DNA of 64,000 nt from contig NZ_CACSIK010000001.1 of NCBI RefSeq assembly GCF_902705875.1, positions 1,481,994 through 1,545,993 on the forward strand, in the 5' to 3' direction. The position numbers were made by a program, and so were the translations under genes. Source of the DNA: Zhongshania aliphaticivorans (GTDB lineage: Bacteria; Pseudomonadota; Gammaproteobacteria; Pseudomonadales; Spongiibacteraceae). The notes beneath the pieces were generated by a model, which saw nothing but the letters and a program-made list of their open reading frames with translations, did no database searches and was not told where the DNA came from. This document shows positions 1 to 64,000 of the stretch, piece after piece (position 1 is the stretch's first letter; each line of letters opens with the position of its first letter).

Positions 1-2
1 CG

Positions 3-1622
3 GCGCAATCAGATTCAATCATCGATGTAAAAATTGGTGAATATGATCTGAGAATCTCGGGTAATCGCTATTTGAGTCGAGAGCAAATAGATTTGATAAT
101 GGGTGTTGCAAAAACACCAGCGCAGGCAGTGAATGCGTTAAACCAAGCTTATTACCAGCTTGGGCATTTACTGGTCACAGTCTATTTTGCACATCGTAAC
201 AACATGATTTTTGCACACGTTATTAATGGCCATTTAGCCGCTATTAAAGCCCCAGAGAGTATCTACCCATATTTTTCTGGATTGATTGGGGATGAGGATT
301 TAAGTCGTTCTGAGTTTGACAGCAAACGCGTACTGGCAAACTTAAAAAGCAAACGTGCGGGCTTAGATTACGCAATTACCTATCAGTTATCGGAAGACCC
401 CACCGCCTTTACACTCGTACTCACAGAGTCTGTTAAAGAAGACCACGATAGTACAGATATCAGTGTCAGTGTTAATAATTTTGGCAATCGGTTTTTAGGA
501 CGTTACTTTGCCAATGCGACGATTAAACATGACTTTAGCTCTGGATTAGAGGCCTCGCTATCTTATGATCGCGCCTTAACTGAGCTTGGCGAAGTCAATG
601 GCGGTGATTACTACGATGGCTATACACTACGAGTAAATTACCCAAGTAGTTATGGCTTGTATGGTGTTGAGGCCCGCTATACTGAATATGAGCGTTATGC
701 TGAGGGTGAAATTTCGACTGACAACGGTGCCTTGCTTAATGATGTGTTGTGTGGTCTGCCTTTGGTTTGCGATCTTACCGCATCTCTTGGATTAAATTTG
801 GATGGAACGGCTACAGAGCAATCCCTGCTTCGATTAATGGCCGAGACTAGCAGCGTTGCGCTAACGGGTGAGCAGGTGATTAGCAGTGACGCCTTACATC
901 GATTCACGGTTTCCCAGCGTTTAGAAAAAATTGACAGCACCATTAATATTGATGGCTTTGGCACTGCCTTGGATGAACCCCAAACGACTCTTGAGCTTGG
1001 CTTAAAGTACAATAAATTAATCCGCTTATTTGGTGTGGGTAGCCAATTAACCGTCCAAGGCTTTGTTGAGGCTGGATTAGGTTCAGATGAGGGAACGTTA
1101 GCTAGCGATGACCGAGAAGGCGTTGTTTCTACTGGCAGGCGCACAGGTGAATTTTTAGTTGCGCGGCCTCGGATTGGTTTGAAAATGGCAGTGACGGATT
1201 GGGCTACATTGAAAACGGATGTGATCAGCCAATTCTCTGATGGCCAACAATTGCCACTTCAGCAACAATTTTTCCTTGGCGGTGCCGCGGGCTTAAACGC
1301 GTATTTGCCAGGCGTATTAGTTGGCGATTCTGGTGTGTATAGCAAGTTTGCGCTGGAAAGTAATGGTCTTCCTTTTTTTGGTTTTACGTTTACTCCCGCT
1401 GTATTCGCAGAGTACGGGCAGGCTTGGTATGAAGATGCCTCAGGTGAGGCGGGTGATGTACGCTCACTGGCAGACATTGGGTTTAGCGTTCGAGCGGCGC
1501 TTGGTAAGGGCTTTGTGACAGAATTTTTGGCTGCAACGCCGGTTTATGACGACAATCTCGACGAAAATGCATTGTCGCAACTTGAAGTGGATTTCTTTTG
1601 GCGCTTATCGTTAACCTTCTAG
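3..1622 (+). CDS. TpsB/ShlB-FhaC family outer-membrane translocator (5' truncated by window edge)
   Basis: C-terminal part of a two-partner-secretion outer-membrane transporter, which exports a large TpsA exoprotein across the outer membrane. The frame is open from base 3, so the true start lies outside the window; the TTG at 72 is only an internal codon. The first ~75 visible residues resemble the end of a POTRA domain. The rest is a run of alternating amphipathic segments typical of a 16-strand barrel, rich in Gly and aromatic residues, and the protein ends in Phe as outer-membrane barrel proteins usually do. No TpsA partner follows it, so the partner may lie upstream. A BamA-like barrel is the alternative, but the FhaC/ShlB pattern fits better. 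Confidence 0.8.
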   Translation, partial: AQSDSIIDVKIGEYDLRISGNRYLSREQIDLIMGVAKTPAQAVNALNQAYYQLGHLLVTVYFAHRNNMIFAHVINGHLAAIKAPESIYPYFSGLIGDEDLSRSEFDSKRVLANLKSKRAGLDYAITYQLSEDPTAFTLVLTESVKEDHDSTDISVSVNNFGNRFLGRYFANATIKHDFSSGLEASLSYDRALTELGEVNGGDYYDGYTLRVNYPSSYGLYGVEARYTEYERYAEGEISTDNGALLNDVLCGLPLVCDLTASLGLNLDGTATEQSLLRLMAETSSVALTGEQVISSDALHRFTVSQRLEKIDSTINIDGFGTALDEPQTTLELGLKYNKLIRLFGVGSQLTVQGFVEAGLGSDEGTLASDDREGVVSTGRRTGEFLVARPRIGLKMAVTDWATLKTDVISQFSDGQQLPLQQQFFLGGAAGLNAYLPGVLVGDSGVYSKFALESNGLPFFGFTFTPAVFAEYGQAWYEDASGEAGDVRSLADIGFSVRAALGKGFVTEFLAATPVYDDNLDENALSQLEVDFFWRLSLTF

Positions 1623-1979
1623 AAAGTTGGCTTAGCCCTTCATCTTGATTGCCTGCTAAAAAGGCTGAGCTAATGTAGGGCGTGCTTATCCATGTGGCAC
1701 TTACCCAATTGATTTTCCATCCCTATCCTGCTGTTTTTCAAGGGGTAGTCTTCTATTTCTCTAAATCAGCCTCCATAATGCACTGCTTCTACGTCTCATA
1801 TTTGGCTTCTGCGCCTTAGTACTTGGTTTTCAACGAGGTCTGATAAATTTTTGTGATCATGGTCACGCCTCAATATAGGTGTTACTACGTATGATTCGCC
1901 TGTAATTAAAATACGTACGGTCGCGTTTTTTCGATAGCTGGCGCGCTCAGGTGGAAAAAAATAAGGAAAATTAAAACTT
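1623..1979. other. Intergenic region, no gene seen
   Basis: 357 bases between the TpsB gene and the secreted repeat protein. It contains a weak inverted repeat (1630-1637 with 1663-1670, long loop) that could be a poor terminator. A purine-rich stretch with AAGGA lies about 12 bases before the next ATG. The only long frame here is antisense and overlaps the start of the next gene; I do not regard it as real. Confidence 0.5.
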
Positions 1980-2519
1980 ATGAATATAGTTAAAAAAGCG
2001 ATAGCGACATTAGCATTGGTATCGATGTCTTCTTTCAGTTTTTCTGGGCCTTTGACTCCAGTTGTCAATATTTTGTCTCAGGTTGGTTCGCAGCTAGAGG
2101 GCTTGGGGGGTGGCGAAGGTATTCCTGGTCTTAGTGTGCTTCCTTTAGATCCATTTGTTTTACTCGGCACTCTTCCTGTTTTAAACGGAGAGCTTGTCGG
2201 TTTAGAAGACGGTGGCTTAACAGAAGGTGGTGTATTGGGTCTTGAAGGATTACTCACGTCTTTAAACCCCAGTAACTTGATTGGTGGTGGCTTGCCTGAC
2301 CTGAGCCCCGTCGTCGCTTTACTGGGTGTCGGTTTGCCAACCGTGCCAGGGCTTGACTTCCTTCCTATAGACCTTGGTTCCATTCTGGGTGAGGGTGATG
2401 CACTTGGGTTGCCTGTTATTGGCGCTTTACCTATTGATGTATTGTCAATTCTCAGCGGAGGACCGGTACCCGGTTTGAATGTGTTGCCTATTGATATACT
2501 TGGTATTATTCCAATTTAA
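1980..2519 (+). CDS. Secreted Gly/Leu/Pro-rich repeat protein, function unknown
   Basis: 179 residues. It starts with a clear signal peptide (Lys-rich N-terminus, hydrophobic core, likely cleavage after the SFSFSG region near residue 23). The mature part is almost free of charged and aromatic residues and is built from imperfect repeats with the core PGLxxLPIDxLxxL. Clear copies begin near residues 47, 121 and 167, with shorter LPIDVLSIL versions between. I do not recognise a family. The repeats suggest an extended or beta-structured extracellular or cell-surface protein. It follows a TpsB gene but is far too small, and lacks the N-terminal TPS domain, to be a TpsA substrate. Confidence 0.7.
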   Translation: MNIVKKAIATLALVSMSSFSFSGPLTPVVNILSQVGSQLEGLGGGEGIPGLSVLPLDPFVLLGTLPVLNGELVGLEDGGLTEGGVLGLEGLLTSLNPSNLIGGGLPDLSPVVALLGVGLPTVPGLDFLPIDLGSILGEGDALGLPVIGALPIDVLSILSGGPVPGLNVLPIDILGIIPI

Positions 2520-2541
2520 TCCACAGTTCTCGTGTGAAATA

Positions 2542-2580
2542 AATGTAAAAAGCCAGAGACTTGCTCTGGCTTTTTACATT
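2542..2580. terminator. Bidirectional intrinsic terminator
   Basis: Perfect 17-bp inverted repeat (2542-2558 with 2564-2580) and a 5-base loop. A-tracts and T-tracts flank the GC core GCCAGAG/CTCTGGC on both sides, so it can stop transcription from the secreted repeat protein gene and from the convergent histidine kinase gene. Confidence 0.92.
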
Positions 2581-2598
2581 CTATTGCCGATATTAGTT

Positions 2599-3933
2599 TT
2601 AGTTTGGCAGTGTGATTTCTGCACAAACCCCGTGTAGGGGAGAGTCTGTAAATCTGATTTTGCCTTGGTAACTTTCTACAATATCTCTGGCAATCGCTAG
2701 TCCTAGGCCTTGCCCTTGTCCGTATTGATCACCGCGTATTCCACGCTGTAATAAATTCTCCCTCAATTCTTGAGGTATACCGGGTCCATCGTCGTTGATA
2801 TAAATGATGGTTTGAGACTGATGGACCTCACTGCTAATAGTGATGTGCTGTTTACAGGCCTTGCTGGCGTTGTCTAATAGATTACCAAAGAGCTCCATAG
2901 CATCTTGTTCGTCGATGGCTAATAATTGCTCAGGGTCTAGTGATAATTGAAAATTTATCGACTTATCTCGGTGTACTTTTTTAAGTGTATTGCAGAGGCG
3001 TTGGACTAAAGGCTGTAAAAGAATTCGGCCGTTAAGGTTTTGATTTCCGCTACTTACTGCGCGTTTTAACTGGTAATTTATGATGTTTTCCATTCGGCCG
3101 ATTTGTTCGGTCGTCATGGTGTCATTAAAGCCCTTACCCTTGAGGATGGCGAGTGGGGTTTTTAGGCTGTGGGCAAGGTTGGCTAAGGTATTCCGATACC
3201 TTTCTCGCTGCTTTTGTTCTTTGTCGAGTAATTGATTTAAATTGCGTGTAATTCCTTTCAATTCTCGAGGGTAGTTGGGGCCAAGTTTTTCAGTAACACC
3301 CTGTTCCAGTCGCTTTAGGTCGATGGCTAACTTACGTAAAGGCCGTAAACCCCAATATAAAATAAGAGCAGTGACGATTAGCGAAATAGACAGTACAAGC
3401 CCAAGCCAGAGGCTGAGCTGGTGTTGGAATTTTTTTCGCTCATTAAGCATGGGGGTTTGACTTGAGTACAGAGTGAAAAGCAGGGGGATGTCGCGTGCAT
3501 TTTCTGTCTCCCACAAAGCATGGTATTGAAAGATAAAAAAAGGCGCATTATCAACGCGAGTTTCACTGAATAACTCTTGGCCACTTAGGGGTATGTCATT
3601 AGAGAGCGGTAACGATATCGTTTCGCTGGATACTGACTGCCAAAGGGGCGTTCCATCACGACGTGTTATTTGTGCGTATAGGCCTGAACGGAACTGCCAT
3701 AGTCTAGGGTCTTTTAAGCGGTCACCCATATCAACGGTATTATCTTGCCATTCAATAGCACCTAATAAACCGAAAAATTGTAAACGAAGTTGTTCTTGTT
3801 CAGCACTAATTAAACTAGCTGTATGGGCGCGGTCAATTGCAATACCTGTTGCACCTAAAAGTAAGGCCATTAGGCTGAGACTGGCGATGATCAGGCGCCT
3901 AGTAATTGATGCAGTATGAGCTGTTGCAGGCAT
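2599..3933 (-). CDS. Sensor histidine kinase, PhoQ-like
   Basis: 444-residue membrane kinase, sensor half of a two-component system. A transmembrane helix near residues 13-33 is followed by a periplasmic sensor domain of about 140 residues, a second membrane helix near 173-194, HAMP, HisKA with phospho-acceptor His255 in LANLAHSLKTP, and an HATPase domain with an N-box (LLDNASKAC), DDGPGIP and GQGLGLAIARDI. A longer frame opens at 4038, but that start would lie inside the regulator gene. The ATG at 3933 is separated from the regulator stop by one base and gives a normal N-terminus. It is the last gene of a four-gene operon and ends at a strong terminator. The PhoQ label rests on the PhoP-like partner; the ligand is unknown. 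Confidence 0.85.
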   Translation of the reverse strand: MPATAHTASITRRLIIASLSLMALLLGATGIAIDRAHTASLISAEQEQLRLQFFGLLGAIEWQDNTVDMGDRLKDPRLWQFRSGLYAQITRRDGTPLWQSVSSETISLPLSNDIPLSGQELFSETRVDNAPFFIFQYHALWETENARDIPLLFTLYSSQTPMLNERKKFQHQLSLWLGLVLSISLIVTALILYWGLRPLRKLAIDLKRLEQGVTEKLGPNYPRELKGITRNLNQLLDKEQKQRERYRNTLANLAHSLKTPLAILKGKGFNDTMTTEQIGRMENIINYQLKRAVSSGNQNLNGRILLQPLVQRLCNTLKKVHRDKSINFQLSLDPEQLLAIDEQDAMELFGNLLDNASKACKQHITISSEVHQSQTIIYINDDGPGIPQELRENLLQRGIRGDQYGQGQGLGLAIARDIVESYQGKIRFTDSPLHGVCAEITLPN

Positions 3934-3934
3934 G

Positions 3935-4618
3935 TTAGTGTTGGGTTTCAGATAGCTCGAAACGATAGCCTCGACCGCGGAGCGTAGAAATCGGCTTAAG
4001 TAAATTGTCTGGGTCGATTTTTTTGCGTAGCCGAGCAATAAAGACTTCGATTACATTGCTGTCGCGGTCAAAATCTTGATCATAGAGGTGTTCAGTTAAG
4101 TCAGTTTTGGATACCACTTGGCCGCTGCGCATCGCTAAATATTCTAGGGCGTTATATTCATAGGCGGTTAAGTCGACGGGGGCACTATTTAAAAGTGCGC
4201 GTTTGGCACCCGTATCAATGGTGATGCAGCCAAATTGTAACTGGGGGCTAGCAAACCCCGCCGAGCGTCGAATTAATGCATTGGCTCTGGCCATGACTTC
4301 TTCAATTTGGAAAGGTTTTGCAACGTAGTCGTCTCCACCTGCTTCCAAGCCCTCAACTTTATCTTGCCAGCGGTCACGTGCGGTGAGAATTAAAACGGGG
4401 AATTTCCTGCCTTCTAAGCGCCATTGTTTGATAACGCCGATACCATCAATGCCTGGCAACCCTAAGTCGACAACGGCTAAGTCATAGGGATTCTCTTGGC
4501 CAAGATAGAGACCTTCCTTGCCATCAGTTGCGGTATCACAAGCGTAACCAGCGCCTTCAAAGTGTTTCCGCAGTTGTTCTAACAGTAGGTCCTCATCTTC
4601 GAGTAGTAAAATGCGCAT
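3935..4618 (-). CDS. OmpR-family response regulator, PhoP-like
   Basis: 227 residues. The N-terminal receiver has the acidic pair in LLLEDED, phospho-acceptor Asp51 in VVDLGLPG, the conserved Thr of LTARD and Lys of AKPF. A C-terminal winged-helix DNA-binding domain ends in the usual LRGRGYRFE. The segment around RWQDKVEGLEAGGDDYVAKPFQ closely resembles PhoP of Pseudomonas and enterics. Its gene lies 12 bases after the PepSY gene and one base before the kinase, so the operon encodes sensor, regulator and two small envelope proteins that may be sensed, protected or regulated by the pair. Confidence 0.9.
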   Translation of the reverse strand: MRILLLEDEDLLLEQLRKHFEGAGYACDTATDGKEGLYLGQENPYDLAVVDLGLPGIDGIGVIKQWRLEGRKFPVLILTARDRWQDKVEGLEAGGDDYVAKPFQIEEVMARANALIRRSAGFASPQLQFGCITIDTGAKRALLNSAPVDLTAYEYNALEYLAMRSGQVVSKTDLTEHLYDQDFDRDSNVIEVFIARLRKKIDPDNLLKPISTLRGRGYRFELSETQH

Positions 4619-4630
4619 GGTGAGATTCGC

Positions 4631-4936
4631 TCAGTTATTAATAGTCACGTTTTTAATTTTGCCATTATCTTGCAGTATACGTACGCTGTAGGCGTTGCTA
4701 CCACGAATTTTCTTTGCACCAACAGCGCGGCCACCATAACGCCTTTCGGCAATAGATATCGCTTCGTTAACACTAAGACTGCGCTTATTTTGTTCAAGCT
4801 GTGGACGATCGGGTAAATTGAGGCGGCCTCCGGTTAAGTTACCAAGAGGGTTCGCCTCGCTGTATGACGTAATACTCACCAAAATGAGCAATAAGATCAT
4901 TCGCAGCTGTTTACTCAGTTGCAAAGAAAGGTACAT
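4631..4936 (-). CDS. PepSY-domain small exported protein
   Basis: 101 residues: an N-terminal hydrophobic signal segment (LRMILLLILVSITSYSEA) followed by about 70 mature residues. The last ~45 (AISIAERRYGGRAVGAKKIRG onwards, ending in VTINN) fit a PepSY fold. The frame extends upstream to 4990, but the ATG at 4936 has a GGGAG ribosome site about 6 bases before it and gives a proper signal peptide. PepSY proteins beside PhoPQ-like genes are common and are usually proposed to modulate the sensor or a periplasmic protease; that role is inferred here from position only. Confidence 0.75.
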   Translation of the reverse strand: MYLSLQLSKQLRMILLLILVSITSYSEANPLGNLTGGRLNLPDRPQLEQNKRSLSVNEAISIAERRYGGRAVGAKKIRGSNAYSVRILQDNGKIKNVTINN

Positions 4937-4955
4937 AAAACTCCCAACACCTGCT

Positions 4956-5468
4956 TTAGCCACGCGGAGTGACGTTAACCTCAATTTCAATCTCTCTACC
5001 CGGATTATAGGGCATGCGGGTATGATAAATCTCGCCCTGATAGCGATAGCTTACATCATAAGCAACGATTTCTTCTCGCCACTGTTGTCGTGGTTGTATC
5101 TCGCAGCGCTCTACAGTTTGATATTGTTGACCACCCCGTTGACGCGAGATGTCAGTTGCAATTGTTGCTCCAAGGACAGCGCCGACTACTGCGCCAACAC
5201 GCTTGTTACTTTTGTGATGTCCAAGCTCATTGCCTAATGCACCACCAATAATGGCGCCAAATACAGGCGCTGAACTGCTTTTTTGGTAGGCAACGGTTTC
5301 TTGCCAACAATGTTCTACTGGTGAATTGAAGGCGACACGTTCGTAAATGGCTTGGACATTGGTCACCCTTGCGAACTGGGTGTGGCTAATAGTTCGGCCA
5401 CCGCGGTGATCTGCAAAAGTGACGCTGGAGCAGGTAATGGCCAGCGGTATAATGATGTACTTCAACAT
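4956..5468 (-). CDS. Glycine-zipper 2TM-domain envelope protein
   Basis: 170 residues with an N-terminal signal peptide (cleavage near TFA-DHRGG). The middle contains a glycine zipper of the 2TM type (APVFGAIIGGALGNELG and RVGAVVGAVLGATIA), the pattern of SlyB/OsmB-like and YMGG-like envelope proteins. The C-terminal half is soluble with two Cys (positions near 54 and 123) and ends in a PGREIEIEVNV segment seen in many members. First gene of the operon with PepSY, response regulator and kinase. A GGAG ribosome site sits 8 bases before the ATG. Likely outer-membrane or periplasmic stress protein; exact role unknown. Confidence 0.75.
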   Translation of the reverse strand: MLKYIIIPLAITCSSVTFADHRGGRTISHTQFARVTNVQAIYERVAFNSPVEHCWQETVAYQKSSSAPVFGAIIGGALGNELGHHKSNKRVGAVVGAVLGATIATDISRQRGGQQYQTVERCEIQPRQQWREEIVAYDVSYRYQGEIYHTRMPYNPGREIEIEVNVTPRG

Positions 5469-5576
5469 AGCTTATACTCCAAAGTTATTGGTAGTATCTA
5501 GCATATTGGTTGCTGCCTTAACTAAAGCTGAACCGAGTATAAAGAACGATAATTTTAATTGTATGAGGAGAAATCG

Positions 5577-6200
5577 GTGAAATTATATACCTACGCTGTG
5601 GCACCAAACCCCCGTCGAGTGGGTTTGTTAATAAAGTATAAGGGTATCGATATCGATACCCAAGAAATCGATTTGACCGCCAAAGAACAGTTTTCGCAGG
5701 AGTTTAGTGCGATAAACCCGCGAGCAACACTACCCACTTTGGTGTTAGATGATGGCACGACGTTGTCGGACACCATTGCTATTTGTGCATATTTAGATGA
5801 TGTATTTCCAAATAAATCAGTATTTGGTGCTTCTGGCTTAGAACGGGCACAAATCATTGGTTATTGTCATCGTATTTTTATGGAAGGTGCAAGCGCAGTA
5901 GCAGAAGTTCTCCGCAATAAAGGTGAGGCATTTAAAGATAGCCCGCTCCCTGGTCCCTTGAAAATGCCACAAATTGGTGAACTGGTAGAACGGGGTAACC
6001 TTCGCATTACGGCATTTTTTGAGGCAATGAATAAAGAAGTCATTGATAAGAATTATTTGGTTGGTGATTCCTTGTCTCAGGCGGATATAGATCTTTATGT
6101 GGTACTTGGCTTTTGTGGCTGGGTCCGTCGAGCCATTCCGGAGGAGTGCGCGGCCTTACAGCAATGGTTTGAACAGATGAAGACAAAGCTTGGCGAGTAG
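5577..6200 (+). CDS. Glutathione S-transferase family protein
   Basis: 207 residues. The thioredoxin-like N-terminal domain has the cis-Pro segment (NPRATLPTLVLDDG) and the GST SDTIAI motif (usual form ESxAI). An all-alpha C-terminal domain carries the SQADIDLYVV segment. The start is the GTG at 5577 because a GAGGAG ribosome site ends 8 bases before it; the upstream TTG in the same frame would place that site inside the gene. The usual substrate-activating residue is not clear (a Tyr-Ala-Val-Ala-Pro-Asn segment replaces the common SxxS), so substrate and reaction cannot be named. Stand-alone gene, convergent with the His-rich protein gene. Confidence 0.85.
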   Translation: MKLYTYAVAPNPRRVGLLIKYKGIDIDTQEIDLTAKEQFSQEFSAINPRATLPTLVLDDGTTLSDTIAICAYLDDVFPNKSVFGASGLERAQIIGYCHRIFMEGASAVAEVLRNKGEAFKDSPLPGPLKMPQIGELVERGNLRITAFFEAMNKEVIDKNYLVGDSLSQADIDLYVVLGFCGWVRRAIPEECAALQQWFEQMKTKLGE

Positions 6201-6209
6201 GGTTAAATT

Positions 6210-6246
6210 GCGCTAAACAAGGAGGCGCATATACCTTGTTTAGCGC
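6210..6246. terminator. Likely bidirectional terminator hairpin
   Basis: Perfect 13-bp inverted repeat (6210-6222 with 6234-6246, GCGCTAAACAAGG and complement) and an 11-base loop, between the convergent GST and His-rich genes. No strong T-tract follows, so it may be a weak terminator or a transcript-end stabiliser. Confidence 0.6.
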
Positions 6247-6260
6247 AGATATAAATATAA

Positions 6261-6563
6261 TTACAATCCAAGGAAGACATTAACGCGCATATTATGTGGG
6301 CGAACTGAGCGGTGACCGCAATAGTGGTCATGTCGATGCCGTGGTTGCGTATAAGTTACATAGTGATGATGCTTATGCGCTACGTAGTGGCGCTTGTGCT
6401 GTTTGTGATGCGGTTGATTATGATGGTAGTTCTTATGGCTGTGGTGTGGTGATGAGTTGTGGTGCTCATAGTGGACCTTCACGCGACTATCGGCATGACT
6501 AAGTCCAGCGCCTACTAACAGTCCTAAACACGCGATAATAATGATAGGTTTTGTTCGTTTCAT
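6261..6563 (-). CDS. Small exported histidine-rich protein
   Basis: 100 residues. A signal peptide (MKRTKPIIIIACLGLLVGAGLSHA) precedes a mature region of about 75 residues with roughly 21 His in clusters such as HHSHKNYHHNQPHHKQHKRH and HKHHHY, and a single Cys. Such composition is typical of periplasmic Ni/Zn/Cu-binding or buffering proteins. The frame reaches upstream to 6635, but the ATG at 6563 is preceded by AAGGAGC at a good distance and begins the signal peptide. Divergent from the DUF3604 operon that ends with a HupE/UreJ protein, so a shared link to metals is possible but unproven. Confidence 0.7.
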   Translation of the reverse strand: MKRTKPIIIIACLGLLVGAGLSHADSRVKVHYEHHNSSPHHSHKNYHHNQPHHKQHKRHYVAHKHHHYVTYTQPRHRHDHYCGHRSVRPHNMRVNVFLGL

Positions 6564-6701
6564 GATAAATGCTCCTTGTTTCGGTGAGTACGTAGCTATC
6601 ATTGCACCGAGTGGCTGAACGTTTCCTGAATGCATCTACCTTGTAAATAAAGTATGTCCAACCAATAATGACCGTACTATAAGAATAAGGACAATAAGAA
6701 G

Positions 6702-8720
6702 ATGGTGGCGGGTAAGTTCTTAAGGCATTTTAGCTCAGTGTTTAGGTTTATATTATTGTTGGTGAATTTGAGTTTTATTGCCAATGCGAGCGGTGAAACT
6801 ACGACTTCTGGACGTATGGATAGCCAAGCTGATAATTATCGTGAGTTACGTCAACCATGTGTAAATCATAAGCCGCTTCGTCAAGTTTTTTTTGGCGATA
6901 CTCATGTACATACTAAGTATTCCTTAGATGCAAGTACGCAAGGTACTCGTACGTCTCCTGCGGATGCTTATCGCTTTGCTCGCGGCGCTGAAATTGGTGT
7001 GCAGCCTTGGACTGCTGATGGCAAACCGCTGCGCCGATTACAATTAGATCGCCCTTTAGATTTTGCAGTTGTCACCGATCATGCCGAATTGTTTGGGGAG
7101 GTGGAGGTGTGTCAAACACCAGCACTTTCAGGTTATGACAGTTGGCAGTGCAAAATGTTTAGGCAAATTCCCCGTGCTGCTTTTTTCTTATTCAATACGC
7201 AATCTTCACGTGCTAAGCGTTTGGGGGTTTGTGGTGAAAATGGAGAAAATTGTAGGAATGCGGCTTTACGTCCATGGCAGGAGATGCAGCAGGCAGCTGA
7301 AGACGCTTATGACAGAACTGAAAGTTGTGAATTCACAAGCTTTGTTGCGTATGAATGGACAGGTGCATCGGCTAATTTGGCAAATTTGCATCGCAATATC
7401 ATATTTAAAAATGAGCACGTTCCCACTTTACCATTGAGCTTTATCGATACCCCTTCAGCGCCATTATTATGGGATGGTTTAGATCGTGACTGTGTCAATG
7501 CAGGCACTGGTTGTGATGTATTGGTGATACCGCATAACTCGAATTTGAGCGATGGCTATATGTTTAGCGTGGCACGTGATGATGGCAAGCCCATTACCAC
7601 GGCAGATGCGGAGCAGCGTGCACGTTTAGAGCGTTTAGTTGAAGTTATGCAACATAAGGGTAGTTCTGAATGTTTTTATGACCCATTGAATAGTGCAGAT
7701 GAGCTGTGCGGCTTTGAACAGCTTCCGTATAACAGCTTTCCTGATAAGTTTATTGGCAAAGTGCTACCATTTTTCAGTCAGCCACCGTCAGCAAAATCAG
7801 GCTTTATTCGCGACGTGCTGCGCGAAGGGCTGGCACAGGAGCAACGCTTAGGGGTGAACCCATTTAAGCTGGGTTTTATTGCTAGTTCCGATACACATAT
7901 TGGCGCACCTGGTGCGGTAATGGAGCAAAACTTTTTAGGTCATGGTGGCGCTGGTGAACCTGCCGGTGACAAGCTACCGCAAGGGTTGCCCGACGACTTA
8001 GAATTTAACCCCGGTGGATTGGCTGCAGTGTGGGCAGAGGAGAATACGCGAAGCTCGCTTTTTGAGGCAATGCGGCGGCGAGAGACTTACGGTACGAGTG
8101 GCCCACGAATTAGATTGCGATTTTTTGGTGGTGATGAGTCTTTGCCTGAGGATATTTGTGAACGCAATGATTACGCTGCAATTGGGTATAAATATGGCGT
8201 GCCAATGGGTGGCGATCTCATGCCGAAAGAACTTGCTTCGGCACCTGTTTTTACCGTCTTTGCGCAAATGGATGCGGGACGTTCTGGTACGGCTAATATG
8301 CCTTTGCAGAAAATACAAATTATCAAAGGCAGTATTGATAGGGAAGGCAATAAGAGTGAAAAAGTGATTGACGTTATCGGTGACGAGAATGGTGAAGTGG
8401 GCGTTAATCTACAGAACTGTGAACCGTTTGGGCGGGGCCACAGCCAACTTTGTGGTCGCTGGCAAGATTCACAATTTAATGCAAATGAACACGCTTATTA
8501 CTATGCACGGGTGTTGGAAAACCCTAGTTGCCGTTGGAGTCAGCGTATTTGTGTTGCGGCGAAAGTGGATTGTAATAATGCTGAGTCGATTAAGCCTGGT
8601 TACGAGGGATGTTGTGCCCAAGAGCACCGACCTATTATTCAAGAGCGAGCATGGTCATCACCTATTTGGTATTCCCCAATTGAGCTAGATCCGGATTTAA
8701 GGAATAGGCCCTTACCTTAA
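6702..8720 (+). CDS. DUF3604 (PHP-like) exported protein
   Basis: 672 residues with an N-terminal signal peptide (hydrophobic ~residues 11-30). Metal-binding motifs of the DUF3604/PHP-like family are visible: GDTHVHTKYSLDA near residue 68, VVTDHAE near 126, PHNSN near 278 and SSDTHIGAPG near 397. The fold suggests a metal-dependent hydrolase in the periplasm or outside; the substrate is not known for the family. It contains many Cys (for example QNCEPFGRGHSQLCG), compatible with disulfides in the periplasm. First gene of a tightly coupled operon: its stop TAA shares one base with the ATG of the PPIase gene, followed by the HupE gene. This trio is a recurrent arrangement in marine gammaproteobacteria. 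Confidence 0.85.
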   Translation: MVAGKFLRHFSSVFRFILLLVNLSFIANASGETTTSGRMDSQADNYRELRQPCVNHKPLRQVFFGDTHVHTKYSLDASTQGTRTSPADAYRFARGAEIGVQPWTADGKPLRRLQLDRPLDFAVVTDHAELFGEVEVCQTPALSGYDSWQCKMFRQIPRAAFFLFNTQSSRAKRLGVCGENGENCRNAALRPWQEMQQAAEDAYDRTESCEFTSFVAYEWTGASANLANLHRNIIFKNEHVPTLPLSFIDTPSAPLLWDGLDRDCVNAGTGCDVLVIPHNSNLSDGYMFSVARDDGKPITTADAEQRARLERLVEVMQHKGSSECFYDPLNSADELCGFEQLPYNSFPDKFIGKVLPFFSQPPSAKSGFIRDVLREGLAQEQRLGVNPFKLGFIASSDTHIGAPGAVMEQNFLGHGGAGEPAGDKLPQGLPDDLEFNPGGLAAVWAEENTRSSLFEAMRRRETYGTSGPRIRLRFFGGDESLPEDICERNDYAAIGYKYGVPMGGDLMPKELASAPVFTVFAQMDAGRSGTANMPLQKIQIIKGSIDREGNKSEKVIDVIGDENGEVGVNLQNCEPFGRGHSQLCGRWQDSQFNANEHAYYYARVLENPSCRWSQRICVAAKVDCNNAESIKPGYEGCCAQEHRPIIQERAWSSPIWYSPIELDPDLRNRPLP

Positions 8721-9637
8721 TGCAAATATTATCTTCTCGTCCGCTGCATTTTTTGATTATAGGTGTTGCTTTAACATTGCTAAATGATCGTTACACCCTT
8801 TATCAGCAGCGCTACATAACATGCGTTTCCAAGTCACAGTTAGCCGTGTTAGCAACAGATTGGCAGCGTAATACTGCTCAAGAAATGACATTAAATCAGC
8901 TTCGAGAAATTGAACAAGCGGCGTTGGACGAGAATATGTTGGTAAAAGAAGCGATGTTGCAAGGCTTTCATAAGCGGGATCAAGTTGTTATTCAGCGCTT
9001 GTTACGAGACGCTGATTTTTTGGGTATTGCCGGTGGCGTTAAACAAAAAATTGATGCTGTACTTGCCATGGATGTTGCAACGGGTGATGAAGTGATTCGG
9101 CGCCGCTTAGTTCAGTTGCTAAAACATCAAGTACAGGTGTCGAGTGAGGTGCATAGCCCATCAGAACACGAGTTGACGGTCTTGTATCACAGTCGAAAAG
9201 ATCTTGGTGTTGTTCCTTCTAGAATAAGTTTTGAGCACCTGTACTTTGATTCAACTGCTGGCAACGCCAAGGAGAGGGCAGAGCTTGCGCTGAGTGAAGA
9301 AAATGTGGATATGCAAAGTGGCGATGTGTTTTTAGGTGGGAATTATTTTGCCAATATGACAACTACGACGATGGCCTCTACATTTGGTGAGGAATTTCTC
9401 CAAGCTGTAGATATTACATCAGTAGCAAAAGGCGAGTGGTTTGGTCCGTTGCGCTCGCAACATGGTTTTCATTTAGTTCGTATAACTGCTGCAGAAACTG
9501 CATTTCGACGTTCCCAAAAGGAATTGCATACCGAGCTCATTGGCTTGTGGCGAGAAAGTCAGCAAACAAAGCGATGGCAAGAATATGTAGGGCAGTTACG
9601 TGGTCGTTATCGGAATGTGTGTGATGCGAATTATTAG
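8720..9637 (+). CDS. Parvulin-type peptidyl-prolyl isomerase (PpiC/SurA-like), exported
   Basis: 305 residues, with an N-terminal hydrophobic anchor or signal (LHFLIIGVALTLL). A helical N-terminal chaperone-like region is followed by a parvulin-like domain from about residue 160, with the FEHLYFDS strand and the C-terminal GEWFGPLRSQHGFHLVRI segment that marks this fold. It is probably a dedicated foldase for the preceding DUF3604 protein or the following HupE-like membrane protein. It overlaps DUF3604 by one base and the next gene by 14 bases, implying translational coupling. Confidence 0.8.
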   Translation: MQILSSRPLHFLIIGVALTLLNDRYTLYQQRYITCVSKSQLAVLATDWQRNTAQEMTLNQLREIEQAALDENMLVKEAMLQGFHKRDQVVIQRLLRDADFLGIAGGVKQKIDAVLAMDVATGDEVIRRRLVQLLKHQVQVSSEVHSPSEHELTVLYHSRKDLGVVPSRISFEHLYFDSTAGNAKERAELALSEENVDMQSGDVFLGGNYFANMTTTTMASTFGEEFLQAVDITSVAKGEWFGPLRSQHGFHLVRITAAETAFRRSQKELHTELIGLWRESQQTKRWQEYVGQLRGRYRNVCDANY

Positions 9638-10634
9638 TTGTTTACTCTTGTTGTTTGGTCTTAGCTCTGGCGCTAATGCGCACAAGCTCGCTCCGTCATT
9701 ACTTGAGCTACGGCAATTGCCGAGTGGCATAATTAGTGTGTGGTGGAAAACCCCCGTCCTTGCTGTTGCATCGCCATCGGTAGTTCTTCCATCGTCTTGT
9801 CAGCGTATTGGAGGTATTAAACAGGAGGTGGTAGATAATGCAATTGAGCGCCGTTATTCCATATCGTGTAGTGGTGAGTCCTCTTTGGTTTTCTCTATTA
9901 ATGGTTTAGCTGCATCGCGGTCTGCGGCTTTACTGCGCTGGTATGGTGATGGTGGGCAGCAGCAAAAGTTACTAAGGTCTGATGAGGATAGTTTTTCGCC
10001 TGAAGACAGTGCTGATCACGGGTCAACTGTTGTGCAATTCACGGCGTTAGGCGTTGAGCATATTCTTATTGGGATAGATCATTTGTTGTTTGTTTTAGGT
10101 TTATTGCTGGTGGCACAGAGACGAAAAAGGTTATTTGTTTGGGTTAGTGCTTTTACGGTTGGTCACAGTATTACTTTATTCATGGTGAGTCTTGGTTATA
10201 TTCCACATTGGCCGAATGTGGCTGAATGGCTTATTGCGGCGAGTGTTTTTGCTATGGCGCTGTACGCAGAGGTAGACAGGGCTGGACGGCAGTATGGCAA
10301 GGTTTTTGTTATGGTTGTCGGTGCCTTTGGCTTATTGCATGGATTGGGTTTTGCGTCTGTCTTAGCTGAGCTTGCCGTACCCAGCGGTAAAATGTTACCA
10401 GCACTTCTTGGTTTTAATATTGGCATTGAGCTGGGGCAGTTGCTGTTCTTGGCGGGGGTATCGTTGATTCTGTTGTTTTGGCAGCGTTTGCTGTTTATCT
10501 CGCCGAACGTGTTACAAAGGTCTTCCAGTGTTGCACGAGGTACCACCGTTTATGTCATGGGGTCGGTGGCTTCATACTGGATGATTGACCGAGGCCTCTC
10601 CGTGTTCGAGGCCGCGGTCATGGGTGCTTATTAG
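9624..10634 (+). CDS. HupE/UreJ-family membrane protein
   Basis: About 336 residues. A signal peptide (cleavage near ANA-HKLAP) leads into a periplasmic N-terminal domain of ~110 residues. Six to seven membrane helices follow with the HupE/UreJ signature: GVEHILIGIDHLLFVLGLLL, FTVGHSITLF, LLHGLGFASVL and NIGIELGQL. The family includes Ni/Co permease-like proteins, and the conserved His/Asp residues in helices fit metal handling. Possible starts are GTG 9600, ATG 9615, GTG 9621 and ATG 9624; I chose 9624 because it gives the cleanest signal peptide and overlaps the preceding stop. Its stop directly abuts the stop of the convergent lipoprotein gene. I infer that it supplies or exports metal for the DUF3604 enzyme. 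Confidence 0.8.
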   Translation: MRIISCLLLLFGLSSGANAHKLAPSLLELRQLPSGIISVWWKTPVLAVASPSVVLPSSCQRIGGIKQEVVDNAIERRYSISCSGESSLVFSINGLAASRSAALLRWYGDGGQQQKLLRSDEDSFSPEDSADHGSTVVQFTALGVEHILIGIDHLLFVLGLLLVAQRRKRLFVWVSAFTVGHSITLFMVSLGYIPHWPNVAEWLIAASVFAMALYAEVDRAGRQYGKVFVMVVGAFGLLHGLGFASVLAELAVPSGKMLPALLGFNIGIELGQLLFLAGVSLILLFWQRLLFISPNVLQRSSSVARGTTVYVMGSVASYWMIDRGLSVFEAAVMGAY

Positions 10635-11456
10635 TTATTGACTAGCTTGATTACCTTCTGCCTCTGGTGTGTTTTCAGGCGGCTTTTTACCTGGATAGTT
10701 TTTCATTGTGATAAGAGGGTGGAATGCTAGCTCGATACCTTCTTCGATATTACTGCTGCGACTCAGTATTTTTTTGCGCCTTACGAAACCTTTATCAGAT
10801 TTTCTACTATCAATGCTGTGTAGCGTATCAATTCCTCCGCGACTGGAAAACAACGGTTTGCCTTCGGTTGAGTAAATGGTGATTGCCAATGAAGCGCCCT
10901 TGATAATCTGTGACCAATTAAACTCGGTAGAGACACTGGACGACGCCCCCTCAGTTGCTGGCTCACGAGATATACCATACCAGCGCGCGTAGTGCTTCAT
11001 ACTTGGGCTGTGTTGTACGTCGTGTTCAATGAGGTCAGTAAAAATAACGGCGTCGATATCTTTCTGGCCTTGCAGGCTTTGCAGTGTTGTTGCCATGACT
11101 TTTTGCCAGCCTTCTCGGTCAACCTTACCGGTTGTTGGGTCGTAAAAGTTTCCATAGGTTAGCAGCGCTTGTTGCCATGCGTTGTTGAAAAGGTGAGTTG
11201 GCGCAAGGCTAATACCGTTTGCTTCAAGATAATCTTTTATCATGCCGTCTACTTTGTCCACGCTGTCACGTAATACCGAGCGAGTAGGCTCACCGCTAAC
11301 GTTCACGGTAGCTAAGATAACTTTCTTAATCGGCTTTTGTTGGATATCCTCTTGGCTGATAAAATAGTCATAAGTGGTTGGGTTATAATCTGTTGAGCTA
11401 CAGCCTGTGGCTAAAACAGCTGCGAAAAGAGTAAGTATAAACAGAGAACGTCGCAC
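10635..11456 (-). CDS. Outer-membrane lipoprotein, function unknown
   Basis: 273 residues with a lipoprotein signal (RRSLFILTLFAAVLATGC, lipobox LATGC) and no aspartate directly after Cys, compatible with outer-membrane sorting. The body is a mixed alpha/beta protein with segments such as KKVILATVNVSGEPTR and DIDAVIFTDLIEHDV, reminiscent of lipoproteins that report on or bind envelope components. No family recognised. The frame extends to 11525, but the GTG at 11456 begins the lipoprotein signal and has AAAGGG about 8 bases upstream. The last ~20 residues are Pro/Glu-rich and probably disordered. Its TAA is immediately adjacent to the HupE stop, with no spacer. Confidence 0.65.
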   Translation of the reverse strand: MRRSLFILTLFAAVLATGCSSTDYNPTTYDYFISQEDIQQKPIKKVILATVNVSGEPTRSVLRDSVDKVDGMIKDYLEANGISLAPTHLFNNAWQQALLTYGNFYDPTTGKVDREGWQKVMATTLQSLQGQKDIDAVIFTDLIEHDVQHSPSMKHYARWYGISREPATEGASSSVSTEFNWSQIIKGASLAITIYSTEGKPLFSSRGGIDTLHSIDSRKSDKGFVRRKKILSRSSNIEEGIELAFHPLITMKNYPGKKPPENTPEAEGNQASQ

Positions 11457-11525
11457 AATAGGCCCTTTTTTATTGAAAATGCCAGCGCATTCTAGCAATG
11501 GCGGTAGATGATGAGAAGTAAACAT

Positions 11526-12305
11526 ATGCCCAGGTCGGTAAGATTACATACAGAAGTCAGTGGTAGTGGGTCTAATAACGTTGTTCTGTTACATGGATTA
11601 TTTGGCTCGGCAAGTAATTTGCTTGGTGTGGCGCGTAGTTTAGAGCCTTATTTTACCGTTATTCGTATGGATCTCCGTAATCATGGTAAATCTGAACACA
11701 GTGATCAGATGGATATTCCTGTTATGGCGGATGATGTGGTCGCCGCAATGGACATGCTGAATATTTCTAAGGCGCATTTTCTCGGACATTCACTAGGTGG
11801 AAAAGTTGCTATGCAAGTAGCGATAACGCACCCAGAAAGGACTGGGCGATTAATCGTGGCGGACATCGCACCAGTGCGCTATGGTCGAGGTCACGATGCG
11901 ATCATTACATCTTTACTGGCACTTGAATTACGCGCCTTAAAAAACCGAGAGCAAGCGGACCAAGCCTTGTTAAAGGATGTGCCTGAAATTGCGGTAAGGC
12001 AGTTTTTGCTTAAAAACTTAATGCGTGATGGTAAGGATGGCTGGGCGTGGAGAATGAATTTGCCAGTCATCGCTGAACTATATGATAACTTGCGTGATGC
12101 GCCTTCCTCAGAAATATTTGGCGGGCCAACTTTGTTTATTCGGGGTGAGTTATCACCTTATATTCGAGATGAAAATCGAGTGCCGATGATGCGTCAATTT
12201 CCAGATATGTATTTGGAAACAATCCCCGGTGCAGGGCACTGGTTACACGCAGAATACCCAGCCATTTTTAATGGCCTAGTTGGTGAGTTTTTACGTGCTG
12301 ACTGA
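11526..12305 (+). CDS. Alpha/beta-hydrolase esterase, YbfF-like
   Basis: 259-residue cytoplasmic esterase. Visible are the oxyanion segment LLHGLFGS, the strand-turn RMDLRNHGKS, the nucleophile elbow GHSLGGK (Ser) and the C-terminal catalytic His in GAGHWLHAEYP, with the YbfF-type DIAPVRYGRGHD and QFLLKNLMR segments. E. coli YbfF hydrolyses acyl-CoA-like esters in vitro. Starts at 11508 and 11526 are both possible; I chose 11526 because the distance to LLHGLFGS then matches YbfF, with GAGAAG upstream. Divergent from the lipoprotein gene with a short shared promoter region. Confidence 0.85.
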   Translation: MPRSVRLHTEVSGSGSNNVVLLHGLFGSASNLLGVARSLEPYFTVIRMDLRNHGKSEHSDQMDIPVMADDVVAAMDMLNISKAHFLGHSLGGKVAMQVAITHPERTGRLIVADIAPVRYGRGHDAIITSLLALELRALKNREQADQALLKDVPEIAVRQFLLKNLMRDGKDGWAWRMNLPVIAELYDNLRDAPSSEIFGGPTLFIRGELSPYIRDENRVPMMRQFPDMYLETIPGAGHWLHAEYPAIFNGLVGEFLRAD

Positions 12306-12380
12306 TGGCTAGTATTCGGGCAGGGAATTGTAATAACTGTCATGTATGTGTGCTAAAAAGGCCGAACTAGAGGAGGGTGT

Positions 12381-13247
12381 ATGATCCGAACCATCACTGA
12401 GGCCTTATTTTCTGAATTGCCAAAAGACACCTTATATCATTACACCTCCTTAAGTGGAGTACTTGGAATTATTGGTAGCCGGAGCCTGTGGGCAAGCGAC
12501 ATCCGTTATATGAATGACTCTGCTGAGTTACGTCATACCGCTGACCTCGTATCGAGCGAGGTTGCACGGAGAATAAATGAGGGGCACCCGCGTCCTTATT
12601 TATTAACCTGCTTCTTAGACTGGGTAAGGCACCGCATTACCAATGGCCATATTTTGTTTGGTGCTTCTTTTCGCTCAAATGGTAATTTACTGAGTCAATG
12701 GCGGGGTTATAGTGCGGTTGGGAAAGGAGCTAGTCTTGGCTTTAATCCCGTTACGGTAGCGGCATGTGCAGAGAAACAGCAATTCAGAATGGGCCGGTGT
12801 ATCTATGACCGGCAGGAGCAACTGGCACTCATTAACAAAGTGCTAGATTCTGTGGAGGTCCTTGCTGATGGCATTGCCGATGGTGTGGAGCGAGAAATTT
12901 ACCATCAGCTATTTGAACATTTAGAAAGTGATTTACTGCGTTTGGCGGCCATATTAAAGCACCCATCGTTTGAAGAGGAACAAGAATGGCGGTTAGTTTC
13001 TCCTGTGGTATCTGATTATCAGCATGCTTCGGTTAATTTCCGTGAAGGTCGCAGCATGCTGGTTCCCTATATTAAATTTTCTCTGGTCTCTGGTGATAAC
13101 GGCGCTGTTGATTTGGATCACGTTTATTTGGGGCCGACACCTAATATTAGTTTGTCGATGAACTCCATGAAAATGTGCCTTGCTAAGCATGGGATCCGTC
13201 CTGATCGAGGGATTGAATACTGCCAAATTCCCTATCGACAGAACTGA
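12381..13247 (+). CDS. DUF2971-domain protein
   Basis: 288 residues. The N-terminal LYHYTSLSGVLGIIGSRSLWASDIRYMNDSAEL and the downstream ASFRSNGNLLSQWRGY and ASLGFNP segments are hallmarks of DUF2971. EEEQEWRLV near residue 195 is the conserved C-terminal motif. The family is found scattered in accessory regions and its Tyr-Thr/Trp pattern resembles ADP-ribosyltransferase-like folds; activity is not established. AGAGGAGG lies 9 bases before the ATG. Stand-alone gene with no toxin/antitoxin or phage neighbours visible. Confidence 0.8.
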   Translation: MIRTITEALFSELPKDTLYHYTSLSGVLGIIGSRSLWASDIRYMNDSAELRHTADLVSSEVARRINEGHPRPYLLTCFLDWVRHRITNGHILFGASFRSNGNLLSQWRGYSAVGKGASLGFNPVTVAACAEKQQFRMGRCIYDRQEQLALINKVLDSVEVLADGIADGVEREIYHQLFEHLESDLLRLAAILKHPSFEEEQEWRLVSPVVSDYQHASVNFREGRSMLVPYIKFSLVSGDNGAVDLDHVYLGPTPNISLSMNSMKMCLAKHGIRPDRGIEYCQIPYRQN

Positions 13248-13266
13248 GCCCAACACAGCTTTATAT

Positions 13267-14868
13267 CTAGTTATTTTTTTTAGCTAAGATGAAATCGGCG
13301 CAGCGTTCTCCGATAAGCACAGCGGTAGCATTGGTGTTACCTGAAATGAGTGTAGGCATAATAGAAGCGTCAGCCACTCTCAATCCTTCAATACCATGAA
13401 CTTTTAAGTGATTGTCTACGACGGCCATATCGTCGTTGCCCATTTTACATGTGCCAACGGGGTGATATACCGATTCCCCTGTATTACGAATAAAATTTAG
13501 AATTTCCTCATCACTTTGGATTTCAGGTCCAGGAATCAGTTCTTCACGACGGTGTTCATTAAAGACGGGGGCTTCGAAAATTTCCCGCGTTTTACGTACG
13601 GCGGCAATCATTTTCTGTTGATCTTCTTTTTCAGCTAAATAGTTATGTAAAAGCGCAGGAGCGTCAGCTGGGTCATTGCTGCGAATATGTACATAACCCC
13701 GGCTTTTGGGCCGCAAATAACAGACTGTGGCCGTCGTACCCGGTACAGTGAGCATACGCCCATTTTCGTCTTGTGTGCCTGCGGCTGGTGTAAAATGGAT
13801 TTGCGCATCAGGACGAGTTTCATTCTCGTTCGTTTTAAAGAATACACCGACTTGCGCTGCTGGGTGTGTCAACATGCCTTTGCGCTTAAAGGCTAGTTTG
13901 GTAAAGGTGGAAATCATCGCGAAAGGGCGGGACTCTTCGTAAAACGTTTTTAATCCTGCGAAGGAACGCTGGGTATTGACGGTCATATGATCTTGTAAAT
14001 TTTCGCCTACCCCCTTTAACGCGGTATGCACCTTAATACTGTGCTGTTGCAATACCTCGGGGTTACCAATTCCGGATAGTTCTAGCAGCTGGGGTGAATT
14101 AATCGTACCGCCACATAAAATTATTTCGCGGCGACAGCGCGCTGTGAATTGCTTACCATCTTTGCTGTATCTCAGTGCAGTGGCTTTGTTACCTTGAAAC
14201 TCAATTCGGCTTGCCAGAGCTCCTGTGATGACGTTGAGGTTGGCTCTTTTCATTGCTGGTTTTAGGTAGGTTTTAGCCGTGCTTTGACGCAGCCCATTGC
14301 GAATATTAACTTGATAAAAACCGGCGCCTTCTTGATTTTCACCGTTAAAGTCACTGTTTGCAGGTATTCCGGATTCTGTTGCTGCTTGGATATACATCTC
14401 TGCAAGCTCATATTTGTCTTTGACATCTTCTACCCAAAGTTGCCCCTGACCACCGTGATATTCAGTCTCTCCGTTGGTATTCATTTCACAACGTTTGAAT
14501 ATGGGTAGTAGGTCATCGTAAGCCCAGCCCGTATTGCCTAGTTCGGCCCAGTGATCGTAATCTTCACGTTGGCCACGGATATATACCATGCCGTTAATAG
14601 AACTGGAGCCCCCTAACAATTTGCCTCGGGGCTGATCAATGCAGCGATTGTTCATGTGTGGCTCAGGTTCACTTTTATAACACCAGCTGAACTGAGGGTT
14701 TTTCATGGTGAAAGCAAACCCAAGGGGTATGTGAACCATAGGGTGGCTGTCTTTTCCACCAGCTTCTAGAACTAATACGGTATGTTCGCCACTTTCGGAC
14801 AGGCGGCTAGCTAAGGCGCAGCCGGCAGATCCGGCTCCGACGATAATATAATCGTAATGAGTGCGCAT
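13267..14868 (-). CDS. GMC-family FAD-dependent alcohol/choline dehydrogenase
   Basis: 533 residues. The N-terminal FAD dinucleotide motif is GAGSAGCALASRLSE, with LVLEAGG after it. The GMC signature 1 segment PRGKLLGGSSSINGMVYIRGQ and signature 2 GGTINSPQLLELSGIG are present, and the C-terminal active-site part contains YHPVGTCKMG and SGNTNATAVLIGERCADFI. The sequence is of the AlkJ/BetA-like group that oxidises alcohols to aldehydes and passes electrons to the respiratory chain. Length is normal. No betaine genes are nearby, so a medium-chain or aromatic alcohol is as likely as choline. Confidence 0.9.
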   Translation of the reverse strand: MRTHYDYIIVGAGSAGCALASRLSESGEHTVLVLEAGGKDSHPMVHIPLGFAFTMKNPQFSWCYKSEPEPHMNNRCIDQPRGKLLGGSSSINGMVYIRGQREDYDHWAELGNTGWAYDDLLPIFKRCEMNTNGETEYHGGQGQLWVEDVKDKYELAEMYIQAATESGIPANSDFNGENQEGAGFYQVNIRNGLRQSTAKTYLKPAMKRANLNVITGALASRIEFQGNKATALRYSKDGKQFTARCRREIILCGGTINSPQLLELSGIGNPEVLQQHSIKVHTALKGVGENLQDHMTVNTQRSFAGLKTFYEESRPFAMISTFTKLAFKRKGMLTHPAAQVGVFFKTNENETRPDAQIHFTPAAGTQDENGRMLTVPGTTATVCYLRPKSRGYVHIRSNDPADAPALLHNYLAEKEDQQKMIAAVRKTREIFEAPVFNEHRREELIPGPEIQSDEEILNFIRNTGESVYHPVGTCKMGNDDMAVVDNHLKVHGIEGLRVADASIMPTLISGNTNATAVLIGERCADFILAKKNN

Positions 14869-14957
14869 AGTTGATATCCGGTTTTGTTCCGCTTTATTGC
14901 TGTCGCAGAAATGTTTTTATTAGGATTAAGATACGACAACGGGAGGCAGGATGTAAG

Positions 14958-15746
14958 TTATAGTTTTGTAACCTTTTGGTGTTGCCATTCATCGGGTAGA
15001 ACATGCTGCCAATTAAAACGCGTCATTAGACTAGAAAAGCAGGGGTCTATGGGAGCATTTATGGTGATATTTTTCTTGGTTTTGGGGTGCAAGAAACGCT
15101 GTTGTGTGGCATGTAGTAGCAGTCTAGGGCACTGAAGTTGCTCTGCGAAATAGCGATTGTGGCGTCCTCGCCCATACTTTGCGTCGCCAATTATAGGGTG
15201 AGATATATGCTTTAAATGGCGGCGTAATTGATGGCGTCGTCCAGTTTGAGGCTGTAATGCAAGAAGCGAATAACGCGATTGGGGGTAGGTTTCAATTTCA
15301 GCCTTGAGTTGATGCTGAGCTAATAGTTGAAAGTCGGTGATGGCAGCTTGAGGGGCTGCTGGTTTGCTTTTTGTAATGCGACTGTCTCTAACTTCTGGCA
15401 AATCATGGTCTATATGTCCGTCTGTTGGGCAGTATCCACGCACCACAGCAAGGTATGTTTTGACAATGTGGTGGCTACTGAATAATTCCCCAAGCTCTTT
15501 GGCAGCCTGCGGGTTGAGGCCAAAAAGTAGAACCCCAGAGGTTGGCTTGTCTAAGCGATGGGCGGGATAGACGTATTGCCCTATTTGATCCCGTAGAAGC
15601 TGGATGGCAAAGCGCGTTTCATGGCGATCAATTGGGCTGCGATGCACCAAAAGGCCGTTAGGCTTGTTAATGGCAATTAGGTCTTCGTCTTGATATAGGA
15701 TTTCAAGTTGTTCCGCTGGCGTGGAAATATGGTCAGTTTCTTGCAT
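14958..15746 (-). CDS. truC: tRNA pseudouridine(65) synthase TruC
   Basis: 262-residue RluA-family pseudouridine synthase. LEILYQDEDLIAINKPNGLLVHRS matches the start of TruC, and the catalytic Asp lies in AHRLDKPTSGVLLFG. LQPQTGRRHQLRRHLKHISHPIIGD is the RNA-binding motif of the family. No S4 domain precedes the catalytic domain, as expected for TruC, which modifies U65 of tRNA-Ile and tRNA-Asp. Starts divergently from the SRPBCC gene and ends about 90 bases before the GMC gene start. Confidence 0.9.
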   Translation of the reverse strand: MQETDHISTPAEQLEILYQDEDLIAINKPNGLLVHRSPIDRHETRFAIQLLRDQIGQYVYPAHRLDKPTSGVLLFGLNPQAAKELGELFSSHHIVKTYLAVVRGYCPTDGHIDHDLPEVRDSRITKSKPAAPQAAITDFQLLAQHQLKAEIETYPQSRYSLLALQPQTGRRHQLRRHLKHISHPIIGDAKYGRGRHNRYFAEQLQCPRLLLHATQQRFLHPKTKKNITINAPIDPCFSSLMTRFNWQHVLPDEWQHQKVTKL

Positions 15747-15882
15747 TTTATTTTGCCGTTTTAGATGAAGACTTTGTCATGTTTACATTCTTGCCTTGTT
15801 TAAGAATTGAGGCGGGTGTTAGATTCCCGAATATTGGACAGTTAGCTAAATCGGTGAGAAACCACTTTATCGGAGAAATCAC

Positions 15883-16389
15883 GTGGTAAATAAATATCTA
15901 TGCAAAACCGTTGATATGACATTTTTTGATACAGCTCCATTTCGTTATATCGCAGAAGTAGAGGTGAAAGCCAGTGCTGAAGATGTTTTTGCGTCATTTG
16001 AAAACGCTGATGACTGGCCACGGTGGGCTATGCCTATTCAAAAGGTGGAGTGGACTGCTCCAACGCCCTTTGGTATAGGTACAACTCGTACCGTTAGCAT
16101 GGTTGGTGGCCTTGTTGGTTATGAGGAATTTATCGCGTGGGAACCTGGCCGGGAAATGGCTTTTTGTTTTACTCACGGTAGTAAAGATAATATTGAATCA
16201 TTTGCAGAACGTTATGAGGTCAGCGTGGTTAATGAACAGTATTGTCGGGTGCGATGGACGATGGCAATGAAGCCTAAAGGGTTTAGTAAATATTTTCTTC
16301 CTGTTTTTAGTCCTGCCATGCACTTGTGGGTGAAGGTGTTGTTGCGCAAATTTGCTCGTTTAGTGGAAGGTCGCCGTGCGTCAGCTTAA
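15883..16389 (+). CDS. SRPBCC (START/Bet v1-like) family protein
   Basis: 168 residues. From residue ~20 the protein reads as a polyketide-cyclase/dehydrase-type SRPBCC domain: IAEVEVKASAEDVFASFENADDWPRWAMPIQKVEW, then GTTRTVSMVGG and FIAWEPGREMAFCFTHG, ending in an amphipathic helix. Such domains bind hydrophobic ligands; ligand unknown. Start GTG 15883 has GGAG 9 bases before; ATG 15916 is an alternative that would trim 11 poorly conserved residues. Stand-alone gene convergent with ytfJ. Confidence 0.8.
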   Translation: MVNKYLCKTVDMTFFDTAPFRYIAEVEVKASAEDVFASFENADDWPRWAMPIQKVEWTAPTPFGIGTTRTVSMVGGLVGYEEFIAWEPGREMAFCFTHGSKDNIESFAERYEVSVVNEQYCRVRWTMAMKPKGFSKYFLPVFSPAMHLWVKVLLRKFARLVEGRRASA

Positions 16390-16410
16390 GCGACCTTAAT
16401 AAGCGCTTAA
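16386..16410. terminator. Possible weak terminator between convergent genes
   Basis: 7-bp inverted repeat TTAAGCG/CGCTTAA (16386-16392 with 16404-16410) spanning the two stop codons of the SRPBCC and ytfJ genes, followed on the plus strand by ATTTTACTTTTT. Weak stem; low confidence. Confidence 0.35.
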
Positions 16411-16976
16411 ATTTTACTTTTTGCTATTTCTTCGTCAAGTAGCGTGATGATGGTGTTGATGTCATCATCATTAAGCTTGCCTTGTTTTAGATAGCGAATT
16501 TCGCCGTTGAGATCGACCAAGATAATAGCAACGGTTCCCTTTTTTAATTGCCAAGCATCTAGTCCGCGCCCCTCGTCATCGGCAACCAGTATCGCTTGAG
16601 GGTGTTCGCGCTTGTTCTTTTCAAGCTCATTACTTACTAAGCCTGAGGTACCCCAAAGTGCGTCGTTTAGGTTTATGATGCTAATTGATTGAAAACTATC
16701 AGGCTCGTAATTATTTTCATCCAAGCGCTTTTTCAGCGGGGCGATAATAGAGTCTGAAGACATTCTTGCGGCCAAATGAAAAATCAATGCCGGAGTACCG
16801 GTAGTTATTTGGTTTGTAGACCAAGGTTGATGTTGCACCTCTTTTCCGTCTATTAATAACTCACCTTTCGATGGCACATCTAAGCTGGGAAGGTTTCCTC
16901 CAAGCTCTAAAGCATTACTTAGCACTGGTAATGCTAAAAGAGAGAGGCTTAGTACAATATTTTTAATTGCTGACAT
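16407..16976 (-). CDS. ytfJ: YtfJ-family periplasmic thioredoxin-fold protein
   Basis: 189 residues with a signal peptide (cleavage near SNA-LELGG). The mature protein follows E. coli YtfJ closely in layout: GELLIDGKEVQHQPWST, a thioredoxin-like strand PALIFHLAARMSS, IINLNDALWGTSGLV, LEKNKREHPQAILVADDEG, DAWQLKKGTVAIILVDLNGEIRYLKQGKL. Redox CxxC is absent, as in the family. Function is not established. Preceded upstream by 360 bases without genes. Confidence 0.85.
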   Translation of the reverse strand: MSAIKNIVLSLSLLALPVLSNALELGGNLPSLDVPSKGELLIDGKEVQHQPWSTNQITTGTPALIFHLAARMSSDSIIAPLKKRLDENNYEPDSFQSISIINLNDALWGTSGLVSNELEKNKREHPQAILVADDEGRGLDAWQLKKGTVAIILVDLNGEIRYLKQGKLNDDDINTIITLLDEEIAKSKI

Positions 16977-17339
16977 ACAGAGTACCTAGTTTATTAGGAT
17001 TGGGTAATTTCGCTCAGAATACCATAGGCTTGTAGACCATAAGATGACGCTTAGTTCATACTTGTTAACGACTCTATTTGGGTACCCATCTTACAAGTTT
17101 TAAATGAACCCCAACTGAATAAGTTAGAGTAATTAGTTCCTTAGGGTATTAATCCGTATTGATGAACCTTTTTACATTCTGGCTGCCGATAATAGGACGT
17201 TGATGGTGTTTGTTATTTTTTTGCAAACAACAGTTATTAACTCACCATTTTACGTATCACTATATTCATCTACGACAACTTAGCTATTTCCTTAGTCAGT
17301 TGCAGCGCCTCCCTCATCGTTGCAATTGGCTTTTTTTGT
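16977..17339. other. Intergenic region, no gene seen
   Basis: 363 bases between ytfJ and the K+ channel gene, both on the minus strand. It must hold the ytfJ promoter and the end of the bioA-channel transcript. An imperfect hairpin TGCAGCG/CGTTGCA (about 17300-17326) precedes an A-tract on the minus strand and could be a terminator for the channel gene. A 74-codon plus-strand frame here overlaps the channel gene and has no coding character. Confidence 0.4.
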
Positions 17340-18158
17340 TTAGCTTGGTGGTGATAGCTTTTCACCACAATGTCGACAATATTTGGACTCCTTTTCATGG
17401 CCAAATTTTTTGCAGTTGTCGCATTGTCGATTAGTGATTGCTCGTTGGCTTTCCTGAATCAACTCGGCACTGAGAATACCCGTCGGTATGGCGATGATTG
17501 CGTAACTGGTAATCATTGCCATGGCGGCGACCAGTTGTCCTAAAGGTGTCCGTGGGGCTATGTCGCCATAACCAACGGTAGTGACGGTAACTATGGCCCA
17601 ATACATACTGCGGGGTAGGCTAGTGAAACCGCTTTTGGGGCCTTCGATAAGATACATCAGCGCCCCGAAAACCACGATTAATGTCAGTACAGAGATAAGG
17701 AATACGGATATTTTTCTGCGTGAAGAAATCAGTGAGCGGATGAGGACATTAGCCTCACTCATATAGTTAAAGAGTTTAAAAACGCGGAATACTCGCAGCA
17801 CACGAAATATACGAATGACGAGTAAATGTTGAGCGCCGGGTAAAAAAATCGATAAGTAGGTTGGAATGGTGGCAAGTAGGTCTACGATGCCATAAAAGCT
17901 AAATATATAGGCGCGGCGATCCGGTGAGCAATAAATACGTGCGGCGTATTCTAGCGTAAACAGAATGGTAAAAAAGACTTCAGCAGCAAATAAGAAATCG
18001 CCATATTTCTGGTGAATATTTTCTACGGAATCAACAAATAATGCACCCACACTGCTTAAAATGATGACAATAAGCAATATGTCAAAATTTCTGCCAGCAC
18101 CAGGTTCAGTGCCGAAAATGATGCGGTGCAGCCGCATTTTAATACTCGCTGTTGCCAT
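17340..18158 (-). CDS. Voltage-gated-type K+ channel with C-terminal zinc ribbon
   Basis: 272 residues, inner-membrane ion channel of the 6TM type. A cytoplasmic N-terminus leads to S1-S3. An Arg-bearing S4 (LLVIRIFRVLRVFRVFKLF) is the voltage sensor, followed by the pore with selectivity filter TVGYGD and S6 (LVAAMAMITSYAIIAIPTGI). The last ~35 residues add a CxxC...CxxC zinc ribbon (CDNCKKFG and YCRHCG), which would sit in the cytoplasm. It starts three bases after the bioA stop, so it is cotranscribed with bioA without any obvious functional link. The zinc ribbon could be a redox or metal gate; this is inference. Confidence 0.85.
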   Translation of the reverse strand: MATASIKMRLHRIIFGTEPGAGRNFDILLIVIILSSVGALFVDSVENIHQKYGDFLFAAEVFFTILFTLEYAARIYCSPDRRAYIFSFYGIVDLLATIPTYLSIFLPGAQHLLVIRIFRVLRVFRVFKLFNYMSEANVLIRSLISSRRKISVFLISVLTLIVVFGALMYLIEGPKSGFTSLPRSMYWAIVTVTTVGYGDIAPRTPLGQLVAAMAMITSYAIIAIPTGILSAELIQESQRAITNRQCDNCKKFGHEKESKYCRHCGEKLSPPS

Positions 18159-18161
18159 GTG

Positions 18162-19463
18162 TTATTCCTCTTCGGCTACCGCGGCTACAAGGTGCTGACA
18201 GAGCTGGATCAAGTCAGTGTCGTTAATAATATATGGCGGCATGGTATAAACTAACTTTCCGAAAGGCCTAATCCATATTCCTTTATCAATGAAGCGGGCT
18301 TGGATGCTTGCCATGTCGACACTGTCTTTTAACTCAATAACCCCAATTGCCCCCAAACAACGAACATCAGCCACTGAGGGTAAATTTACTGCTTTACTAA
18401 GTTCTCGACTAAGTATTTTTTCAATTCGTCGAATGTTAGATTCCCAGTCACTGCTTAACAGTAGCTCAATGCTTGCATTGGCAATGCTGCAGGCTAGTGG
18501 ATTACCCATAAAGGTTGGTCCATGCATGAATACACCCGCTTCACCATGACAAATTCCCTCTGCGATGCGGTCGTTACACAGTGTTGCTGCCAGAGATAAA
18601 TACCCTCCTGTTAATGCTTTACCGAGGCACATAATGTCAGGACTAATTCCGGCATGCTCACAGGCAAATAGTTTCCCTGTGCGGCCAAACCCAGTGGCAA
18701 TCTCGTCAAAAATTAGCAGTACATTGTATTCATCGCATAATGATCGAAGTCGGCGAAGGTAGTCGCCACTGTAAAAGCGCATTCCACCAGCGCCTTGAAC
18801 AACTGGCTCAACAATGACGGCGGCTAGTTCATGATGATGCTCTTGCAAGGCAGCAGTCATCGCTGATAGGTCGTCATCGCTGGCTGCTTCACCAAATGCG
18901 GTGGGTGGCGATTCAACAAAAATATGAGAGGGTAATACTTTATTAAATAAATGGTGCATACCTGTAACAGGGTCGCAGGTCGCCATCGCACCAAATGTGT
19001 CACCATGGTAGCCGTTGCGTAGGGCGATTAAGCGAGTTTTGTTTTGATTACCGATGGAGTACCAGTACTGCAGTGCCATTTTGATGGCAACCTCAACGGC
19101 AACAGACCCAGAATCAGAGATGAACACTTTGCTGAGCGGGGGGGGTGTTAGGTCTACCAAGCGTTTACCAAGCTCAGCGGCTGCCGGATGAGTGATGCCA
19201 CCAAACATGACGTGTGACATGGCTTGCAGCTGTTTAGTTGCAGCAGCATTGAGTTTGGGATGATTGTATCCATGAATGGCGGACCACCAAGAAGACATGC
19301 CATCGATAAGCTCTGTGCCATCAGCTAGAGTGAGTCTAACGCCTTTTGCAGAAACAATAGGGACCATTTTGGCTGGGTTTAGCATTGATGAGTAGGGGTG
19401 CCAGATGTGATCTTTGTCCCACTGAAGCCATTCTTCTGTGCTGGCATTTTGGTAATCAGACAT
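18162..19463 (-). CDS. bioA: Adenosylmethionine-8-amino-7-oxononanoate aminotransferase BioA
   Basis: 433-residue PLP-dependent class III aminotransferase of biotin synthesis, converting KAPA to DAPA with S-adenosylmethionine as amino donor. HIWHPYSSM at the start is the BioA hallmark. GMSSWWSAIHGYNHP, HGDTFGAM, LIFDEIATGFGRTG and the PLP lysine in CLGKALTGGYLSLA are all present. The frame begins at 19499, but ATG 19463 is preceded by AAAGGGAG and starts the conserved region. No other bio genes are adjacent; it forms a unit with the K+ channel gene. Divergent from fumC across about 220 bases. Confidence 0.95.
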   Translation of the reverse strand: MSDYQNASTEEWLQWDKDHIWHPYSSMLNPAKMVPIVSAKGVRLTLADGTELIDGMSSWWSAIHGYNHPKLNAAATKQLQAMSHVMFGGITHPAAAELGKRLVDLTPPPLSKVFISDSGSVAVEVAIKMALQYWYSIGNQNKTRLIALRNGYHGDTFGAMATCDPVTGMHHLFNKVLPSHIFVESPPTAFGEAASDDDLSAMTAALQEHHHELAAVIVEPVVQGAGGMRFYSGDYLRRLRSLCDEYNVLLIFDEIATGFGRTGKLFACEHAGISPDIMCLGKALTGGYLSLAATLCNDRIAEGICHGEAGVFMHGPTFMGNPLACSIANASIELLLSSDWESNIRRIEKILSRELSKAVNLPSVADVRCLGAIGVIELKDSVDMASIQARFIDKGIWIRPFGKLVYTMPPYIINDTDLIQLCQHLVAAVAEEE

Positions 19464-19681
19464 TAATATCTCCCTTTGAATTGGCGCCATTTTAAGCATT
19501 TAGTGTCGATAACACGAGCGTGATGCCCGGTTGAAACAATAAATGGTGTGATGAGCTGTTGGGCTGCGGTGCTTTATCGTGGTTTTTATTGGTAACAGGG
19601 CTGATATAAAGATGTCACTATTCATAACAGAGAATAGCTGTGTGGCTGAACGATATATTTTTGTGACAACAGGGGAAAGCT

Positions 19682-21046
19682 ATGACTGACTATCGAATAG
19701 AGCACGATAGCATGGGGGAGGTGCAGGTGCCTCAAAGCGTTAATTACGGTGCGCAAACACAGCGCGCAATTAATAATTTTTCCATTAGTGGTCTCACTCT
19801 GCCTCGCCAATTTATACACGCTATTGTGCGTATAAAGCGCTGTGTGGCAATGGTTAACCGCGAGGAAGAGCTGATGTCTGAGCCTTTGTTTATCGCAATA
19901 ACCAGTGCTGCCGATAAACTTCTTACCGGAGATTATGACGATCAGTTTCCCGTTGATGTTTTTCAGACCGGAAGTGGCACCAGTACCAATATGAATGTTA
20001 ATGAGGTAATCGCTAACCTTGCTAGCGAGCACGGTGATTTAGTGGTCAGCCCAAATGATCACATTAATATGAGCCAGAGTAGCAATGATGTGATTCCAAC
20101 CGCTATTCATATTAGTGCAGCAATGGCGATCCATGAGAATTTAATACCCGCTATTGACCATCTAGAAGTGGCAATAAGAGCCAAATCTCGTGATACAGGG
20201 AGCATGATTAAAACCGGCCGAACTCATCTCATGGACGCCATGCCGTTGACTGTAGCTCAAGAATTAGGGGCTTGGGCGGAGCAGGTCCATAAATCAGGAA
20301 AACGATTACATGAATCGAAAAAAAGTTTATGTCAGCTGGCGCAAGGTGGTACTGCTGTAGGTACGGGGGTGAATGCACCTGATTTATTTGCTGAGAAGTT
20401 TTGTGCCGCCATCAGCTTGGATACTGGTTTATCTTTTGTGCCTAACCCTTCTTTATTTGAAGCATTATCGTCCCAAGATACGGCGGTAGCCGTGTCGGGA
20501 CAGCTAAAAACGCTGGCGGTAAGTCTGCTTAAAATAAGCAATGATTTACGCTGGATGAATAGTGGTCCGCTTAGCGGCTTGGCCGAGATAAGCTTGCCGG
20601 CACTGCAACCGGGCAGCAGTATTATGCCTGGTAAAGTAAACCCAGTTATCCCTGAGGCAGTGGCGATGGCATCAGCTCAGGTTATCGGTAATGATAGCTG
20701 TATTACCGTGGCTGGTCAGTCAGGTAATTTCCAGCTCAATGTTATGCTCCCGCTCATTGCTTATAATTTATTGCAAAGTATCGATTTAATGACCAATGCT
20801 TGTCGGGCATTGGCGGATCAATGCATTTCAGACATTGTGGTAAATGAGCGTGTATTAAGTGAAAACCTTGCTAGAAACCCGATACTGGTAACCGCATTAA
20901 ACCCAGTCATCGGGTATTTGGCGGCGGCTGATATCGCGAAAAAGGCTTATGCAGAGCAGCGTCCTATTATTGATGTTGCAGAAGAAATGACTGACTTGAG
21001 TCGTGAACGCTTGTCTGAACTTTTAGACCCTCTGAAGCTGGTATAA
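19682..21046 (+). CDS. fumC: Class II fumarate hydratase FumC
   Basis: 454 residues, iron-independent fumarase of the TCA cycle (fumarate to L-malate). Family landmarks seen: GAQTQRAINNFSISG, QTGSGTSTNMNVNEVIAN, SQSSNDVIPTAIH, TGRTHLMDAMPLTV and the signature GSSIMPGKVNPVIPE containing the mobile-loop active-site region. AGGGGAAAG lies just before the ATG. It contrasts with class I fumarases and is often the oxidative-stress or iron-limited form. Confidence 0.95.
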   Translation: MTDYRIEHDSMGEVQVPQSVNYGAQTQRAINNFSISGLTLPRQFIHAIVRIKRCVAMVNREEELMSEPLFIAITSAADKLLTGDYDDQFPVDVFQTGSGTSTNMNVNEVIANLASEHGDLVVSPNDHINMSQSSNDVIPTAIHISAAMAIHENLIPAIDHLEVAIRAKSRDTGSMIKTGRTHLMDAMPLTVAQELGAWAEQVHKSGKRLHESKKSLCQLAQGGTAVGTGVNAPDLFAEKFCAAISLDTGLSFVPNPSLFEALSSQDTAVAVSGQLKTLAVSLLKISNDLRWMNSGPLSGLAEISLPALQPGSSIMPGKVNPVIPEAVAMASAQVIGNDSCITVAGQSGNFQLNVMLPLIAYNLLQSIDLMTNACRALADQCISDIVVNERVLSENLARNPILVTALNPVIGYLAAADIAKKAYAEQRPIIDVAEEMTDLSRERLSELLDPLKLV

Positions 21047-21055
21047 ATGGGCCGT

Positions 21056-21520
21056 TTAGCCGGCTGATTTTTTAAACGTTAAAAATCGTTGTTTGTCATT
21101 GGTGCTAGGTAATCTACATTGTTTGTATTTGCCGAATAAGGTGTAGCGATATTTTGCAAGCTGGTCATAGAGAAAATCGCGAATGGCTAGGGGTATTAAG
21201 CGGAATATACTGGCTATTCTCCATGGGTAGGGCATAGCGGCTAAAATGTGCAAAACGGCGGTACTTTTTTTATACACTCGACCTTTGGCAAGAAAATACA
21301 GGGTGTCGTACTGAATATTCACGGTATTACTGGGTAGCAACTGATAGTGGTCGGTAATTGCGGTGCCTTCGGGTGATTGTACTGAGGCCAATTTAAAGGT
21401 GTTGGCTTTGTCGAATGCAATAATAAAGCGTGCCCATGCATGACAAAGTTTACAGACACCGTCAAACAAAATGACGTTATTGACTGTCTCTAGTTCAAAA
21501 AAATCGTCTTGTGTAGCCAT
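21056..21520 (-). CDS. DCC-family thiol-disulfide oxidoreductase-like protein (DUF393)
   Basis: 154 residues with the N-terminal DCC motif VILFDGVCKLCHAWARFI (DGxCxxC) and a C-terminal part (LRLIPLAIRDFLYDQLAKYRYTLFGK) typical of the YuxK/DUF393 family. Redox function is predicted from the CxxC; no substrate is known. A TTG-initiated extension to 21532 exists, but the ATG at 21520 has a GAGAG site 7 bases upstream. Its stop lies 9 bases from the convergent fumC stop. Confidence 0.8.
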   Translation of the reverse strand: MATQDDFFELETVNNVILFDGVCKLCHAWARFIIAFDKANTFKLASVQSPEGTAITDHYQLLPSNTVNIQYDTLYFLAKGRVYKKSTAVLHILAAMPYPWRIASIFRLIPLAIRDFLYDQLAKYRYTLFGKYKQCRLPSTNDKQRFLTFKKSAG

Positions 21521-21564
21521 TAAATCTCTCAAGTTTTGACAATCATAGGCTGGCTTACAAAAAC

Positions 21565-22227
21565 TTAATCCAACATCTCTCGCAGCATGGGTAATACGTT
21601 CTGTACTATTATAGGCTGGGCTTCAGCTGTAGGGTGGATGCCGTCTTTTTGCATAAGCGAGGTGTTGCCGGCAATTGATTCCAGTAAAAAAGGTATCAAG
21701 GGTAGGTCAAGCTCGTCGGCTAAAACCGTATAGTTTTGCTCAAAAGCCTGTGTATATCGTTTTCCATAATTTGGCGGTATTTTCATTCCAAGTAACAGGA
21801 CTTGGGCGCCGGTTTGGGTACTCGTGGTGATCATCTGCTTTAAGTTATTACGTATGCTTAAAATAGGGTAGCCGCGAAGACCGTCATTGCCGCCAAGCTC
21901 AATGACAACGATGTCCGGCTGATGTTCTTTCAGTAGTGTTGGCAGACGTTGTAATCCACCCGCGGTGGTTTCACCGCTAATGCTTGCGTTGATAATGGTG
22001 GTATCACTGCTTACTTGGCTTTTCAGGAGATTCACCCAGCCCTCTTTTTGGGCTATACCATAGGCAGCACTTAGGCTGTCGCCAAGAACCAATATTTTAG
22101 GGTCAGTAGAGCCGTACGAAAAGGGTGTGCTGGCTAGGATGATCAGGCTAAATACGCTGTAAGCAACAAGCTTATTTCGTAAAAGATGTAAACCTTGCGA
22201 CCAACTTAGGGAATTTTTTTTCATCAT
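21565..22227 (-). CDS. tesA: TesA-like SGNH hydrolase (arylesterase/lysophospholipase/thioesterase I)
   Basis: 220 residues with a signal peptide (hydrophobic VFSLIILASTPFSYGS). SGNH blocks: I ILVLGDSLSAAYG with the nucleophile Ser, II NASISGETTAGG, III VVIELGGNDGLRG, V DGIHPTAEAQP with Asp and His. Periplasmic multifunctional esterase related to TesA/EstA. The frame runs to 22332, but its first ~35 codons lie antisense to the ABC gene. The ATG at 22227 (or 22224) gives a normal signal peptide, and the ATG at 22227 overlaps the divergent ABC start codon. The divergent tesA-ybbA-ybbP order is the same as in enterics and pseudomonads. Confidence 0.88.
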   Translation of the reverse strand: MMKKNSLSWSQGLHLLRNKLVAYSVFSLIILASTPFSYGSTDPKILVLGDSLSAAYGIAQKEGWVNLLKSQVSSDTTIINASISGETTAGGLQRLPTLLKEHQPDIVVIELGGNDGLRGYPILSIRNNLKQMITTSTQTGAQVLLLGMKIPPNYGKRYTQAFEQNYTVLADELDLPLIPFLLESIAGNTSLMQKDGIHPTAEAQPIIVQNVLPMLREMLD

Positions 22228-22912
22228 GATTCGCGTTAATAATCTCTGTAAAACGGTTGTCACCGGCGGCCAAGAATTAGACATACTGAAAGGGATTAAC
22301 TTTAAAATCAAGGCGGGTGAAAGTGTCGCCATCGTTGGTGCATCGGGTGCGGGTAAGTCTACCTTGTTGGGTCTTCTTGCGGGCTTAGATGATGCGAGTA
22401 GCGGCGATATTATTCTACACGAAGAAAATCTAAGTTTGATGAATGAGGATGAGCGCGCAGCATTGAGGGCAAAGCACGTTGGATTTGTGTTTCAGTCCTT
22501 TCAGTTATTGGCGGGGATGACGGCTTTAGAGAATGTAATGCTACCTCTTGAGCTGGCTGGCCATCGCTCGCCGGCAAGTACAGCAAAGAAATTTCTCGAT
22601 AAGGTCGGCCTTGCTGACCGTGCAGGGCATTATCCTAGGGTCTTGTCTGGCGGAGAGCAGCAACGAGTGGCTTTGGCCAGAGCGTTTGCCGTTGAACCAA
22701 ATATACTGTTTGCTGACGAGCCCACCGGTAACTTAGATGAGCAAACGGGTCAGCGTATTATTGATTTATTGTTTGAATTAAATAAGCAAAGTAAAACGAC
22801 CTTAGTCCTCGTAACCCATGAACTTGGTTTGGCGCGGCGTTGTGAGCGTACTTTGTTAATGCACGACGGGCTATTAACCGAAACGCCGTCTGACTCGGAT
22901 TCATCGCTATGA
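22226..22912 (+). CDS. ABC transporter ATP-binding protein, YbbA/LolD-like
   Basis: 228 residues: Walker [11 protein letters not shown]-loop [17 protein letters not shown], signature [16 protein letters not shown], Walker [15 protein letters not shown]-loop VTHE. The sequence pattern matches the YbbA subgroup of the MacB/LolD family, which pairs with an FtsX-type permease for envelope substrates. The start ATG overlaps the tesA start codon on the other strand. The gene overlaps the permease by 4 bases (ATGA). Confidence 0.92.
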
Positions 22913-25404
22913 TAATGCGGGGTTTGCGTCATTTAACGCGTGCTTGGCGTGGTGGTGAGCTGGGTTTGCTGGGTTTTTCATTAGCCTTGGCTGTGGCGAT
23001 AGTGAGTGGTATTGCGGGGTTTTCAGACCGTTTAAGTCTCAGTATGGAGCAGCAGAGCCATCATTTTTTAGCTGCTGACCGAGTATTGAAAACCGCGCGT
23101 ACCATTCCTGATGGGTGGCTTGTTGAGGCCCGTAGCCGCGGGTTGGAAACGGCGACAGTCGCGAGTTTTAGATCGATGATTTATGCCGGTGATGGCATGC
23201 GGCTAGCGTCGATACGTGCCGTTTCTGATGATTACCCTTTACTTGGAAACGTAGGAACCAGTAACACCTTATTTGGTGAAGCGATAATGCAGGCAGCTGG
23301 CCCTAAGGCTGGCGAATTGTGGATGGACTCTAGGTTGTTTGCCTTATTAAATTTGGAGGTTGGTGAATCAGCTGATGTAGGGGATAAGCAATTCCTTGCC
23401 AGTCATGCGCTGATTAGTGAACCTGACCAAGGCAATATGAATGAGATGCTCGCACCTCGGGCGTTGATTAACTTTGCAGATTTAGCCGAGACCGGCGTTG
23501 TACAGCCTGGCAGCCTAGTGCGTTACCGTTATTTATTTGCGGGCTCAGAAGAAGTGCTAGAGGCCTATGCGCAATGGCTAGCCCCCAAATTGGCTGATGG
23601 CCAACGCTGGCAGGATGTACGCGATGGCCAACCGGCGATGGCGACAACATTGAAGCGTGCAGAAGGCTATTTATTGTTAGCGGCGAGCTTGGGGGTTGCG
23701 CTAGCAGGCGCGGCAATTGCGCTTGCAGCACGCCGCTATGGAGAGCGCAATACTGATAGTGTCGCTATTATGAAGGCTCTTGGTGCAAGTCGGCGGCAAG
23801 TGTTGTTGCATTATGGTACTCAGCTAGGTCTACTTTGCCTGTTTGCCATTCTTGTTGGTGGTCTGGGTGGCCACGGACTGCAATGGGCGTTATTTACCAG
23901 CTTAGCGTCATTAATCTCAATTGAGATTCCCGCAGCAACTTGGCGGCCTTTAATGATCGGAGGGATAACCGCCCTGGGTTGTACTGCGGTATTTGCCATG
24001 CCGCCAGTGTTGGCTTTAAGCAAAGTTTCACCATTGCTAGTTTTGCGGCGTGATAAAGATAATAACTCCACGGGTTTGCTTGGTGCTTCTATCATCGGTG
24101 TTGCAGGTCTCGCATTGTTAATGTGGTGGTACAGCGGTGACGTCATGTTGAGCGCTGCAGTTTTGGTTGCCGCCCTAGTCACTGGTGTACTGTCTAGCAT
24201 ATTGGTTTTGTCTCTTATTTCATTTGCTCGTCGTTTAATGCTTGCTCGGGCTGGAGGGGCGTTAAGAATTGCGCTTGCCGCTATTTATCGCCGGCGTATT
24301 ACAAATGCTTTTCAAGTTGCTAGTTTTTCCTTGGCGTTAATGGTGTTGACTAGTCTTGGTGTGTTGCGCTCGTCACTATTAGAAGAGTGGCAGTTACAGC
24401 TTCCAGAGGATGCTCCCAACCATTTTTTGATTAATATTCAGCCAGCAGAAATAACGCCATTACAGACTTTTTTTGAGCAGAATGGGCTGAAACATGCCGG
24501 TTTATTTCCTATGGTGCGAGGCCGTCTAACCCATATTGATCAACAGAAAATAACGGAGATTGACGGTGTAGATGCCAGCGATGGAAGTATTGATAGAGAA
24601 CTTAATCTAAGCTGGGCAAAGGATTTGCCGGATGACAATAAAGTGCTATCTGGCCTCTGGTGGCCTGAAGTCTCATTGAATAATCCCGATATGGTTCCGG
24701 TATCAGTGGAAGCAGAGCTGGCAACGAATTTGAAGTTAACCATCGGTAGTGCGCTGCAATTTAATATTGGCGGTCAGTTGCTTAGTGCAGAGGTGAGTAG
24801 CATTCGCAGTTTAGATTGGACGAGTATGCGTCCCAATTTTTACTTTATGTTTCCACCTAACAGTTTAGAGAGTTATACCGGTAGTTATATCACCAGTTTT
24901 TATCTACCTAGCTCCTTAAAAGCCTTGCTTGGCGATCTAATGAGGCAATTCCCGACGCTAACATTGATTGAAATAGATACGGTTATTCAGCAAATGAAAA
25001 CCGTGGTGAGCCAAGTATCTACCGCTATTGGCTTGGTGCTTATGCTGGTGGTGGTTTGTGCATTACTTGTTGCCGTGGCAAATGTGTTGGCAAGTTTAGA
25101 TAGTCGTTTACAAGAAAATGCGATCTTAAGAACTTTAGGCGCAAGTAAAAAATTGATTGTGAGCGGCTTGTTGTTGGAGTTTTCTGCGATGGGCTTGCTA
25201 TCGGGGTTATTAGCGGCGGTGGGAAGTAATATTGTGCTCGCGGCTGTGCAATATTGGTTGTTAGACATGGAGGTGGTATTGCATGGCAAGGTGTTTTTTA
25301 TGACGCCGTTGCTTGGTGCTGTCACCATGTGTGTGTTGGCCTGGATAGCGTGCCGGCAATTAATTACCCGCCCACCTCTGGTCGTATTGCGTCAAACACG
25401 CTAA
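22909..25404 (+). CDS. ABC transporter permease, YbbP-like (FtsX family)
   Basis: 831 residues. An N-terminal membrane helix is followed by a periplasmic domain (~residues 40-250), a first FtsX core (helices near 255-430 including KALGASRRQVLLHYG), a second periplasmic domain (~490-690) and a second FtsX core (ILRTLGASKKLIVSGLLLEF). This long double-FtsX layout is typical of YbbP. Together with the ATPase it probably moves or extracts a hydrophobic envelope molecule; adjacency to TesA suggests lipid-related substrates, as is often proposed. Start ATG 22909 within the ATPase stop. Confidence 0.9.
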   Translation: MIMRGLRHLTRAWRGGELGLLGFSLALAVAIVSGIAGFSDRLSLSMEQQSHHFLAADRVLKTARTIPDGWLVEARSRGLETATVASFRSMIYAGDGMRLASIRAVSDDYPLLGNVGTSNTLFGEAIMQAAGPKAGELWMDSRLFALLNLEVGESADVGDKQFLASHALISEPDQGNMNEMLAPRALINFADLAETGVVQPGSLVRYRYLFAGSEEVLEAYAQWLAPKLADGQRWQDVRDGQPAMATTLKRAEGYLLLAASLGVALAGAAIALAARRYGERNTDSVAIMKALGASRRQVLLHYGTQLGLLCLFAILVGGLGGHGLQWALFTSLASLISIEIPAATWRPLMIGGITALGCTAVFAMPPVLALSKVSPLLVLRRDKDNNSTGLLGASIIGVAGLALLMWWYSGDVMLSAAVLVAALVTGVLSSILVLSLISFARRLMLARAGGALRIALAAIYRRRITNAFQVASFSLALMVLTSLGVLRSSLLEEWQLQLPEDAPNHFLINIQPAEITPLQTFFEQNGLKHAGLFPMVRGRLTHIDQQKITEIDGVDASDGSIDRELNLSWAKDLPDDNKVLSGLWWPEVSLNNPDMVPVSVEAELATNLKLTIGSALQFNIGGQLLSAEVSSIRSLDWTSMRPNFYFMFPPNSLESYTGSYITSFYLPSSLKALLGDLMRQFPTLTLIEIDTVIQQMKTVVSQVSTAIGLVLMLVVVCALLVAVANVLASLDSRLQENAILRTLGASKKLIVSGLLLEFSAMGLLSGLLAAVGSNIVLAAVQYWLLDMEVVLHGKVFFMTPLLGAVTMCVLAWIACRQLITRPPLVVLRQTR

Positions 25405-25423
25405 AAATTTGACGGATTAATGA

Positions 25424-26098
25424 TTACTCTTCAGGAGGGTAGGGTGTCAATGTTGTGGGTAGCTGAGAGATCTCTGTCGGATCTGTGCACAAGCCGGCTA
25501 TCATCATGCGCAGTGATTTTTCTGCCTGCAGGTCTACATCACGGTGATAGCCATAGGTGTCAGCGTGATCTAGCATCAATGTTGCCACACCATGTACTGC
25601 CCCCCAAACTGTGTGAGCTATTGATGCAGCATCATCTAGCTCTCTGAGTTCGCCGGTTTTAAATCCACGCTCTACACCTGCACGAACTTTATAAATAGCC
25701 TCTCGTCCAGCCGAAAAAAGTTCGGGGTATTCGTTTCTGGGTTGTAATACTGGGCCAAACATCAAATGGAACATTTCGGTATGAGCTTTGGCAAATTTCA
25801 CATAACCAAGGCCAAAGTACAAAAGACTAATATCAGCACGGGCCTCTTGCTCACTGGGGATGCAGTAATCAAAAAAACGCTTGAACCCCTCGGTAGCCAA
25901 GGCTGCCAGTAAGGCATTTTTATCTTTGAAATGGCGGTAGGGAGCGGTTTGAGAGACACCAATTTCCCGTGCCAGAGCGCGCAAGCTAAGCTCACCAATA
26001 CCATCATTTACCAGATGTTGCTCAGCAAGTGCCATCAGCTCTTGACGGAGGTTGCCGTGATGGTAGCTTGTGTTCGTGTTAATCATGTTCATAGTCAT
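25424..26098 (-). CDS. TetR/AcrR-family transcriptional regulator with WHG-type C-terminal domain
   Basis: 224 residues. The N-terminal HTH reads LSLRALAREIGVSQTAPYRHFKDKNALLAALATEGF, standard for TetR. The C-terminal ligand domain contains ARADISLLYFGLGYVKFAKAHTEMFHLMFGP and AHTVWGAVHGVATL, the WHG-type domain. It is convergent with the ABC permease (19-base gap) and followed upstream by 600 bases without an obvious target gene, so its regulon is not visible here. ATG 26098 chosen; in-frame ATGs a few codons later are equally possible. Confidence 0.88.
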   Translation of the reverse strand: MTMNMINTNTSYHHGNLRQELMALAEQHLVNDGIGELSLRALAREIGVSQTAPYRHFKDKNALLAALATEGFKRFFDYCIPSEQEARADISLLYFGLGYVKFAKAHTEMFHLMFGPVLQPRNEYPELFSAGREAIYKVRAGVERGFKTGELRELDDAASIAHTVWGAVHGVATLMLDHADTYGYHRDVDLQAEKSLRMMIAGLCTDPTEISQLPTTLTPYPPEE

Positions 26099-26699
26099 TG
26101 CTTTTTGTTTGTCATACTGCCGTAATGTTGACAGTGATTATATCTGGTGTCATGTGTTTTTTTTGGATATTCCTAACAATATCAACAAAGTTGGTAAGTT
26201 TAGCGAAGATCTTGGGGTAAGTCGCCCCGCGACAAGCCATTTCATGCTTTAAGAGCTTCTAGTCACTCCATTTAGATCTGTATCGAAGCAGATATTAATT
26301 CATATAAGGCAGGATTGAATGATTTGAGGTGGCGCCGTAATGGGCTTCCTTGTTGCTAAACGTGAAAAAGACAATGGAACCTCTTTAAAGGGCGTTCGAA
26401 CAAGCCGAGAATTAACTATCTTGAATCAACTTGTTTTGAATCGTTACAAATAAATTTTGATAATAAAGCGTAGGGGGGTACCCGTTCAAATAGTCTGTAA
26501 TGATGAGGGTGAAAATCTGAATGCCTCTATGGCGTTTATACTGTTAATACTAATGTGTTTTAAACCTAGTATGGCAACAAAAAATGGTGGTGTAGTTGGG
26601 TATGAGCGAGTGATATGATCCTCGGCGTTTTAAATGATAATAATGACTATCTGAAGATGTTTATTTCAAAAACCACTTCCACTTAAACGGTAAAATAAT
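26099..26699. other. 600-bp intergenic region with at most one tiny ORF
   Basis: AT-rich stretch upstream of a small membrane protein gene and downstream of nothing on its strand (the TetR gene diverges from it). It should hold the tetR promoter and possible TetR operator. The only candidate coding unit is the 37-codon frame at 26340-26453. No hairpin with a T-tract, no repeat family and no recognisable RNA gene were found by eye. Confidence 0.45.
26340..26453 (+). CDS. Possible 37-residue small ORF
   Basis: ATG at 26340 follows a GAGGTGG stretch about 7 bases upstream, and the frame ends with TAA at 26451-26453. The product is basic and without a membrane helix (MGFLVAKREKDNG at the start, LNRYK at the end). 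No family recognised. It may be a small protein, a relic of a larger gene, or chance. Confidence 0.2.
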   Translation: MGFLVAKREKDNGTSLKGVRTSRELTILNQLVLNRYK

Positions 26700-27035
26700 A
26701 TGAATGTTTTAAGGGTTTCTTTGTTTGTTTCGACCATCGGGATATATGCAATTACGATTGTTGCGTCTTTGTCGCAAGGTATTAATTGGCCGGCATTGGC
26801 TATTTCTGACATTATGGAACTGGGTTGGCGGAGCCAATTTGATATTGATTTTTTAATTCATTTATTTTTACTGGCAGCTTGGGTTGTATGGCGTGAAGGC
26901 GCTGATGGAAAGGCGTATGTTTTTGGTTTTTTAAGTGTTGTTATGGGCGGCATGTTTACGTTTCCTTATGTGCTTTATGCGAGTTACAAAGCGAAGGGTA
27001 AGGTAGGAGATTTGTTGCTGGGTATTCATCGTTAA
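26700..27035 (+). CDS. Small inner-membrane protein, DUF2834-like
   Basis: 111 residues with three predicted membrane helices: near 6-26, near 50-63 (DFLIHLFLLAAWVVW) and near 72-93 (AYVFGFLSVVMGGMFTFPYVLY). The arrangement of an acidic residue entering helix 2, WREG after it, and an FPYVLY end in helix 3 resembles DUF2834-type small membrane proteins. No function known. ATG start, no strong ribosome site visible. Confidence 0.55.
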   Translation: MNVLRVSLFVSTIGIYAITIVASLSQGINWPALAISDIMELGWRSQFDIDFLIHLFLLAAWVVWREGADGKAYVFGFLSVVMGGMFTFPYVLYASYKAKGKVGDLLLGIHR

Positions 27036-27062
27036 GTCAGGCGAGCAGTACTTTTTAATAAA

Positions 27063-27081
27063 TTGCTGAAATAATCAGCAA
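27063..27081 (+). terminator. Possible terminator hairpin
   Basis: Inverted repeat TTGCTGA-AATAA-TCAGCAA (27063-27081) 28 bases after the small membrane protein gene, followed by ATTTGAT. Weak T-tract. Confidence 0.35.
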
Positions 27082-27161
27082 ATTTGATAAGCCACAACGC
27101 AGTCGTAGTATTTTATAAATACTTAATCTCATCGTTTATTGATTAGTGGTAAGGCTTTTTA

Positions 27162-27190
27162 AGCGTTGCGTGCTAATAGCGCGCAACGCT
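27162..27190. repeat. Inverted repeat between convergent genes
   Basis: 9-bp perfect inverted repeat AGCGTTGCG/CGCAACGCT (27162-27170 with 27182-27190), 20 bases past the end of the nitroreductase gene. It is GC-rich but not followed by a T-tract on either strand; likely a transcript-end hairpin. Confidence 0.4.
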
Positions 27191-27210
27191 AATGGCTGTT
27201 GAGGTGTTGC

Positions 27211-27876
27211 TTAGTCGATAAATTGCACTAGGTCAGTCAATGGGTCGCGGTCCATAATCACGTCGTTAATTCGAGCCCCTACGTCTTCATAACCAAAAGA
27301 TATCCCACATACAATCGCGTTACCTTCTGGAATGTTAGCAATTTTGAATACGGGATCTGGGTAGAATGCTAAGGCACCTTGTGGGCAACTTGCTAGGCCA
27401 TTTTCGACGAGCAAAAGCATGAGTGTTTGCAAATAAAGCCCAATATCTATGGCGTTAATGGGGCCCATGCTTGCCGGCATGGAGATAAACGCAACGTGAG
27501 GCGCATCGAAAAATTCCCAGTTTTTAAGGGCGAGTTGCTGTCGTTTTTCTTTCTCGTGTCGCTCAATACCCATTACACCGTAGTAGGTAAATGCGCATTG
27601 GTATTGCCTTTCTTTGTATACACCTGAGAGGCCGCTATCACCGGGAGTGAATACGGGTGAGGGTGTCTTGCCAGACATTATCTCTTCAAATATTGCCGCT
27701 TGTAGATCTTTACGTGCTTGGCCTGAGACAACCACGGTATGCCACGGTTGAGTATTGCAGTTTGATGGGGCTAGTCGCGCCTGATCAAATATTTTTTCAA
27801 GGAGCTCTGGTGCAACGGGGTCAGGTTTGTATCCCCGTATTGAGCGACGGGTTTTTAGAGCGTCGGAGACGTTCAT
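27211..27876 (-). CDS. Nitroreductase-family FMN oxidoreductase
   Basis: 221 residues. RRSIRGYKPDPV near the start and LAPSNCNTQPWHTVVVSG are the FMN-binding signatures of the NfsA/NfsB-like superfamily. DIGLYLQTLMLLLVENGLASCPQGALA and the closing ISFGYED are also typical. Reduces nitro compounds, quinones or similar with NAD(P)H; physiological substrate unknown. Two ATGs lie near the 5' end; the second (27876) is spaced 9 bases from GAGGA, the first overlaps it, so I chose the second. Confidence 0.88.
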   Translation of the reverse strand: MNVSDALKTRRSIRGYKPDPVAPELLEKIFDQARLAPSNCNTQPWHTVVVSGQARKDLQAAIFEEIMSGKTPSPVFTPGDSGLSGVYKERQYQCAFTYYGVMGIERHEKEKRQQLALKNWEFFDAPHVAFISMPASMGPINAIDIGLYLQTLMLLLVENGLASCPQGALAFYPDPVFKIANIPEGNAIVCGISFGYEDVGARINDVIMDRDPLTDLVQFID

Positions 27877-27992
27877 TAGTGTCATTCCTCATTTTTGTTT
27901 CTACATTTTTAACGGTAATTGATTTTTATTGTTTAGTCATTGTTCATGACATTAAATTATTAATGAGTGGCGCCTATGCGTGTTACTCGCCA

Positions 27993-28021
27993 ATAAAAAA
28001 GGCGGCCAATGGCCGCCTTTT
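27993..28021 (-). terminator. Intrinsic terminator of mdh
   Basis: 11-bp GC-rich inverted repeat AAAAGGCGGCC/GGCCGCCTTTT with a 3-base loop (27997-28007 and 28011-28021). On the minus strand it is followed by TTTTTTATT, placing it 23 bases beyond the mdh stop. Confidence 0.93.
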
Positions 28022-28044
28022 CTTACCACCTAGCTGTTAAGCGC

Positions 28045-29025
28045 TTAGGGTAGTAGGTGCTTAACACCGTCGCGTTCTTCGGCAAGCTCTTGCTCTGTAG
28101 CAAGCATTTTGCCGCGGCTGAAGTCATTCACTTCAACACCCTGAACGATTTCCCATTCGCCGTCTTTGCAGCGGCATGGGAAAGAATAGACAAGGCCTTC
28201 GGCAATGCCGTAGCTTCCATCACTGTAAACGCCCATAGATACCCAGTCATCGCCTGTTGTACCTAGTGCCCAGCTACGCATATGGCCAATGGCCGCGTTA
28301 GCTGCAGAAGCCGCAGAAGAAGCGCCACGAGCTTTGATGATCGCTGCACCGCGTTGCTGTACTGTTGGGATAAAGTCAGCTTCAAGCCATGCTTGATCAA
28401 CGAGTTCGGTCGCGGTTTGGCCTGCTACTTTAGCGTTAAATAAATCTGGGTATTGAGTGGCTGAGTGGTTGCCCCAGATGGTCATATTGGTGACGTCATT
28501 TACCGTTTTACCGGTTTTGATAGCAATTTGAGTCATGGCGCGATTGTGGTCCAGGCGAGTCATGGCTGTGAAATTGCGTGGGCTAATTGATGGCGCATTG
28601 CGCTGAGTGATCAATGCATTGGTATTTGCAGGGTTACCAACAACCAATACTTTAATGTTCTTGCTAGCATTCTCGTCAATGGCTTTGCCTTGAACAGAGA
28701 AGATAGCCGCATTAGCTTCTAGAAGGTCTTTACGTTCCATGCCGGGGCCACGAGGACGGGCACCAACAAGAAGGGCGTAGTCAGTATCTTTAAAGCCAAC
28801 GTTTGGATCATCAGTACATACAACGCCAGCTAGTAAAGGGAATGCACAGTCTTCTAACTCCATGCGCACACCTTGTAGAGCGTCCATTGCAGGAGTGATA
28901 TCTAAAAGGTGCAGTATAACGGGTTGGTCGTCGCCCAGCATGGCGCCGGAAGCGATACGGAAAAGAAGTGCGTAGCCAATTTGGCCGGCTGCACCGGTAA
29001 CGGTGACGCGAACGGGTTGTTTCAT
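28045..29025 (-). CDS. mdh: Malate dehydrogenase
   Basis: 326 residues, NAD-dependent malate to oxaloacetate step of the TCA cycle. The Rossmann motif is [19 protein letters not shown]; substrate-binding Arg lies in [15 protein letters not shown] and the active-site His in [13 protein letters not shown]. The sequence belongs to the long-loop MDH type found in Pseudomonas-like and Burkholderia-like bacteria and not to the enteric MDH type. Single-gene transcript with its own terminator. Confidence 0.95.
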
Positions 29026-29311
29026 TGGGCGATTCCCTTTCTGTTAATTGTCGGATTTTTGAGCGGGTGCGATCGGATGTGGATTACACAAACCGACATG
29101 CACCCGTGCCGGGGTCTGGCCGTGTACAAGACACCTCATGCCAGCAGATTTTGGCGGCCTAATGATAGTCATCTCTGCGGCTGATTGCCAGTGCTTGAGT
29201 CGGTAAAGGCCAAATTATGGCCGCTGTTATGTGGATTGCTACGAGTTTGTGGCCGCTGAGTACGCCTTTCTATATAATGCGCAGCCCACTCCTTTATTAG
29301 ATTTGCGCATT

Positions 29312-30205
29312 ATGTCCAGCTTGCCAAAACTTGAATTCAATAAACTTCAAAAGCGTCTGCGCCGCTTTACTGGGCAGGCGATAGAAGATTATAAAATGAT
29401 AGAAGAGGGTGACAGGATCATGGTTTGTCTGTCTGGGGGCAAAGACAGTTATACCATGCTCGATATTTTGATGAACCTGCAAAAGAGCGCGCCGGTAAAG
29501 TTTGAGTTAGTAGCGGTGAATATGGATCAGAAGCAGCCAGGTTATCCCGAAGAAGTGCTTCCCAATTATCTCGATACCTTGGGTATTGAGTACTATATCG
29601 TCAATAAAGACACCTACTCGATTGTTAAGCAAAAAATTCCGGAGGGCAAAACGACATGCGGGCTGTGCTCGCGACTTCGCCGCGGCACCCTTTACGCTTT
29701 TGCTGAAGAAATTGGCGCGACAAAAATCGCCTTGGGTCATCATAAGGACGATATCGTCCAAACCCTCTTTCTTAATATGTTTTATGGTTCTCGCTTATCT
29801 GGAATGCCCCCAAAATTGTTGTCAGACGACAAACGCAATATTGTGATTAGGCCTTTAGCGTATTGTCGTGAGAGTGATATCGAAGCATTCTCTGCACATA
29901 AGGGGTTTCCCATCATTCCCTGTAACCTCTGTGGCTCGCAAGAAAATCTCCAGCGCCAAAATATCCGCAAGATGTTGATGGATTGGGAGAAAGCCGATGG
30001 TAGTCGCATTGAGAAGATTTTTTCATCCATGCAAAATATCGCTCCCTCACAGATGGCTGATGCTAGCTTGTTTGATTTTGCTTCTCTGACAATTGATCGT
30101 AGCGGCGACCGTAAAGAGTATGGTTTTGATTCTACTCAGACTGTGGACGTGGGCGGTGTACCAAGCGCGCATAATGACAAGATTGAGCTGGTACAAATTA
30201 ATTAA
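29312..30205 (+). CDS. ttcA: tRNA 2-thiocytidine(32) synthetase TtcA
   Basis: 297 residues. PP-loop motif [10 protein letters not shown] activates C32 of tRNA; CxxC pairs [12 protein letters not shown] and [14 protein letters not shown] hold the iron-sulfur cluster. [18 protein letters not shown] and IRPLAYCRE complete the TtcA pattern. The frame opens at 29231, but the first 27 codons are not conserved, and ATG 29312 ([21 protein letters not shown]) matches the usual start. It marks the left border of the flagellar-derived locus. Confidence 0.94.
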
Positions 30206-30315
30206 CTCTAGCTTGTGTGTTTCTTGCAAAGGCTCTAATGACTGACTTTTAGTGATTGTTAGGCACCTTTTATCATAGCTTTTCTACCTTCCTATTGCGA
30301 CTGTATTTGTTGTGG

Positions 30316-30331
30316 TGGCCTGAATACTGCT
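30316..30331 (+). promoter_or_regulatory. Candidate sigma-54 promoter (-24/-12) of the reduced flagellar locus
   Basis: TGGCCTGAATACTGCT has the invariant GG and GC with 10 bases between and agrees with the consensus TGGCACG-N4-TTGCW at 9 of 12 fixed positions. It lies 140 bases before the mini-FliF gene and upstream of two FleQ-like boxes, which would then be in the leader, an arrangement known for several FleQ-controlled promoters of P. aeruginosa. Prediction by eye. Confidence 0.55.
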
Positions 30332-30385
30332 TCATTGGCAGTAATGGGTGTTTTTATGTCTTTATCGAATGAATTAAAATTAGTT

Positions 30386-30403
30386 TTGTCAATTTATTGA
30401 CGG
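30386..30403. promoter_or_regulatory. FleQ-box-like operator 1
   Basis: TTGTCAATTTATTGACGG. The 14-bp core GTCAATTTATTGAC is a perfect palindrome-type match to the reverse complement of the FleQ consensus described in Pseudomonas (GTCAATAAATTGAC). It lies 52 bases, about five helical turns, before a second copy. Confidence 0.75.
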
Positions 30404-30437
30404 CTTAGGGGTTGCGGGCCGTGACGAATTGATTCTC

Positions 30438-30455
30438 TTGTCATTATATTGACGG
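30438..30455. promoter_or_regulatory. FleQ-box-like operator 2
   Basis: TTGTCATTATATTGACGG, identical to operator 1 at 16 of 18 positions. Core GTCATTATATTGAC differs from the FleQ consensus at one informative position. It ends 15 bases before the proposed mini-FliF start codon. Confidence 0.7.
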
Positions 30456-30470
30456 TAAGTGGGGGTGTTG

Positions 30471-31169
30471 GTGTCAGAAAATACAGCTGAAGCAAATCCT
30501 TTATCGACGCCAAGCTTAGCTATGATTTTTTTAATGACTGCTTTGATTGTTATCGCGGTTACTATTTTGCTGCAGGCGGGGTGGGTGCAGTGGCGATTCA
30601 GTAGCGTTGAGATTGACGACAAACCTGCCAATGATCCCCGCAGTCAGCGAGAAGCTTATCTTGAAGCTAAAGCCTTGAAATTGGTGAGCTCAGTGGCTGA
30701 TGTACGCGATATTAATGTGATGGTACAGATAACGGGTCAATTAGATTCATCGTCTACCGAGAGTAGTGAGATTAAGACTGTATTGATTTTGGTTAATGAG
30801 ACTAAGCGCAGTGGGACGTTGGCGCAGGCAATTACCGCCATTGTGAGTACGGGATTGGCAATGGATGCTTCACGGGGTGATAGCTTGGCGCTGCAATTTC
30901 ATGAATTTTCTCATATAGCGGCTCGTAAAGAGAACGTGCTGGGGTTGTCGCTTATTCAGCGGACCTATCTTGGTCTGATCGTGTTGTTTATTGGTGTTTG
31001 TGGGTTTGCTTGGGCCAGCTTTCGCTATAAAAATCAACTTTTAAAGGTTGAGCATGCAAGAAATGCTTACCAAGACCAATTACAGCGGTTTAAGTTGATC
31101 GCATCTGACGAGCCGGCTCGGGTCGCCAGTGTGATGAGTGACTGGCTGAACGGGGTGAAAGACCGGTGA
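30471..31169 (+). CDS. Mini-FliF: truncated MS-ring-like protein with FliG-binding tail
   Basis: 232 residues against ~550-600 for normal FliF. Order: short N-terminus, membrane helix ~16-39, periplasmic domain ~45-160, membrane helix ~166-183, cytoplasmic tail to 232. The periplasmic part aligns by eye with the last ring-building domain of FliF (KLVSSVADVRDINVMVQITGQLD, then VLILVNE and ASRGDSLALQF, compare KRGDTLNVV in enteric FliF). The tail RFKLIASDEPARVASVMSDWL matches the FliG-binding end (DNDPRVVALVIRQWM). The RBM1, RBM2 and beta-collar regions are absent. GTG 30471 chosen after a G-rich ribosome site; GTG 30459 is possible. GTGA overlap with fliG implies coupled translation. A YscJ-like secretion ring is the alternative, but the tail and neighbours favour FliF. 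Confidence 0.75.
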   Translation: MSENTAEANPLSTPSLAMIFLMTALIVIAVTILLQAGWVQWRFSSVEIDDKPANDPRSQREAYLEAKALKLVSSVADVRDINVMVQITGQLDSSSTESSEIKTVLILVNETKRSGTLAQAITAIVSTGLAMDASRGDSLALQFHEFSHIAARKENVLGLSLIQRTYLGLIVLFIGVCGFAWASFRYKNQLLKVEHARNAYQDQLQRFKLIASDEPARVASVMSDWLNGVKDR

Positions 31170-32161
31170 CGGAGGCGATACATCTTTCTGATGCTGAGCA
31201 AGCCGCTGCGTTGCTAATGTCACTCGATAAAAGTGATGCAGCCGCGATCTTAAAGAATATGCCACCTGCTGATGTGCACCGGCTAGCTGCGGTGATGAGT
31301 AGTATGGATGCGCCAAGCCGAAGTGAATTTACTCAAGTTCTTGGGCGCTTTCATCGTGATGTAAAAAGTTACTCGGGTGTTAAGGCAAGCGCTGGTGATA
31401 GGGTCCTTAATCTATTACAAGAGGCCTTAGGTGAAGAGCATGCCAAACTACTTAGTGACCGCTTGGCTCTGCATGGCCAGTCAAAACATATTGCTAAATT
31501 GAAGTGGCTAGAACCACAAACCATTGTCGATATTATTCGCCGTGAACACCCGCAGATCCAAGCAGTGGTTATAGCGTGTCTAGATGCTGCGCAGGGTAGT
31601 GACGTTTTGCTGGCTTTTGAAGAAGAGCGACGGCTGGATTTGTTAAGCCGCTTATCTGCGTTAAAACATATCACCCCAATAGCGCTTGAAGAGTTAGATT
31701 GGTTGCTTGAACAATATTTTTCTAATATTGGCCGGCCATTAGGTCGAACAATGACTGGGGATTCAGTGGCTGCGGCATTGCTCAACGAAATGGATGTTGG
31801 GGCTGAAAGTAGTTTGCTTAATGCGTTGAGGGAGAATCAGCCAGAGCAAGCCGCACGAGTGGAAGAGTTGATGTTTGGTTTTGCTCAATTTAGTCATATG
31901 GCTGAGCACGATATTGAGGTTTTAGTGCGGCAATTAGCAGCAGAAGTACTGGCGCCTGCTTTATCTGAAACAACGGCACAGCTGCGTCGCAAGTTTATTG
32001 AGGCGTTAGGACAGCAGAAGAAGCAGGCTGTAGTTGCGTTATCTAAGCGTTTCACTCAGGCCGAAGTGCATGCAGCGCAATCTGAAATTGTGAGAATAGC
32101 AAAACAAATGGCGGCAGTCGGGGAAATTATCTTGGACGCGCGTAAAATTGATGTGTTTTAG
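31166..32161 (+). CDS. fliG: FliG-like flagellar switch protein with altered torque helix
   Basis: 331 residues, the normal FliG length. The N-terminal FliF-binding domain (~1-100), middle domain with the FliM-binding motif EHPQ at 127-130, and C-terminal domain (MFGFAQFSHM at 236 onwards, IAKQMAAVGEIIL near the end) are all present. In the helix equivalent to E. coli residues 264-297, the torque-generating charges K264, R281, D288, D289 and R297 appear replaced (residues 266-301 read ALSETTAQLRRKF...AVVALSKRFTQAE, with no acidic pair). So binding surfaces are kept while stator contact is probably lost. Starts at GTG 31166, overlapping the mini-FliF stop. Confidence 0.85.
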   Translation: MTEAIHLSDAEQAAALLMSLDKSDAAAILKNMPPADVHRLAAVMSSMDAPSRSEFTQVLGRFHRDVKSYSGVKASAGDRVLNLLQEALGEEHAKLLSDRLALHGQSKHIAKLKWLEPQTIVDIIRREHPQIQAVVIACLDAAQGSDVLLAFEEERRLDLLSRLSALKHITPIALEELDWLLEQYFSNIGRPLGRTMTGDSVAAALLNEMDVGAESSLLNALRENQPEQAARVEELMFGFAQFSHMAEHDIEVLVRQLAAEVLAPALSETTAQLRRKFIEALGQQKKQAVVALSKRFTQAEVHAAQSEIVRIAKQMAAVGEIILDARKIDVF

Positions 32162-32286
32162 CGATCGGTTGGTTGGCATATAGATAAAATCTCTCGCTTG
32201 GGGGATCATTGTCGCTCATGCTAACTACATTTAGTTTATATAATCAAAGTACCATTTATACCGGTTTACCCAAGGATGATTTATTG

Positions 32287-32631
32287 ATGTCTGCATTGAA
32301 TTTGGCTTTGCTACAAGAGCTTAGGGAGTTTATGGAAGAGGACGTCTTTATTTTAGTTGATGAATTCGAGCTTGATACACAAGCCCGTTTAGATTGCCTT
32401 GAAAAAGCGATTGAAAATAAAGACGCTGAAACGCTTAGAACAATCGCTCATACCATGAAGGGCGGCGCTGCGGCTTTGGGAGCAGAAAACCTTTCGCAAC
32501 ATTTTCGAGGTCTGGAATTGCGTGGCCGGGATGCAAGCTTTCAGGAAATTGAGCAAGACTTCAGTAATGCAAAGCGTTGCTTTGCGGAGGCGATGAGGCA
32601 AATAAGGGGGTGGTTGGCGCAGCCTTTATAA
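32287..32631 (+). CDS. HptB-like histidine phosphotransfer protein
   Basis: 114 residues forming a single Hpt four-helix bundle, with phospho-acceptor His55 in TIAHTMKGGAAALGAENL. It resembles HptB of Pseudomonas, whose gene lies between fliJ and fliK in several pseudomonad flagellar clusters; here it sits between fliG and fliM, the same relative place. ATG 32287 has AAGGA about 10 bases upstream; a TTG at 32209 in the same frame would add 26 poorly structured residues. It could pass phosphate to the CheY-like receiver or to a regulator elsewhere. Confidence 0.8.
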   Translation: MSALNLALLQELREFMEEDVFILVDEFELDTQARLDCLEKAIENKDAETLRTIAHTMKGGAAALGAENLSQHFRGLELRGRDASFQEIEQDFSNAKRCFAEAMRQIRGWLAQPL

Positions 32632-32633
32632 GG

Positions 32634-32651
32634 TTGTCATTTTTTTGACAG
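32634..32651. promoter_or_regulatory. FleQ-box-like operator 3
   Basis: TTGTCATTTTTTTGACAG, third member of the same 18-bp motif (15 of 18 identical to operator 2). It starts 3 bases after the hpt stop and lies 42 bases before the sigma-54-like promoter in front of fliM. Confidence 0.6.
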
Positions 32652-32692
32652 CAAGAATTTATTTTAAGCTGTTGATTTTATTATAAATAATG

Positions 32693-32708
32693 TGGCTCGA
32701 GTTTTGCT
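32693..32708 (+). promoter_or_regulatory. Candidate sigma-54 promoter of fliM
   Basis: TGGCTCGAGTTTTGCT agrees with TGGCACG-N4-TTGCW at 11 of 12 fixed positions and has exact -24/-12 spacing. It lies 45 bases before the fliM start codon, giving a predicted transcript start near 32719, and follows FleQ-like operator 3. This divides the locus into two transcription units. Confidence 0.75.
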
Positions 32709-32752
32709 CTTAGTACCTTAATTGTTGTTTTTGGCTTACTGGTGCGGACTTA

Positions 32753-33709
32753 ATGGTGAAGGAGCTACTTTCTCAAGCAGAAATTGATGCCCTACTGGCG
32801 AATGTGCAGTCGCCAGCATTGCAATCAGATCCCAATAATTCCCATCCTGTTACTGCACGCTCATTTGATTTAGCAAGCCGGCGCCGGTTAAAGAAACGAC
32901 GTCTTCCCGGCTTGGAACACATCAATAAGCGATTTGCAGAATATTTTCGTGAAAGTATTTCCGATGTGCTTGGCCAAAATGTTGAGGTTGCTGCTATTGA
33001 TGTGCAACTCCAGCCTTATGGTCAATACCTGCATTCCCTGTATGTACCTACGTCATTAAATTTAATGCGACTGCAGCCGTTAAGTGGTGTTGGTATGGTT
33101 GTTTTTGATGCCCGCTTGGTTTATCGATTAGTAGATATGTTCTTTGGTGGCAATGGCACCCAAGGGCATGCTGATGGGCGGGATTTCAGCAAGGTGGAGC
33201 GCCGTGTTATTCGTCGTGTCACTGAGCGAGCACATACAGATTATGAAAAGGCTTGGCGTTTAGTCGAGACGGTTGTGTGTGAGCCTATGGTAATGGAGGT
33301 AAATCCCGCGTTGGCGTCAATTACCGGCCAGGCCGATAACGTTGTGGTGTGCCGCTTTCAAATAGAGCTTGATAGCGGTGGCGGTGGTGAGTTTCATATA
33401 ACGCTGCCCTTAACGATGTTAGAACCGGTTATTGATGTACTTAGCAAAAATGAGTCGGTAGAGCAGTCGGGGAATACGACTCAGTGGCGCAGAGAATTGG
33501 GTCAGTCTTTACTGGATACCAAGGTGAGTACCGCATGTACGATCGCAGAGCCGGTAATGAGTTTATCCCAAGTTGCCTCTTTGAAAGCAGGGGATGTTAT
33601 TCCATTGCGTGCTAGTGAACCTTCGATATTAACGGCTTCAGGGATGGCTATGGCGAGGGCGCAGCTGGGTATTAGAAACGGATATTTAACACTCGAAATC
33701 CTTGAGTGA
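32753..33709 (+). CDS. fliM: FliM flagellar switch protein
   Basis: 318 residues (E. coli 334). The N-terminal CheY-binding peptide LLSQAEIDALL is intact at residues 5-15, the middle domain carries the GGxG motif as FGGNGT (GGNG at 132-135) that contacts FliG, and the C-terminal SpoA-like domain (~255-318, VSLSQVASLKAGDVIPL-like) is present. A basic linker RRRLKKRR follows residue 42. All features needed for a C-ring middle layer are kept although no other flagellar structural genes are nearby. It is preceded by its own sigma-54-like promoter and FleQ box. Confidence 0.92.
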   Translation: MVKELLSQAEIDALLANVQSPALQSDPNNSHPVTARSFDLASRRRLKKRRLPGLEHINKRFAEYFRESISDVLGQNVEVAAIDVQLQPYGQYLHSLYVPTSLNLMRLQPLSGVGMVVFDARLVYRLVDMFFGGNGTQGHADGRDFSKVERRVIRRVTERAHTDYEKAWRLVETVVCEPMVMEVNPALASITGQADNVVVCRFQIELDSGGGGEFHITLPLTMLEPVIDVLSKNESVEQSGNTTQWRRELGQSLLDTKVSTACTIAEPVMSLSQVASLKAGDVIPLRASEPSILTASGMAMARAQLGIRNGYLTLEILE

Positions 33710-33773
33710 GGCCCACTACTGAAGATTTCCTAAGAAAGTATTGCGAGTAATTTAACGACATTAGGTGTAAATC

Positions 33774-34193
33774 ATGGATAAACAAGATGAGCTTCGTCGC
33801 CAGCGACAGGCCTTAAAGGAAGAAATGGAGGCGGGTGATCACAAAGATTTAGAGCGATCCGGTAGCGCGGCTTTTAGTGCGCGGTCTCCGGTTGGCGGTG
33901 CTGAGAATCGGCTTAGTGAACGTTTGCCAAGTGGTCCGGATCTATCCATGGTGATGGATATTCCGGTCCGTCTAACCTTGGAGGTTGGCGGCAGCGATAT
34001 GCCAATTCGGGATTTGCTGCAACTTCATCAAGGCGCCATTGTTGAGCTAGATCGGCAAGCGGGAGAACCCTTGGATGTGTTGGTTAACGGGACGTTGATT
34101 GCGCGTGGAGAGGTTGTTGTGATTGAGGATAAGCTTGGGATACGGTTGACTGAGGTGGTAAGTCAGGCGGATCGTTTACAATCACTGTCTTGA
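33774..34193 (+). CDS. fliN: FliN flagellar switch protein
   Basis: 139 residues: a charged, probably flexible N-terminal region (~1-55) and a C-terminal SpoA domain (MVMDIPVRLTLEVGG, IRDLLQLHQGAIVELDRQAGEPLDVLVNGTLIARGEVVVIEDKLGIRLTEVV), almost identical in pattern to canonical FliN. FliN forms the base of the C-ring and normally also docks the export ATPase regulator FliH, which is missing here. Gap of 64 bases after fliM; likely the same transcript. Confidence 0.93.
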   Translation: MDKQDELRRQRQALKEEMEAGDHKDLERSGSAAFSARSPVGGAENRLSERLPSGPDLSMVMDIPVRLTLEVGGSDMPIRDLLQLHQGAIVELDRQAGEPLDVLVNGTLIARGEVVVIEDKLGIRLTEVVSQADRLQSLS

Positions 34194-34262
34194 TTGGGTG
34201 CATAAAATACGGGTGGTAGCGCGCCGGATAAGTGTAATGGCGCTGCGCCGATAGGGGATGTT

Positions 34263-34829
34263 ATGAAGCGAAGGCTGGTTTTTTTAAGCCGTGATATCAC
34301 GGGGCTTTGCGAGATTGTTGAGATGTTAAAGCAGCCGCATTTACAAGGTTGGCGCTGGCGTGTATTTACTCATGCGGCGGCGTCTGTTCAGCGTCTTGGG
34401 TTACCTCTAGCATCATCCTTGCTTCTAACAAACCTGCTAGGAGGGGCTTGGCGTGGCGGCTTTTGGGGTGTTTGCTTGGGCGTAATGCTGACGATAATTG
34501 TTCAGCCACTATTTAATATCGAATCAGGCGTGGCGTGGACTATTATTATGTATTCACTACCGCTTACGCTGTTATTTTTTGGTGCTTGGCTTGGGGGGTT
34601 AAGAGGCTTAATGCAGGGTAACCCAGCTATGGATGATTACCGCGGCTATGCAGAAAATAATTTGTATGTATTGCTGGTAGATGTTCAAGCGGTTGATCAG
34701 CGATTGTTAAAGAAAATTATGGCGATGTGTAACGCTGAGCAAATTGGTGAGCATACTCGCCGAATGTGGGGGTTTCCGTGGCGAGAAAATATCTTTCATC
34801 AACCTGATGCGGAGGCGGCAGCGATATGA
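34263..34829 (+). CDS. Small membrane protein (DUF1269-like layout), unknown role in the switch locus
   Basis: 188 residues. The N-terminal cytoplasmic part (KRRLVFLSRDITGLCEIVEML) and the C-terminal part (NNLYVLLVDVQAVDQRLLKKIM) frame two or three Gly-rich membrane helices (LPLASSLLLTNLLGGAWRGGFWGVCLGVMLTIIV and LPLTLLFFGAWLGGL). This layout is like DUF1269-type stress membrane proteins. It occupies the slot where export-apparatus genes (fliO-R, flhB, flhA, flhF) lie in complete clusters. ATGA overlap with the FleN gene suggests a coupled product. It may anchor or regulate the FleN ATPase; this is inference. Confidence 0.6.
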   Translation: MKRRLVFLSRDITGLCEIVEMLKQPHLQGWRWRVFTHAAASVQRLGLPLASSLLLTNLLGGAWRGGFWGVCLGVMLTIIVQPLFNIESGVAWTIIMYSLPLTLLFFGAWLGGLRGLMQGNPAMDDYRGYAENNLYVLLVDVQAVDQRLLKKIMAMCNAEQIGEHTRRMWGFPWRENIFHQPDAEAAAI

Positions 34830-35671
34830 CTCGTCCCATTCAAGTCGTTGCTGTTAGCGGAGGTAAGGGTGGTGTAGGTAAAAGCAATATTGCCATTAAT
34901 CTTGGTGTGGCGCTGGCTGATAGTGGCAAGCGGGTAGTCTTGCTAGATGCTGATTTTGGTCTCGCCAATGTCGATGTGCTTTTGGGGTTAAAAACCGATA
35001 AAACAATTGAACATGTACTGGACGGCAGTTGCTCGCTTCAGGATATTTTGCTGCCAGGGCCAGCGGGAGTAAAAATTCTTCCTGCGTCTTCTGGTACTCG
35101 GCATTTGAGCATGCTCAGCGCTTTAGAGCATGCGGGTTTAATTCGTGATTTTAGTGATATTGCAAACCAATTAGATGTTCTTGTTATTGATACGGCTGCG
35201 GGAATATCTGATTCGGTCATCAATTTTCTTACGGCTGCCAATGAGGTGTTAATGGTGGTGTGTAATGAACCAAGTTCGATTACAGATGTTTATGCCTTGA
35301 TTAAAATATTGAACCGAGATTTTGCTCGGCGCCGATTTAGGATTGTTGCAAATATGGTCGCGGATGAAGCGGAGGGTCGACAATTGTTTGATACCTTAAA
35401 TCAAGTGTGTGGCCAGTTTTTAAATGTCGCTTTGATTTATGCCGGCACGATACCTTTTGACGTGAAGTTGAGAGAGTCGGTGAAACAACAGGTGCCGGTG
35501 TTATTGGCGGCGCCAAGCAGCCCATCTGCGCGAGCGCTGAGTGAATTAGCACAGCAAGTGAATCAGTGGCCTTTACCGGCTAAGGCACAGGGCCACTTGG
35601 TGTTTTTTGTTGAGCAATTGTTGGCAGCGCAAGTTATGGGCGACGAAGCGGTAGAGCGAGCCAATGACTGA
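34826..35671 (+). CDS. fleN: FleN/FlhG MinD-like ATPase
   Basis: 281 residues. Deviant Walker A SGGKGGVGKSN (residues 11-21), the Walker A' segment LLDADFGLANVDVLLGL, Walker B VLVIDTAAGISDSV, and the NEPSSITDVYALIK segment follow Pseudomonas FleN along the whole length, including the C-terminal WPLPAKAQGHLVFFVEQLL. FleN normally limits flagellar number, binds FleQ to restrain it, and handles FliM/FliN assembly. Its usual partner FlhF is absent from the window. Retention beside FleQ-like boxes suggests that both its regulatory and its C-ring assembly role could persist. Overlaps its neighbours by 4 and 8 bases. Confidence 0.92.
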   Translation: MTRPIQVVAVSGGKGGVGKSNIAINLGVALADSGKRVVLLDADFGLANVDVLLGLKTDKTIEHVLDGSCSLQDILLPGPAGVKILPASSGTRHLSMLSALEHAGLIRDFSDIANQLDVLVIDTAAGISDSVINFLTAANEVLMVVCNEPSSITDVYALIKILNRDFARRRFRIVANMVADEAEGRQLFDTLNQVCGQFLNVALIYAGTIPFDVKLRESVKQQVPVLLAAPSSPSARALSELAQQVNQWPLPAKAQGHLVFFVEQLLAAQVMGDEAVERAND

Positions 35672-36143
35672 TAAGAAGCAGCCAGAGTTATCGCCGAATC
35701 CCTTTAGTGACAATAACGATCAAGTTGATCCAGTTGTTTCTAGGGCCTGTACCCCAGCTGATATGCATATTCTTGTTGTTGAGAGTTTCTCAACTATGCG
35801 GCGTATTATTGGTAATTTACTTGTAGAGTTGGGTTATCGTTATATTAGTGAGGCAGAAGACGGTTTATCTGCTCTACCCATGCTCCACAACCAACGTTTT
35901 GATCTGGTGATCACCGATTTACAAATGCCAAGAATGTCTGGCTTGGAACTGCTTCGCGCCATACGGGCAGATAATAAACTAGCTCATATTCCTGTGCTAA
36001 TGATTACGGCTGATGCGAAACGTGAGCAAATAATAGAGGCTGCGCAGGCGGGAGTTAGCGCTTATGTAGTAAGACCTTTTACGGCGGCAATCCTAGAAAA
36101 TAAAATGCTATCTATTGTTGGTCATTTAAACGATGGGCGTTGA
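35664..36143 (+). CDS. CheY-like receiver with altered active site
   Basis: 159 residues: a 33-residue N-terminal extension followed by a CheY receiver (HILVVESFSTMRRI to the end). Phospho-acceptor Asp85 (ITDLQMP) and Thr116 are kept, but the acidic pair D12-D13 of CheY is Glu40-Ser41 and the conserved K109 is Arg137 (YVVRPFTAA). Mg2+ binding and phosphorylation switching are therefore probably altered. ATG 35763 (MHILVV) would give a normal CheY length, but it lacks a good ribosome site, while the longer form overlaps fleN by 8 bases. Probable ligand of the intact FliM N-terminal peptide. Clearly derived from polar-flagellar CheY (EAAQAGVSAYVV segment). Confidence 0.8.
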   Translation: MTDKKQPELSPNPFSDNNDQVDPVVSRACTPADMHILVVESFSTMRRIIGNLLVELGYRYISEAEDGLSALPMLHNQRFDLVITDLQMPRMSGLELLRAIRADNKLAHIPVLMITADAKREQIIEAAQAGVSAYVVRPFTAAILENKMLSIVGHLNDGR

Positions 36144-36295
36144 AGCTGCCATTGCTCAATTAGTTTGCAATAGTGTGATCAAACCTACAGTTGCAGGGGT
36201 GGTGATAGTAGATAATATTGGGTCATTTCTCTTTGACAATAGGTGCATCGTTATCAGTACCATCAAAGGTCTAGTTGGTTAGCAGCGGGTAAGTC

Positions 36296-37171
36296 GTGAA
36301 CGAACAGGAGCATGAAGGCATTTTAGCGATTTTCCTTGCAGAGGCAGAGGAGATTGTTCAGCGTTTGTCAGAGCAGCTTGCAGAGCTTCGATATGGCTAT
36401 GATGGCCAGCGGATTCTCGATGATATTCATCGGGGATTTCATACTCTGTATGGTGGTGCAACGGTTTTAGAAATGGCTGAGTTGGCAGAGTGTTCCCGGC
36501 TAGCAGAACGAGCCATGGAGCGTGTTCGTAGCCGCCGAGTATCAATGACGCCAAGTTTGGTGTCATTGCTTGTTGCCGTGATTGGCGCTTTAGAACTCAT
36601 GCTGGCGCGCAGAATTAACCATCAATCACCGAGTTTTATTGATGGCGAATTGAAATCTCGATTACTACGTGCCGCGGATCGCAACCATAATCCATTTTCG
36701 GCTAATAATATGGTGGAGATACCTGCTGAGTCGATGGGGTTGTTTTTTGATGGTCGTTTACGGCCCAGAGAAGATACCATTGCGAGTATGGTACCTTCTG
36801 TCTTGCAATATGAAAGTGCCAGTTATGAGCCGTTTGTCACTGAGTCGTCTGCAGGTGCAGGCAGCGTGGAATCTAGCCTGAACGCTAGTCATACAGCGCG
36901 GCTGCGGGAGGGCGTAAGTATAGTAGAGTCGACGAATGTGAATGTTTCATCGTCACGTGGAGACGAGTCGCGAACCTTAAGTTCTGAGCAGCTGGGCTCG
37001 GAGACAAGGTTGAATAATGTGGGGCATCTAGTGAGTGAACTTAGCTGGGTAAAACAGCGATTGATGAAGTTTCATTCAAAGGGCCAATCTACTGAACTCG
37101 ATAAAGCCTTAACGTATCTAGACTTGGTAACACAAGATTTCGAGAATTGGCGTGATGAACAAGGTTCTTAG
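36296..37171 (+). CDS. CheA-derived protein lacking kinase and CheW-binding domains
   Basis: 291 residues against ~650-750 for CheA. The N-terminal P1-type Hpt domain (~1-105) has phospho-acceptor His49 in RGFHTLYGGATVLEM; the Lys of the usual HxxKGG is Tyr here. A Ser/Glu-rich linker (~140-235) follows. The last ~53 residues (VGHLVSELSWVKQRLMKF...LDKALTYLDLVTQDFENW) match the P3 dimerisation helices. The protein stops before P4 (ATPase) and P5. The 162 bases before ccmA carry no trace of P4/P5, so this is a clean loss and not a frameshift. Starts at GTG 36296 after AGCGGG. Probably a phosphotransfer or scaffold dimer. Confidence 0.75.
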   Translation: MNEQEHEGILAIFLAEAEEIVQRLSEQLAELRYGYDGQRILDDIHRGFHTLYGGATVLEMAELAECSRLAERAMERVRSRRVSMTPSLVSLLVAVIGALELMLARRINHQSPSFIDGELKSRLLRAADRNHNPFSANNMVEIPAESMGLFFDGRLRPREDTIASMVPSVLQYESASYEPFVTESSAGAGSVESSLNASHTARLREGVSIVESTNVNVSSSRGDESRTLSSEQLGSETRLNNVGHLVSELSWVKQRLMKFHSKGQSTELDKALTYLDLVTQDFENWRDEQGS

Positions 37172-37333
37172 ACGTAGCAATCATCCACTTAGACTGATAA
37201 ATCCCTCCTTACCATCCTTGTTGGTATCCTGAACTACCTTTTTCTGCTCTCAATTTCTTATATTTCGTATATACTTGGCGGCGATTTTGCGCGCACTGTG
37301 AATCTCTGTGCGGGTGTTTGAGCGGGAGCAGTT

Positions 37334-37972
37334 TTGGCGACTACGGGTTTGGAAATTAAGCAGTTATTCAGTGATCGAGATGATCGCGTACTGTTTTCAG
37401 AATTGAGCTTTCAGCTTAATGCGGGTGAGCTTATACAAGTTGCCGGCCCTAACGGCAGTGGCAAAACGACCTTGCTACGTATCTTGGCTGGGCTATCGAG
37501 TTACTATCAAGGCGAAGTACTATGGCAGGGTAAGTCTCTTCGTCGTCAGCGCCATGATTATTTGCAGCAATTACTTTATATTGGCCACGGAGCCGGTATT
37601 AAAGCGGTGTTGAGTCCGCTTGAAAATTTGCGTTGGTCGTGTGCGGTGAGAGGTATAAGGAAAAATGACGCAAATATTTTCTCGGCATTAGAGAAAGTGG
37701 GATTGCTAGGGTTTGAAGAGCAACCGTGTTTTTCTTTATCTGCCGGTCAGCAGCGCAGAGTAAATTTAGCGCGTCTGTTTTGTATCCCCTCTAAATTATG
37801 GATTCTTGATGAGCCTTTTACTGCGATTGATCTAGCTGGTGTTGCCGAGATTGAGCAATGGTTGAGTGATTTTGTCAGTGAGGGTGGCGCGGTATTGTTG
37901 ACGACACATCACCGACTTAGTTTTTCACAAGATTTCTCGGTGGTTGATCTTGGAGCAATGCATTATGGCTGA
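37334..37972 (+). CDS. ccmA: Heme exporter ATPase CcmA
   Basis: 212 residues. Walker A GPNGSGKTT, signature SLSAGQQRRVNLARLF, Walker B LWILDEPFTAID, H-loop THH. First gene of the cytochrome c maturation operon; with CcmBCD it drives release of heme-loaded CcmE. Starts at TTG 37334, preceded by GGGAG. Its start lies 162 bases after the CheA-like gene, preserving the chemotaxis-to-ccm junction seen in many polar-flagellated gammaproteobacteria. Confidence 0.95.
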   Translation: MATTGLEIKQLFSDRDDRVLFSELSFQLNAGELIQVAGPNGSGKTTLLRILAGLSSYYQGEVLWQGKSLRRQRHDYLQQLLYIGHGAGIKAVLSPLENLRWSCAVRGIRKNDANIFSALEKVGLLGFEEQPCFSLSAGQQRRVNLARLFCIPSKLWILDEPFTAIDLAGVAEIEQWLSDFVSEGGAVLLTTHHRLSFSQDFSVVDLGAMHYG

Positions 37973-38651
37973 TCCTGGATTGATTAGCTTGGTGTATGCG
38001 GTATTGCGGCGCGACGTCGTTGCGTCTTTGCGACGGGGTAATGAGTGGTCTAATCCGCTGGTTTTTTTCGTCATGGTGTGTTCTTTATTTCCGCTAGGTA
38101 TTGGCCCACAAGCAGATCGTTTGGCAGAGTTGGCACCAGGTATATTATGGGTTGTTGCTTTACTGGCGTCTTTATTGGCAAGTGATAGCGTATTCCGAGG
38201 AGATTTTGATGACGCCTCCTTAGAGCAAATGCTGCTGTCTCCCCAGCCGCTTTACCCTCAAGTATTAGCAAAAACCTTGGCGCATTGGTTAATGACGGGT
38301 TTGCCGCTGAGTTTATTGTCACCGTTATTAGGTGGGCTTTTACATTTGCCCGTAGAAGGAATGCTGCCGTTAATGGCAAGTTTGATTTTGGGTACCTGTG
38401 CTTTGAGCTTTGTTGGTGCTATTGGTGCTGCATTAACGGTTGGGCTACGTAAAGGTGGTTTGCTGTTGTCGCTTATCGTGTTGCCCTTGTATGTGCCGGT
38501 GCTTATTTTTGGTAGTAGTGCAGTGAAAACAGCGATTGAAGGTGGCGTCTATTTACCGCAGCTGGCCATGTTAGGCGTGTTTTTTTTGGTGGCAACGGCC
38601 CTAGCGCCATTGGCAATTAGCGGGGCTTTGCGCATCAGCCTAGATCAATAG
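37965..38651 (+). CDS. ccmB: Heme exporter membrane subunit CcmB
   Basis: 228 residues with six membrane helices. RGNEWSNPLVFFVMVCSLFPLGIGP and FDDASLEQMLLSPQPLYPQVLAK are typical of CcmB, as is the short RKGGLLLSLIVLPLYVPVLIFG block. The ATG at 37965 overlaps ccmA by 8 bases; an upstream ATT/ATG frame at 37944 is not needed. Confidence 0.94.
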   Translation: MADPGLISLVYAVLRRDVVASLRRGNEWSNPLVFFVMVCSLFPLGIGPQADRLAELAPGILWVVALLASLLASDSVFRGDFDDASLEQMLLSPQPLYPQVLAKTLAHWLMTGLPLSLLSPLLGGLLHLPVEGMLPLMASLILGTCALSFVGAIGAALTVGLRKGGLLLSLIVLPLYVPVLIFGSSAVKTAIEGGVYLPQLAMLGVFFLVATALAPLAISGALRISLDQ

Positions 38652-38781
38652 TGTGGTATTTGAACCTTCTTTGGTGTTGATCTTGTGGTTATCAGGCTTA
38701 ATTCGTGCTGGGCTAAGGTATAATATCCAGCTTTTGTGCTGGCGATGATACCAAGCTAGCTATTTCACAGAGATTACAGTT

Positions 38782-39525
38782 TTGTCTATTAGCTCAACTT
38801 TCCATAAATGGGGATCACCGCGCTGGTTTTATCAGTTTAGCGGTCGCTTGTTGCCATGGTTAGCGTTTCTCTCCATGTTGCTCCTTGTTGGTGGTGCCAT
38901 TTGGGGCTTGGCATTTGTGCCACCTGACTACAAGCAAGGTAATAGCTTTCGTATCATTTATATTCATGTTCCAGCCTCTGCAGTAGCGATGGGCGCTTAT
39001 ATGACAATGGCGATTGCTGGCGCGATTCATTTGATTTGGCGAATGAAATTGGCTGCGGTGGTAATGAAGTCGATCGCCCCAATCGGTGCGGCCCTCACTT
39101 TTTTAGCATTATTAACCGGTGCTGTGTGGGGAAAACCAACATGGGGAACATGGTGGGTTTGGGATGCCCGTATTACGTCAGTATTGATATTGTTTTTTTT
39201 GTATCTCGGCGTTATTGCCTTACATCAAGCATTTGAGAATCGTGACGCGGCTGCCAAAGCTTGCGCGGTCCTTGCTATTGTGGGTGCAGTGAACATTCCT
39301 ATCATCTACTGGTCTGTAGATTGGTGGTATAGCTTGCATCAGCCCGCCAGTATCAGCTTTACCGGTCAGTCAACCATTCACTCTAGTATGTTACGACCTT
39401 TGATGGCGACTTTAGCTGGGATGTATTTGTTCTTTGGCTGGATGTTGCTGTTGTTTACTCGGGCAGAAATTCTAGATAGAGAAAGAAATACGCGCTGGGT
39501 GCAAAATATAGTTTGTGGGGAGTAA
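38782..39525 (+). CDS. ccmC: Heme-handling membrane protein CcmC
   Basis: 247 residues, six membrane helices. The WWD heme-binding motif is TWGTWWVWDARITS, flanked by the essential periplasmic His residues (IYIHVPAS and HQPASISFTGQSTIHSSM). It attaches heme to CcmE. Starts at TTG 38782. The 130-base gap after ccmB contains TATAAT at 38719-38724 and a small hairpin, so an internal promoter is possible. Confidence 0.95.
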   Translation: MSISSTFHKWGSPRWFYQFSGRLLPWLAFLSMLLLVGGAIWGLAFVPPDYKQGNSFRIIYIHVPASAVAMGAYMTMAIAGAIHLIWRMKLAAVVMKSIAPIGAALTFLALLTGAVWGKPTWGTWWVWDARITSVLILFFLYLGVIALHQAFENRDAAAKACAVLAIVGAVNIPIIYWSVDWWYSLHQPASISFTGQSTIHSSMLRPLMATLAGMYLFFGWMLLLFTRAEILDRERNTRWVQNIVCGE

Positions 39526-39531
39526 CGCTAA

Positions 39532-39723
39532 ATGTATTTTGACAATTTCGCAGCATTAATCGCTATGGATGGTCATGGTGGCTATGTTTGGTTTAGCTAC
39601 GGGGCAACTGTGACGATACTTGGTATTCTGGTGATAGTGGCTGGGCAGCGTCGAAAGCAGGCAGAACGTCAAATTCGATCAATAGTTCGACGTAAAAAAA
39701 CGTCGTCATTCGATAGCAAATAA
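39532..39723 (+). CDS. ccmD: Heme exporter protein CcmD
   Basis: 63 residues: GGYVWFSYGATVTILGILVIVAG gives the single membrane helix with the conserved Tyr, followed by a basic cytoplasmic tail (RRKQAERQIRSIVRRKK). Needed for release of holo-CcmE from CcmABCD. Six bases after ccmC. Confidence 0.9.
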   Translation: MYFDNFAALIAMDGHGGYVWFSYGATVTILGILVIVAGQRRKQAERQIRSIVRRKKTSSFDSK

Positions 39724-39769
39724 GTGGCGCTGCTAGTTTAGCAGCTAAGTAAATAGTTAAGAGATACTT

Positions 39770-40237
39770 ATGGCAATGCACCCTCAACGCAAACAGCGTT
39801 TATTAATTGTTCTATTTATATTGGCCGTTGCCGGGCTTGCCGCTGGACTCTTGGGTTACGCTCTTAAAGAAAATATCAACTTATTTTACCCACCAGCAGA
39901 GATTGCTGCTGGTAATGCACCAGTTGGGAAAGCCATGCGCGCTGGCGGGATGGTAAAAGAGGGTAGCGTGACCAGGGCCAGTGACAGCTTAAAGACACAA
40001 TTTGTAGTAACCGACTTTAGTGCCAATGTCACCGTTGAGTATGAAGGTATATTGCCGGATTTATTTGCAGAGGGTGAGGGTGTCGTGGTTTCGGGAAAAT
40101 TGGCTGAAGATGGAGTTTTTTATGCCACCGAAGTCTTGGCCAAGCACGATGAAACGTATATGCCGCCAGAGGTTAGCGAAGCCTTAGAGAAATCTGCGGC
40201 CAGCCGCGCCGAGACCGAAGAGAAGGGTACGTTGTGA
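39770..40237 (+). CDS. ccmE: Periplasmic heme chaperone CcmE
   Basis: 155 residues. One N-terminal membrane anchor (RLLIVLFILAVAGLAAGLLGYAL), then an OB-fold domain (GGMVKEGSVTRASDSLKTQFVVTD) with the heme-binding His in LAKHDETYMPPEV. ATG overlap with ccmF by 4 bases at the end. Confidence 0.95.
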   Translation: MAMHPQRKQRLLIVLFILAVAGLAAGLLGYALKENINLFYPPAEIAAGNAPVGKAMRAGGMVKEGSVTRASDSLKTQFVVTDFSANVTVEYEGILPDLFAEGEGVVVSGKLAEDGVFYATEVLAKHDETYMPPEVSEALEKSAASRAETEEKGTL

Positions 40238-42216
40238 TTGTAGAATTTGGGCATGTGGCTTTAATACTGGGCTTTTGCTTTGCTCTCGCTTTGGCGATCC
40301 TCCCTTTGTGGGGCGTGTTTCGCGGTGATGATTTGGCAATGCGCTCAGGGCGCTACCTAAGCTTTGCGCAATGCTTATTTACCTCAATTGCCATTGGCAG
40401 CTTGTTTTATGCCTTCTTAAACGATGACTTTTCTGTTGATATTGTTGCCGCTCAATCGAATTCATTATTGCCCTCTGCCTATAAATTCAGTGCCTTATGG
40501 GGCGGCCACGAAGGTTCATTATTACTTTGGTTAGAGGTGTTAACGCTGTGGACTGTGGCCGTGGCGCTTTTCTCACGTCAGCTTCCTTTGGATATTCTGG
40601 CCAGAGTGCTCTCAGTAATGGGGATGATATCGCTTGGTTTTTTCGGTTTTTCTTTGTTCACATCAAACCCCTTTACACGTCATTTACTTAACACCCCTTT
40701 GGATGGTCAAGATTTAAACCCCTTATTACAAGACCCTGGGATGGTTATTCACCCACCTATGCTTTATATCGGGTATGTGGGTTTTTCAGTCGCATTTGCA
40801 TTTGCGATAGCCGCATTGATGAGTGGCCGAATGGATGCAAGTTGGGCGCGCTGGTCTCGGCCGTGGACCAATATTGCATGGCTGTTTTTAACCGTTGGCA
40901 TTGCGCTTGGCAGTTGGTGGGCGTATTACGAATTGGGCTGGGGCGGCTGGTGGTTTTGGGATCCAGTAGAGAATGCGTCATTTATGCCCTGGTTGGTTGG
41001 CACTGCCTTAATTCATTCATTGGCGGTAACTGAAAAACGTGGTGTCTTTAAAAGTTGGACTTTGTTGTTAGCCATTTTTGCATTTTCGTTAAGTTTGCTG
41101 GGAACTTTTTTAGTTAGGTCTGGGGTTTTAACCTCGGTTCACGCCTTTGCGGCAGACCCTACGCGAGGTATGTATATTCTCGGGTTCTTGGTAATTGTCG
41201 TGGGTGGTTCATTAACGTTATACGCGTTCAGAGCGCCGGCTAATGCGTCTGCACCATCTTACAAACTGCTATCCAGAGAAGCCTTGTTGCTGGTCAATAA
41301 TATTCTGTTGTTGGTCGCGGCGATGACGGTGCTTTTGGGAACATTATTTCCCTTGATAATGGATTTTGCCGGTTTGGGTAAATACTCGGTGGGGCCGCCT
41401 TATTTTAATGCCATATTTGTACCGCTGATGTGCTTGCTGGCCTTGGTTCTTGGCCTTGGCCCCTCATCGCAGTGGAAGCGGAGTAACCCCGCCTCATGGC
41501 TAAAACCGATGCTGGTTGCGTTTGTTAGCAGTGTAATATTGGCGGTGTTACTACCGCAGTTATTCACTGATGGTTGGCATATTGGCGCCATGATAGGCGT
41601 CTTGCTTACGGCATGGATAGTTCTGAGTAGCGCGGTTAATTTGCGAAACAAAACCCGTAATGCAGCGACGTTTTATCAAGGTTTGCGGAGGCTGACACCA
41701 TCGTACTATGGCATGCTGGTTGCGCATCTTGGTTTTGCTGCCAGTATTCTTGGGGTTGCCATGGTGACGAGCTTTAATAATGAGCAAGACATTCGTATGG
41801 AGGTTGGTGAGCGTGTGAGCACGGCATTTTCTTACGAAGTTAGTTTTGATGCCATTGACAATATTCAAGGGCCTAATTATCAAGGCCAGCGCGGCACTTT
41901 CTCGCTGTGGCAAAATGGCAACGTAATTGCAGAAATGCACCCTGAAAAGCGTCGTTATCATGCCCGCAGCGGTCAGGTGATGACTGAAGCTGCTATTGAT
42001 GCTGGCTTAATGCGAGATGTTTTTGTGGCGCTTGGCGAGCCTATTAGTAAAGACGCGTGGGCAGTGCGAATCCACGTAAAACCATTTATTCGTTGGATTT
42101 GGTTAGGGGCTATATTAATGGCAGTAGGTGGTTTGCTGGCGGTGTGTGATAAGCGTTATCGTCCTCGGAAGCCTAGCGTTGCTGAATCAAAAGGAGCACG
42201 CAGTGCAGCGACTTAA
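40234..42216 (+). CDS. ccmF: Heme lyase subunit CcmF
   Basis: 660 residues, about 15 membrane helices. The WWD motif GWGGWWFWDPVENASFMPW is present, as are the His-bearing WGGHEGSLLLW and LGTALIHSLAVTEKRG segments. It ligates heme to apocytochromes with CcmH and CcmI. Starts at GTG 40234, overlapping ccmE. Confidence 0.96.
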   Translation: MIVEFGHVALILGFCFALALAILPLWGVFRGDDLAMRSGRYLSFAQCLFTSIAIGSLFYAFLNDDFSVDIVAAQSNSLLPSAYKFSALWGGHEGSLLLWLEVLTLWTVAVALFSRQLPLDILARVLSVMGMISLGFFGFSLFTSNPFTRHLLNTPLDGQDLNPLLQDPGMVIHPPMLYIGYVGFSVAFAFAIAALMSGRMDASWARWSRPWTNIAWLFLTVGIALGSWWAYYELGWGGWWFWDPVENASFMPWLVGTALIHSLAVTEKRGVFKSWTLLLAIFAFSLSLLGTFLVRSGVLTSVHAFAADPTRGMYILGFLVIVVGGSLTLYAFRAPANASAPSYKLLSREALLLVNNILLLVAAMTVLLGTLFPLIMDFAGLGKYSVGPPYFNAIFVPLMCLLALVLGLGPSSQWKRSNPASWLKPMLVAFVSSVILAVLLPQLFTDGWHIGAMIGVLLTAWIVLSSAVNLRNKTRNAATFYQGLRRLTPSYYGMLVAHLGFAASILGVAMVTSFNNEQDIRMEVGERVSTAFSYEVSFDAIDNIQGPNYQGQRGTFSLWQNGNVIAEMHPEKRRYHARSGQVMTEAAIDAGLMRDVFVALGEPISKDAWAVRIHVKPFIRWIWLGAILMAVGGLLAVCDKRYRPRKPSVAESKGARSAAT

Positions 42217-42760
42217 GTTATTTTTGCCAGTCCTTATTTTTACACTGCTAGCGGTGATTTTCTTTGGCGTTGAGCGTCGGGTGCTTACTGGTGATTATGC
42301 GCCAACAGATTTGCCGTCGGCGTTAATTAACAAACCTCTGCCCGCGTTTTCTAAGCCTGCTTTGAGTGATGGCCGTATTGTAACTAAAGCGGATATTGTT
42401 GGTGAGGTATTTTTGCTCAACGTTTGGGCTACATGGTGCCCTAGTTGCCATTACGAGCATCCGTTTTTAGTGAAGCTCGCAGAGGAGGGTATGCGCATTG
42501 TCAGTGTTGATTACAAGGATGAAATCACTGCGGCTAAACGTTGGTTAAATGAAAAAGGTAACCCTTATACCGTGACGTTGTTTGATCAAGACGGATCTTT
42601 TGGTTTGGACCTGGGCGTAACCGGCGCACCTGAAACGTATCTAATTGATGCTGAGGGTATTGTTAGATTTCGCTATCAAGGCGCACTGGATGAGCGGGTT
42701 TGGAATACCGAGTTTGTGCCGCTGTTGGCAGAGATAAATGGGCAGGGTAAATCACAATGA
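42203..42760 (+). CDS. ccmG: Thiol:disulfide interchange protein CcmG/DsbE
   Basis: 185 residues with a membrane anchor (LFLPVLIFTLLAVIFFG) and a periplasmic thioredoxin fold with active site WATWCPSCHYEHP and cis-Pro region TGAPETYLID. It reduces the apocytochrome CxxCH thiols. A longer frame starts at 42128 inside ccmF; GTG 42203 is preceded by AAAAGGAGC and is the likely start. Confidence 0.95.
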   Translation: MQRLKLFLPVLIFTLLAVIFFGVERRVLTGDYAPTDLPSALINKPLPAFSKPALSDGRIVTKADIVGEVFLLNVWATWCPSCHYEHPFLVKLAEEGMRIVSVDYKDEITAAKRWLNEKGNPYTVTLFDQDGSFGLDLGVTGAPETYLIDAEGIVRFRYQGALDERVWNTEFVPLLAEINGQGKSQ

Positions 42761-43245
42761 AGTCGTTTTTATTGACCTGTGCTTTATTGCTATGCTGCCT
42801 AAATGCCGGTGCGGTGATTGAAACCTATCAGTTTGATACGCCACTGCAGCAGCAGCGTTACCATGCATTCATTGAAGAGTTGCGTTGTCCTAAATGTCAG
42901 AATCAAAATTTATCAGGTTCTGACTCTGAGATATCCAAGGATTTGCGCCGACAAATTCATCGGATGATTATGGATGGCAAAGCAGATATCGAAATAACCC
43001 AGTATATGGTTGCCCGCTATGGCGATTTTATTCTGTATCGACCTCGCTTTAATGGCCAAACCGCTGTGTTGTGGTTTGCGCCGTTAGTATTGCTGGCATT
43101 GGGTTTGTTGGTGTGGTGGCGAATGGCTGCGAGCCGTAAAAATTCATTATCTTCGCAACATGATAGCCTGACAGAGGCGGAGCAAGCACGTTTGCAAGAG
43201 CTGCTGATTGCTGATGATGTCGCCGATTCGAGAGGTCGCGAATGA
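42757..43245 (+). CDS. ccmH: Cytochrome c maturation protein CcmH
   Basis: 162 residues with signal peptide, the LRCPKCQNQNLSGSDSEIS redox motif and a C-terminal membrane helix (AVLWFAPLVLLALGLLVWW). It is the short, single-domain CcmH; the TPR part is the separate ccmI gene. Overlaps both neighbours by 4 bases. Confidence 0.95.
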   Translation: MKSFLLTCALLLCCLNAGAVIETYQFDTPLQQQRYHAFIEELRCPKCQNQNLSGSDSEISKDLRRQIHRMIMDGKADIEITQYMVARYGDFILYRPRFNGQTAVLWFAPLVLLALGLLVWWRMAASRKNSLSSQHDSLTEAEQARLQELLIADDVADSRGRE

Positions 43246-44450
43246 TCAGTTTGTATATTGGCTTAGGTGTTTTAATTCTGCTTGCTGCTATTCTAATTTT
43301 ATTGTCTTTACGCAGTGGGCAGTCCAACCAGAGTAATCTTGAACTTCATCGCCGTTCTCAACGAGATTTTTATCGTCAACGGCAATCGGAGTTACGAAGT
43401 GATTTTGAATCTGGCTTGATTGATGAATCTCAACTCAATGAGCTTTCACAGGACTTAGATCGGCAGCTTGTTACTGAGTCGGCAGAGGTAGAACAAACTG
43501 CTATTTCTGCGTCAAAGCGCAGCTATATACTTATCATGCTGATCGTTATTCCAGTGCTTTGTTTTGCCCTATATGACCATTTAGGCTATCGACACGATAT
43601 CGCTTTGCAAACCTTGCAAAAGGAAATAGTAAGCGATGGCATTAACGATGCTCGGTGGCAGCGTTATCAGGATATTGTCGAACGCATTTTGGCAAAGCGA
43701 CCGCATAGCGGTGAACATTTGGTTATGATGGCGACCCTGTATCGTCAGCAAGGGGATTTTGCGGGCGCCTTGCCTTATTACCAACGGCTTGAACAATTGT
43801 ACCCGCAAGATGCCGATGTGTTGGCGCAATTGGCTCAAGCTCGTTACCTGGTGGCTGGCCGAATAGTAGATGAGCAGACTCGAAGTTTGTTAAACCGAGT
43901 TGTTGCAATTGACCCAACACAGGCAACCGCCTTAGGCGTGTTAGGCATCGATGCTTTTGCCCAGGGGAATTACAATGATGCTTTGATGTATTGGCAAAAG
44001 TTACTTCTGCAATTGCCTCCGGGATCTGTTGAAGTAGGGGTTATCAGTGGTGGTATTGCTGAAACGAAGCGGAGAATGGCTGCCGCGGGTGAGTTACAGG
44101 CTGTGGATGTCAGTGTATCCTTAGCGCCTGATTTGGGTGAGACGCCGGAGGGAGTGTTGTTTGTCGTCGCCAAAAGTAACGATGGTAATCCGATGCCTAT
44201 TGCTGCGCTGCGGAGTCCCTTGTTGACCGATCAGGCGTGGCCAATAACTCTTCAGTTGACGGATGCAGACGTGATTCGGCAGGGAATGCGTTTAGAAGAC
44301 TTCTCAGAGTTTGTACTGTCTGCTCATATTAGCCGAGCGGGGACCGCTATTCGGCGCGATGGTGATTGGGTAGGACAACCTCTCCTTGTGGAGTTAAATG
44401 AGGTGGCAGGGCCGCTGAATATCGCGATTACCTCTGTGCAAGGTGATTAG
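43242..44450 (+). CDS. ccmI: Cytochrome c maturation TPR protein CcmI
   Basis: 402 residues. Two N-terminal membrane helices (1-22 and ~87-108) flank a short loop, followed by TPR repeats (GEHLVMMATLYRQQGDFAGALPYYQRLEQLYPQDADVLAQLAQARYL region) that bind apocytochrome tails, and a C-terminal domain of about 120 residues. Last gene of the ccm operon. Confidence 0.92.
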   Translation: MISLYIGLGVLILLAAILILLSLRSGQSNQSNLELHRRSQRDFYRQRQSELRSDFESGLIDESQLNELSQDLDRQLVTESAEVEQTAISASKRSYILIMLIVIPVLCFALYDHLGYRHDIALQTLQKEIVSDGINDARWQRYQDIVERILAKRPHSGEHLVMMATLYRQQGDFAGALPYYQRLEQLYPQDADVLAQLAQARYLVAGRIVDEQTRSLLNRVVAIDPTQATALGVLGIDAFAQGNYNDALMYWQKLLLQLPPGSVEVGVISGGIAETKRRMAAAGELQAVDVSVSLAPDLGETPEGVLFVVAKSNDGNPMPIAALRSPLLTDQAWPITLQLTDADVIRQGMRLEDFSEFVLSAHISRAGTAIRRDGDWVGQPLLVELNEVAGPLNIAITSVQGD

Positions 44451-44607
44451 TGAAATAATTTCCTTGTGCGTATAAATTTAACAATTTCTACTGTTAGTCC
44501 CTGCAGCTATCGCTATAATCGCGCATTGCGCAAATTTATCCTGTTGTTGCCTCAGAACATAATAACATTCCGTGTGGTAGCACCATAAAAGTGTTGGTTA
44601 TTGGTTT

Positions 44608-47600
44608 ATGCGTCTTAAAAGTATTAAATTAGCGGGTTTTAAATCGTTTGTAGACCCAACAACCGCCCATTTTCCGACAAATCTTTCGGCGGTGGTTGGC
44701 CCGAACGGCTGTGGAAAATCAAATATCATTGACGCGGTGCGTTGGGTGATGGGGGAGAGTTCGGCTAAAAATCTACGCGGTGAGTCGATGACCGATGTTA
44801 TTTTTAACGGCTCGGTCAACCGAAAGCCCGTTGGTCAGGCAAGTATTGAGTTGGTATTCGACAATACGGATAAAAAACTCGGCGGAGAATACGCCGCTTA
44901 TAATGAAATCGCTATTCGTCGAAAAGTGACTCGAGAAGGGGTGTCGGAATACTACCTCAATGGAACAAAGTGCCGGCGTCGCGATATCACTGATATTTTT
45001 CTCGGCACGGGTTTAGGTCCGAGAAGTTATGCCATCATTGAGCAGGGTATGATATCCAGGCTAATTGAGTCTAAGCCAGAAGAGTTACGGGTCTTTATTG
45101 AAGAAGCCGCAGGGATTTCAAAGTATAAAGAGCGCCGTCGGGAAACTGAAAACCGAATGCGTCGCACCCAAGAAAATTTAGAGCGTTTGACCGACCTTCG
45201 CGATGAACTAGAACGTCAATTGCAGCACTTACAACGTCAGGCTGCAGCGGCCGAGAAGTACACAGAGTATAAAAAAGAAGAGCGATTATTGAAGGCTCAG
45301 CTTCACGTTTTACAGTGGAAGGCCCTAGATGATCAAGCGGGTTTAAAAGAACAAGATATCAATCGCTTGGAGCTAGAGCGCGAAGCGATTGTTACCGAGC
45401 AAGTCGGTTTGAATACCGGTATAGAGCAGGCTAGAGATCAGCATAGCCAGCTCAATGATGCCTTTAATGAAGTGCAGGGCCGGTTCTATAGCATTGGCGC
45501 TGAAATAGCGCGGACAGAACAGAGTATTCAGCATCAGCAGCAACGACGTCAGCAATTAGATACTGATTTGCAGCAGCTAAGTGTGAATGTCCAAGAAACA
45601 AGCCGTCACCTCGACAACGATCGTGAAAAAATTGCCTTGTGGGAAGCGGAAATAAAGGAAATTGAACCGGAACTTGAAATTACCGAAGCCTCTGAAGAAA
45701 GCGCAGCGGAGACCTTGGCGAATGCTGAAGATTCCATGCAATCTTGGCAGCAGCGCTGGGATGAATTTAATCAATTAGCGGCTGGGCCGCGTCAGCGTGC
45801 AGAAGTTGAGCAGTCTCGTATTCAACATTTGGAATTAAGCCTGCAGCGCTTGCAGGAACGTATCGAAAAGCTGGACCAAGAGCGTCGGGGTTTGCATATA
45901 GACGATACCGACGGCGATATAGAAATGCTTCAACAAGAAACGGCAGAAGTTGAGCTAGAGGCCTCTTCCGTTCAAGAGCAGCATGATCAATTAATTCCGG
46001 CGATTAGTGACTGCCGGGAACGTATTAAACAAGCCAGTGATGAGCTGGATACCTGCCGCAGTGATTTGCAGCGTAAGCGCGGCCGTATGGCATCGCTGGA
46101 AGCACTTCAGCAGGCAGCCTTGGGTCAGGGTGACAAAACTACTGCAACTTGGTTAGAAGAAAAAGGGTTGCACAATACCCCCCGACTAGCGGAGCAGTTG
46201 CAGGTGGCGGAGGGCTGGCAGCAAGCAGTAGAAACGGTGTTGGGTGATCAGTTGCAGGCACTATGCATAGATTCCCTCGATGGTGTTGCCGGTATTCTCG
46301 ATGGTTTGGAAGAAGGTAGGGTGTGTTTTGTAGAAGGCGCGACTAGCAATGCTCCCGAAGGCTCGTCACTGGCGGATAAAGTGACCGGGAATTCTGCGCT
46401 GCAAGGCTTGCTCGAGAGTGTTCGAGTCGCAGACGATCTACTCTCTGCGTTATCAATGCGTTCACGTCTAGCACCCCATGAGTCGATAGTTACGCCTGAG
46501 GGGTTGTGGCTGGGGCGTAACTGGCTGAGGGTGAGTCGCGGAGATACTGAGCAAGGTGGGGTGATCCAGCGTCAGCAAGATTTACAGCAATTGCGAGAGG
46601 ATATTGACGCTGCAGAAATTCGCATTCAAGCCATTGTTGATGCCTTAGAAAGTGATAGGCAATTACTCAAAAGCCAAGAGCAAGAGCGAGAGAATTTAAA
46701 TCGTGAAGTTCAGCAATATAACCGTCAGCACAGTGAGTTAAAGGCAAAGTTAAGTGCTCAGCAAGCCCGGGTTGAACAGGTTTTGGCACGAAGCCAACAA
46801 CTAGATGGTGATGGCAAAGAATTACGTAATCAATTCCAATTAGAGCAAGAGTCAATTGCAGAGGCAAGAATGACGTTGCAGGAAGCGATAGAGTCGATGG
46901 AGCAAGATTCTGATAAGCGTGAGGCCCTGTTGAGCGAGCGTGACAATAATCGTTCAGTACTCGATGCAGCAAGACAAACAGCCCGTCAAAGTAAAGATCA
47001 CGCCCACCAACTGGCCATGCGGCATCAGTCTTTGAGTACGCAGCGTGACTCGGTATTACAAAATATTTCACGTACTGAGGAGCAATTGGCGCAATTACAA
47101 GAGCGCCGTGAGCAACTTGCCGCAAATTTGGATGAAAATGATGCGCCAGTTGAAGACTTAAAAATGGAGCTGGAGGCTCGTCTTGAACAGCGTTTAGCGG
47201 TAGAAGAAGAGCTGGCCGAGTCGCGGCGGACACTGGAAGTGGTCGATAATCAAGTGCGTGAAAACGAGCAGAAGCGTCATGGTATAGAGCAGCGCTTGCA
47301 AACTGTTCGCAATAGTCTAGAACAGGCTAGGGTAGAGAATCAGGGTTTGCAGGTACGAAGAAAAGGTCTTCAAGATCAATTGCAGGAAGCTCAGTTTGAT
47401 TTACAGTCAGTGCTTGAGACGCTTCCCGACAGCGCAAACGAATCTGAATGGGTCGAATCTCTAGAGCAAACTGGGCGGCGTATTACGCGACTCGGGCCTA
47501 TTAACTTAGCGGCTATTGAAGAATATAAGCAGCAATCTGAGCGCAAAAACTATTTAGATGCGCAAAATGATGATTTGGTTGAGGCCCTAGAGACCCTTGA

Positions 47601-48105
47601 AGGCGCAATTCGTCGTATTGATAAAGAGACCCGAAATCGATTTAAAGAAACCTTTGATAAGGTTAACGGCGGTTTACAGGATTTATTCCCCAAAGTGTTT
47701 GGGGGAGGTAGTGCCTCACTTGAAATGACCGGAGATGATTTACTCAATACTGGGATTTCAATCATGGCCCGTCCGCCGGGTAAACGTAACAGTACTATCC
47801 ACCTGTTATCTGGTGGTGAAAAAGCGCTTACCGCTATCGCCTTGGTGTTTTCGATCTTCCGCCTTAATCCCGCTCCATTTTGTATGCTCGACGAGGTGGA
47901 TGCCCCCCTTGATGATGCCAATGTGGGGCGCTATGCGCGTTTGGTTAAAGAAATGTCTTCAGAAGTACAGTTTATTTATATCAGTCACAATAAAATTGCG
48001 ATGGAAATGGCGCATCAACTTATGGGTGTGACCATGCATGAGCCAGGGGTATCTCGTTTGGTTTCGGTGGACCTAGAGAAAGCAGCAGAAATGGCAGCAA
48101 TGTAA
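44608..48105 (+). CDS. smc: Chromosome segregation protein Smc
   Basis: 1165 residues. N-terminal Walker A GPNGCGKSNIIDAVRW (~residue 32), two long coiled coils (about 165-500 and 670-1010), a globular hinge between them, and the C-terminal signature LLSGGEKALTAIA (~1067) with Walker B FCMLDEVDAPLDDAN. SMC condenses and segregates chromosomes with ScpAB. Presence of SMC instead of MukB fits a non-enteric gammaproteobacterium. It is followed by zipA and ligA, the same order as in Pseudomonas. Confidence 0.96.
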   Translation: MRLKSIKLAGFKSFVDPTTAHFPTNLSAVVGPNGCGKSNIIDAVRWVMGESSAKNLRGESMTDVIFNGSVNRKPVGQASIELVFDNTDKKLGGEYAAYNEIAIRRKVTREGVSEYYLNGTKCRRRDITDIFLGTGLGPRSYAIIEQGMISRLIESKPEELRVFIEEAAGISKYKERRRETENRMRRTQENLERLTDLRDELERQLQHLQRQAAAAEKYTEYKKEERLLKAQLHVLQWKALDDQAGLKEQDINRLELEREAIVTEQVGLNTGIEQARDQHSQLNDAFNEVQGRFYSIGAEIARTEQSIQHQQQRRQQLDTDLQQLSVNVQETSRHLDNDREKIALWEAEIKEIEPELEITEASEESAAETLANAEDSMQSWQQRWDEFNQLAAGPRQRAEVEQSRIQHLELSLQRLQERIEKLDQERRGLHIDDTDGDIEMLQQETAEVELEASSVQEQHDQLIPAISDCRERIKQASDELDTCRSDLQRKRGRMASLEALQQAALGQGDKTTATWLEEKGLHNTPRLAEQLQVAEGWQQAVETVLGDQLQALCIDSLDGVAGILDGLEEGRVCFVEGATSNAPEGSSLADKVTGNSALQGLLESVRVADDLLSALSMRSRLAPHESIVTPEGLWLGRNWLRVSRGDTEQGGVIQRQQDLQQLREDIDAAEIRIQAIVDALESDRQLLKSQEQERENLNREVQQYNRQHSELKAKLSAQQARVEQVLARSQQLDGDGKELRNQFQLEQESIAEARMTLQEAIESMEQDSDKREALLSERDNNRSVLDAARQTARQSKDHAHQLAMRHQSLSTQRDSVLQNISRTEEQLAQLQERREQLAANLDENDAPVEDLKMELEARLEQRLAVEEELAESRRTLEVVDNQVRENEQKRHGIEQRLQTVRNSLEQARVENQGLQVRRKGLQDQLQEAQFDLQSVLETLPDSANESEWVESLEQTGRRITRLGPINLAAIEEYKQQSERKNYLDAQNDDLVEALETLEGAIRRIDKETRNRFKETFDKVNGGLQDLFPKVFGGGSASLEMTGDDLLNTGISIMARPPGKRNSTIHLLSGGEKALTAIALVFSIFRLNPAPFCMLDEVDAPLDDANVGRYARLVKEMSSEVQFIYISHNKIAMEMAHQLMGVTMHEPGVSRLVSVDLEKAAEMAAM

Positions 48106-48228
48106 GTACCGAATAAGGCTAGAATCTGGATATTTCCTAGATCGCGTGGAACAATAGTGAGAAGATTTTATCCAAGGCCATAACAAATTTTGAGAATGCG
48201 GCGGCTACGACGAATTAAGGGCTAGGTA

Positions 48229-49221
48229 ATGGATCTCAATGTAAGAGATTGGTTAATTGTAATAGGTGCATTGCTGGCGACAGCAGTGTTGCTTGATGGG
48301 TTCCGACGGATGCGTAAAGATCGTCGCGATACTATTCGATTAAGTGCTAAACAGCGGCATGATGACGACGACTTAACAAACCCTGAGCTCCCTTCAGGAA
48401 CGGCACGAGTTGTTGCTGTCAGAGAAACGCCCAGCTTGCATGTCAAGCGGGGCCAAACAGCGGCTTCAACTCGACGAGAACCCGAGTGGAAGGCTGAGCC
48501 CGAAGGTGGTGAAGTTAAGCAACAAGAGACCGACAGTGAGTTTGATGCTGAGGCTCCGTCTGGCGATGATATTTTGTTCACGGATCCTGCCGACGAATAC
48601 CGCGCCAAAATGCCGGCTGATGTAGAAGACGATGATGAAGATGAAATTGTGGCTGGTTGGTCGTCGATCAATACGGCTGATACTGGCCGTGAAGCGTCTT
48701 CACATGTAGATCACGGCGATATTTCTGAGCATCTTGATGCAGACACCCCCGAGCCCTCCACAGCAAGTAATGGCGGTGATTCTGAGGCGTCTCACCAAGA
48801 GTTACTGGTGATCAATGCGATGGCGCCGGAAGGTAAGCCTTTTAAAGGCAATGATCTGCTACAGATTTTAATGGCTTGCGATGTTCGTTATGGAAAAATG
48901 AGTATTTTTCATCGCTATGAAAATGCTGACGGTACTGGTGAAATTCAGTTTAGTGTCGCAAACTTGGTAGAGCCTGGTAATTTCAACCTTGATGAAATTG
49001 ATGAGTTTACCAGTCCCGGTGTGGTTTTCTTTATGCATCTTCCTGGCCCCAAAGATAGTATTAAGGCCTACGAGGCAATGGTTGAAACCGCGCGCTGCTT
49101 GGTGAATAACCTCGAGGGTGAATTACGGGATCAAACCCATAGCGTGGCAACAAAACAAACATTAGAGCACTATAAACAGCGCATTCGAGATTTTGAGCGC
49201 CGTCAGCTAACACTAATGTAA
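48229..49221 (+). CDS. zipA: Cell division protein ZipA
   Basis: 330 residues: an N-terminal membrane helix (WLIVIGALLATAVLLDGF), then a long acidic, low-complexity linker (~30-185), and the C-terminal FtsZ-binding domain (~190-320, LLVINAMAPEGKPFKGNDLLQILMACDVRYGKMSIFHRY...VVFFMHLPGP). It anchors FtsZ to the inner membrane. Confidence 0.94.
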   Translation: MDLNVRDWLIVIGALLATAVLLDGFRRMRKDRRDTIRLSAKQRHDDDDLTNPELPSGTARVVAVRETPSLHVKRGQTAASTRREPEWKAEPEGGEVKQQETDSEFDAEAPSGDDILFTDPADEYRAKMPADVEDDDEDEIVAGWSSINTADTGREASSHVDHGDISEHLDADTPEPSTASNGGDSEASHQELLVINAMAPEGKPFKGNDLLQILMACDVRYGKMSIFHRYENADGTGEIQFSVANLVEPGNFNLDEIDEFTSPGVVFFMHLPGPKDSIKAYEAMVETARCLVNNLEGELRDQTHSVATKQTLEHYKQRIRDFERRQLTLM

Positions 49222-49250
49222 TTAACTGAATTATAACAATGGCGTCTTGA

Positions 49251-51880
<2,630 letters not shown>

Positions 51881-52321
51881 CTACCACTCACCTGTATTTG
51901 TCATTGATAACCAAGGTTCCGCCGGCGCGAGTGCGTCGCCACGTTGCAAAAGCTCTATCGAGATCAAATCGGGTGAGCGCACAAATGCCATATGACCATC
52001 GCGGGGTGGTCGGCTAATTGTCACGCCTGCCGCCATCAGTTTTTGACAGCTTGCGTAGATATTGTCGACAGCAAAGGCTAGGTGGCCGAAATTGCGTCCA
52101 CCACTATAGTCTTCGGTGTCCCAGTTATACGTAAGTTCTATGGTTGGCGATTGACTGGTTTTTGCTGTTTCGTGATCATCAGGGGCGGCAAGATATATAA
52201 GACTAAAGCGGCCTTTCTCACTGTCATAGCGTTTGACCTCTATTAGACCAAGTAAATCGCAATAAAAGTGCATAGATGCCTCTAAGTCTTTAACTCGAAT
52301 CATGGTGTGAAGATATTTCAT
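51881..52321 (-). CDS. gloA: Glyoxalase I (lactoylglutathione lyase)
   Basis: 146 residues, VOC fold. All four metal ligands of GloA are present: His5 (MKYLHTMIRV), Glu in IELTYNW, His in FGHLAFAVD and Glu in SIELLQRG. Converts the methylglyoxal-glutathione hemithioacetal to S-lactoylglutathione. Slightly longer at the C-terminus than E. coli GloA (135). Confidence 0.92.
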   Translation of the reverse strand: MKYLHTMIRVKDLEASMHFYCDLLGLIEVKRYDSEKGRFSLIYLAAPDDHETAKTSQSPTIELTYNWDTEDYSGGRNFGHLAFAVDNIYASCQKLMAAGVTISRPPRDGHMAFVRSPDLISIELLQRGDALAPAEPWLSMTNTGEW

Positions 52322-52417
52322 TGGCCTACCTTGTGTATGATATTGATGATTTATCGGTGGCAGTATAATTTGCCGGCCGAGTGCTTGTTAGTTTACTAGA
52401 GTTTTAGAGGAGGGTTT

Positions 52418-52891
52418 GTGTCTGAGCTTGAACAAAAGCATTTACTTATTGTATATCACAGTCAATCTGGCAGAAACGAGCGATTAGCTTACGCTGCTTA
52501 TTCTGCGGCGATCGCTGCTGAACCTAATGTTGATGTACGTTTGCGTCGAGCTGCTGAAACCGGGACGCGGGATGTGGTGTGGAGTGATGGCTTGCTGCTG
52601 TTTTTTCCTGAGAATTTTGGGGCTATCGCCGGCGGTATGAAAGACTTTTTAGACCGTACCTTTTATCCAGTGCTTGAGCGTAATTTGATTAGACCTTACG
52701 CCGTTTTTATTTGTGCTGGAAATGATGGTGGCAACGCCTTAAGCCAATTTAATCGTATCGCAAAGGGCTATTTGTGGCGCTCTGTAAGTGAGCCTATCGT
52801 AGTGACCGGTCGTCCTGATGAGGTTGTATTTCAGCAGGCGAGGGATCTATCTACCGCGTTTTCTACGGGGCTAGAAATGGGGGTTTTTTAG
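52418..52891 (+). CDS. Flavodoxin-like NAD(P)H-oxidoreductase family protein
   Basis: 157 residues. The N-terminal phosphate-binding loop IVYHSQSGRNERLA and the central PENFGAIAGGMKDFLDRTFYPVLE segment identify a flavodoxin-like fold binding FMN. Partner and reaction are unknown. Starts at GTG 52418 with GAGGAGG about 8 bases upstream; divergent from gloA. Confidence 0.82.
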   Translation: MSELEQKHLLIVYHSQSGRNERLAYAAYSAAIAAEPNVDVRLRRAAETGTRDVVWSDGLLLFFPENFGAIAGGMKDFLDRTFYPVLERNLIRPYAVFICAGNDGGNALSQFNRIAKGYLWRSVSEPIVVTGRPDEVVFQQARDLSTAFSTGLEMGVF

Positions 52892-52997
52892 CGCCACATA
52901 TACCTAAAAAGTCAGCTTATCATTTTTGTTTTCTATCTTGATCTAATCCCATCTACTATTCGTAAAATATGTTGCGCCATTCAGGCTGGAGCATAGT

Positions 52998-53028
52998 GGT
53001 ATTCCACATTTTACTTCTGTGAAATACC
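52998..53028. repeat. Inverted repeat upstream of the first TonB receptor
   Basis: GGTATTCCACA and TGTGAAATACC (52998-53008 with 53018-53028) pair with one mismatch and a 9-base loop, about 95 bases before the receptor start. Could be an operator or leader hairpin. It does not resemble a Fur box or a cobalamin riboswitch. Confidence 0.3.
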
Positions 53029-53122
53029 GTCTAAACTCTCTAATAACCCCTATGGTTGATGCGAGTTAAATCGCTAATCAAGAGGGTGGATAATTAAAAT
53101 AAATTTATTTGGAGTGTCTTAA

Positions 53123-55531
53123 ATGACGAAAAAGCGCATAGTAAATCCTGTCGCGCCAATGGTGTTGGCTGTTGGCTTGTGTGCAAATCCGGCTCTATAC
53201 GCTGCGCCGGCTTTAGAAGAAGTGTTGGTTACAGCAACCCTTAGAACTGAAAGCCTGCAAGATGTGCCTGTATCTGTAAATGCAATGGCCGGTGAAAAAA
53301 TGCAGGAGGCCGGAATTGATAAAATAGAAGATCTTCAGGCCTATGTACCTAACTTGTCCATGTCTGAAACAGGCATTGGCACCAATATTTACATTCGCGG
53401 TATTGGTTCGGGTATTAACCCCGGCTTTGAGCAATCAGTCGGTATGTATTTTGACGGTGTTTCCTATGGTCGTAGTCAGTTAACACGAGCTCCATTTTTA
53501 GATTTAGCACGAGTCGAAGTTCTACGCGGCCCCCAAAATATTCTCTATGGTAAAAACAGTATTGCCGGTGCCCTTAGTCTTGTGTCCGCACGTCCGGGGC
53601 AAGAGCAAGAAGGTATGATTTCAGGCTTGTATGAGCCTGATCACGACGAAAAAATTGTTGATTTTATGCTCTCTGGCCCGATTACCGATAACCTAGGTGC
53701 ACGGGTTGCTGTTCGCAAGCGTGAGTTTGGCGGCTACATGGAAAACTTAACCCTGAACCGCGATGAGCCACAGCGAGATGAATCAACGATTCGCGCTATT
53801 TTAGACTGGGATGCAACAGAAGACCTTACGGCAATGTTGAAATTCGAACTAGGTAAGTTTGATGTCCTAGGTCGACAGGTTGAAATAGTCAATGATCAGC
53901 CTTCTGCCTTACTGGGTGGAGCAACTTATGCACAAGCTCTGGTGGGTAATTTTGGCGCTGATCCTTCAGTGTTAAACACAACACAAGATTACAAACGTTC
54001 CTCGAATGGTGATTACAGTAATAACCGAACCAAAAATATTACGTTGAACGTGGACTACGCCATCGGTGAGGGTACGCTGACATTTATCACCGGGTTGTTG
54101 GAATATGAGTTTGAAGAGTTGTGTGACTGTGACTTCACGGGCGCGCCAGTCTTCAGTCTACCAATGGAAGAAGATTACGAGCAATATAGCCAAGAGGTTC
54201 GCTGGGTATCGGCAGCTGGCGGAACTTTCGAGCATATCGGTGGCATGTACTATCAGAAAAGTGAATTGGACTTTTTTGACGCTCTAGTAATCGATAGCGA
54301 TATTATTCCCCAAGCCGTTTACTCAAGAGTATATGCTCAGGCAGGTGGTGCAGCCAATGAGCCTAATTCCTCAGCAGCAGCCGGTGGTGCGATGGCGGCA
54401 ATTTCAAATACTACCACGCCTCGTTATTTTACGAGCGATGCTGAACTGTGGTCGGCCTTTTGGCAAACCACATGGAATGTATCTGATCGTTTACGGGCTA
54501 CTCTAGGGGTTAGATACTCCTACGAAGAAAAAGATGGTACTAGAACCCTGACGGTTGCTGATCTTGATGGCAATGAGCGCCCCCTTGGGACAGTCGATGG
54601 CGTTTTGGCCGGTGTATTTAAGGTTGAAAGACATGAACTTGAGGGCAGTCAAGATGGCGGTAATTTTGCTCCATCTATCAATGTCCAGTTTGATGTGAAT
54701 GACGATGTGATGGCTTACGCAACCGTAAGTCGGGGTTATAAGTCGGGCGGGTTTGATGCACGCTCAAATGCCTCTCCGAGTGCAGACTTAAATGCAGCAG
54801 GTTCATCAATTGTTGGTTCCTTTGAGTATGACGAAGAACAGGCGACAAGCTTTGAGGCCGGCGCAAAAACCAGCTTCATGGATGGACGTGGTGAGTTAAA
54901 CGTCGCGGTTTTCTTTACCAAATACGATGATCTGCAAGTTAGTATTTTTGACGGCACGCTTGGCTTCAACGTGGGTAATGCGGGTGCTGCAGAAACTAAA
55001 GGTATTGAGCTCGATGGCCGTTTTGCGTTAACGGATAATTTGTTAATGACGGGTGCCTTGGCCTTCCTCGATTTTGAATTCACAGATTTTGAAAATGGCC
55101 AGTGTTACCAAGGGCAAACTCCAGACTCTACGGTGAATGGCGTTAATTACTGTGATTACAAGGGGATGTCGAATCAATATGTGGCGGATTATTCCGGTAA
55201 TGTTGGTTTGGTTTATACCAAGGCATTTGGTGATGCAATGGAATTTCGTGCAGGCACCGACTTCACATTTACCGGTGATTACAACTCGTCGCAAAACTTA
55301 GACCCTAGCCAAGAGCAAGATGGTTACGTAGAGGTCAATATGCGAGTGGCGGTGAGTGATCTTAATGCTGGTTGGGAAGTGGCGCTCATCGGTAAAAACT
55401 TGACAGATGAAGACGTCATTTCTTATTCAAATGATACGCCTCTGGCAAATAGTACCTTTCAGAGTATAGGCCATTATGCCTTTGTTGAGCGGCCACGTAG
55501 TGTTGCTGTGCAAGTCGCATATCGTTGGTAG
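53123..55531 (+). CDS. TonB-dependent outer-membrane receptor (paralog 1)
   Basis: 802 residues. Signal peptide (cleavage near LYAA-PALEE), TonB box region LEEVLVTATL, plug domain (~40-160, QDVPVSVNAM, YIRGIGSGINPGFEQSVGMYFDGVSYGR, VEVLRGPQNILYGKNSIAGAL) and a 22-strand barrel ending in VAYRW. Imports an unknown ligand with TonB energy. It is a close paralog of the next gene; plug domains differ at few positions, while barrel loops (around 270-300 and 400-440) differ in length, so they may bind related but distinct ligands. A strong terminator separates the two. Confidence 0.93.
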   Translation: MTKKRIVNPVAPMVLAVGLCANPALYAAPALEEVLVTATLRTESLQDVPVSVNAMAGEKMQEAGIDKIEDLQAYVPNLSMSETGIGTNIYIRGIGSGINPGFEQSVGMYFDGVSYGRSQLTRAPFLDLARVEVLRGPQNILYGKNSIAGALSLVSARPGQEQEGMISGLYEPDHDEKIVDFMLSGPITDNLGARVAVRKREFGGYMENLTLNRDEPQRDESTIRAILDWDATEDLTAMLKFELGKFDVLGRQVEIVNDQPSALLGGATYAQALVGNFGADPSVLNTTQDYKRSSNGDYSNNRTKNITLNVDYAIGEGTLTFITGLLEYEFEELCDCDFTGAPVFSLPMEEDYEQYSQEVRWVSAAGGTFEHIGGMYYQKSELDFFDALVIDSDIIPQAVYSRVYAQAGGAANEPNSSAAAGGAMAAISNTTTPRYFTSDAELWSAFWQTTWNVSDRLRATLGVRYSYEEKDGTRTLTVADLDGNERPLGTVDGVLAGVFKVERHELEGSQDGGNFAPSINVQFDVNDDVMAYATVSRGYKSGGFDARSNASPSADLNAAGSSIVGSFEYDEEQATSFEAGAKTSFMDGRGELNVAVFFTKYDDLQVSIFDGTLGFNVGNAGAAETKGIELDGRFALTDNLLMTGALAFLDFEFTDFENGQCYQGQTPDSTVNGVNYCDYKGMSNQYVADYSGNVGLVYTKAFGDAMEFRAGTDFTFTGDYNSSQNLDPSQEQDGYVEVNMRVAVSDLNAGWEVALIGKNLTDEDVISYSNDTPLANSTFQSIGHYAFVERPRSVAVQVAYRW

Positions 55532-55553
55532 CTAATTGCTTAGTGTGATTTAT

Positions 55554-55586
55554 AAAGAGTGTGATCTGTGTCACACTCTTTTTTTT
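55554..55586 (+). terminator. Intrinsic terminator after TonB receptor 1
   Basis: 11-bp perfect inverted repeat AAAGAGTGTGA/TCACACTCTTT (55554-55564 with 55571-55581), 6-base loop, then an uninterrupted T-tract to 55586. Confidence 0.94.
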
Positions 55587-55767
55587 GTGCTAAATAAGGA
55601 GGGGTAATTAAAAAAAGTACAAAATTGATAGGCTATTCCGTATAATGCCTATGTTTTCAACGAATACATTGGCGACTAATGTTTGTGATAAATGTTGCTT
55701 TTAAATTAGGCCGCTGGCATTACAACTGCGGCACTATAAATATAAAACTTTCACCCTTGGAGGTCTC

Positions 55768-58290
55768 ATGACCTTGAAAAGTCCTGTTTTTTGTTTTCGC
55801 CGTTCCGCTTTAGCATCCGCTATTGTGTTGTGCTCGTCATACTCTATGGCAGCCACTGTTTTAGAAGAAGTTATCGTCACCGCCACAATACGGGCGGAGA
55901 GTTTGCAAGATGTGCCTGTTTCCGTGAATGCGGTGTCAGGTGATAAAATGATGGAAGCGGGTATTAGCAAGATTGAAGACCTGCAAGCCTATGTTCCCAA
56001 CTTAACCATGTCTGAAACTGGCATTGGTACTAATATTTATATTCGTGGTATTGGTTCAGGTATTAACCCCGGTTTTGAGCAATCGGTTGGTATGTATTTT
56101 GATGGTGTGAGTTACGGCCGAGCTCAGCTGACTCGGGCACCGTTTTTGGATCTTCAACGGGTTGAGGTATTGCGTGGGCCGCAAAATATATTGTTTGGTA
56201 AAAACAGTATAGCCGGCGCGTTGAGTTTGATTTCTGCTCGTCCCGGTCAAGAGTTTGAGGGATTGGTTTCTGGTACTTACGAGGTAGAAACCAACGAGAA
56301 GGTCTTAGATCTTATGGTTTCTGGCCCATTGACTGACGATTTGGGTGCGCGATTAGCCATTCGCAAGCGTGAGACAGATGGTTATATGGAAAACCTAACG
56401 CTGAATCGTGATGAGCCACAGCGTGATGAGCAGACAATCCGTTTGATTGTGGACTGGGATGTGAATCCAGATTTAACGGCGTCATTAAAAATGGAAATGG
56501 GCCAGTTTGATGTTAATGGGCGTCAGGTTGAAATTATTAATGACCAACCCTCTACATCATCTACAACGCAGTTTACAGGCAAAACCTACGGTCAAATTCT
56601 TGATGATACCGAAATTGCTATTGCTGGAATTCCTTTGGCTACGGTAGATGCTGATTCTTCCGTTCTAAATAATTACCAAGATTTTAAGCGCTCCTCAAAT
56701 GGTGATTACAGCTACAACGATACTTATAATGTTACGTTAAACGTAGATTATGCTTGGGGTGAGCACCAGTTTACCTTTATTACGGGTATTTTAGGCTATG
56801 ACACAGAAGAGCTCTGTGATTGTGACTTCACAGGTGCAGAGGTTTTTGCTGTTGCAGCTGAAGAGGAATACAGCCAATTTAGCCAAGAGATTCGTTGGGT
56901 ATCACCAGTAGGTGAAACCTTTGAGTTCATTGGTGGCGGTTTTTACCAGAAAAGTGAGCTCGATTTCTTCGATAGTATTCAGGTCACAAGTGACATCTTA
57001 CCTCAGTTGTTAAATGCTCAAGATTTACAAACACTGGGCGCGAGTGGTGAAGCACCTCCGTTTGATGTGACTGGCGGTTTGTTAGGGCTTGGCTTGGGTG
57101 GTGTCGGTGATGCGGGGACTGAGGTAGAAAACTTGGGTACTCCACGTACTTTTAGTTCAGACGCTGAATTGTTTTCGGTTTTTTTGCAAACCACATGGAA
57201 TATTACCGATTTGTTCCGCGCTACCTTTGGTGGTCGTTATTCTTATGAAGAAAAAGATGGGTCTCGCCAGTTAGAATTAAGTGACTTATCAACCGGAGAA
57301 ATTCGTCCAGAGGGCGAAGTTGATACCGTTGTTGCAAAGAATTTTTCCGCAGAACGCCATGATTTAAAGGGTTCTCGTTCTGAGGGTAATTTTGCGCCAT
57401 CGGTTAATCTTCAATACGACTGGAGCGATGACGTAATGCTCTATTCTACGGCGAGTATAGGTTATAAATCAGGTGGTTATGATGCCCGCTCAAACGCCTC
57501 GCCAGAAGAAAATGAAGTTCGTGCCATACAAAATACGCTAAACCCAGGTGGCGCTCCGGTTATTGTGGGTAGTTTTGAGTATGAGGAAGAAAAGGCAACT
57601 AGTTTTGAGGTGGGTGCCAAAACGACCTTGTTAGACGGTGCGGCTGAGCTTAATGTTGCGGCGTTCTATACCAAATACGACGATCTGCAAGTCAGTATCT
57701 TTGATGGCACATTGGGTTTTAATGTAGGTAACGCTGGTGCAGCTACCACAATGGGCTTAGAGCTTGACGGACGGATGGCATTAACAGAAAAATTAATGAT
57801 GACCGGTGCGCTTGCGTTCTTGGACTTTGAGTTTACTGACTTTGAAAATGGTCAGTGTTATCAAGGGCAGACGCCAGATGCGGTTAGCTTGAGTGGTACG
57901 GAGTACTGTGATTACAAAGGCAAAACCAATCAGTACGTTGCTGATTACTCAGGCAACATAACGTTTGTTTACACTACAATGGTAAGTAAGGATCTTGAAT
58001 TCCGTGGTGGCGCTGACTTTGTCTTTACGGGTGCTTATAACTCATCGCAGAACCTTGATCCTTCACAAGAGCAAGACGCTTACGTTAAAACCAATGTTCG
58101 CCTGTCTTTAAGTGATGTAGCTAAGGGCTGGGAAGCGGCATTTTTAGTTAAAAATCTGACGGATGAGACGATTATTTCTTATTCTAATGATACGCCGTTA
58201 TCTAGCAGTATTTTTGGTAGCACGGGCCACTACGGTTTTATCGAGGCGCCTCGTACTTACGCGCTTCAGGCTACATACCGCTGGTACTAG
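55768..58290 (+). CDS. TonB-dependent outer-membrane receptor (paralog 2)
   Basis: 840 residues, same architecture as the preceding receptor: signal peptide (ends near SYSMAA), TonB box LEEVIVTATI, near-identical plug, barrel ending in ATYRWY. Insertions relative to paralog 1 occur around residues 265-295 and 410-450 and near 590, consistent with extracellular loops. It has its own upstream region (~180 bases after the terminator, GGAGG before the ATG) and its own terminator, so the two genes can be regulated separately. Ligand unknown; no Fur box, heme or B12 genes are adjacent. Confidence 0.93.
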   Translation: MTLKSPVFCFRRSALASAIVLCSSYSMAATVLEEVIVTATIRAESLQDVPVSVNAVSGDKMMEAGISKIEDLQAYVPNLTMSETGIGTNIYIRGIGSGINPGFEQSVGMYFDGVSYGRAQLTRAPFLDLQRVEVLRGPQNILFGKNSIAGALSLISARPGQEFEGLVSGTYEVETNEKVLDLMVSGPLTDDLGARLAIRKRETDGYMENLTLNRDEPQRDEQTIRLIVDWDVNPDLTASLKMEMGQFDVNGRQVEIINDQPSTSSTTQFTGKTYGQILDDTEIAIAGIPLATVDADSSVLNNYQDFKRSSNGDYSYNDTYNVTLNVDYAWGEHQFTFITGILGYDTEELCDCDFTGAEVFAVAAEEEYSQFSQEIRWVSPVGETFEFIGGGFYQKSELDFFDSIQVTSDILPQLLNAQDLQTLGASGEAPPFDVTGGLLGLGLGGVGDAGTEVENLGTPRTFSSDAELFSVFLQTTWNITDLFRATFGGRYSYEEKDGSRQLELSDLSTGEIRPEGEVDTVVAKNFSAERHDLKGSRSEGNFAPSVNLQYDWSDDVMLYSTASIGYKSGGYDARSNASPEENEVRAIQNTLNPGGAPVIVGSFEYEEEKATSFEVGAKTTLLDGAAELNVAAFYTKYDDLQVSIFDGTLGFNVGNAGAATTMGLELDGRMALTEKLMMTGALAFLDFEFTDFENGQCYQGQTPDAVSLSGTEYCDYKGKTNQYVADYSGNITFVYTTMVSKDLEFRGGADFVFTGAYNSSQNLDPSQEQDAYVKTNVRLSLSDVAKGWEAAFLVKNLTDETIISYSNDTPLSSSIFGSTGHYGFIEAPRTYALQATYRWY

Positions 58291-58313
58291 TATTGCCCTT
58301 GGGGTAGTTTGTT

Positions 58314-58339
58314 AACGCCGCGTTTGCGGCGTTTTTTTT
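58314..58339 (+). terminator. Intrinsic terminator after TonB receptor 2
   Basis: 8-bp GC-rich stem AACGCCGC/GCGGCGTT (58314-58321 with 58326-58333), GTTT loop, followed by T-tract to 58339. Confidence 0.94.
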
Positions 58340-58372
58340 GTCTGTGAGTTTTGTAGGGTAGTTGAATAAACA

Positions 58373-59350
58373 GTGAAAAGTATTGAGCAGTTCGTTCTGG
58401 GTGCGGCGCTAGATTTCTTGAAGAGAGGAGAGGCGGGTTGGCTGTGCACGGTTGTTCAAACCTTTGGCGCATCACCTCGGCCGCTGGGCTCAATGATGGC
58501 GATGAATGCTGAAGGTGCTGTCGTTGGCTCCTTGTCTGGTGGCTGTATAGAAGATGAGTTATTAGCCAAGCTGCATAAGGGCGCATTGGCAAGCCAATTA
58601 CCAGAGATACTAGAATACGGGGTCAGTGCGGAAGAAAATGAACGCTTTGGTTTGCCCTGCGGTGGACGAATGCAGATTTTAATTGAGCCAATCTTTGCTA
58701 CGTCAGACCGTTGTGACAACTTGCAGGCCTTGTGTGATGCTTTAGCTGATCGTCGAGCCATGCGCCGTCAGGTAGATTTACAAAGTGGTCAATGGCAATT
58801 AGAGCATGTTGAAAGTTGTCAGCCTCTAGCGCTTACTCATGATACGTTGACTCAAGATTTTGGACCAAGATATTGTCTGTTGTTAGTTGGTGCTAATGAG
58901 TTGGCGCGTTGTATTTCTGAAATTGCCCTAGCTATGGATTATCGTGTTGTTGTTTGCGACCCTCGTGAAGACCGACGTGAGCACTGGTCCGTAAGTGGTG
59001 CTGAATTATGTGGATTAATGCCGGATGAGGCGGTGAGTCAGTTTTCTGACCCTTTTACGGCGGTGATTACTTTAACCCACGACCCTAGGATTGACGATAT
59101 GGCGTTAATGCAGGCGCTTACCGAACCCCTCTTTTATGTTGGCGCTCTGGGATCAGAGCGAACCTCGCAAAAAAGGCGTCAACGCCTTAAGCAGCTTGAT
59201 CTTAGTGATAAACAAATTGGCCGTTTATATGCACCGGTGGGTTTGGCTATTGGCAGTAAGTCCGCAATGGAAATTGCAGTCGCAGTCATGGCGCAGTTGA
59301 CCCAGTTACGGGCATCTATTCAGAGCGGCAAAGGTGGTGTTCGTGTTTAA
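58373..59350 (+). CDS. XdhC/CoxI-family molybdenum-cofactor insertion protein
   Basis: 325 residues. N-terminal XdhC_CoxI domain (TFGASPRPLGSMMAMNAEGAVVGSLSGGCIEDEL) and C-terminal Rossmann domain (LLLVGANELARCISEIALAMDYRVVVCDPREDRREHW, then YVGALGSERTSQKRRQRL). Proteins of this family bind and sulfurate Moco for xanthine dehydrogenase or related hydroxylases. Starts at GTG 58373. The next gene, a MobA-like cytidylyltransferase, overlaps its end, but no molybdenum hydroxylase subunits are in the window. Confidence 0.88.
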   Translation: MKSIEQFVLGAALDFLKRGEAGWLCTVVQTFGASPRPLGSMMAMNAEGAVVGSLSGGCIEDELLAKLHKGALASQLPEILEYGVSAEENERFGLPCGGRMQILIEPIFATSDRCDNLQALCDALADRRAMRRQVDLQSGQWQLEHVESCQPLALTHDTLTQDFGPRYCLLLVGANELARCISEIALAMDYRVVVCDPREDRREHWSVSGAELCGLMPDEAVSQFSDPFTAVITLTHDPRIDDMALMQALTEPLFYVGALGSERTSQKRRQRLKQLDLSDKQIGRLYAPVGLAIGSKSAMEIAVAVMAQLTQLRASIQSGKGGVRV

Positions 59351-59951
59351 CGGGGATGCCCTCCCTGTGCTTATTCTTGCCGCTGGGAAAAGTCGGCGGT
59401 TTGGCAGTGCGGATAAGCGGTTTACGAAACTTCCCCATGGCGGCGTACTTATTAATGCCTTGATTCGTCGAGTGAGAAAAGCAGGGCTGGATGCCTATGT
59501 GGTGATAGACCCAGAAGATGATGTATCTGCGCTTATTGATGCTCCCTGCCTTTATGCGGCAAATGCTAAGCGTGGTATGGGGGCAAGTATTGCGGATGCG
59601 GTTGCTATGGTTATGGCGCAATCTGCCGCGCCATCGTTATTATTGATGCCGGCTGATCTTCCTCTTATTCGTATTTCCTCTTTACGGCGTGTTGCTGCTA
59701 GGGCGGTGGCGGATAAAATTATCATTCCTCGTTATGGCGAGCAGCGGGGGCACCCTGTTGCGTTTGGCAGGCATTTTTGGTGTGATTTGAGTCAGTTGTC
59801 ACAAGATGAAGGCGCTCGCAGTATCATTGCTGCTGCTGACGAGGCGGGCCTAGATATTGTCGGCCTTGATGATGAAGGTATAATTCTAGACGCAGATACT
59901 CCTGAGCAGATGCAATCGCTATTACAGAAGTTGCGCCCCGTTTTAAACTAA
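59334..59951 (+). CDS. MobA-like molybdenum-cofactor nucleotidyltransferase (MocA-type)
   Basis: 205 residues. NTP-transferase signature LPVLILAAGKSRRFGSADKRF near the start, LLLMPADLPLIRISSL with the metal-binding Asp, and GQRGHPVAFG, typical of MocA/MobA-related cytidylyltransferases that make MCD cofactor for hydroxylases. GTG 59334 or GTG 59340 could start translation; both overlap xdhC. Its TAA overlaps the LysR stop codon on the opposite strand by two bases. Confidence 0.85.
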   Translation: MVFVFNGDALPVLILAAGKSRRFGSADKRFTKLPHGGVLINALIRRVRKAGLDAYVVIDPEDDVSALIDAPCLYAANAKRGMGASIADAVAMVMAQSAAPSLLLMPADLPLIRISSLRRVAARAVADKIIIPRYGEQRGHPVAFGRHFWCDLSQLSQDEGARSIIAAADEAGLDIVGLDDEGIILDADTPEQMQSLLQKLRPVLN

Positions 59952-60832
59952 CGGAATTTATCTTCCCGAGCGTCTTTGAGTAATTCAATAAATGCTTCAG
60001 CGGCGTTCGACAGGCTGCGATTCCGGTGATGCACGCAGCCCAATGTTCTACTTAGTGTTTGTTCTTCCCATTCCAATGCGGTGACACTGTCATCAAGTAA
60101 TGTAAGCGGTAATATGCTCCAGCCCAGTCCAATGCTTACCATTACTTTGATGGTTTCTAGGTAATTGGTAGACATGCCAATGGTCATTTTTAAGCCGCGT
60201 TGGTCAAACAAGTCCTTGATGATCTGTCCCGTATAGGTGTTTAAACCTGGCGGTAATGCGGTGTATTGGCTGAGCATTTCTGTAGTCACTGATTGATTGT
60301 GTGCCAGGGCGTGGTTGTGAGCGACGGCAACTTTCAGTGGGTCTTCCCAGATTGGTATTGACTGTAGCTGCTGTTCACTGGTTGGGGCGAGGGTGATAAC
60401 GGCTAAGTCCATTTCGCCGTGTAGGATAAGTTGGTGAGCCTGCTCGGAATCCATAAAATCGATATCTAATTTTACATCTGGGTATAGCTGGCTGTACTTG
60501 CGTAAAATTGGAGGGAGGCGATGTAGGCCAATATGATGGCTAATTCCCATTGATAAGCGACCGCTGACGTGGCCACGTAAATCATGGATGCTGCGAACCG
60601 CTTCTTTTATATCTTGGAGAATGCGCCGGCTTTGAGGCAGCAAGGCATGGCCTGCTTCAGTTAAGTGAACGTTGCGGCCAATGCGATCAAATAATTTACA
60701 GTTAAGCTGGCTTTCAAGTGTGGCGATACGCTTGCTCACCGCCGGTTGGGTGATAAATAACTGCTCGGCCGCAAGCGAAAAAGAGTGCAGTTCGGCGACG
60801 GCAAGAAAGGCTTTTAAAGATTCGGTGTCCAT
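59948..60832 (-). CDS. LysR-family transcriptional regulator, divergent from leuC
   Basis: 294 residues. N-terminal winged HTH MDTESLKAFLAVAELHSFSLAAEQLFITQPAVSKRIATLESQL is textbook LysR; the effector domain (~90-294) follows with the usual hinge. Position divergent from leuC is shared with Pseudomonas and allied bacteria, so it may control leuCDB or a linked process, but the effector is unknown. Confidence 0.9.
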   Translation of the reverse strand: MDTESLKAFLAVAELHSFSLAAEQLFITQPAVSKRIATLESQLNCKLFDRIGRNVHLTEAGHALLPQSRRILQDIKEAVRSIHDLRGHVSGRLSMGISHHIGLHRLPPILRKYSQLYPDVKLDIDFMDSEQAHQLILHGEMDLAVITLAPTSEQQLQSIPIWEDPLKVAVAHNHALAHNQSVTTEMLSQYTALPPGLNTYTGQIIKDLFDQRGLKMTIGMSTNYLETIKVMVSIGLGWSILPLTLLDDSVTALEWEEQTLSRTLGCVHHRNRSLSNAAEAFIELLKDAREDKFR

Positions 60833-60868
60833 GTTGCTAGTGTATTTCTATTCCTTGTGGTTATGCAA

Positions 60869-60882
60869 ATAATGAAAATTAT
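60869..60882. promoter_or_regulatory. Possible LysR-type operator dyad
   Basis: ATAAT-GAAA-ATTAT dyad in the lysR-leuC intergenic region, inside a wider imperfect palindrome CAAAT...ATTTG. Size and position (about 40 bases before the lysR start) suit a LysR-type autoregulatory site. Weak evidence. Confidence 0.35.
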
Positions 60883-61010
60883 GAATTTGTTTTATTTGTT
60901 GCCGCTTAGTAATATTGCGGCTCTGAATTCTATCTGTTGCTAGGTCAACGGATATTCTTGATAGGGTAATACGTTAAATACCTTTGGGTAGGACAAAACG
61001 GGGCAGGATT

Positions 61011-62432
61011 ATGGCTGGACAAACGCTTTACGACAAACTCTGGAATGCGCACCTTGTAAAGGAGCGCGATGACGGAACTGCTTTGCTGTATATAGACCGT
61101 CATTTAGTACACGAAGTCACGTCGCCACAGGCGTTTGAGGGCTTGCGTTTGGCTGGGCGTGAACCTTGGCGGATTACGGCAAATATTGCCACGCCTGACC
61201 ATAATGTTCCTACCGAATTGCTTGAACGTAGTGGCGGTGTTGAAGCTATTGCCGATGAGGTGTCACGGATACAGGTGCGAACCTTGGATGATAACTGTGA
61301 TGAGTTTGGGATTACAGAGTTCCCAATAAATGATGTGCGTCAGGGTATTGTGCATGTTGTTGGGCCGGAACAGGGCGCTACGCTACCGGGTATGACGGTA
61401 GTGTGTGGTGATTCGCATACCGCAACTCACGGTGCTTTAGGTGCTTTGGCGCATGGTATTGGTACTTCTGAGGTAGAGCATGTTTTAGCCACTCAGTGCC
61501 TTATCCAAAAGAAAAGTAAGAACATGCTGGTTCGAGTAGATGGTGAGCTGGGAGCTGGGGTAACTGCTAAAGACGTCGTATTAGCGATCATTGGCAAAAT
61601 TGGTACGGCCGGTGGTACGGGATACGCTATTGAATTTGGTGGTGATGCGATCCGTAAATTGTCCATGGAAGGCCGTATGACCGTTTGTAATATGGCGATC
61701 GAAGGCGGTGCGCGGGTAGGTATGGTGGCCGTCGATGAGCTGACTATTGAGTATGTGAAAGGTCGTCCATTTGCGCCGAATGAGAGCGAGTGGCCGCTGG
61801 CCTTGGCGTATTGGGATACCTTGCACAGTGATGATGACGCGGTGTTTGATAAAACCGTGGTCTTAAATGGTGCTGATATTATTCCTCAGGTTACTTGGGG
61901 TACAAGTCCTGAGATGGTGTTGCCGGTAAGTAGCCGAGTGCCAAGCCCAGATGATTACAGTGATGCAGCAAAACGTAGTGGCTGTGAGCGAGCGCTTCAG
62001 TATATGGGGCTGACAGCAGGGCAAGCGATAACGGATATTAAACTTGATCGTGTGTTTATTGGCTCATGTACTAACTCAAGAATAGAAGATTTACGTGATG
62101 CTGCCGCAGTAGTTCGCGGTAAAAAGGTGGCGAGCAATGTTAAAGAAGCATTGGTTGTTCCCGGTTCCGGATTAGTCAAAAAGCAGGCTGAGGCTGAGGG
62201 ATTGGATAAAATATTTTTAGAAGCAGGGCTATTGTGGAGAGAGCCAGGTTGTTCAATGTGTCTAGCTATGAATGCCGATAAATTAGGTTCTGGCGAGCAC
62301 TGCGCATCTACATCTAATCGCAATTTTGAAGGCCGTCAGGGCTTCGGTGGCCGTACTCATCTCGTCAGCCCAGCAATGGCAGCTGCAGCTGCGATAGCAG
62401 GTCATTTCGTCGACGTACGAGAATGGATATAA
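61011..62432 (+). CDS. leuC: 3-isopropylmalate dehydratase large subunit LeuC
   Basis: 473 residues, aconitase superfamily, isomerises 2- to 3-isopropylmalate in leucine synthesis. Conserved DNVP/DHNVPT-like segment [43 protein letters not shown], the 4Fe-4S ligand region [17 protein letters not shown] and [11 protein letters not shown] are present. The frame opens at 60984, but ATG 61011 ([11 protein letters not shown]) matches the normal start. Confidence 0.96.
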
Positions 62433-62442
62433 GGAGTTTATG

Positions 62443-63090
62443 ATGAAAGCATTTACAGTATTAGAAGGTATTGTTGCGCCAATGGATCGCGCCAATGTTG
62501 ATACCGACATGATTATTCCTAAGCAGTTTTTGAAATCGATAAAGCGTAGTGGCTTTGGTCCAAATTTGTTTGACGAATTGCGCTACCTTGACGAAGGTCA
62601 GCCAGGACAAGATTGCGCTGGTCGTCCAGTTAATCCCGATTTTCCCTTGAATTTTCCTCGTTACAGTGGGGCCTCGGTACTTATTGCGCGTGAAAATTTT
62701 GGCTGTGGATCTAGCCGTGAACATGCGCCTTGGGCGTTAGAGGATTATGGTTTTTGCTGTGTGATTGCACCGAGTTTTGCCGATATCTTCTTTAATAACT
62801 GCTTTAAGAATGGTGTATTGCCAATTGTGTTAGCCGCGGACAAAGTCGACGAGATATTCACGGCGATGTATGCCTGTGAAGGTTATACTCTGAAAGTTGA
62901 TTTGGCTGCGCAAACGGTCGTTACGCCAGAGGGTGAGTCAATAAGCTTTGAAGTAGATAGTTTTCGTAAATATTGCTTGCTCAATGGCTTAGATGACATT
63001 GGTTTAACCCTCCAAGACGCCGATGATATTCGTGCATTTGAAGGGCAGTGGCAGAAAAAAACGCCTTGGTTATTTCGCGAGCACGTCTAG
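62443..63090 (+). CDS. leuD: 3-isopropylmalate dehydratase small subunit LeuD
   Basis: 215 residues. [31 protein letters not shown] and [21 protein letters not shown] are the swivel-domain hallmarks. AAGGAG lies 6 bases before the second of two adjacent ATGs (62443), which I chose; 62440 is equally readable. Complex partner of LeuC. Confidence 0.96.
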
Positions 63091-63131
63091 TGATAGCGGT
63101 GTGGTAAATAAGAATAGTTATTTTAAAGGAT

Positions 63132-64000
63132 ATGAGTGTGACAGAGTCTCAACAACGAAATATTGCAGTGCTAGCCGGAGACGGTATCGGGCTAGAAATT
63201 ATGGCAGAAGCCGCCAAAGTTCTAGAGTGGGTGAATCAATCTAAAAACTTGGGTCTAGTACTCCAGCATGCCTTAGTTGGTGGTTCGGCTATCGACGCGT
63301 TCGGTACAGCGCTGCCAGATGAAACTTTTGCTATTTGCGAAAAGGCTGACGCGATCTTACTTGGTGCGGTGGGTGGTCCTAAGTGGGATAAGCTCCCCGT
63401 GGCCGAACGCCCTGAAAAAGCTGGCTTATTAGAAATTCGTAAGCGTTTAGATCTATTCGGTAATTTGCGGCCAGCGATTTTATATCCGCAATTGGCCGAT
63501 GCGTCTTCGCTGAAGGCGGATATCGTAGCGGGCTTGGATATTCTCATTGTTCGTGAGTTGACTGGCGGCATTTACTTTGGACAGCCTCGCGGTATTCGTG
63601 AGTTAGAAAATGGCGAGCGCGAAGGTTACAACACCTACGTCTACAATGAGTCGCAAATTCGCCGGATCGCAAAGGTGGCCTTTGAGCTAGCTCAGAAACG
63701 TGGCGGCCGTCTTTGTTCGGTAGATAAAGCGAACGTGCTTGAAGTGACTATGTTGTGGCGTGAAGTGGTTGAGGAAATGGCCAAAGATTATCCCGATGTA
63801 GAATTGAGTCATATGTATGTTGATAATGCGGCCATGCAGTTGGTTCGCGCACCTAAGCAATTTGATGTTGTGGTTACCGGAAATATGTTTGGCGATATCT
63901 TGTCGGATGCGGCGGCAATGTTGACGGGGTCCATCGGCATGCTGCCGTCCGCCTCTTTGGATGTTAATGGTCGCGGAATGTACGAGCCTTGTCATGGTTC
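63132..64000 (+). CDS. leuB: 3-isopropylmalate dehydrogenase LeuB (3' truncated by window edge)
   Basis: 289 codons visible before the window ends. [122 protein letters not shown] match LeuB throughout. Catalyses the NAD-dependent oxidative decarboxylation step of leucine synthesis. ATG 63132 lies very close to AAAGGA, so GTG 63138, six bases later, may be the used start. One unusual residue: TGNMFGD where TDNMFGD is typical. Confidence 0.94.

What the first reader, a model, noticed from the sequence alone, without database searches (positions are those of the whole stretch)
30316..37171. A switch-only flagellar locus with no flagellum: mini-FliF, FliG, HptB, FliM, FliN, FleN, CheY and kinase-less CheA
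Seen: nine adjacent intact plus-strand genes encode homologs of the C-ring (FliG, FliM, FliN), a minimal MS-ring anchor, FleN and chemotaxis-derived proteins, while ttcA on one side and ccmA on the other leave no room for rod, hook, filament, export, stator or receptor genes. Known: complete polar-flagellar clusters of Pseudomonas-type bacteria run fliEFGHIJ-(hpt)-KLMNOPQR-flhBAF-fleN-fliA-cheYZAB-mot-par-cheW and then ccm. Here the survivors keep that exact order. Inference: an ancestral flagellar region was pruned to its membrane-anchored switch and kept under selection for a non-motile or at least non-flagellar role, for instance a polar scaffold, signal-responsive ring or positioning device.
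Basis: partly seen in the sequence, partly recalled or inferred. Interest (0 to 1): 0.95.

Follow-up and report, generated by a model that had tools for sequence, protein, structure and literature searches.

The report
Extra flagellar switch with own regulator
A marine bacterium that already carries the genes for a complete flagellum elsewhere also keeps the stripped-down switch of an older flagellum together with what looks like that flagellum's own gene regulator, which suggests that the switch part of the motor found a second job unrelated to spinning.

Summary
The nine genes at 30459-37171 are real, intact and in the stated order, but "no flagellum" is wrong: the same genome has a separate flagellar cluster with its own fliF, fliG, fliM and fliN. 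The locus is an additional switch-only set. It lies between ttcA and ccmA in 20 of 21 genomes of the family (the miss is 70% complete). FliM phylogeny and ccm synteny make it the remains of the order's ordinary polar flagellum. Selection is purifying. FliG has lost its stator-facing charges but keeps the FliM-binding motif; FliM keeps its N-terminal peptide; in 8 of 20 genomes FliF remnants are fused to FliG. New here: tandem FleQ-type boxes precede the operon, and the only other tandem pair in this genome precedes a FleQ relative that has lost its receiver match and c-di-GMP residues. Best reading: the FleQ-FleN-FliM/FliN partner switch, once used in flagellar assembly control, kept as a non-rotary membrane scaffold. 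The output is unknown and nothing was tested in cells.

The parts
30387..30402 (.). FleQ-box-like palindrome 1; its 14-bp core fits GTCAAT-NN-ATTGAC exactly
   Evidence: consensus from PMC10723142 (passages)
30439..30454 (.). FleQ-box-like palindrome 2, 52 bp after the first (tandem)
30459..31169 (+). mini-FliF: N-terminal TM, small periplasmic part (RBM3-like, weak evidence), second TM, FliG-binding-type tail
   Evidence: weak; weak
31166..32161 (+). FliG, all three domains; EHPQ motif kept, stator-facing charges lost
32209..32631 (+). Hpt phosphotransfer protein (start probably at 32287, judged from 112-126-aa relatives); phospho-His motif kept
32635..32650 (.). third FleQ-box-like palindrome, ahead of fliM
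32753..33709 (+). FliM with intact N-terminal LSQAEIDALL peptide
33774..34193 (+). FliN
34263..34829 (+). small membrane protein; divergent member of a common family, with a paralogue elsewhere in the genome
34826..35671 (+). FleN/FlhG (MinD-type ATPase)
35664..36143 (+). CheY-like receiver; phospho-acceptor Asp kept, acidic pair changed to E-S and the conserved Lys to R
36296..37171 (+). truncated CheA: P1 (Hpt) plus P3-type helical hairpin; no kinase (P4) or P5

Best explanation
The locus is the vertically inherited polar-flagellar cluster of this family, stripped of export, rod, hook, filament and stator genes and kept as a non-rotary, membrane-anchored FliG-FliM-FliN scaffold. Proposed mechanism: mini-FliF tethers FliG to the inner membrane; FliG recruits FliM/FliN through its kept EHPQ face; the FliM N-terminal peptide binds FleN (and perhaps CheY); FleN, when not held by FliM/FliN, acts on the surviving FleQ relative, which binds tandem boxes in front of this operon, a box in front of fliM and tandem boxes in front of its own gene. 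Scaffold assembly and FleQ-type transcription thus form a closed feedback circuit, the flagellar assembly-control loop detached from the flagellum and from c-di-GMP. Shown by sequence: gene content, conservation, selection, lost torque and c-di-GMP residues, kept interface motifs, box sites, FleQ relative. Inferred: that a ring or patch forms, that FleN bridges it to FleQ, that FleQ binds these boxes, that it sits at a pole. Unknown: the final output. Identity and descent are about 0.9 likely; the circuit as mechanism about 0.45.
For: Switch set between ttcA and ccmA in 20 of 21 family genomes. FliM tree: 20 window-type rows one clade (99/95) beside 20 polar FliM of other families, away from 20 rows of the resident type (100/100; 19 family rows and G118). 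Window copies score higher than resident copies against outside clusters: FliM 20/20, FliN 20/20, FleN 13/13. dN/dS in five relative pairs: FliM 0.025-0.05, FleN 0.03-0.04. EHPQ 20 of 20; at the five torque positions a same-sign charge survives at only one position in four of 20 genomes and at none in 16. FliM [LM]SQxE[IV]DALL 20 of 20. FliF tail fused to FliG in 8 of 20. Box sites: 44 in the 20 loci (about 140 kb) against 4 in about 302 kb of flanks; 7 strict sites in 3.98 Mb, 3 here and 2 before fleQ. That protein: 60% identical over 338 aa to an outside FleQ, Walker A and GAFTGA kept, R138/R144/R151/E330/R334 changed. FlhG-FliM-FlrA partner switch: PMC11236974, passages.
Against: G001 and G002 (second genus) have no FleN or Hpt in the locus and no boxes; G018 lacks boxes too, so the circuit is not universal. 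Window FliG scores below the resident FliG against outside clusters in 10 of 10, and the FliG, FliN and FleN trees do not place the window copies decisively. The 20 outside regions were chosen from high scorers of a window-type FliM profile, which favours the window FliM. The resident flagellar cluster has its own FleQ-like activator, 51% identical to the 449-aa protein with a similar helix-turn-helix, which might bind the same boxes. The reversed control pattern gives 3 sites in the same genome; in the window alone the palindrome count is not above chance (22 of 100 shuffles as high); PMC6120874 (passages) calls this consensus unreliable in P. fluorescens. No sigma-54 pattern upstream. No expression, localisation or phenotype data.
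Confidence: 0.5

Rival explanations
1. The locus modulates the resident flagellum: the torque-dead FliG/FliM/FliN enter or compete with the resident rotor, or titrate FlhF/FlhG/pole landmarks, acting as a clutch or as a limiter of flagellum number.
For: Both FliM types co-occur in 20 of the 20 genomes that have either; loss of FliG torque charges would make mixed rotors weaker; FliN is still 48% identical between the two systems.
Against: FliM is only 25% and FliG 27% identical to the resident copies; the window set has its own FliF-type tail; no strict box site falls in the resident cluster.
Confidence: 0.2
2. A chemosensory output ring: Hpt and CheA-P1 pass phosphate to CheY, which binds FliM and changes the scaffold's state to signal onwards.
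For: Hpt His motif kept in 17 of 18; CheY Asp57 kept in 15 of 17 and CheA-P1 His in 16 of 17; FliM N-terminal peptide kept 20 of 20; in G013 the CheY Asp and the CheA-P1 His are lost together.
Against: CheA has no kinase domain; the second residue of the CheY acidic pair is Asp in only 8 of 17 (Glu in one more) and is lost in the window and all five close relatives aligned; G013 keeps the system without either phospho-site.
Confidence: 0.15
3. A pole or envelope scaffold for another machine (type IV pili, chemoreceptor arrays), with FleN as positioning ATPase.
For: FliF/FliG are recruited to the pole in polar flagellates (PMC11236974, passages); the genome has a second chemosensory set with a CheW-domain ORF of 1826 codons.
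Against: No pilus or receptor gene among the nine; FlhF, the usual pole recruiter, is not in the locus.
Confidence: 0.1
4. A decaying remnant with no function.
For: Several parts are degenerate (CheY pocket, CheA, FleQ receiver); mini-FliF, the membrane protein and CheA evolve faster (dN/dS 0.16-0.33, 0.06-0.29, 0.12-0.28); single genes are missing in G001, G002 and G014.
Against: Purifying selection on FliG, FliM, FliN, FleN and CheY in the range of ccmA; open FliG, FliM, FliN and CheY frames in all 20 genomes; conserved operator-like sites.
Confidence: 0.05

Closest known systems
Polar flagellar cluster of Pseudomonadales (fliEFGHIJ...fliMNOPQR-flhBAF-fleN-fliA-cheYZAB...ccm; order partly recalled)
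   Same: Gene order, FliM ancestry, CheY (56-61% to nine outside polar CheY), CheA P1 and P3, ccm neighbour in 4 of 8 outside genomes tested
   Different: No export, rod, hook, filament, stator, FliA or FlhF genes; FliG torque charges, CheA kinase and most of FliF gone
FlhG (FleN)-FlrA (FleQ)-FliM/FliN partner switch of Shewanella polar flagella
   Same: FliM N-terminal peptide, FliN, FleN and a FleQ relative all kept; switch as described in PMC11236974 (passages; the original paper was not held)
   Different: No flagellum is built from it; FleQ relative lost its receiver match and c-di-GMP residues; FlhF not in the set
Half-motors and rotor proteins in non-motile genomes (ISME J 2025, PMC12199754)
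   Same: That paper reports rotor proteins without filament in 11% of non-motile species and raises an alternative function (section 14 read)
   Different: Here a whole syntenic switch operon with a candidate regulator, in a genome that also has flagellar genes for a full organelle
Hat-like inner-membrane structure related to the flagellar export apparatus (J Bacteriol 2022, PMC9380563)
   Same: A non-flagellar structure related to flagellar parts (passages)
   Different: Its cytoplasmic densities depend on FlhA/FliP and it is still seen in mutants without FliF, FliG or FliM; the window set has no export protein

Membership tests
Bacterial flagellum (functional motility organelle) | Type III export apparatus encoded with the switch | tested here: not met
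   None of the nine ORFs matches export proteins; export genes lie in the other cluster
Bacterial flagellum (functional motility organelle) | Torque-generating charges on FliG C-terminal domain | tested here: not met
   At most one of five positions keeps a same-sign charge in any of 20 window-type FliG; all five do in 10 of 10 outside FliG and in the resident FliG (the region is gappy, so single positions depend on the alignment)
Flagellar C-ring (FliG-FliM-FliN) | FliG EHPQ motif, FliM and FliN domains present | tested here: met
   EHPQ 20 of 20; FliM and FliN over NCBIfam cut-offs in the window, FliG below its NCBIfam but above its Pfam cut-offs
Flagellar C-ring (FliG-FliM-FliN) | Assembles into a ring in the cell | not testable with these tools
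   Needs imaging
FliF MS-ring protein | RBM1, RBM2, RBM3/collar, two TMs and FliG-binding tail (recalled) | tested here: not met
   236 aa; two TM-like stretches, a small periplasmic part and the tail; Pfam match below cut-off; fold matches to FliF weak
FleQ regulon | FleQ-type boxes in the promoter and a FleQ-family protein in the genome | tested here: met
   Boxes; FleQ relative; binding itself not tested
c-di-GMP-responsive FleQ | c-di-GMP contact residues R138, R144, R151, R185, E330, E332, R334 (PMC10723142, passages) | tested here: not met
   Of those conserved in the outside reference (E332 is not), only R185 is kept in the window genome's protein
Chemotaxis CheA/CheY pathway | CheA kinase domain | tested here: not met
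   P1 and P3 only

The most novel reading that the evidence does not exclude
A new kind of apparatus: a stand-alone, non-rotating flagellar switch, in some species with FliF remnants fused to FliG, run by a private FleQ that controls little besides itself and this operon. It would be a membrane-bound, assembly-sensing signalling ring that outlived its flagellum in a whole bacterial family.
Probability: 0.45. Interest if true: 0.93.

Novelty: new variant of a known kind. Interest (0 to 1): 0.85.

Why it matters
Rotor proteins without a filament have been counted in many genomes and an alternative function suggested (PMC12199754, section 14). Here is a sharply defined, family-wide case in which the assembly surfaces of the switch were kept, its motor surface was lost and a candidate dedicated regulator survived. 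[quoted passage not shown] It is also a natural series of FliF reduction and FliF-FliG fusion, useful for asking which part of the MS ring the C-ring needs.

Tried and rejected
Rejected: 'no flagellum'. Rejected: that the locus supplies the resident flagellum's missing rotor (that cluster has its own fliF, G, M, N). Disfavoured: neutral decay. Simple sigma-54 and FliA patterns on the operon strand upstream of the first gene in 20 genomes: none. PF06490 in the own genome found only an unrelated 224-aa regulator; the FleQ relative was found through its boxes, because its receiver no longer matches that profile. Origin of the resident flagellum: its FliM type appears at E 1e-45 in 19 of 390 order genomes, 18 of them this family plus G118; of 27 database hits the few with organism names are Zhongshania or Spongiibacter, so transfer from elsewhere is not shown. 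Wider occurrence: FliM profile, built from family sequences, over 390 order genomes (best outside family 368 bits against 422-543 inside) and over 369 class genomes at E 1e-111 (1 hit, the window's own). A divergent switch-only set elsewhere could be missed: 251 outside genomes had a FliM match and only 20 neighbourhoods were read; 20 of 20 were ordinary clusters. The membrane-protein profile found a common family (175 of 390 genomes), so it is no marker. PHROGs gave nothing for mini-FliF. mini-FliF found only itself and one 84% relative in the protein database.

Rows dropped: A2 (FliM) and A3 (CheY) used 17 of 20 window-type sequences and A6 (CheA) 17 of 20, near-copies left out; A7 used 12 unfused mini-FliF rows, one of them a database protein. 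Outside FliG were 10, FleN 11 (tree) or 13 (scores) of 20 regions because the others did not contain the gene. The FliM tree's resident rows are 19 family genomes and G118 (none from G016 or G003). dN/dS: saturated pairs gave no value; the two window pairs were saturated for FliG, FleN, Hpt and CheY, and gave 0.06-0.08 for FliM and 0.06 for FliN; the G010/G011 FliG and mini-FliF values are the same fused ORF. In one search a query labelled ownCheW was in fact a piece of CheA; nothing rests on it.

Literature: searches (open-access PMC only); no title or abstract start in the listings described this locus or a natural FliF-FliG fusion. Seen as passages only: PMC10723142, PMC6120874, PMC11236974, PMC9380563; PMC12199754 as passages and section 14.
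Full report
What is there. Nine plus-strand ORFs lie between ttcA (29231-30205) and ccmA (37334 on). Pfam and NCBIfam identify FliG, FliM, FliN, two Hpt-domain proteins, a MinD/FleN ATPase and CheY; FliG is below its NCBIfam cut-off (152.7 of 226.7 bits) but above its Pfam cut-offs, and mini-FliF is weak (E 0.0095, below cut-off). The mini-FliF model (pLDDT 72) finds Salmonella FliF ring structures at PDB ranks 1-8, but with no match at E 0.001 or better, query TM about 0.3, and OsmC/Ohr proteins close behind. The last gene aligns colinearly with polar CheA over P1 and the P3 segment and stops before the kinase (hhalign probability 99.7%); its model shows a confident P1 helix bundle, a disordered linker and a C-terminal helical hairpin.

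The host and its flagellum. FliM relatives found in named genomes were Zhongshania in 5 of 5 loci (69-73% identity). The window lies in a 3.98-Mb genome with FlhA, a second FliG, a second FliM and FliN, a fli/flh run at C1:2.231-2.257 Mb, five rod/hook-type proteins and CheW-domain ORFs of chemotaxis type. The window set is therefore additional. Window FliM is 25%, FliG 27%, FliN 48% and FleN 46% identical to the resident copies.

Conservation. In 20 of 21 family genomes there are two FliM copies, one of the window type (38-74% identity) and one of the resident type; the remaining genome is 70% complete and showed neither. In all 19 relatives read, the window type sits between ttcA and ccmA. 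FleN and Hpt are in 18 of 20 each (both missing in G001 and G002, the second genus); CheY in 20 of 20; the membrane protein in 18 of 20 (not found in the locus of G014 and G002); a P1-type CheA protein in 20 of 20, without P3 in G001 and G002 and with no clear P3 in G013. In 8 of 20 a FliF-type tail is fused in frame to FliG: with a periplasmic part in G013, G001 and G002; with closely spaced TM-like stretches in G010, G011, G019 and G020; tail only, with no TM-like stretch, in G014 (in G001 the simple test saw one TM-like stretch).

Descent. In a 60-row FliM tree the 20 window-type rows form one clade (99/95) next to 20 polar FliM of other families, and the 20 resident-type rows (19 family, one from G118) are cut off by a long, fully supported branch. 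By eye the two sets branch in nearly the same order inside the family, as expected if both were in its ancestor. Against the 20 outside regions the window copy scores higher than the resident copy for FliM in 20 of 20, FliN in 20 of 20 and FleN in 13 of 13, but for FliG in 0 of 10. The regions had been picked from high scorers of the window FliM profile, a bias for FliM. The FliG, FliN and FleN trees are not decisive. In 4 of 8 outside genomes with enough sequence ccmA follows the polar che genes (G249, G337, G176, G029; a ninth contig ended early), which is the window's position. The simplest account is that the old polar cluster was gutted in place and another flagellum took over. Where that flagellum came from is not shown.

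Selection and surfaces. Pairwise dN/dS in five relative pairs (saturated values left out): FliM 0.025-0.05, FliN 0.03-0.06, FleN 0.03-0.04, FliG 0.04-0.10, CheY 0.02-0.12, membrane protein 0.06-0.29, CheA 0.12-0.28, mini-FliF 0.16-0.33 without the fused pair; controls TtcA 0.01-0.14 and CcmA 0.05-0.21. FliG keeps EHPQ in 20 of 20. At the five torque positions a same-sign charge survives only at K264 in G004, G006 and G019 and at R297 in G013; 10 of 10 outside FliG and the resident FliG keep all five (the region is gappy). FliM keeps [LM]SQxE[IV]DALL in 20 of 20. The mini-FliF tail is invariant at E218, P219, R221, A223, V225, S227 and W229 in 12 of 12 unfused rows. CheY keeps Asp57 in 15 of 17, but the second residue of the acidic pair is Asp in only 8 of 17. 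In G013 the CheY Asp and the CheA-P1 His are both gone.

Regulation. Two palindromes TGTCA-N6-TGACG lie 52 bp apart upstream of mini-FliF and TGTCA-N6-TGACA lies ahead of fliM. In the window alone the count of three is not unusual (mean 1.64 in shuffles; 22 of 100 shuffles as high). Conservation makes the case: with at least 9 of 10 positions matching, 44 sites lie inside the 20 loci (about 140 kb) and 4 in about 302 kb of flanks; 17 of 20 loci have at least one, 14 have an upstream pair 39-52 bp apart and 12 one before fliM; one of the 44 lies inside fliN and is probably chance. The core matches the FleQ box GTCAAT-NN-ATTGAC, and tandem boxes are typical of FleQ's biofilm-type promoters (PMC10723142, passages), though PMC6120874 found the consensus unreliable in P. 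fluorescens (passages). In the whole genome the strict pattern occurs 7 times (reversed control 3): three here, two in tandem before a 449-aa sigma-54 activator, one between genes I take for ppx and ppk, one at C1:911 kb. None is in the resident flagellar cluster. The 449-aa protein is 60% identical over 338 aa (391 bits) to the FleQ of an outside polar cluster and 51% over 360 aa (348 bits) to the resident cluster's own activator; among the 120 listed database relatives, those outside the Zhongshania/Spongiibacter set are mainly FleQ-type proteins, and several closest copies are named flagellar regulator A. Orthologues in G005, G008, G009, G004 and G017 (61-71% identity) also have a box next to the gene. 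Its receiver does not match PF06490, and c-di-GMP residues R138, R144, R151, E330 and R334 are changed while Walker A K180 and R185 are kept.

Mechanism. In Shewanella FlhG binds the FliM N-terminus, and FlrA and FliM share a site on FlhG, linking C-ring assembly to transcription (PMC11236974, passages). The parts kept here are those: an anchor, FliG, FliM with its peptide, FliN, FlhG (FleN) and a FlrA (FleQ) relative. I therefore propose a closed assembly-to-transcription circuit without flagellum. Weak points are G001/G002, which lack FleN and boxes, the resident FleQ-like activator as another candidate for the boxes, and the absence of any output gene. Clutch on the resident rotor, chemosensory ring, scaffold for another machine and neutral decay are the rivals, in that order.

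Verdict. I rate it a new variant of a known kind, since nearly every part is a flagellar or regulatory protein of known family, while the stand-alone module as such did not appear in the listings I searched.

Noticed in passing
L050, L051, L052, L053, L057, L058, L059, L060 (FliG ORFs): In-frame fusions of FliF remnants to FliG, from a form with periplasmic part down to a soluble tail; a graded reduction series.
   Followed up: partly
L194:4806, L199:4180, L202:4123, L207:3886, L209:3812: A GTCAT-N4-ATGAC palindrome recurs between genes that look like ppx and ppk (recalled) in five of the 12 genomes searched; probably another regulator's site, not FleQ.
   Followed up: no
L006:4830-5849 and 6284-7390 (resident flagellar cluster): The resident cluster's two sigma-54 activators have no receiver domain match; the second is a FleQ-like protein with a similar helix-turn-helix.
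   Followed up: partly
L192:7266-10290 (G009): In G009 a TonB-receptor-like ORF and a small ORF lie between the two boxes that in relatives are adjacent in front of fleQ.
   Followed up: no
G000:C2:244624-253091: Second chemosensory set with a CheW-domain ORF of 1826 codons, perhaps a pilus-type (ChpA-like) system.
   Followed up: no
window 34263-34829; G000:C1:487590-488042: The locus's membrane protein is a divergent member of a family found in 175 of 390 genomes of the order; the same genome has a paralogue.
   Followed up: partly
L052 (G013): CheY phospho-Asp and CheA-P1 phospho-His lost together in one genome, suggesting a linked pair.
   Followed up: no
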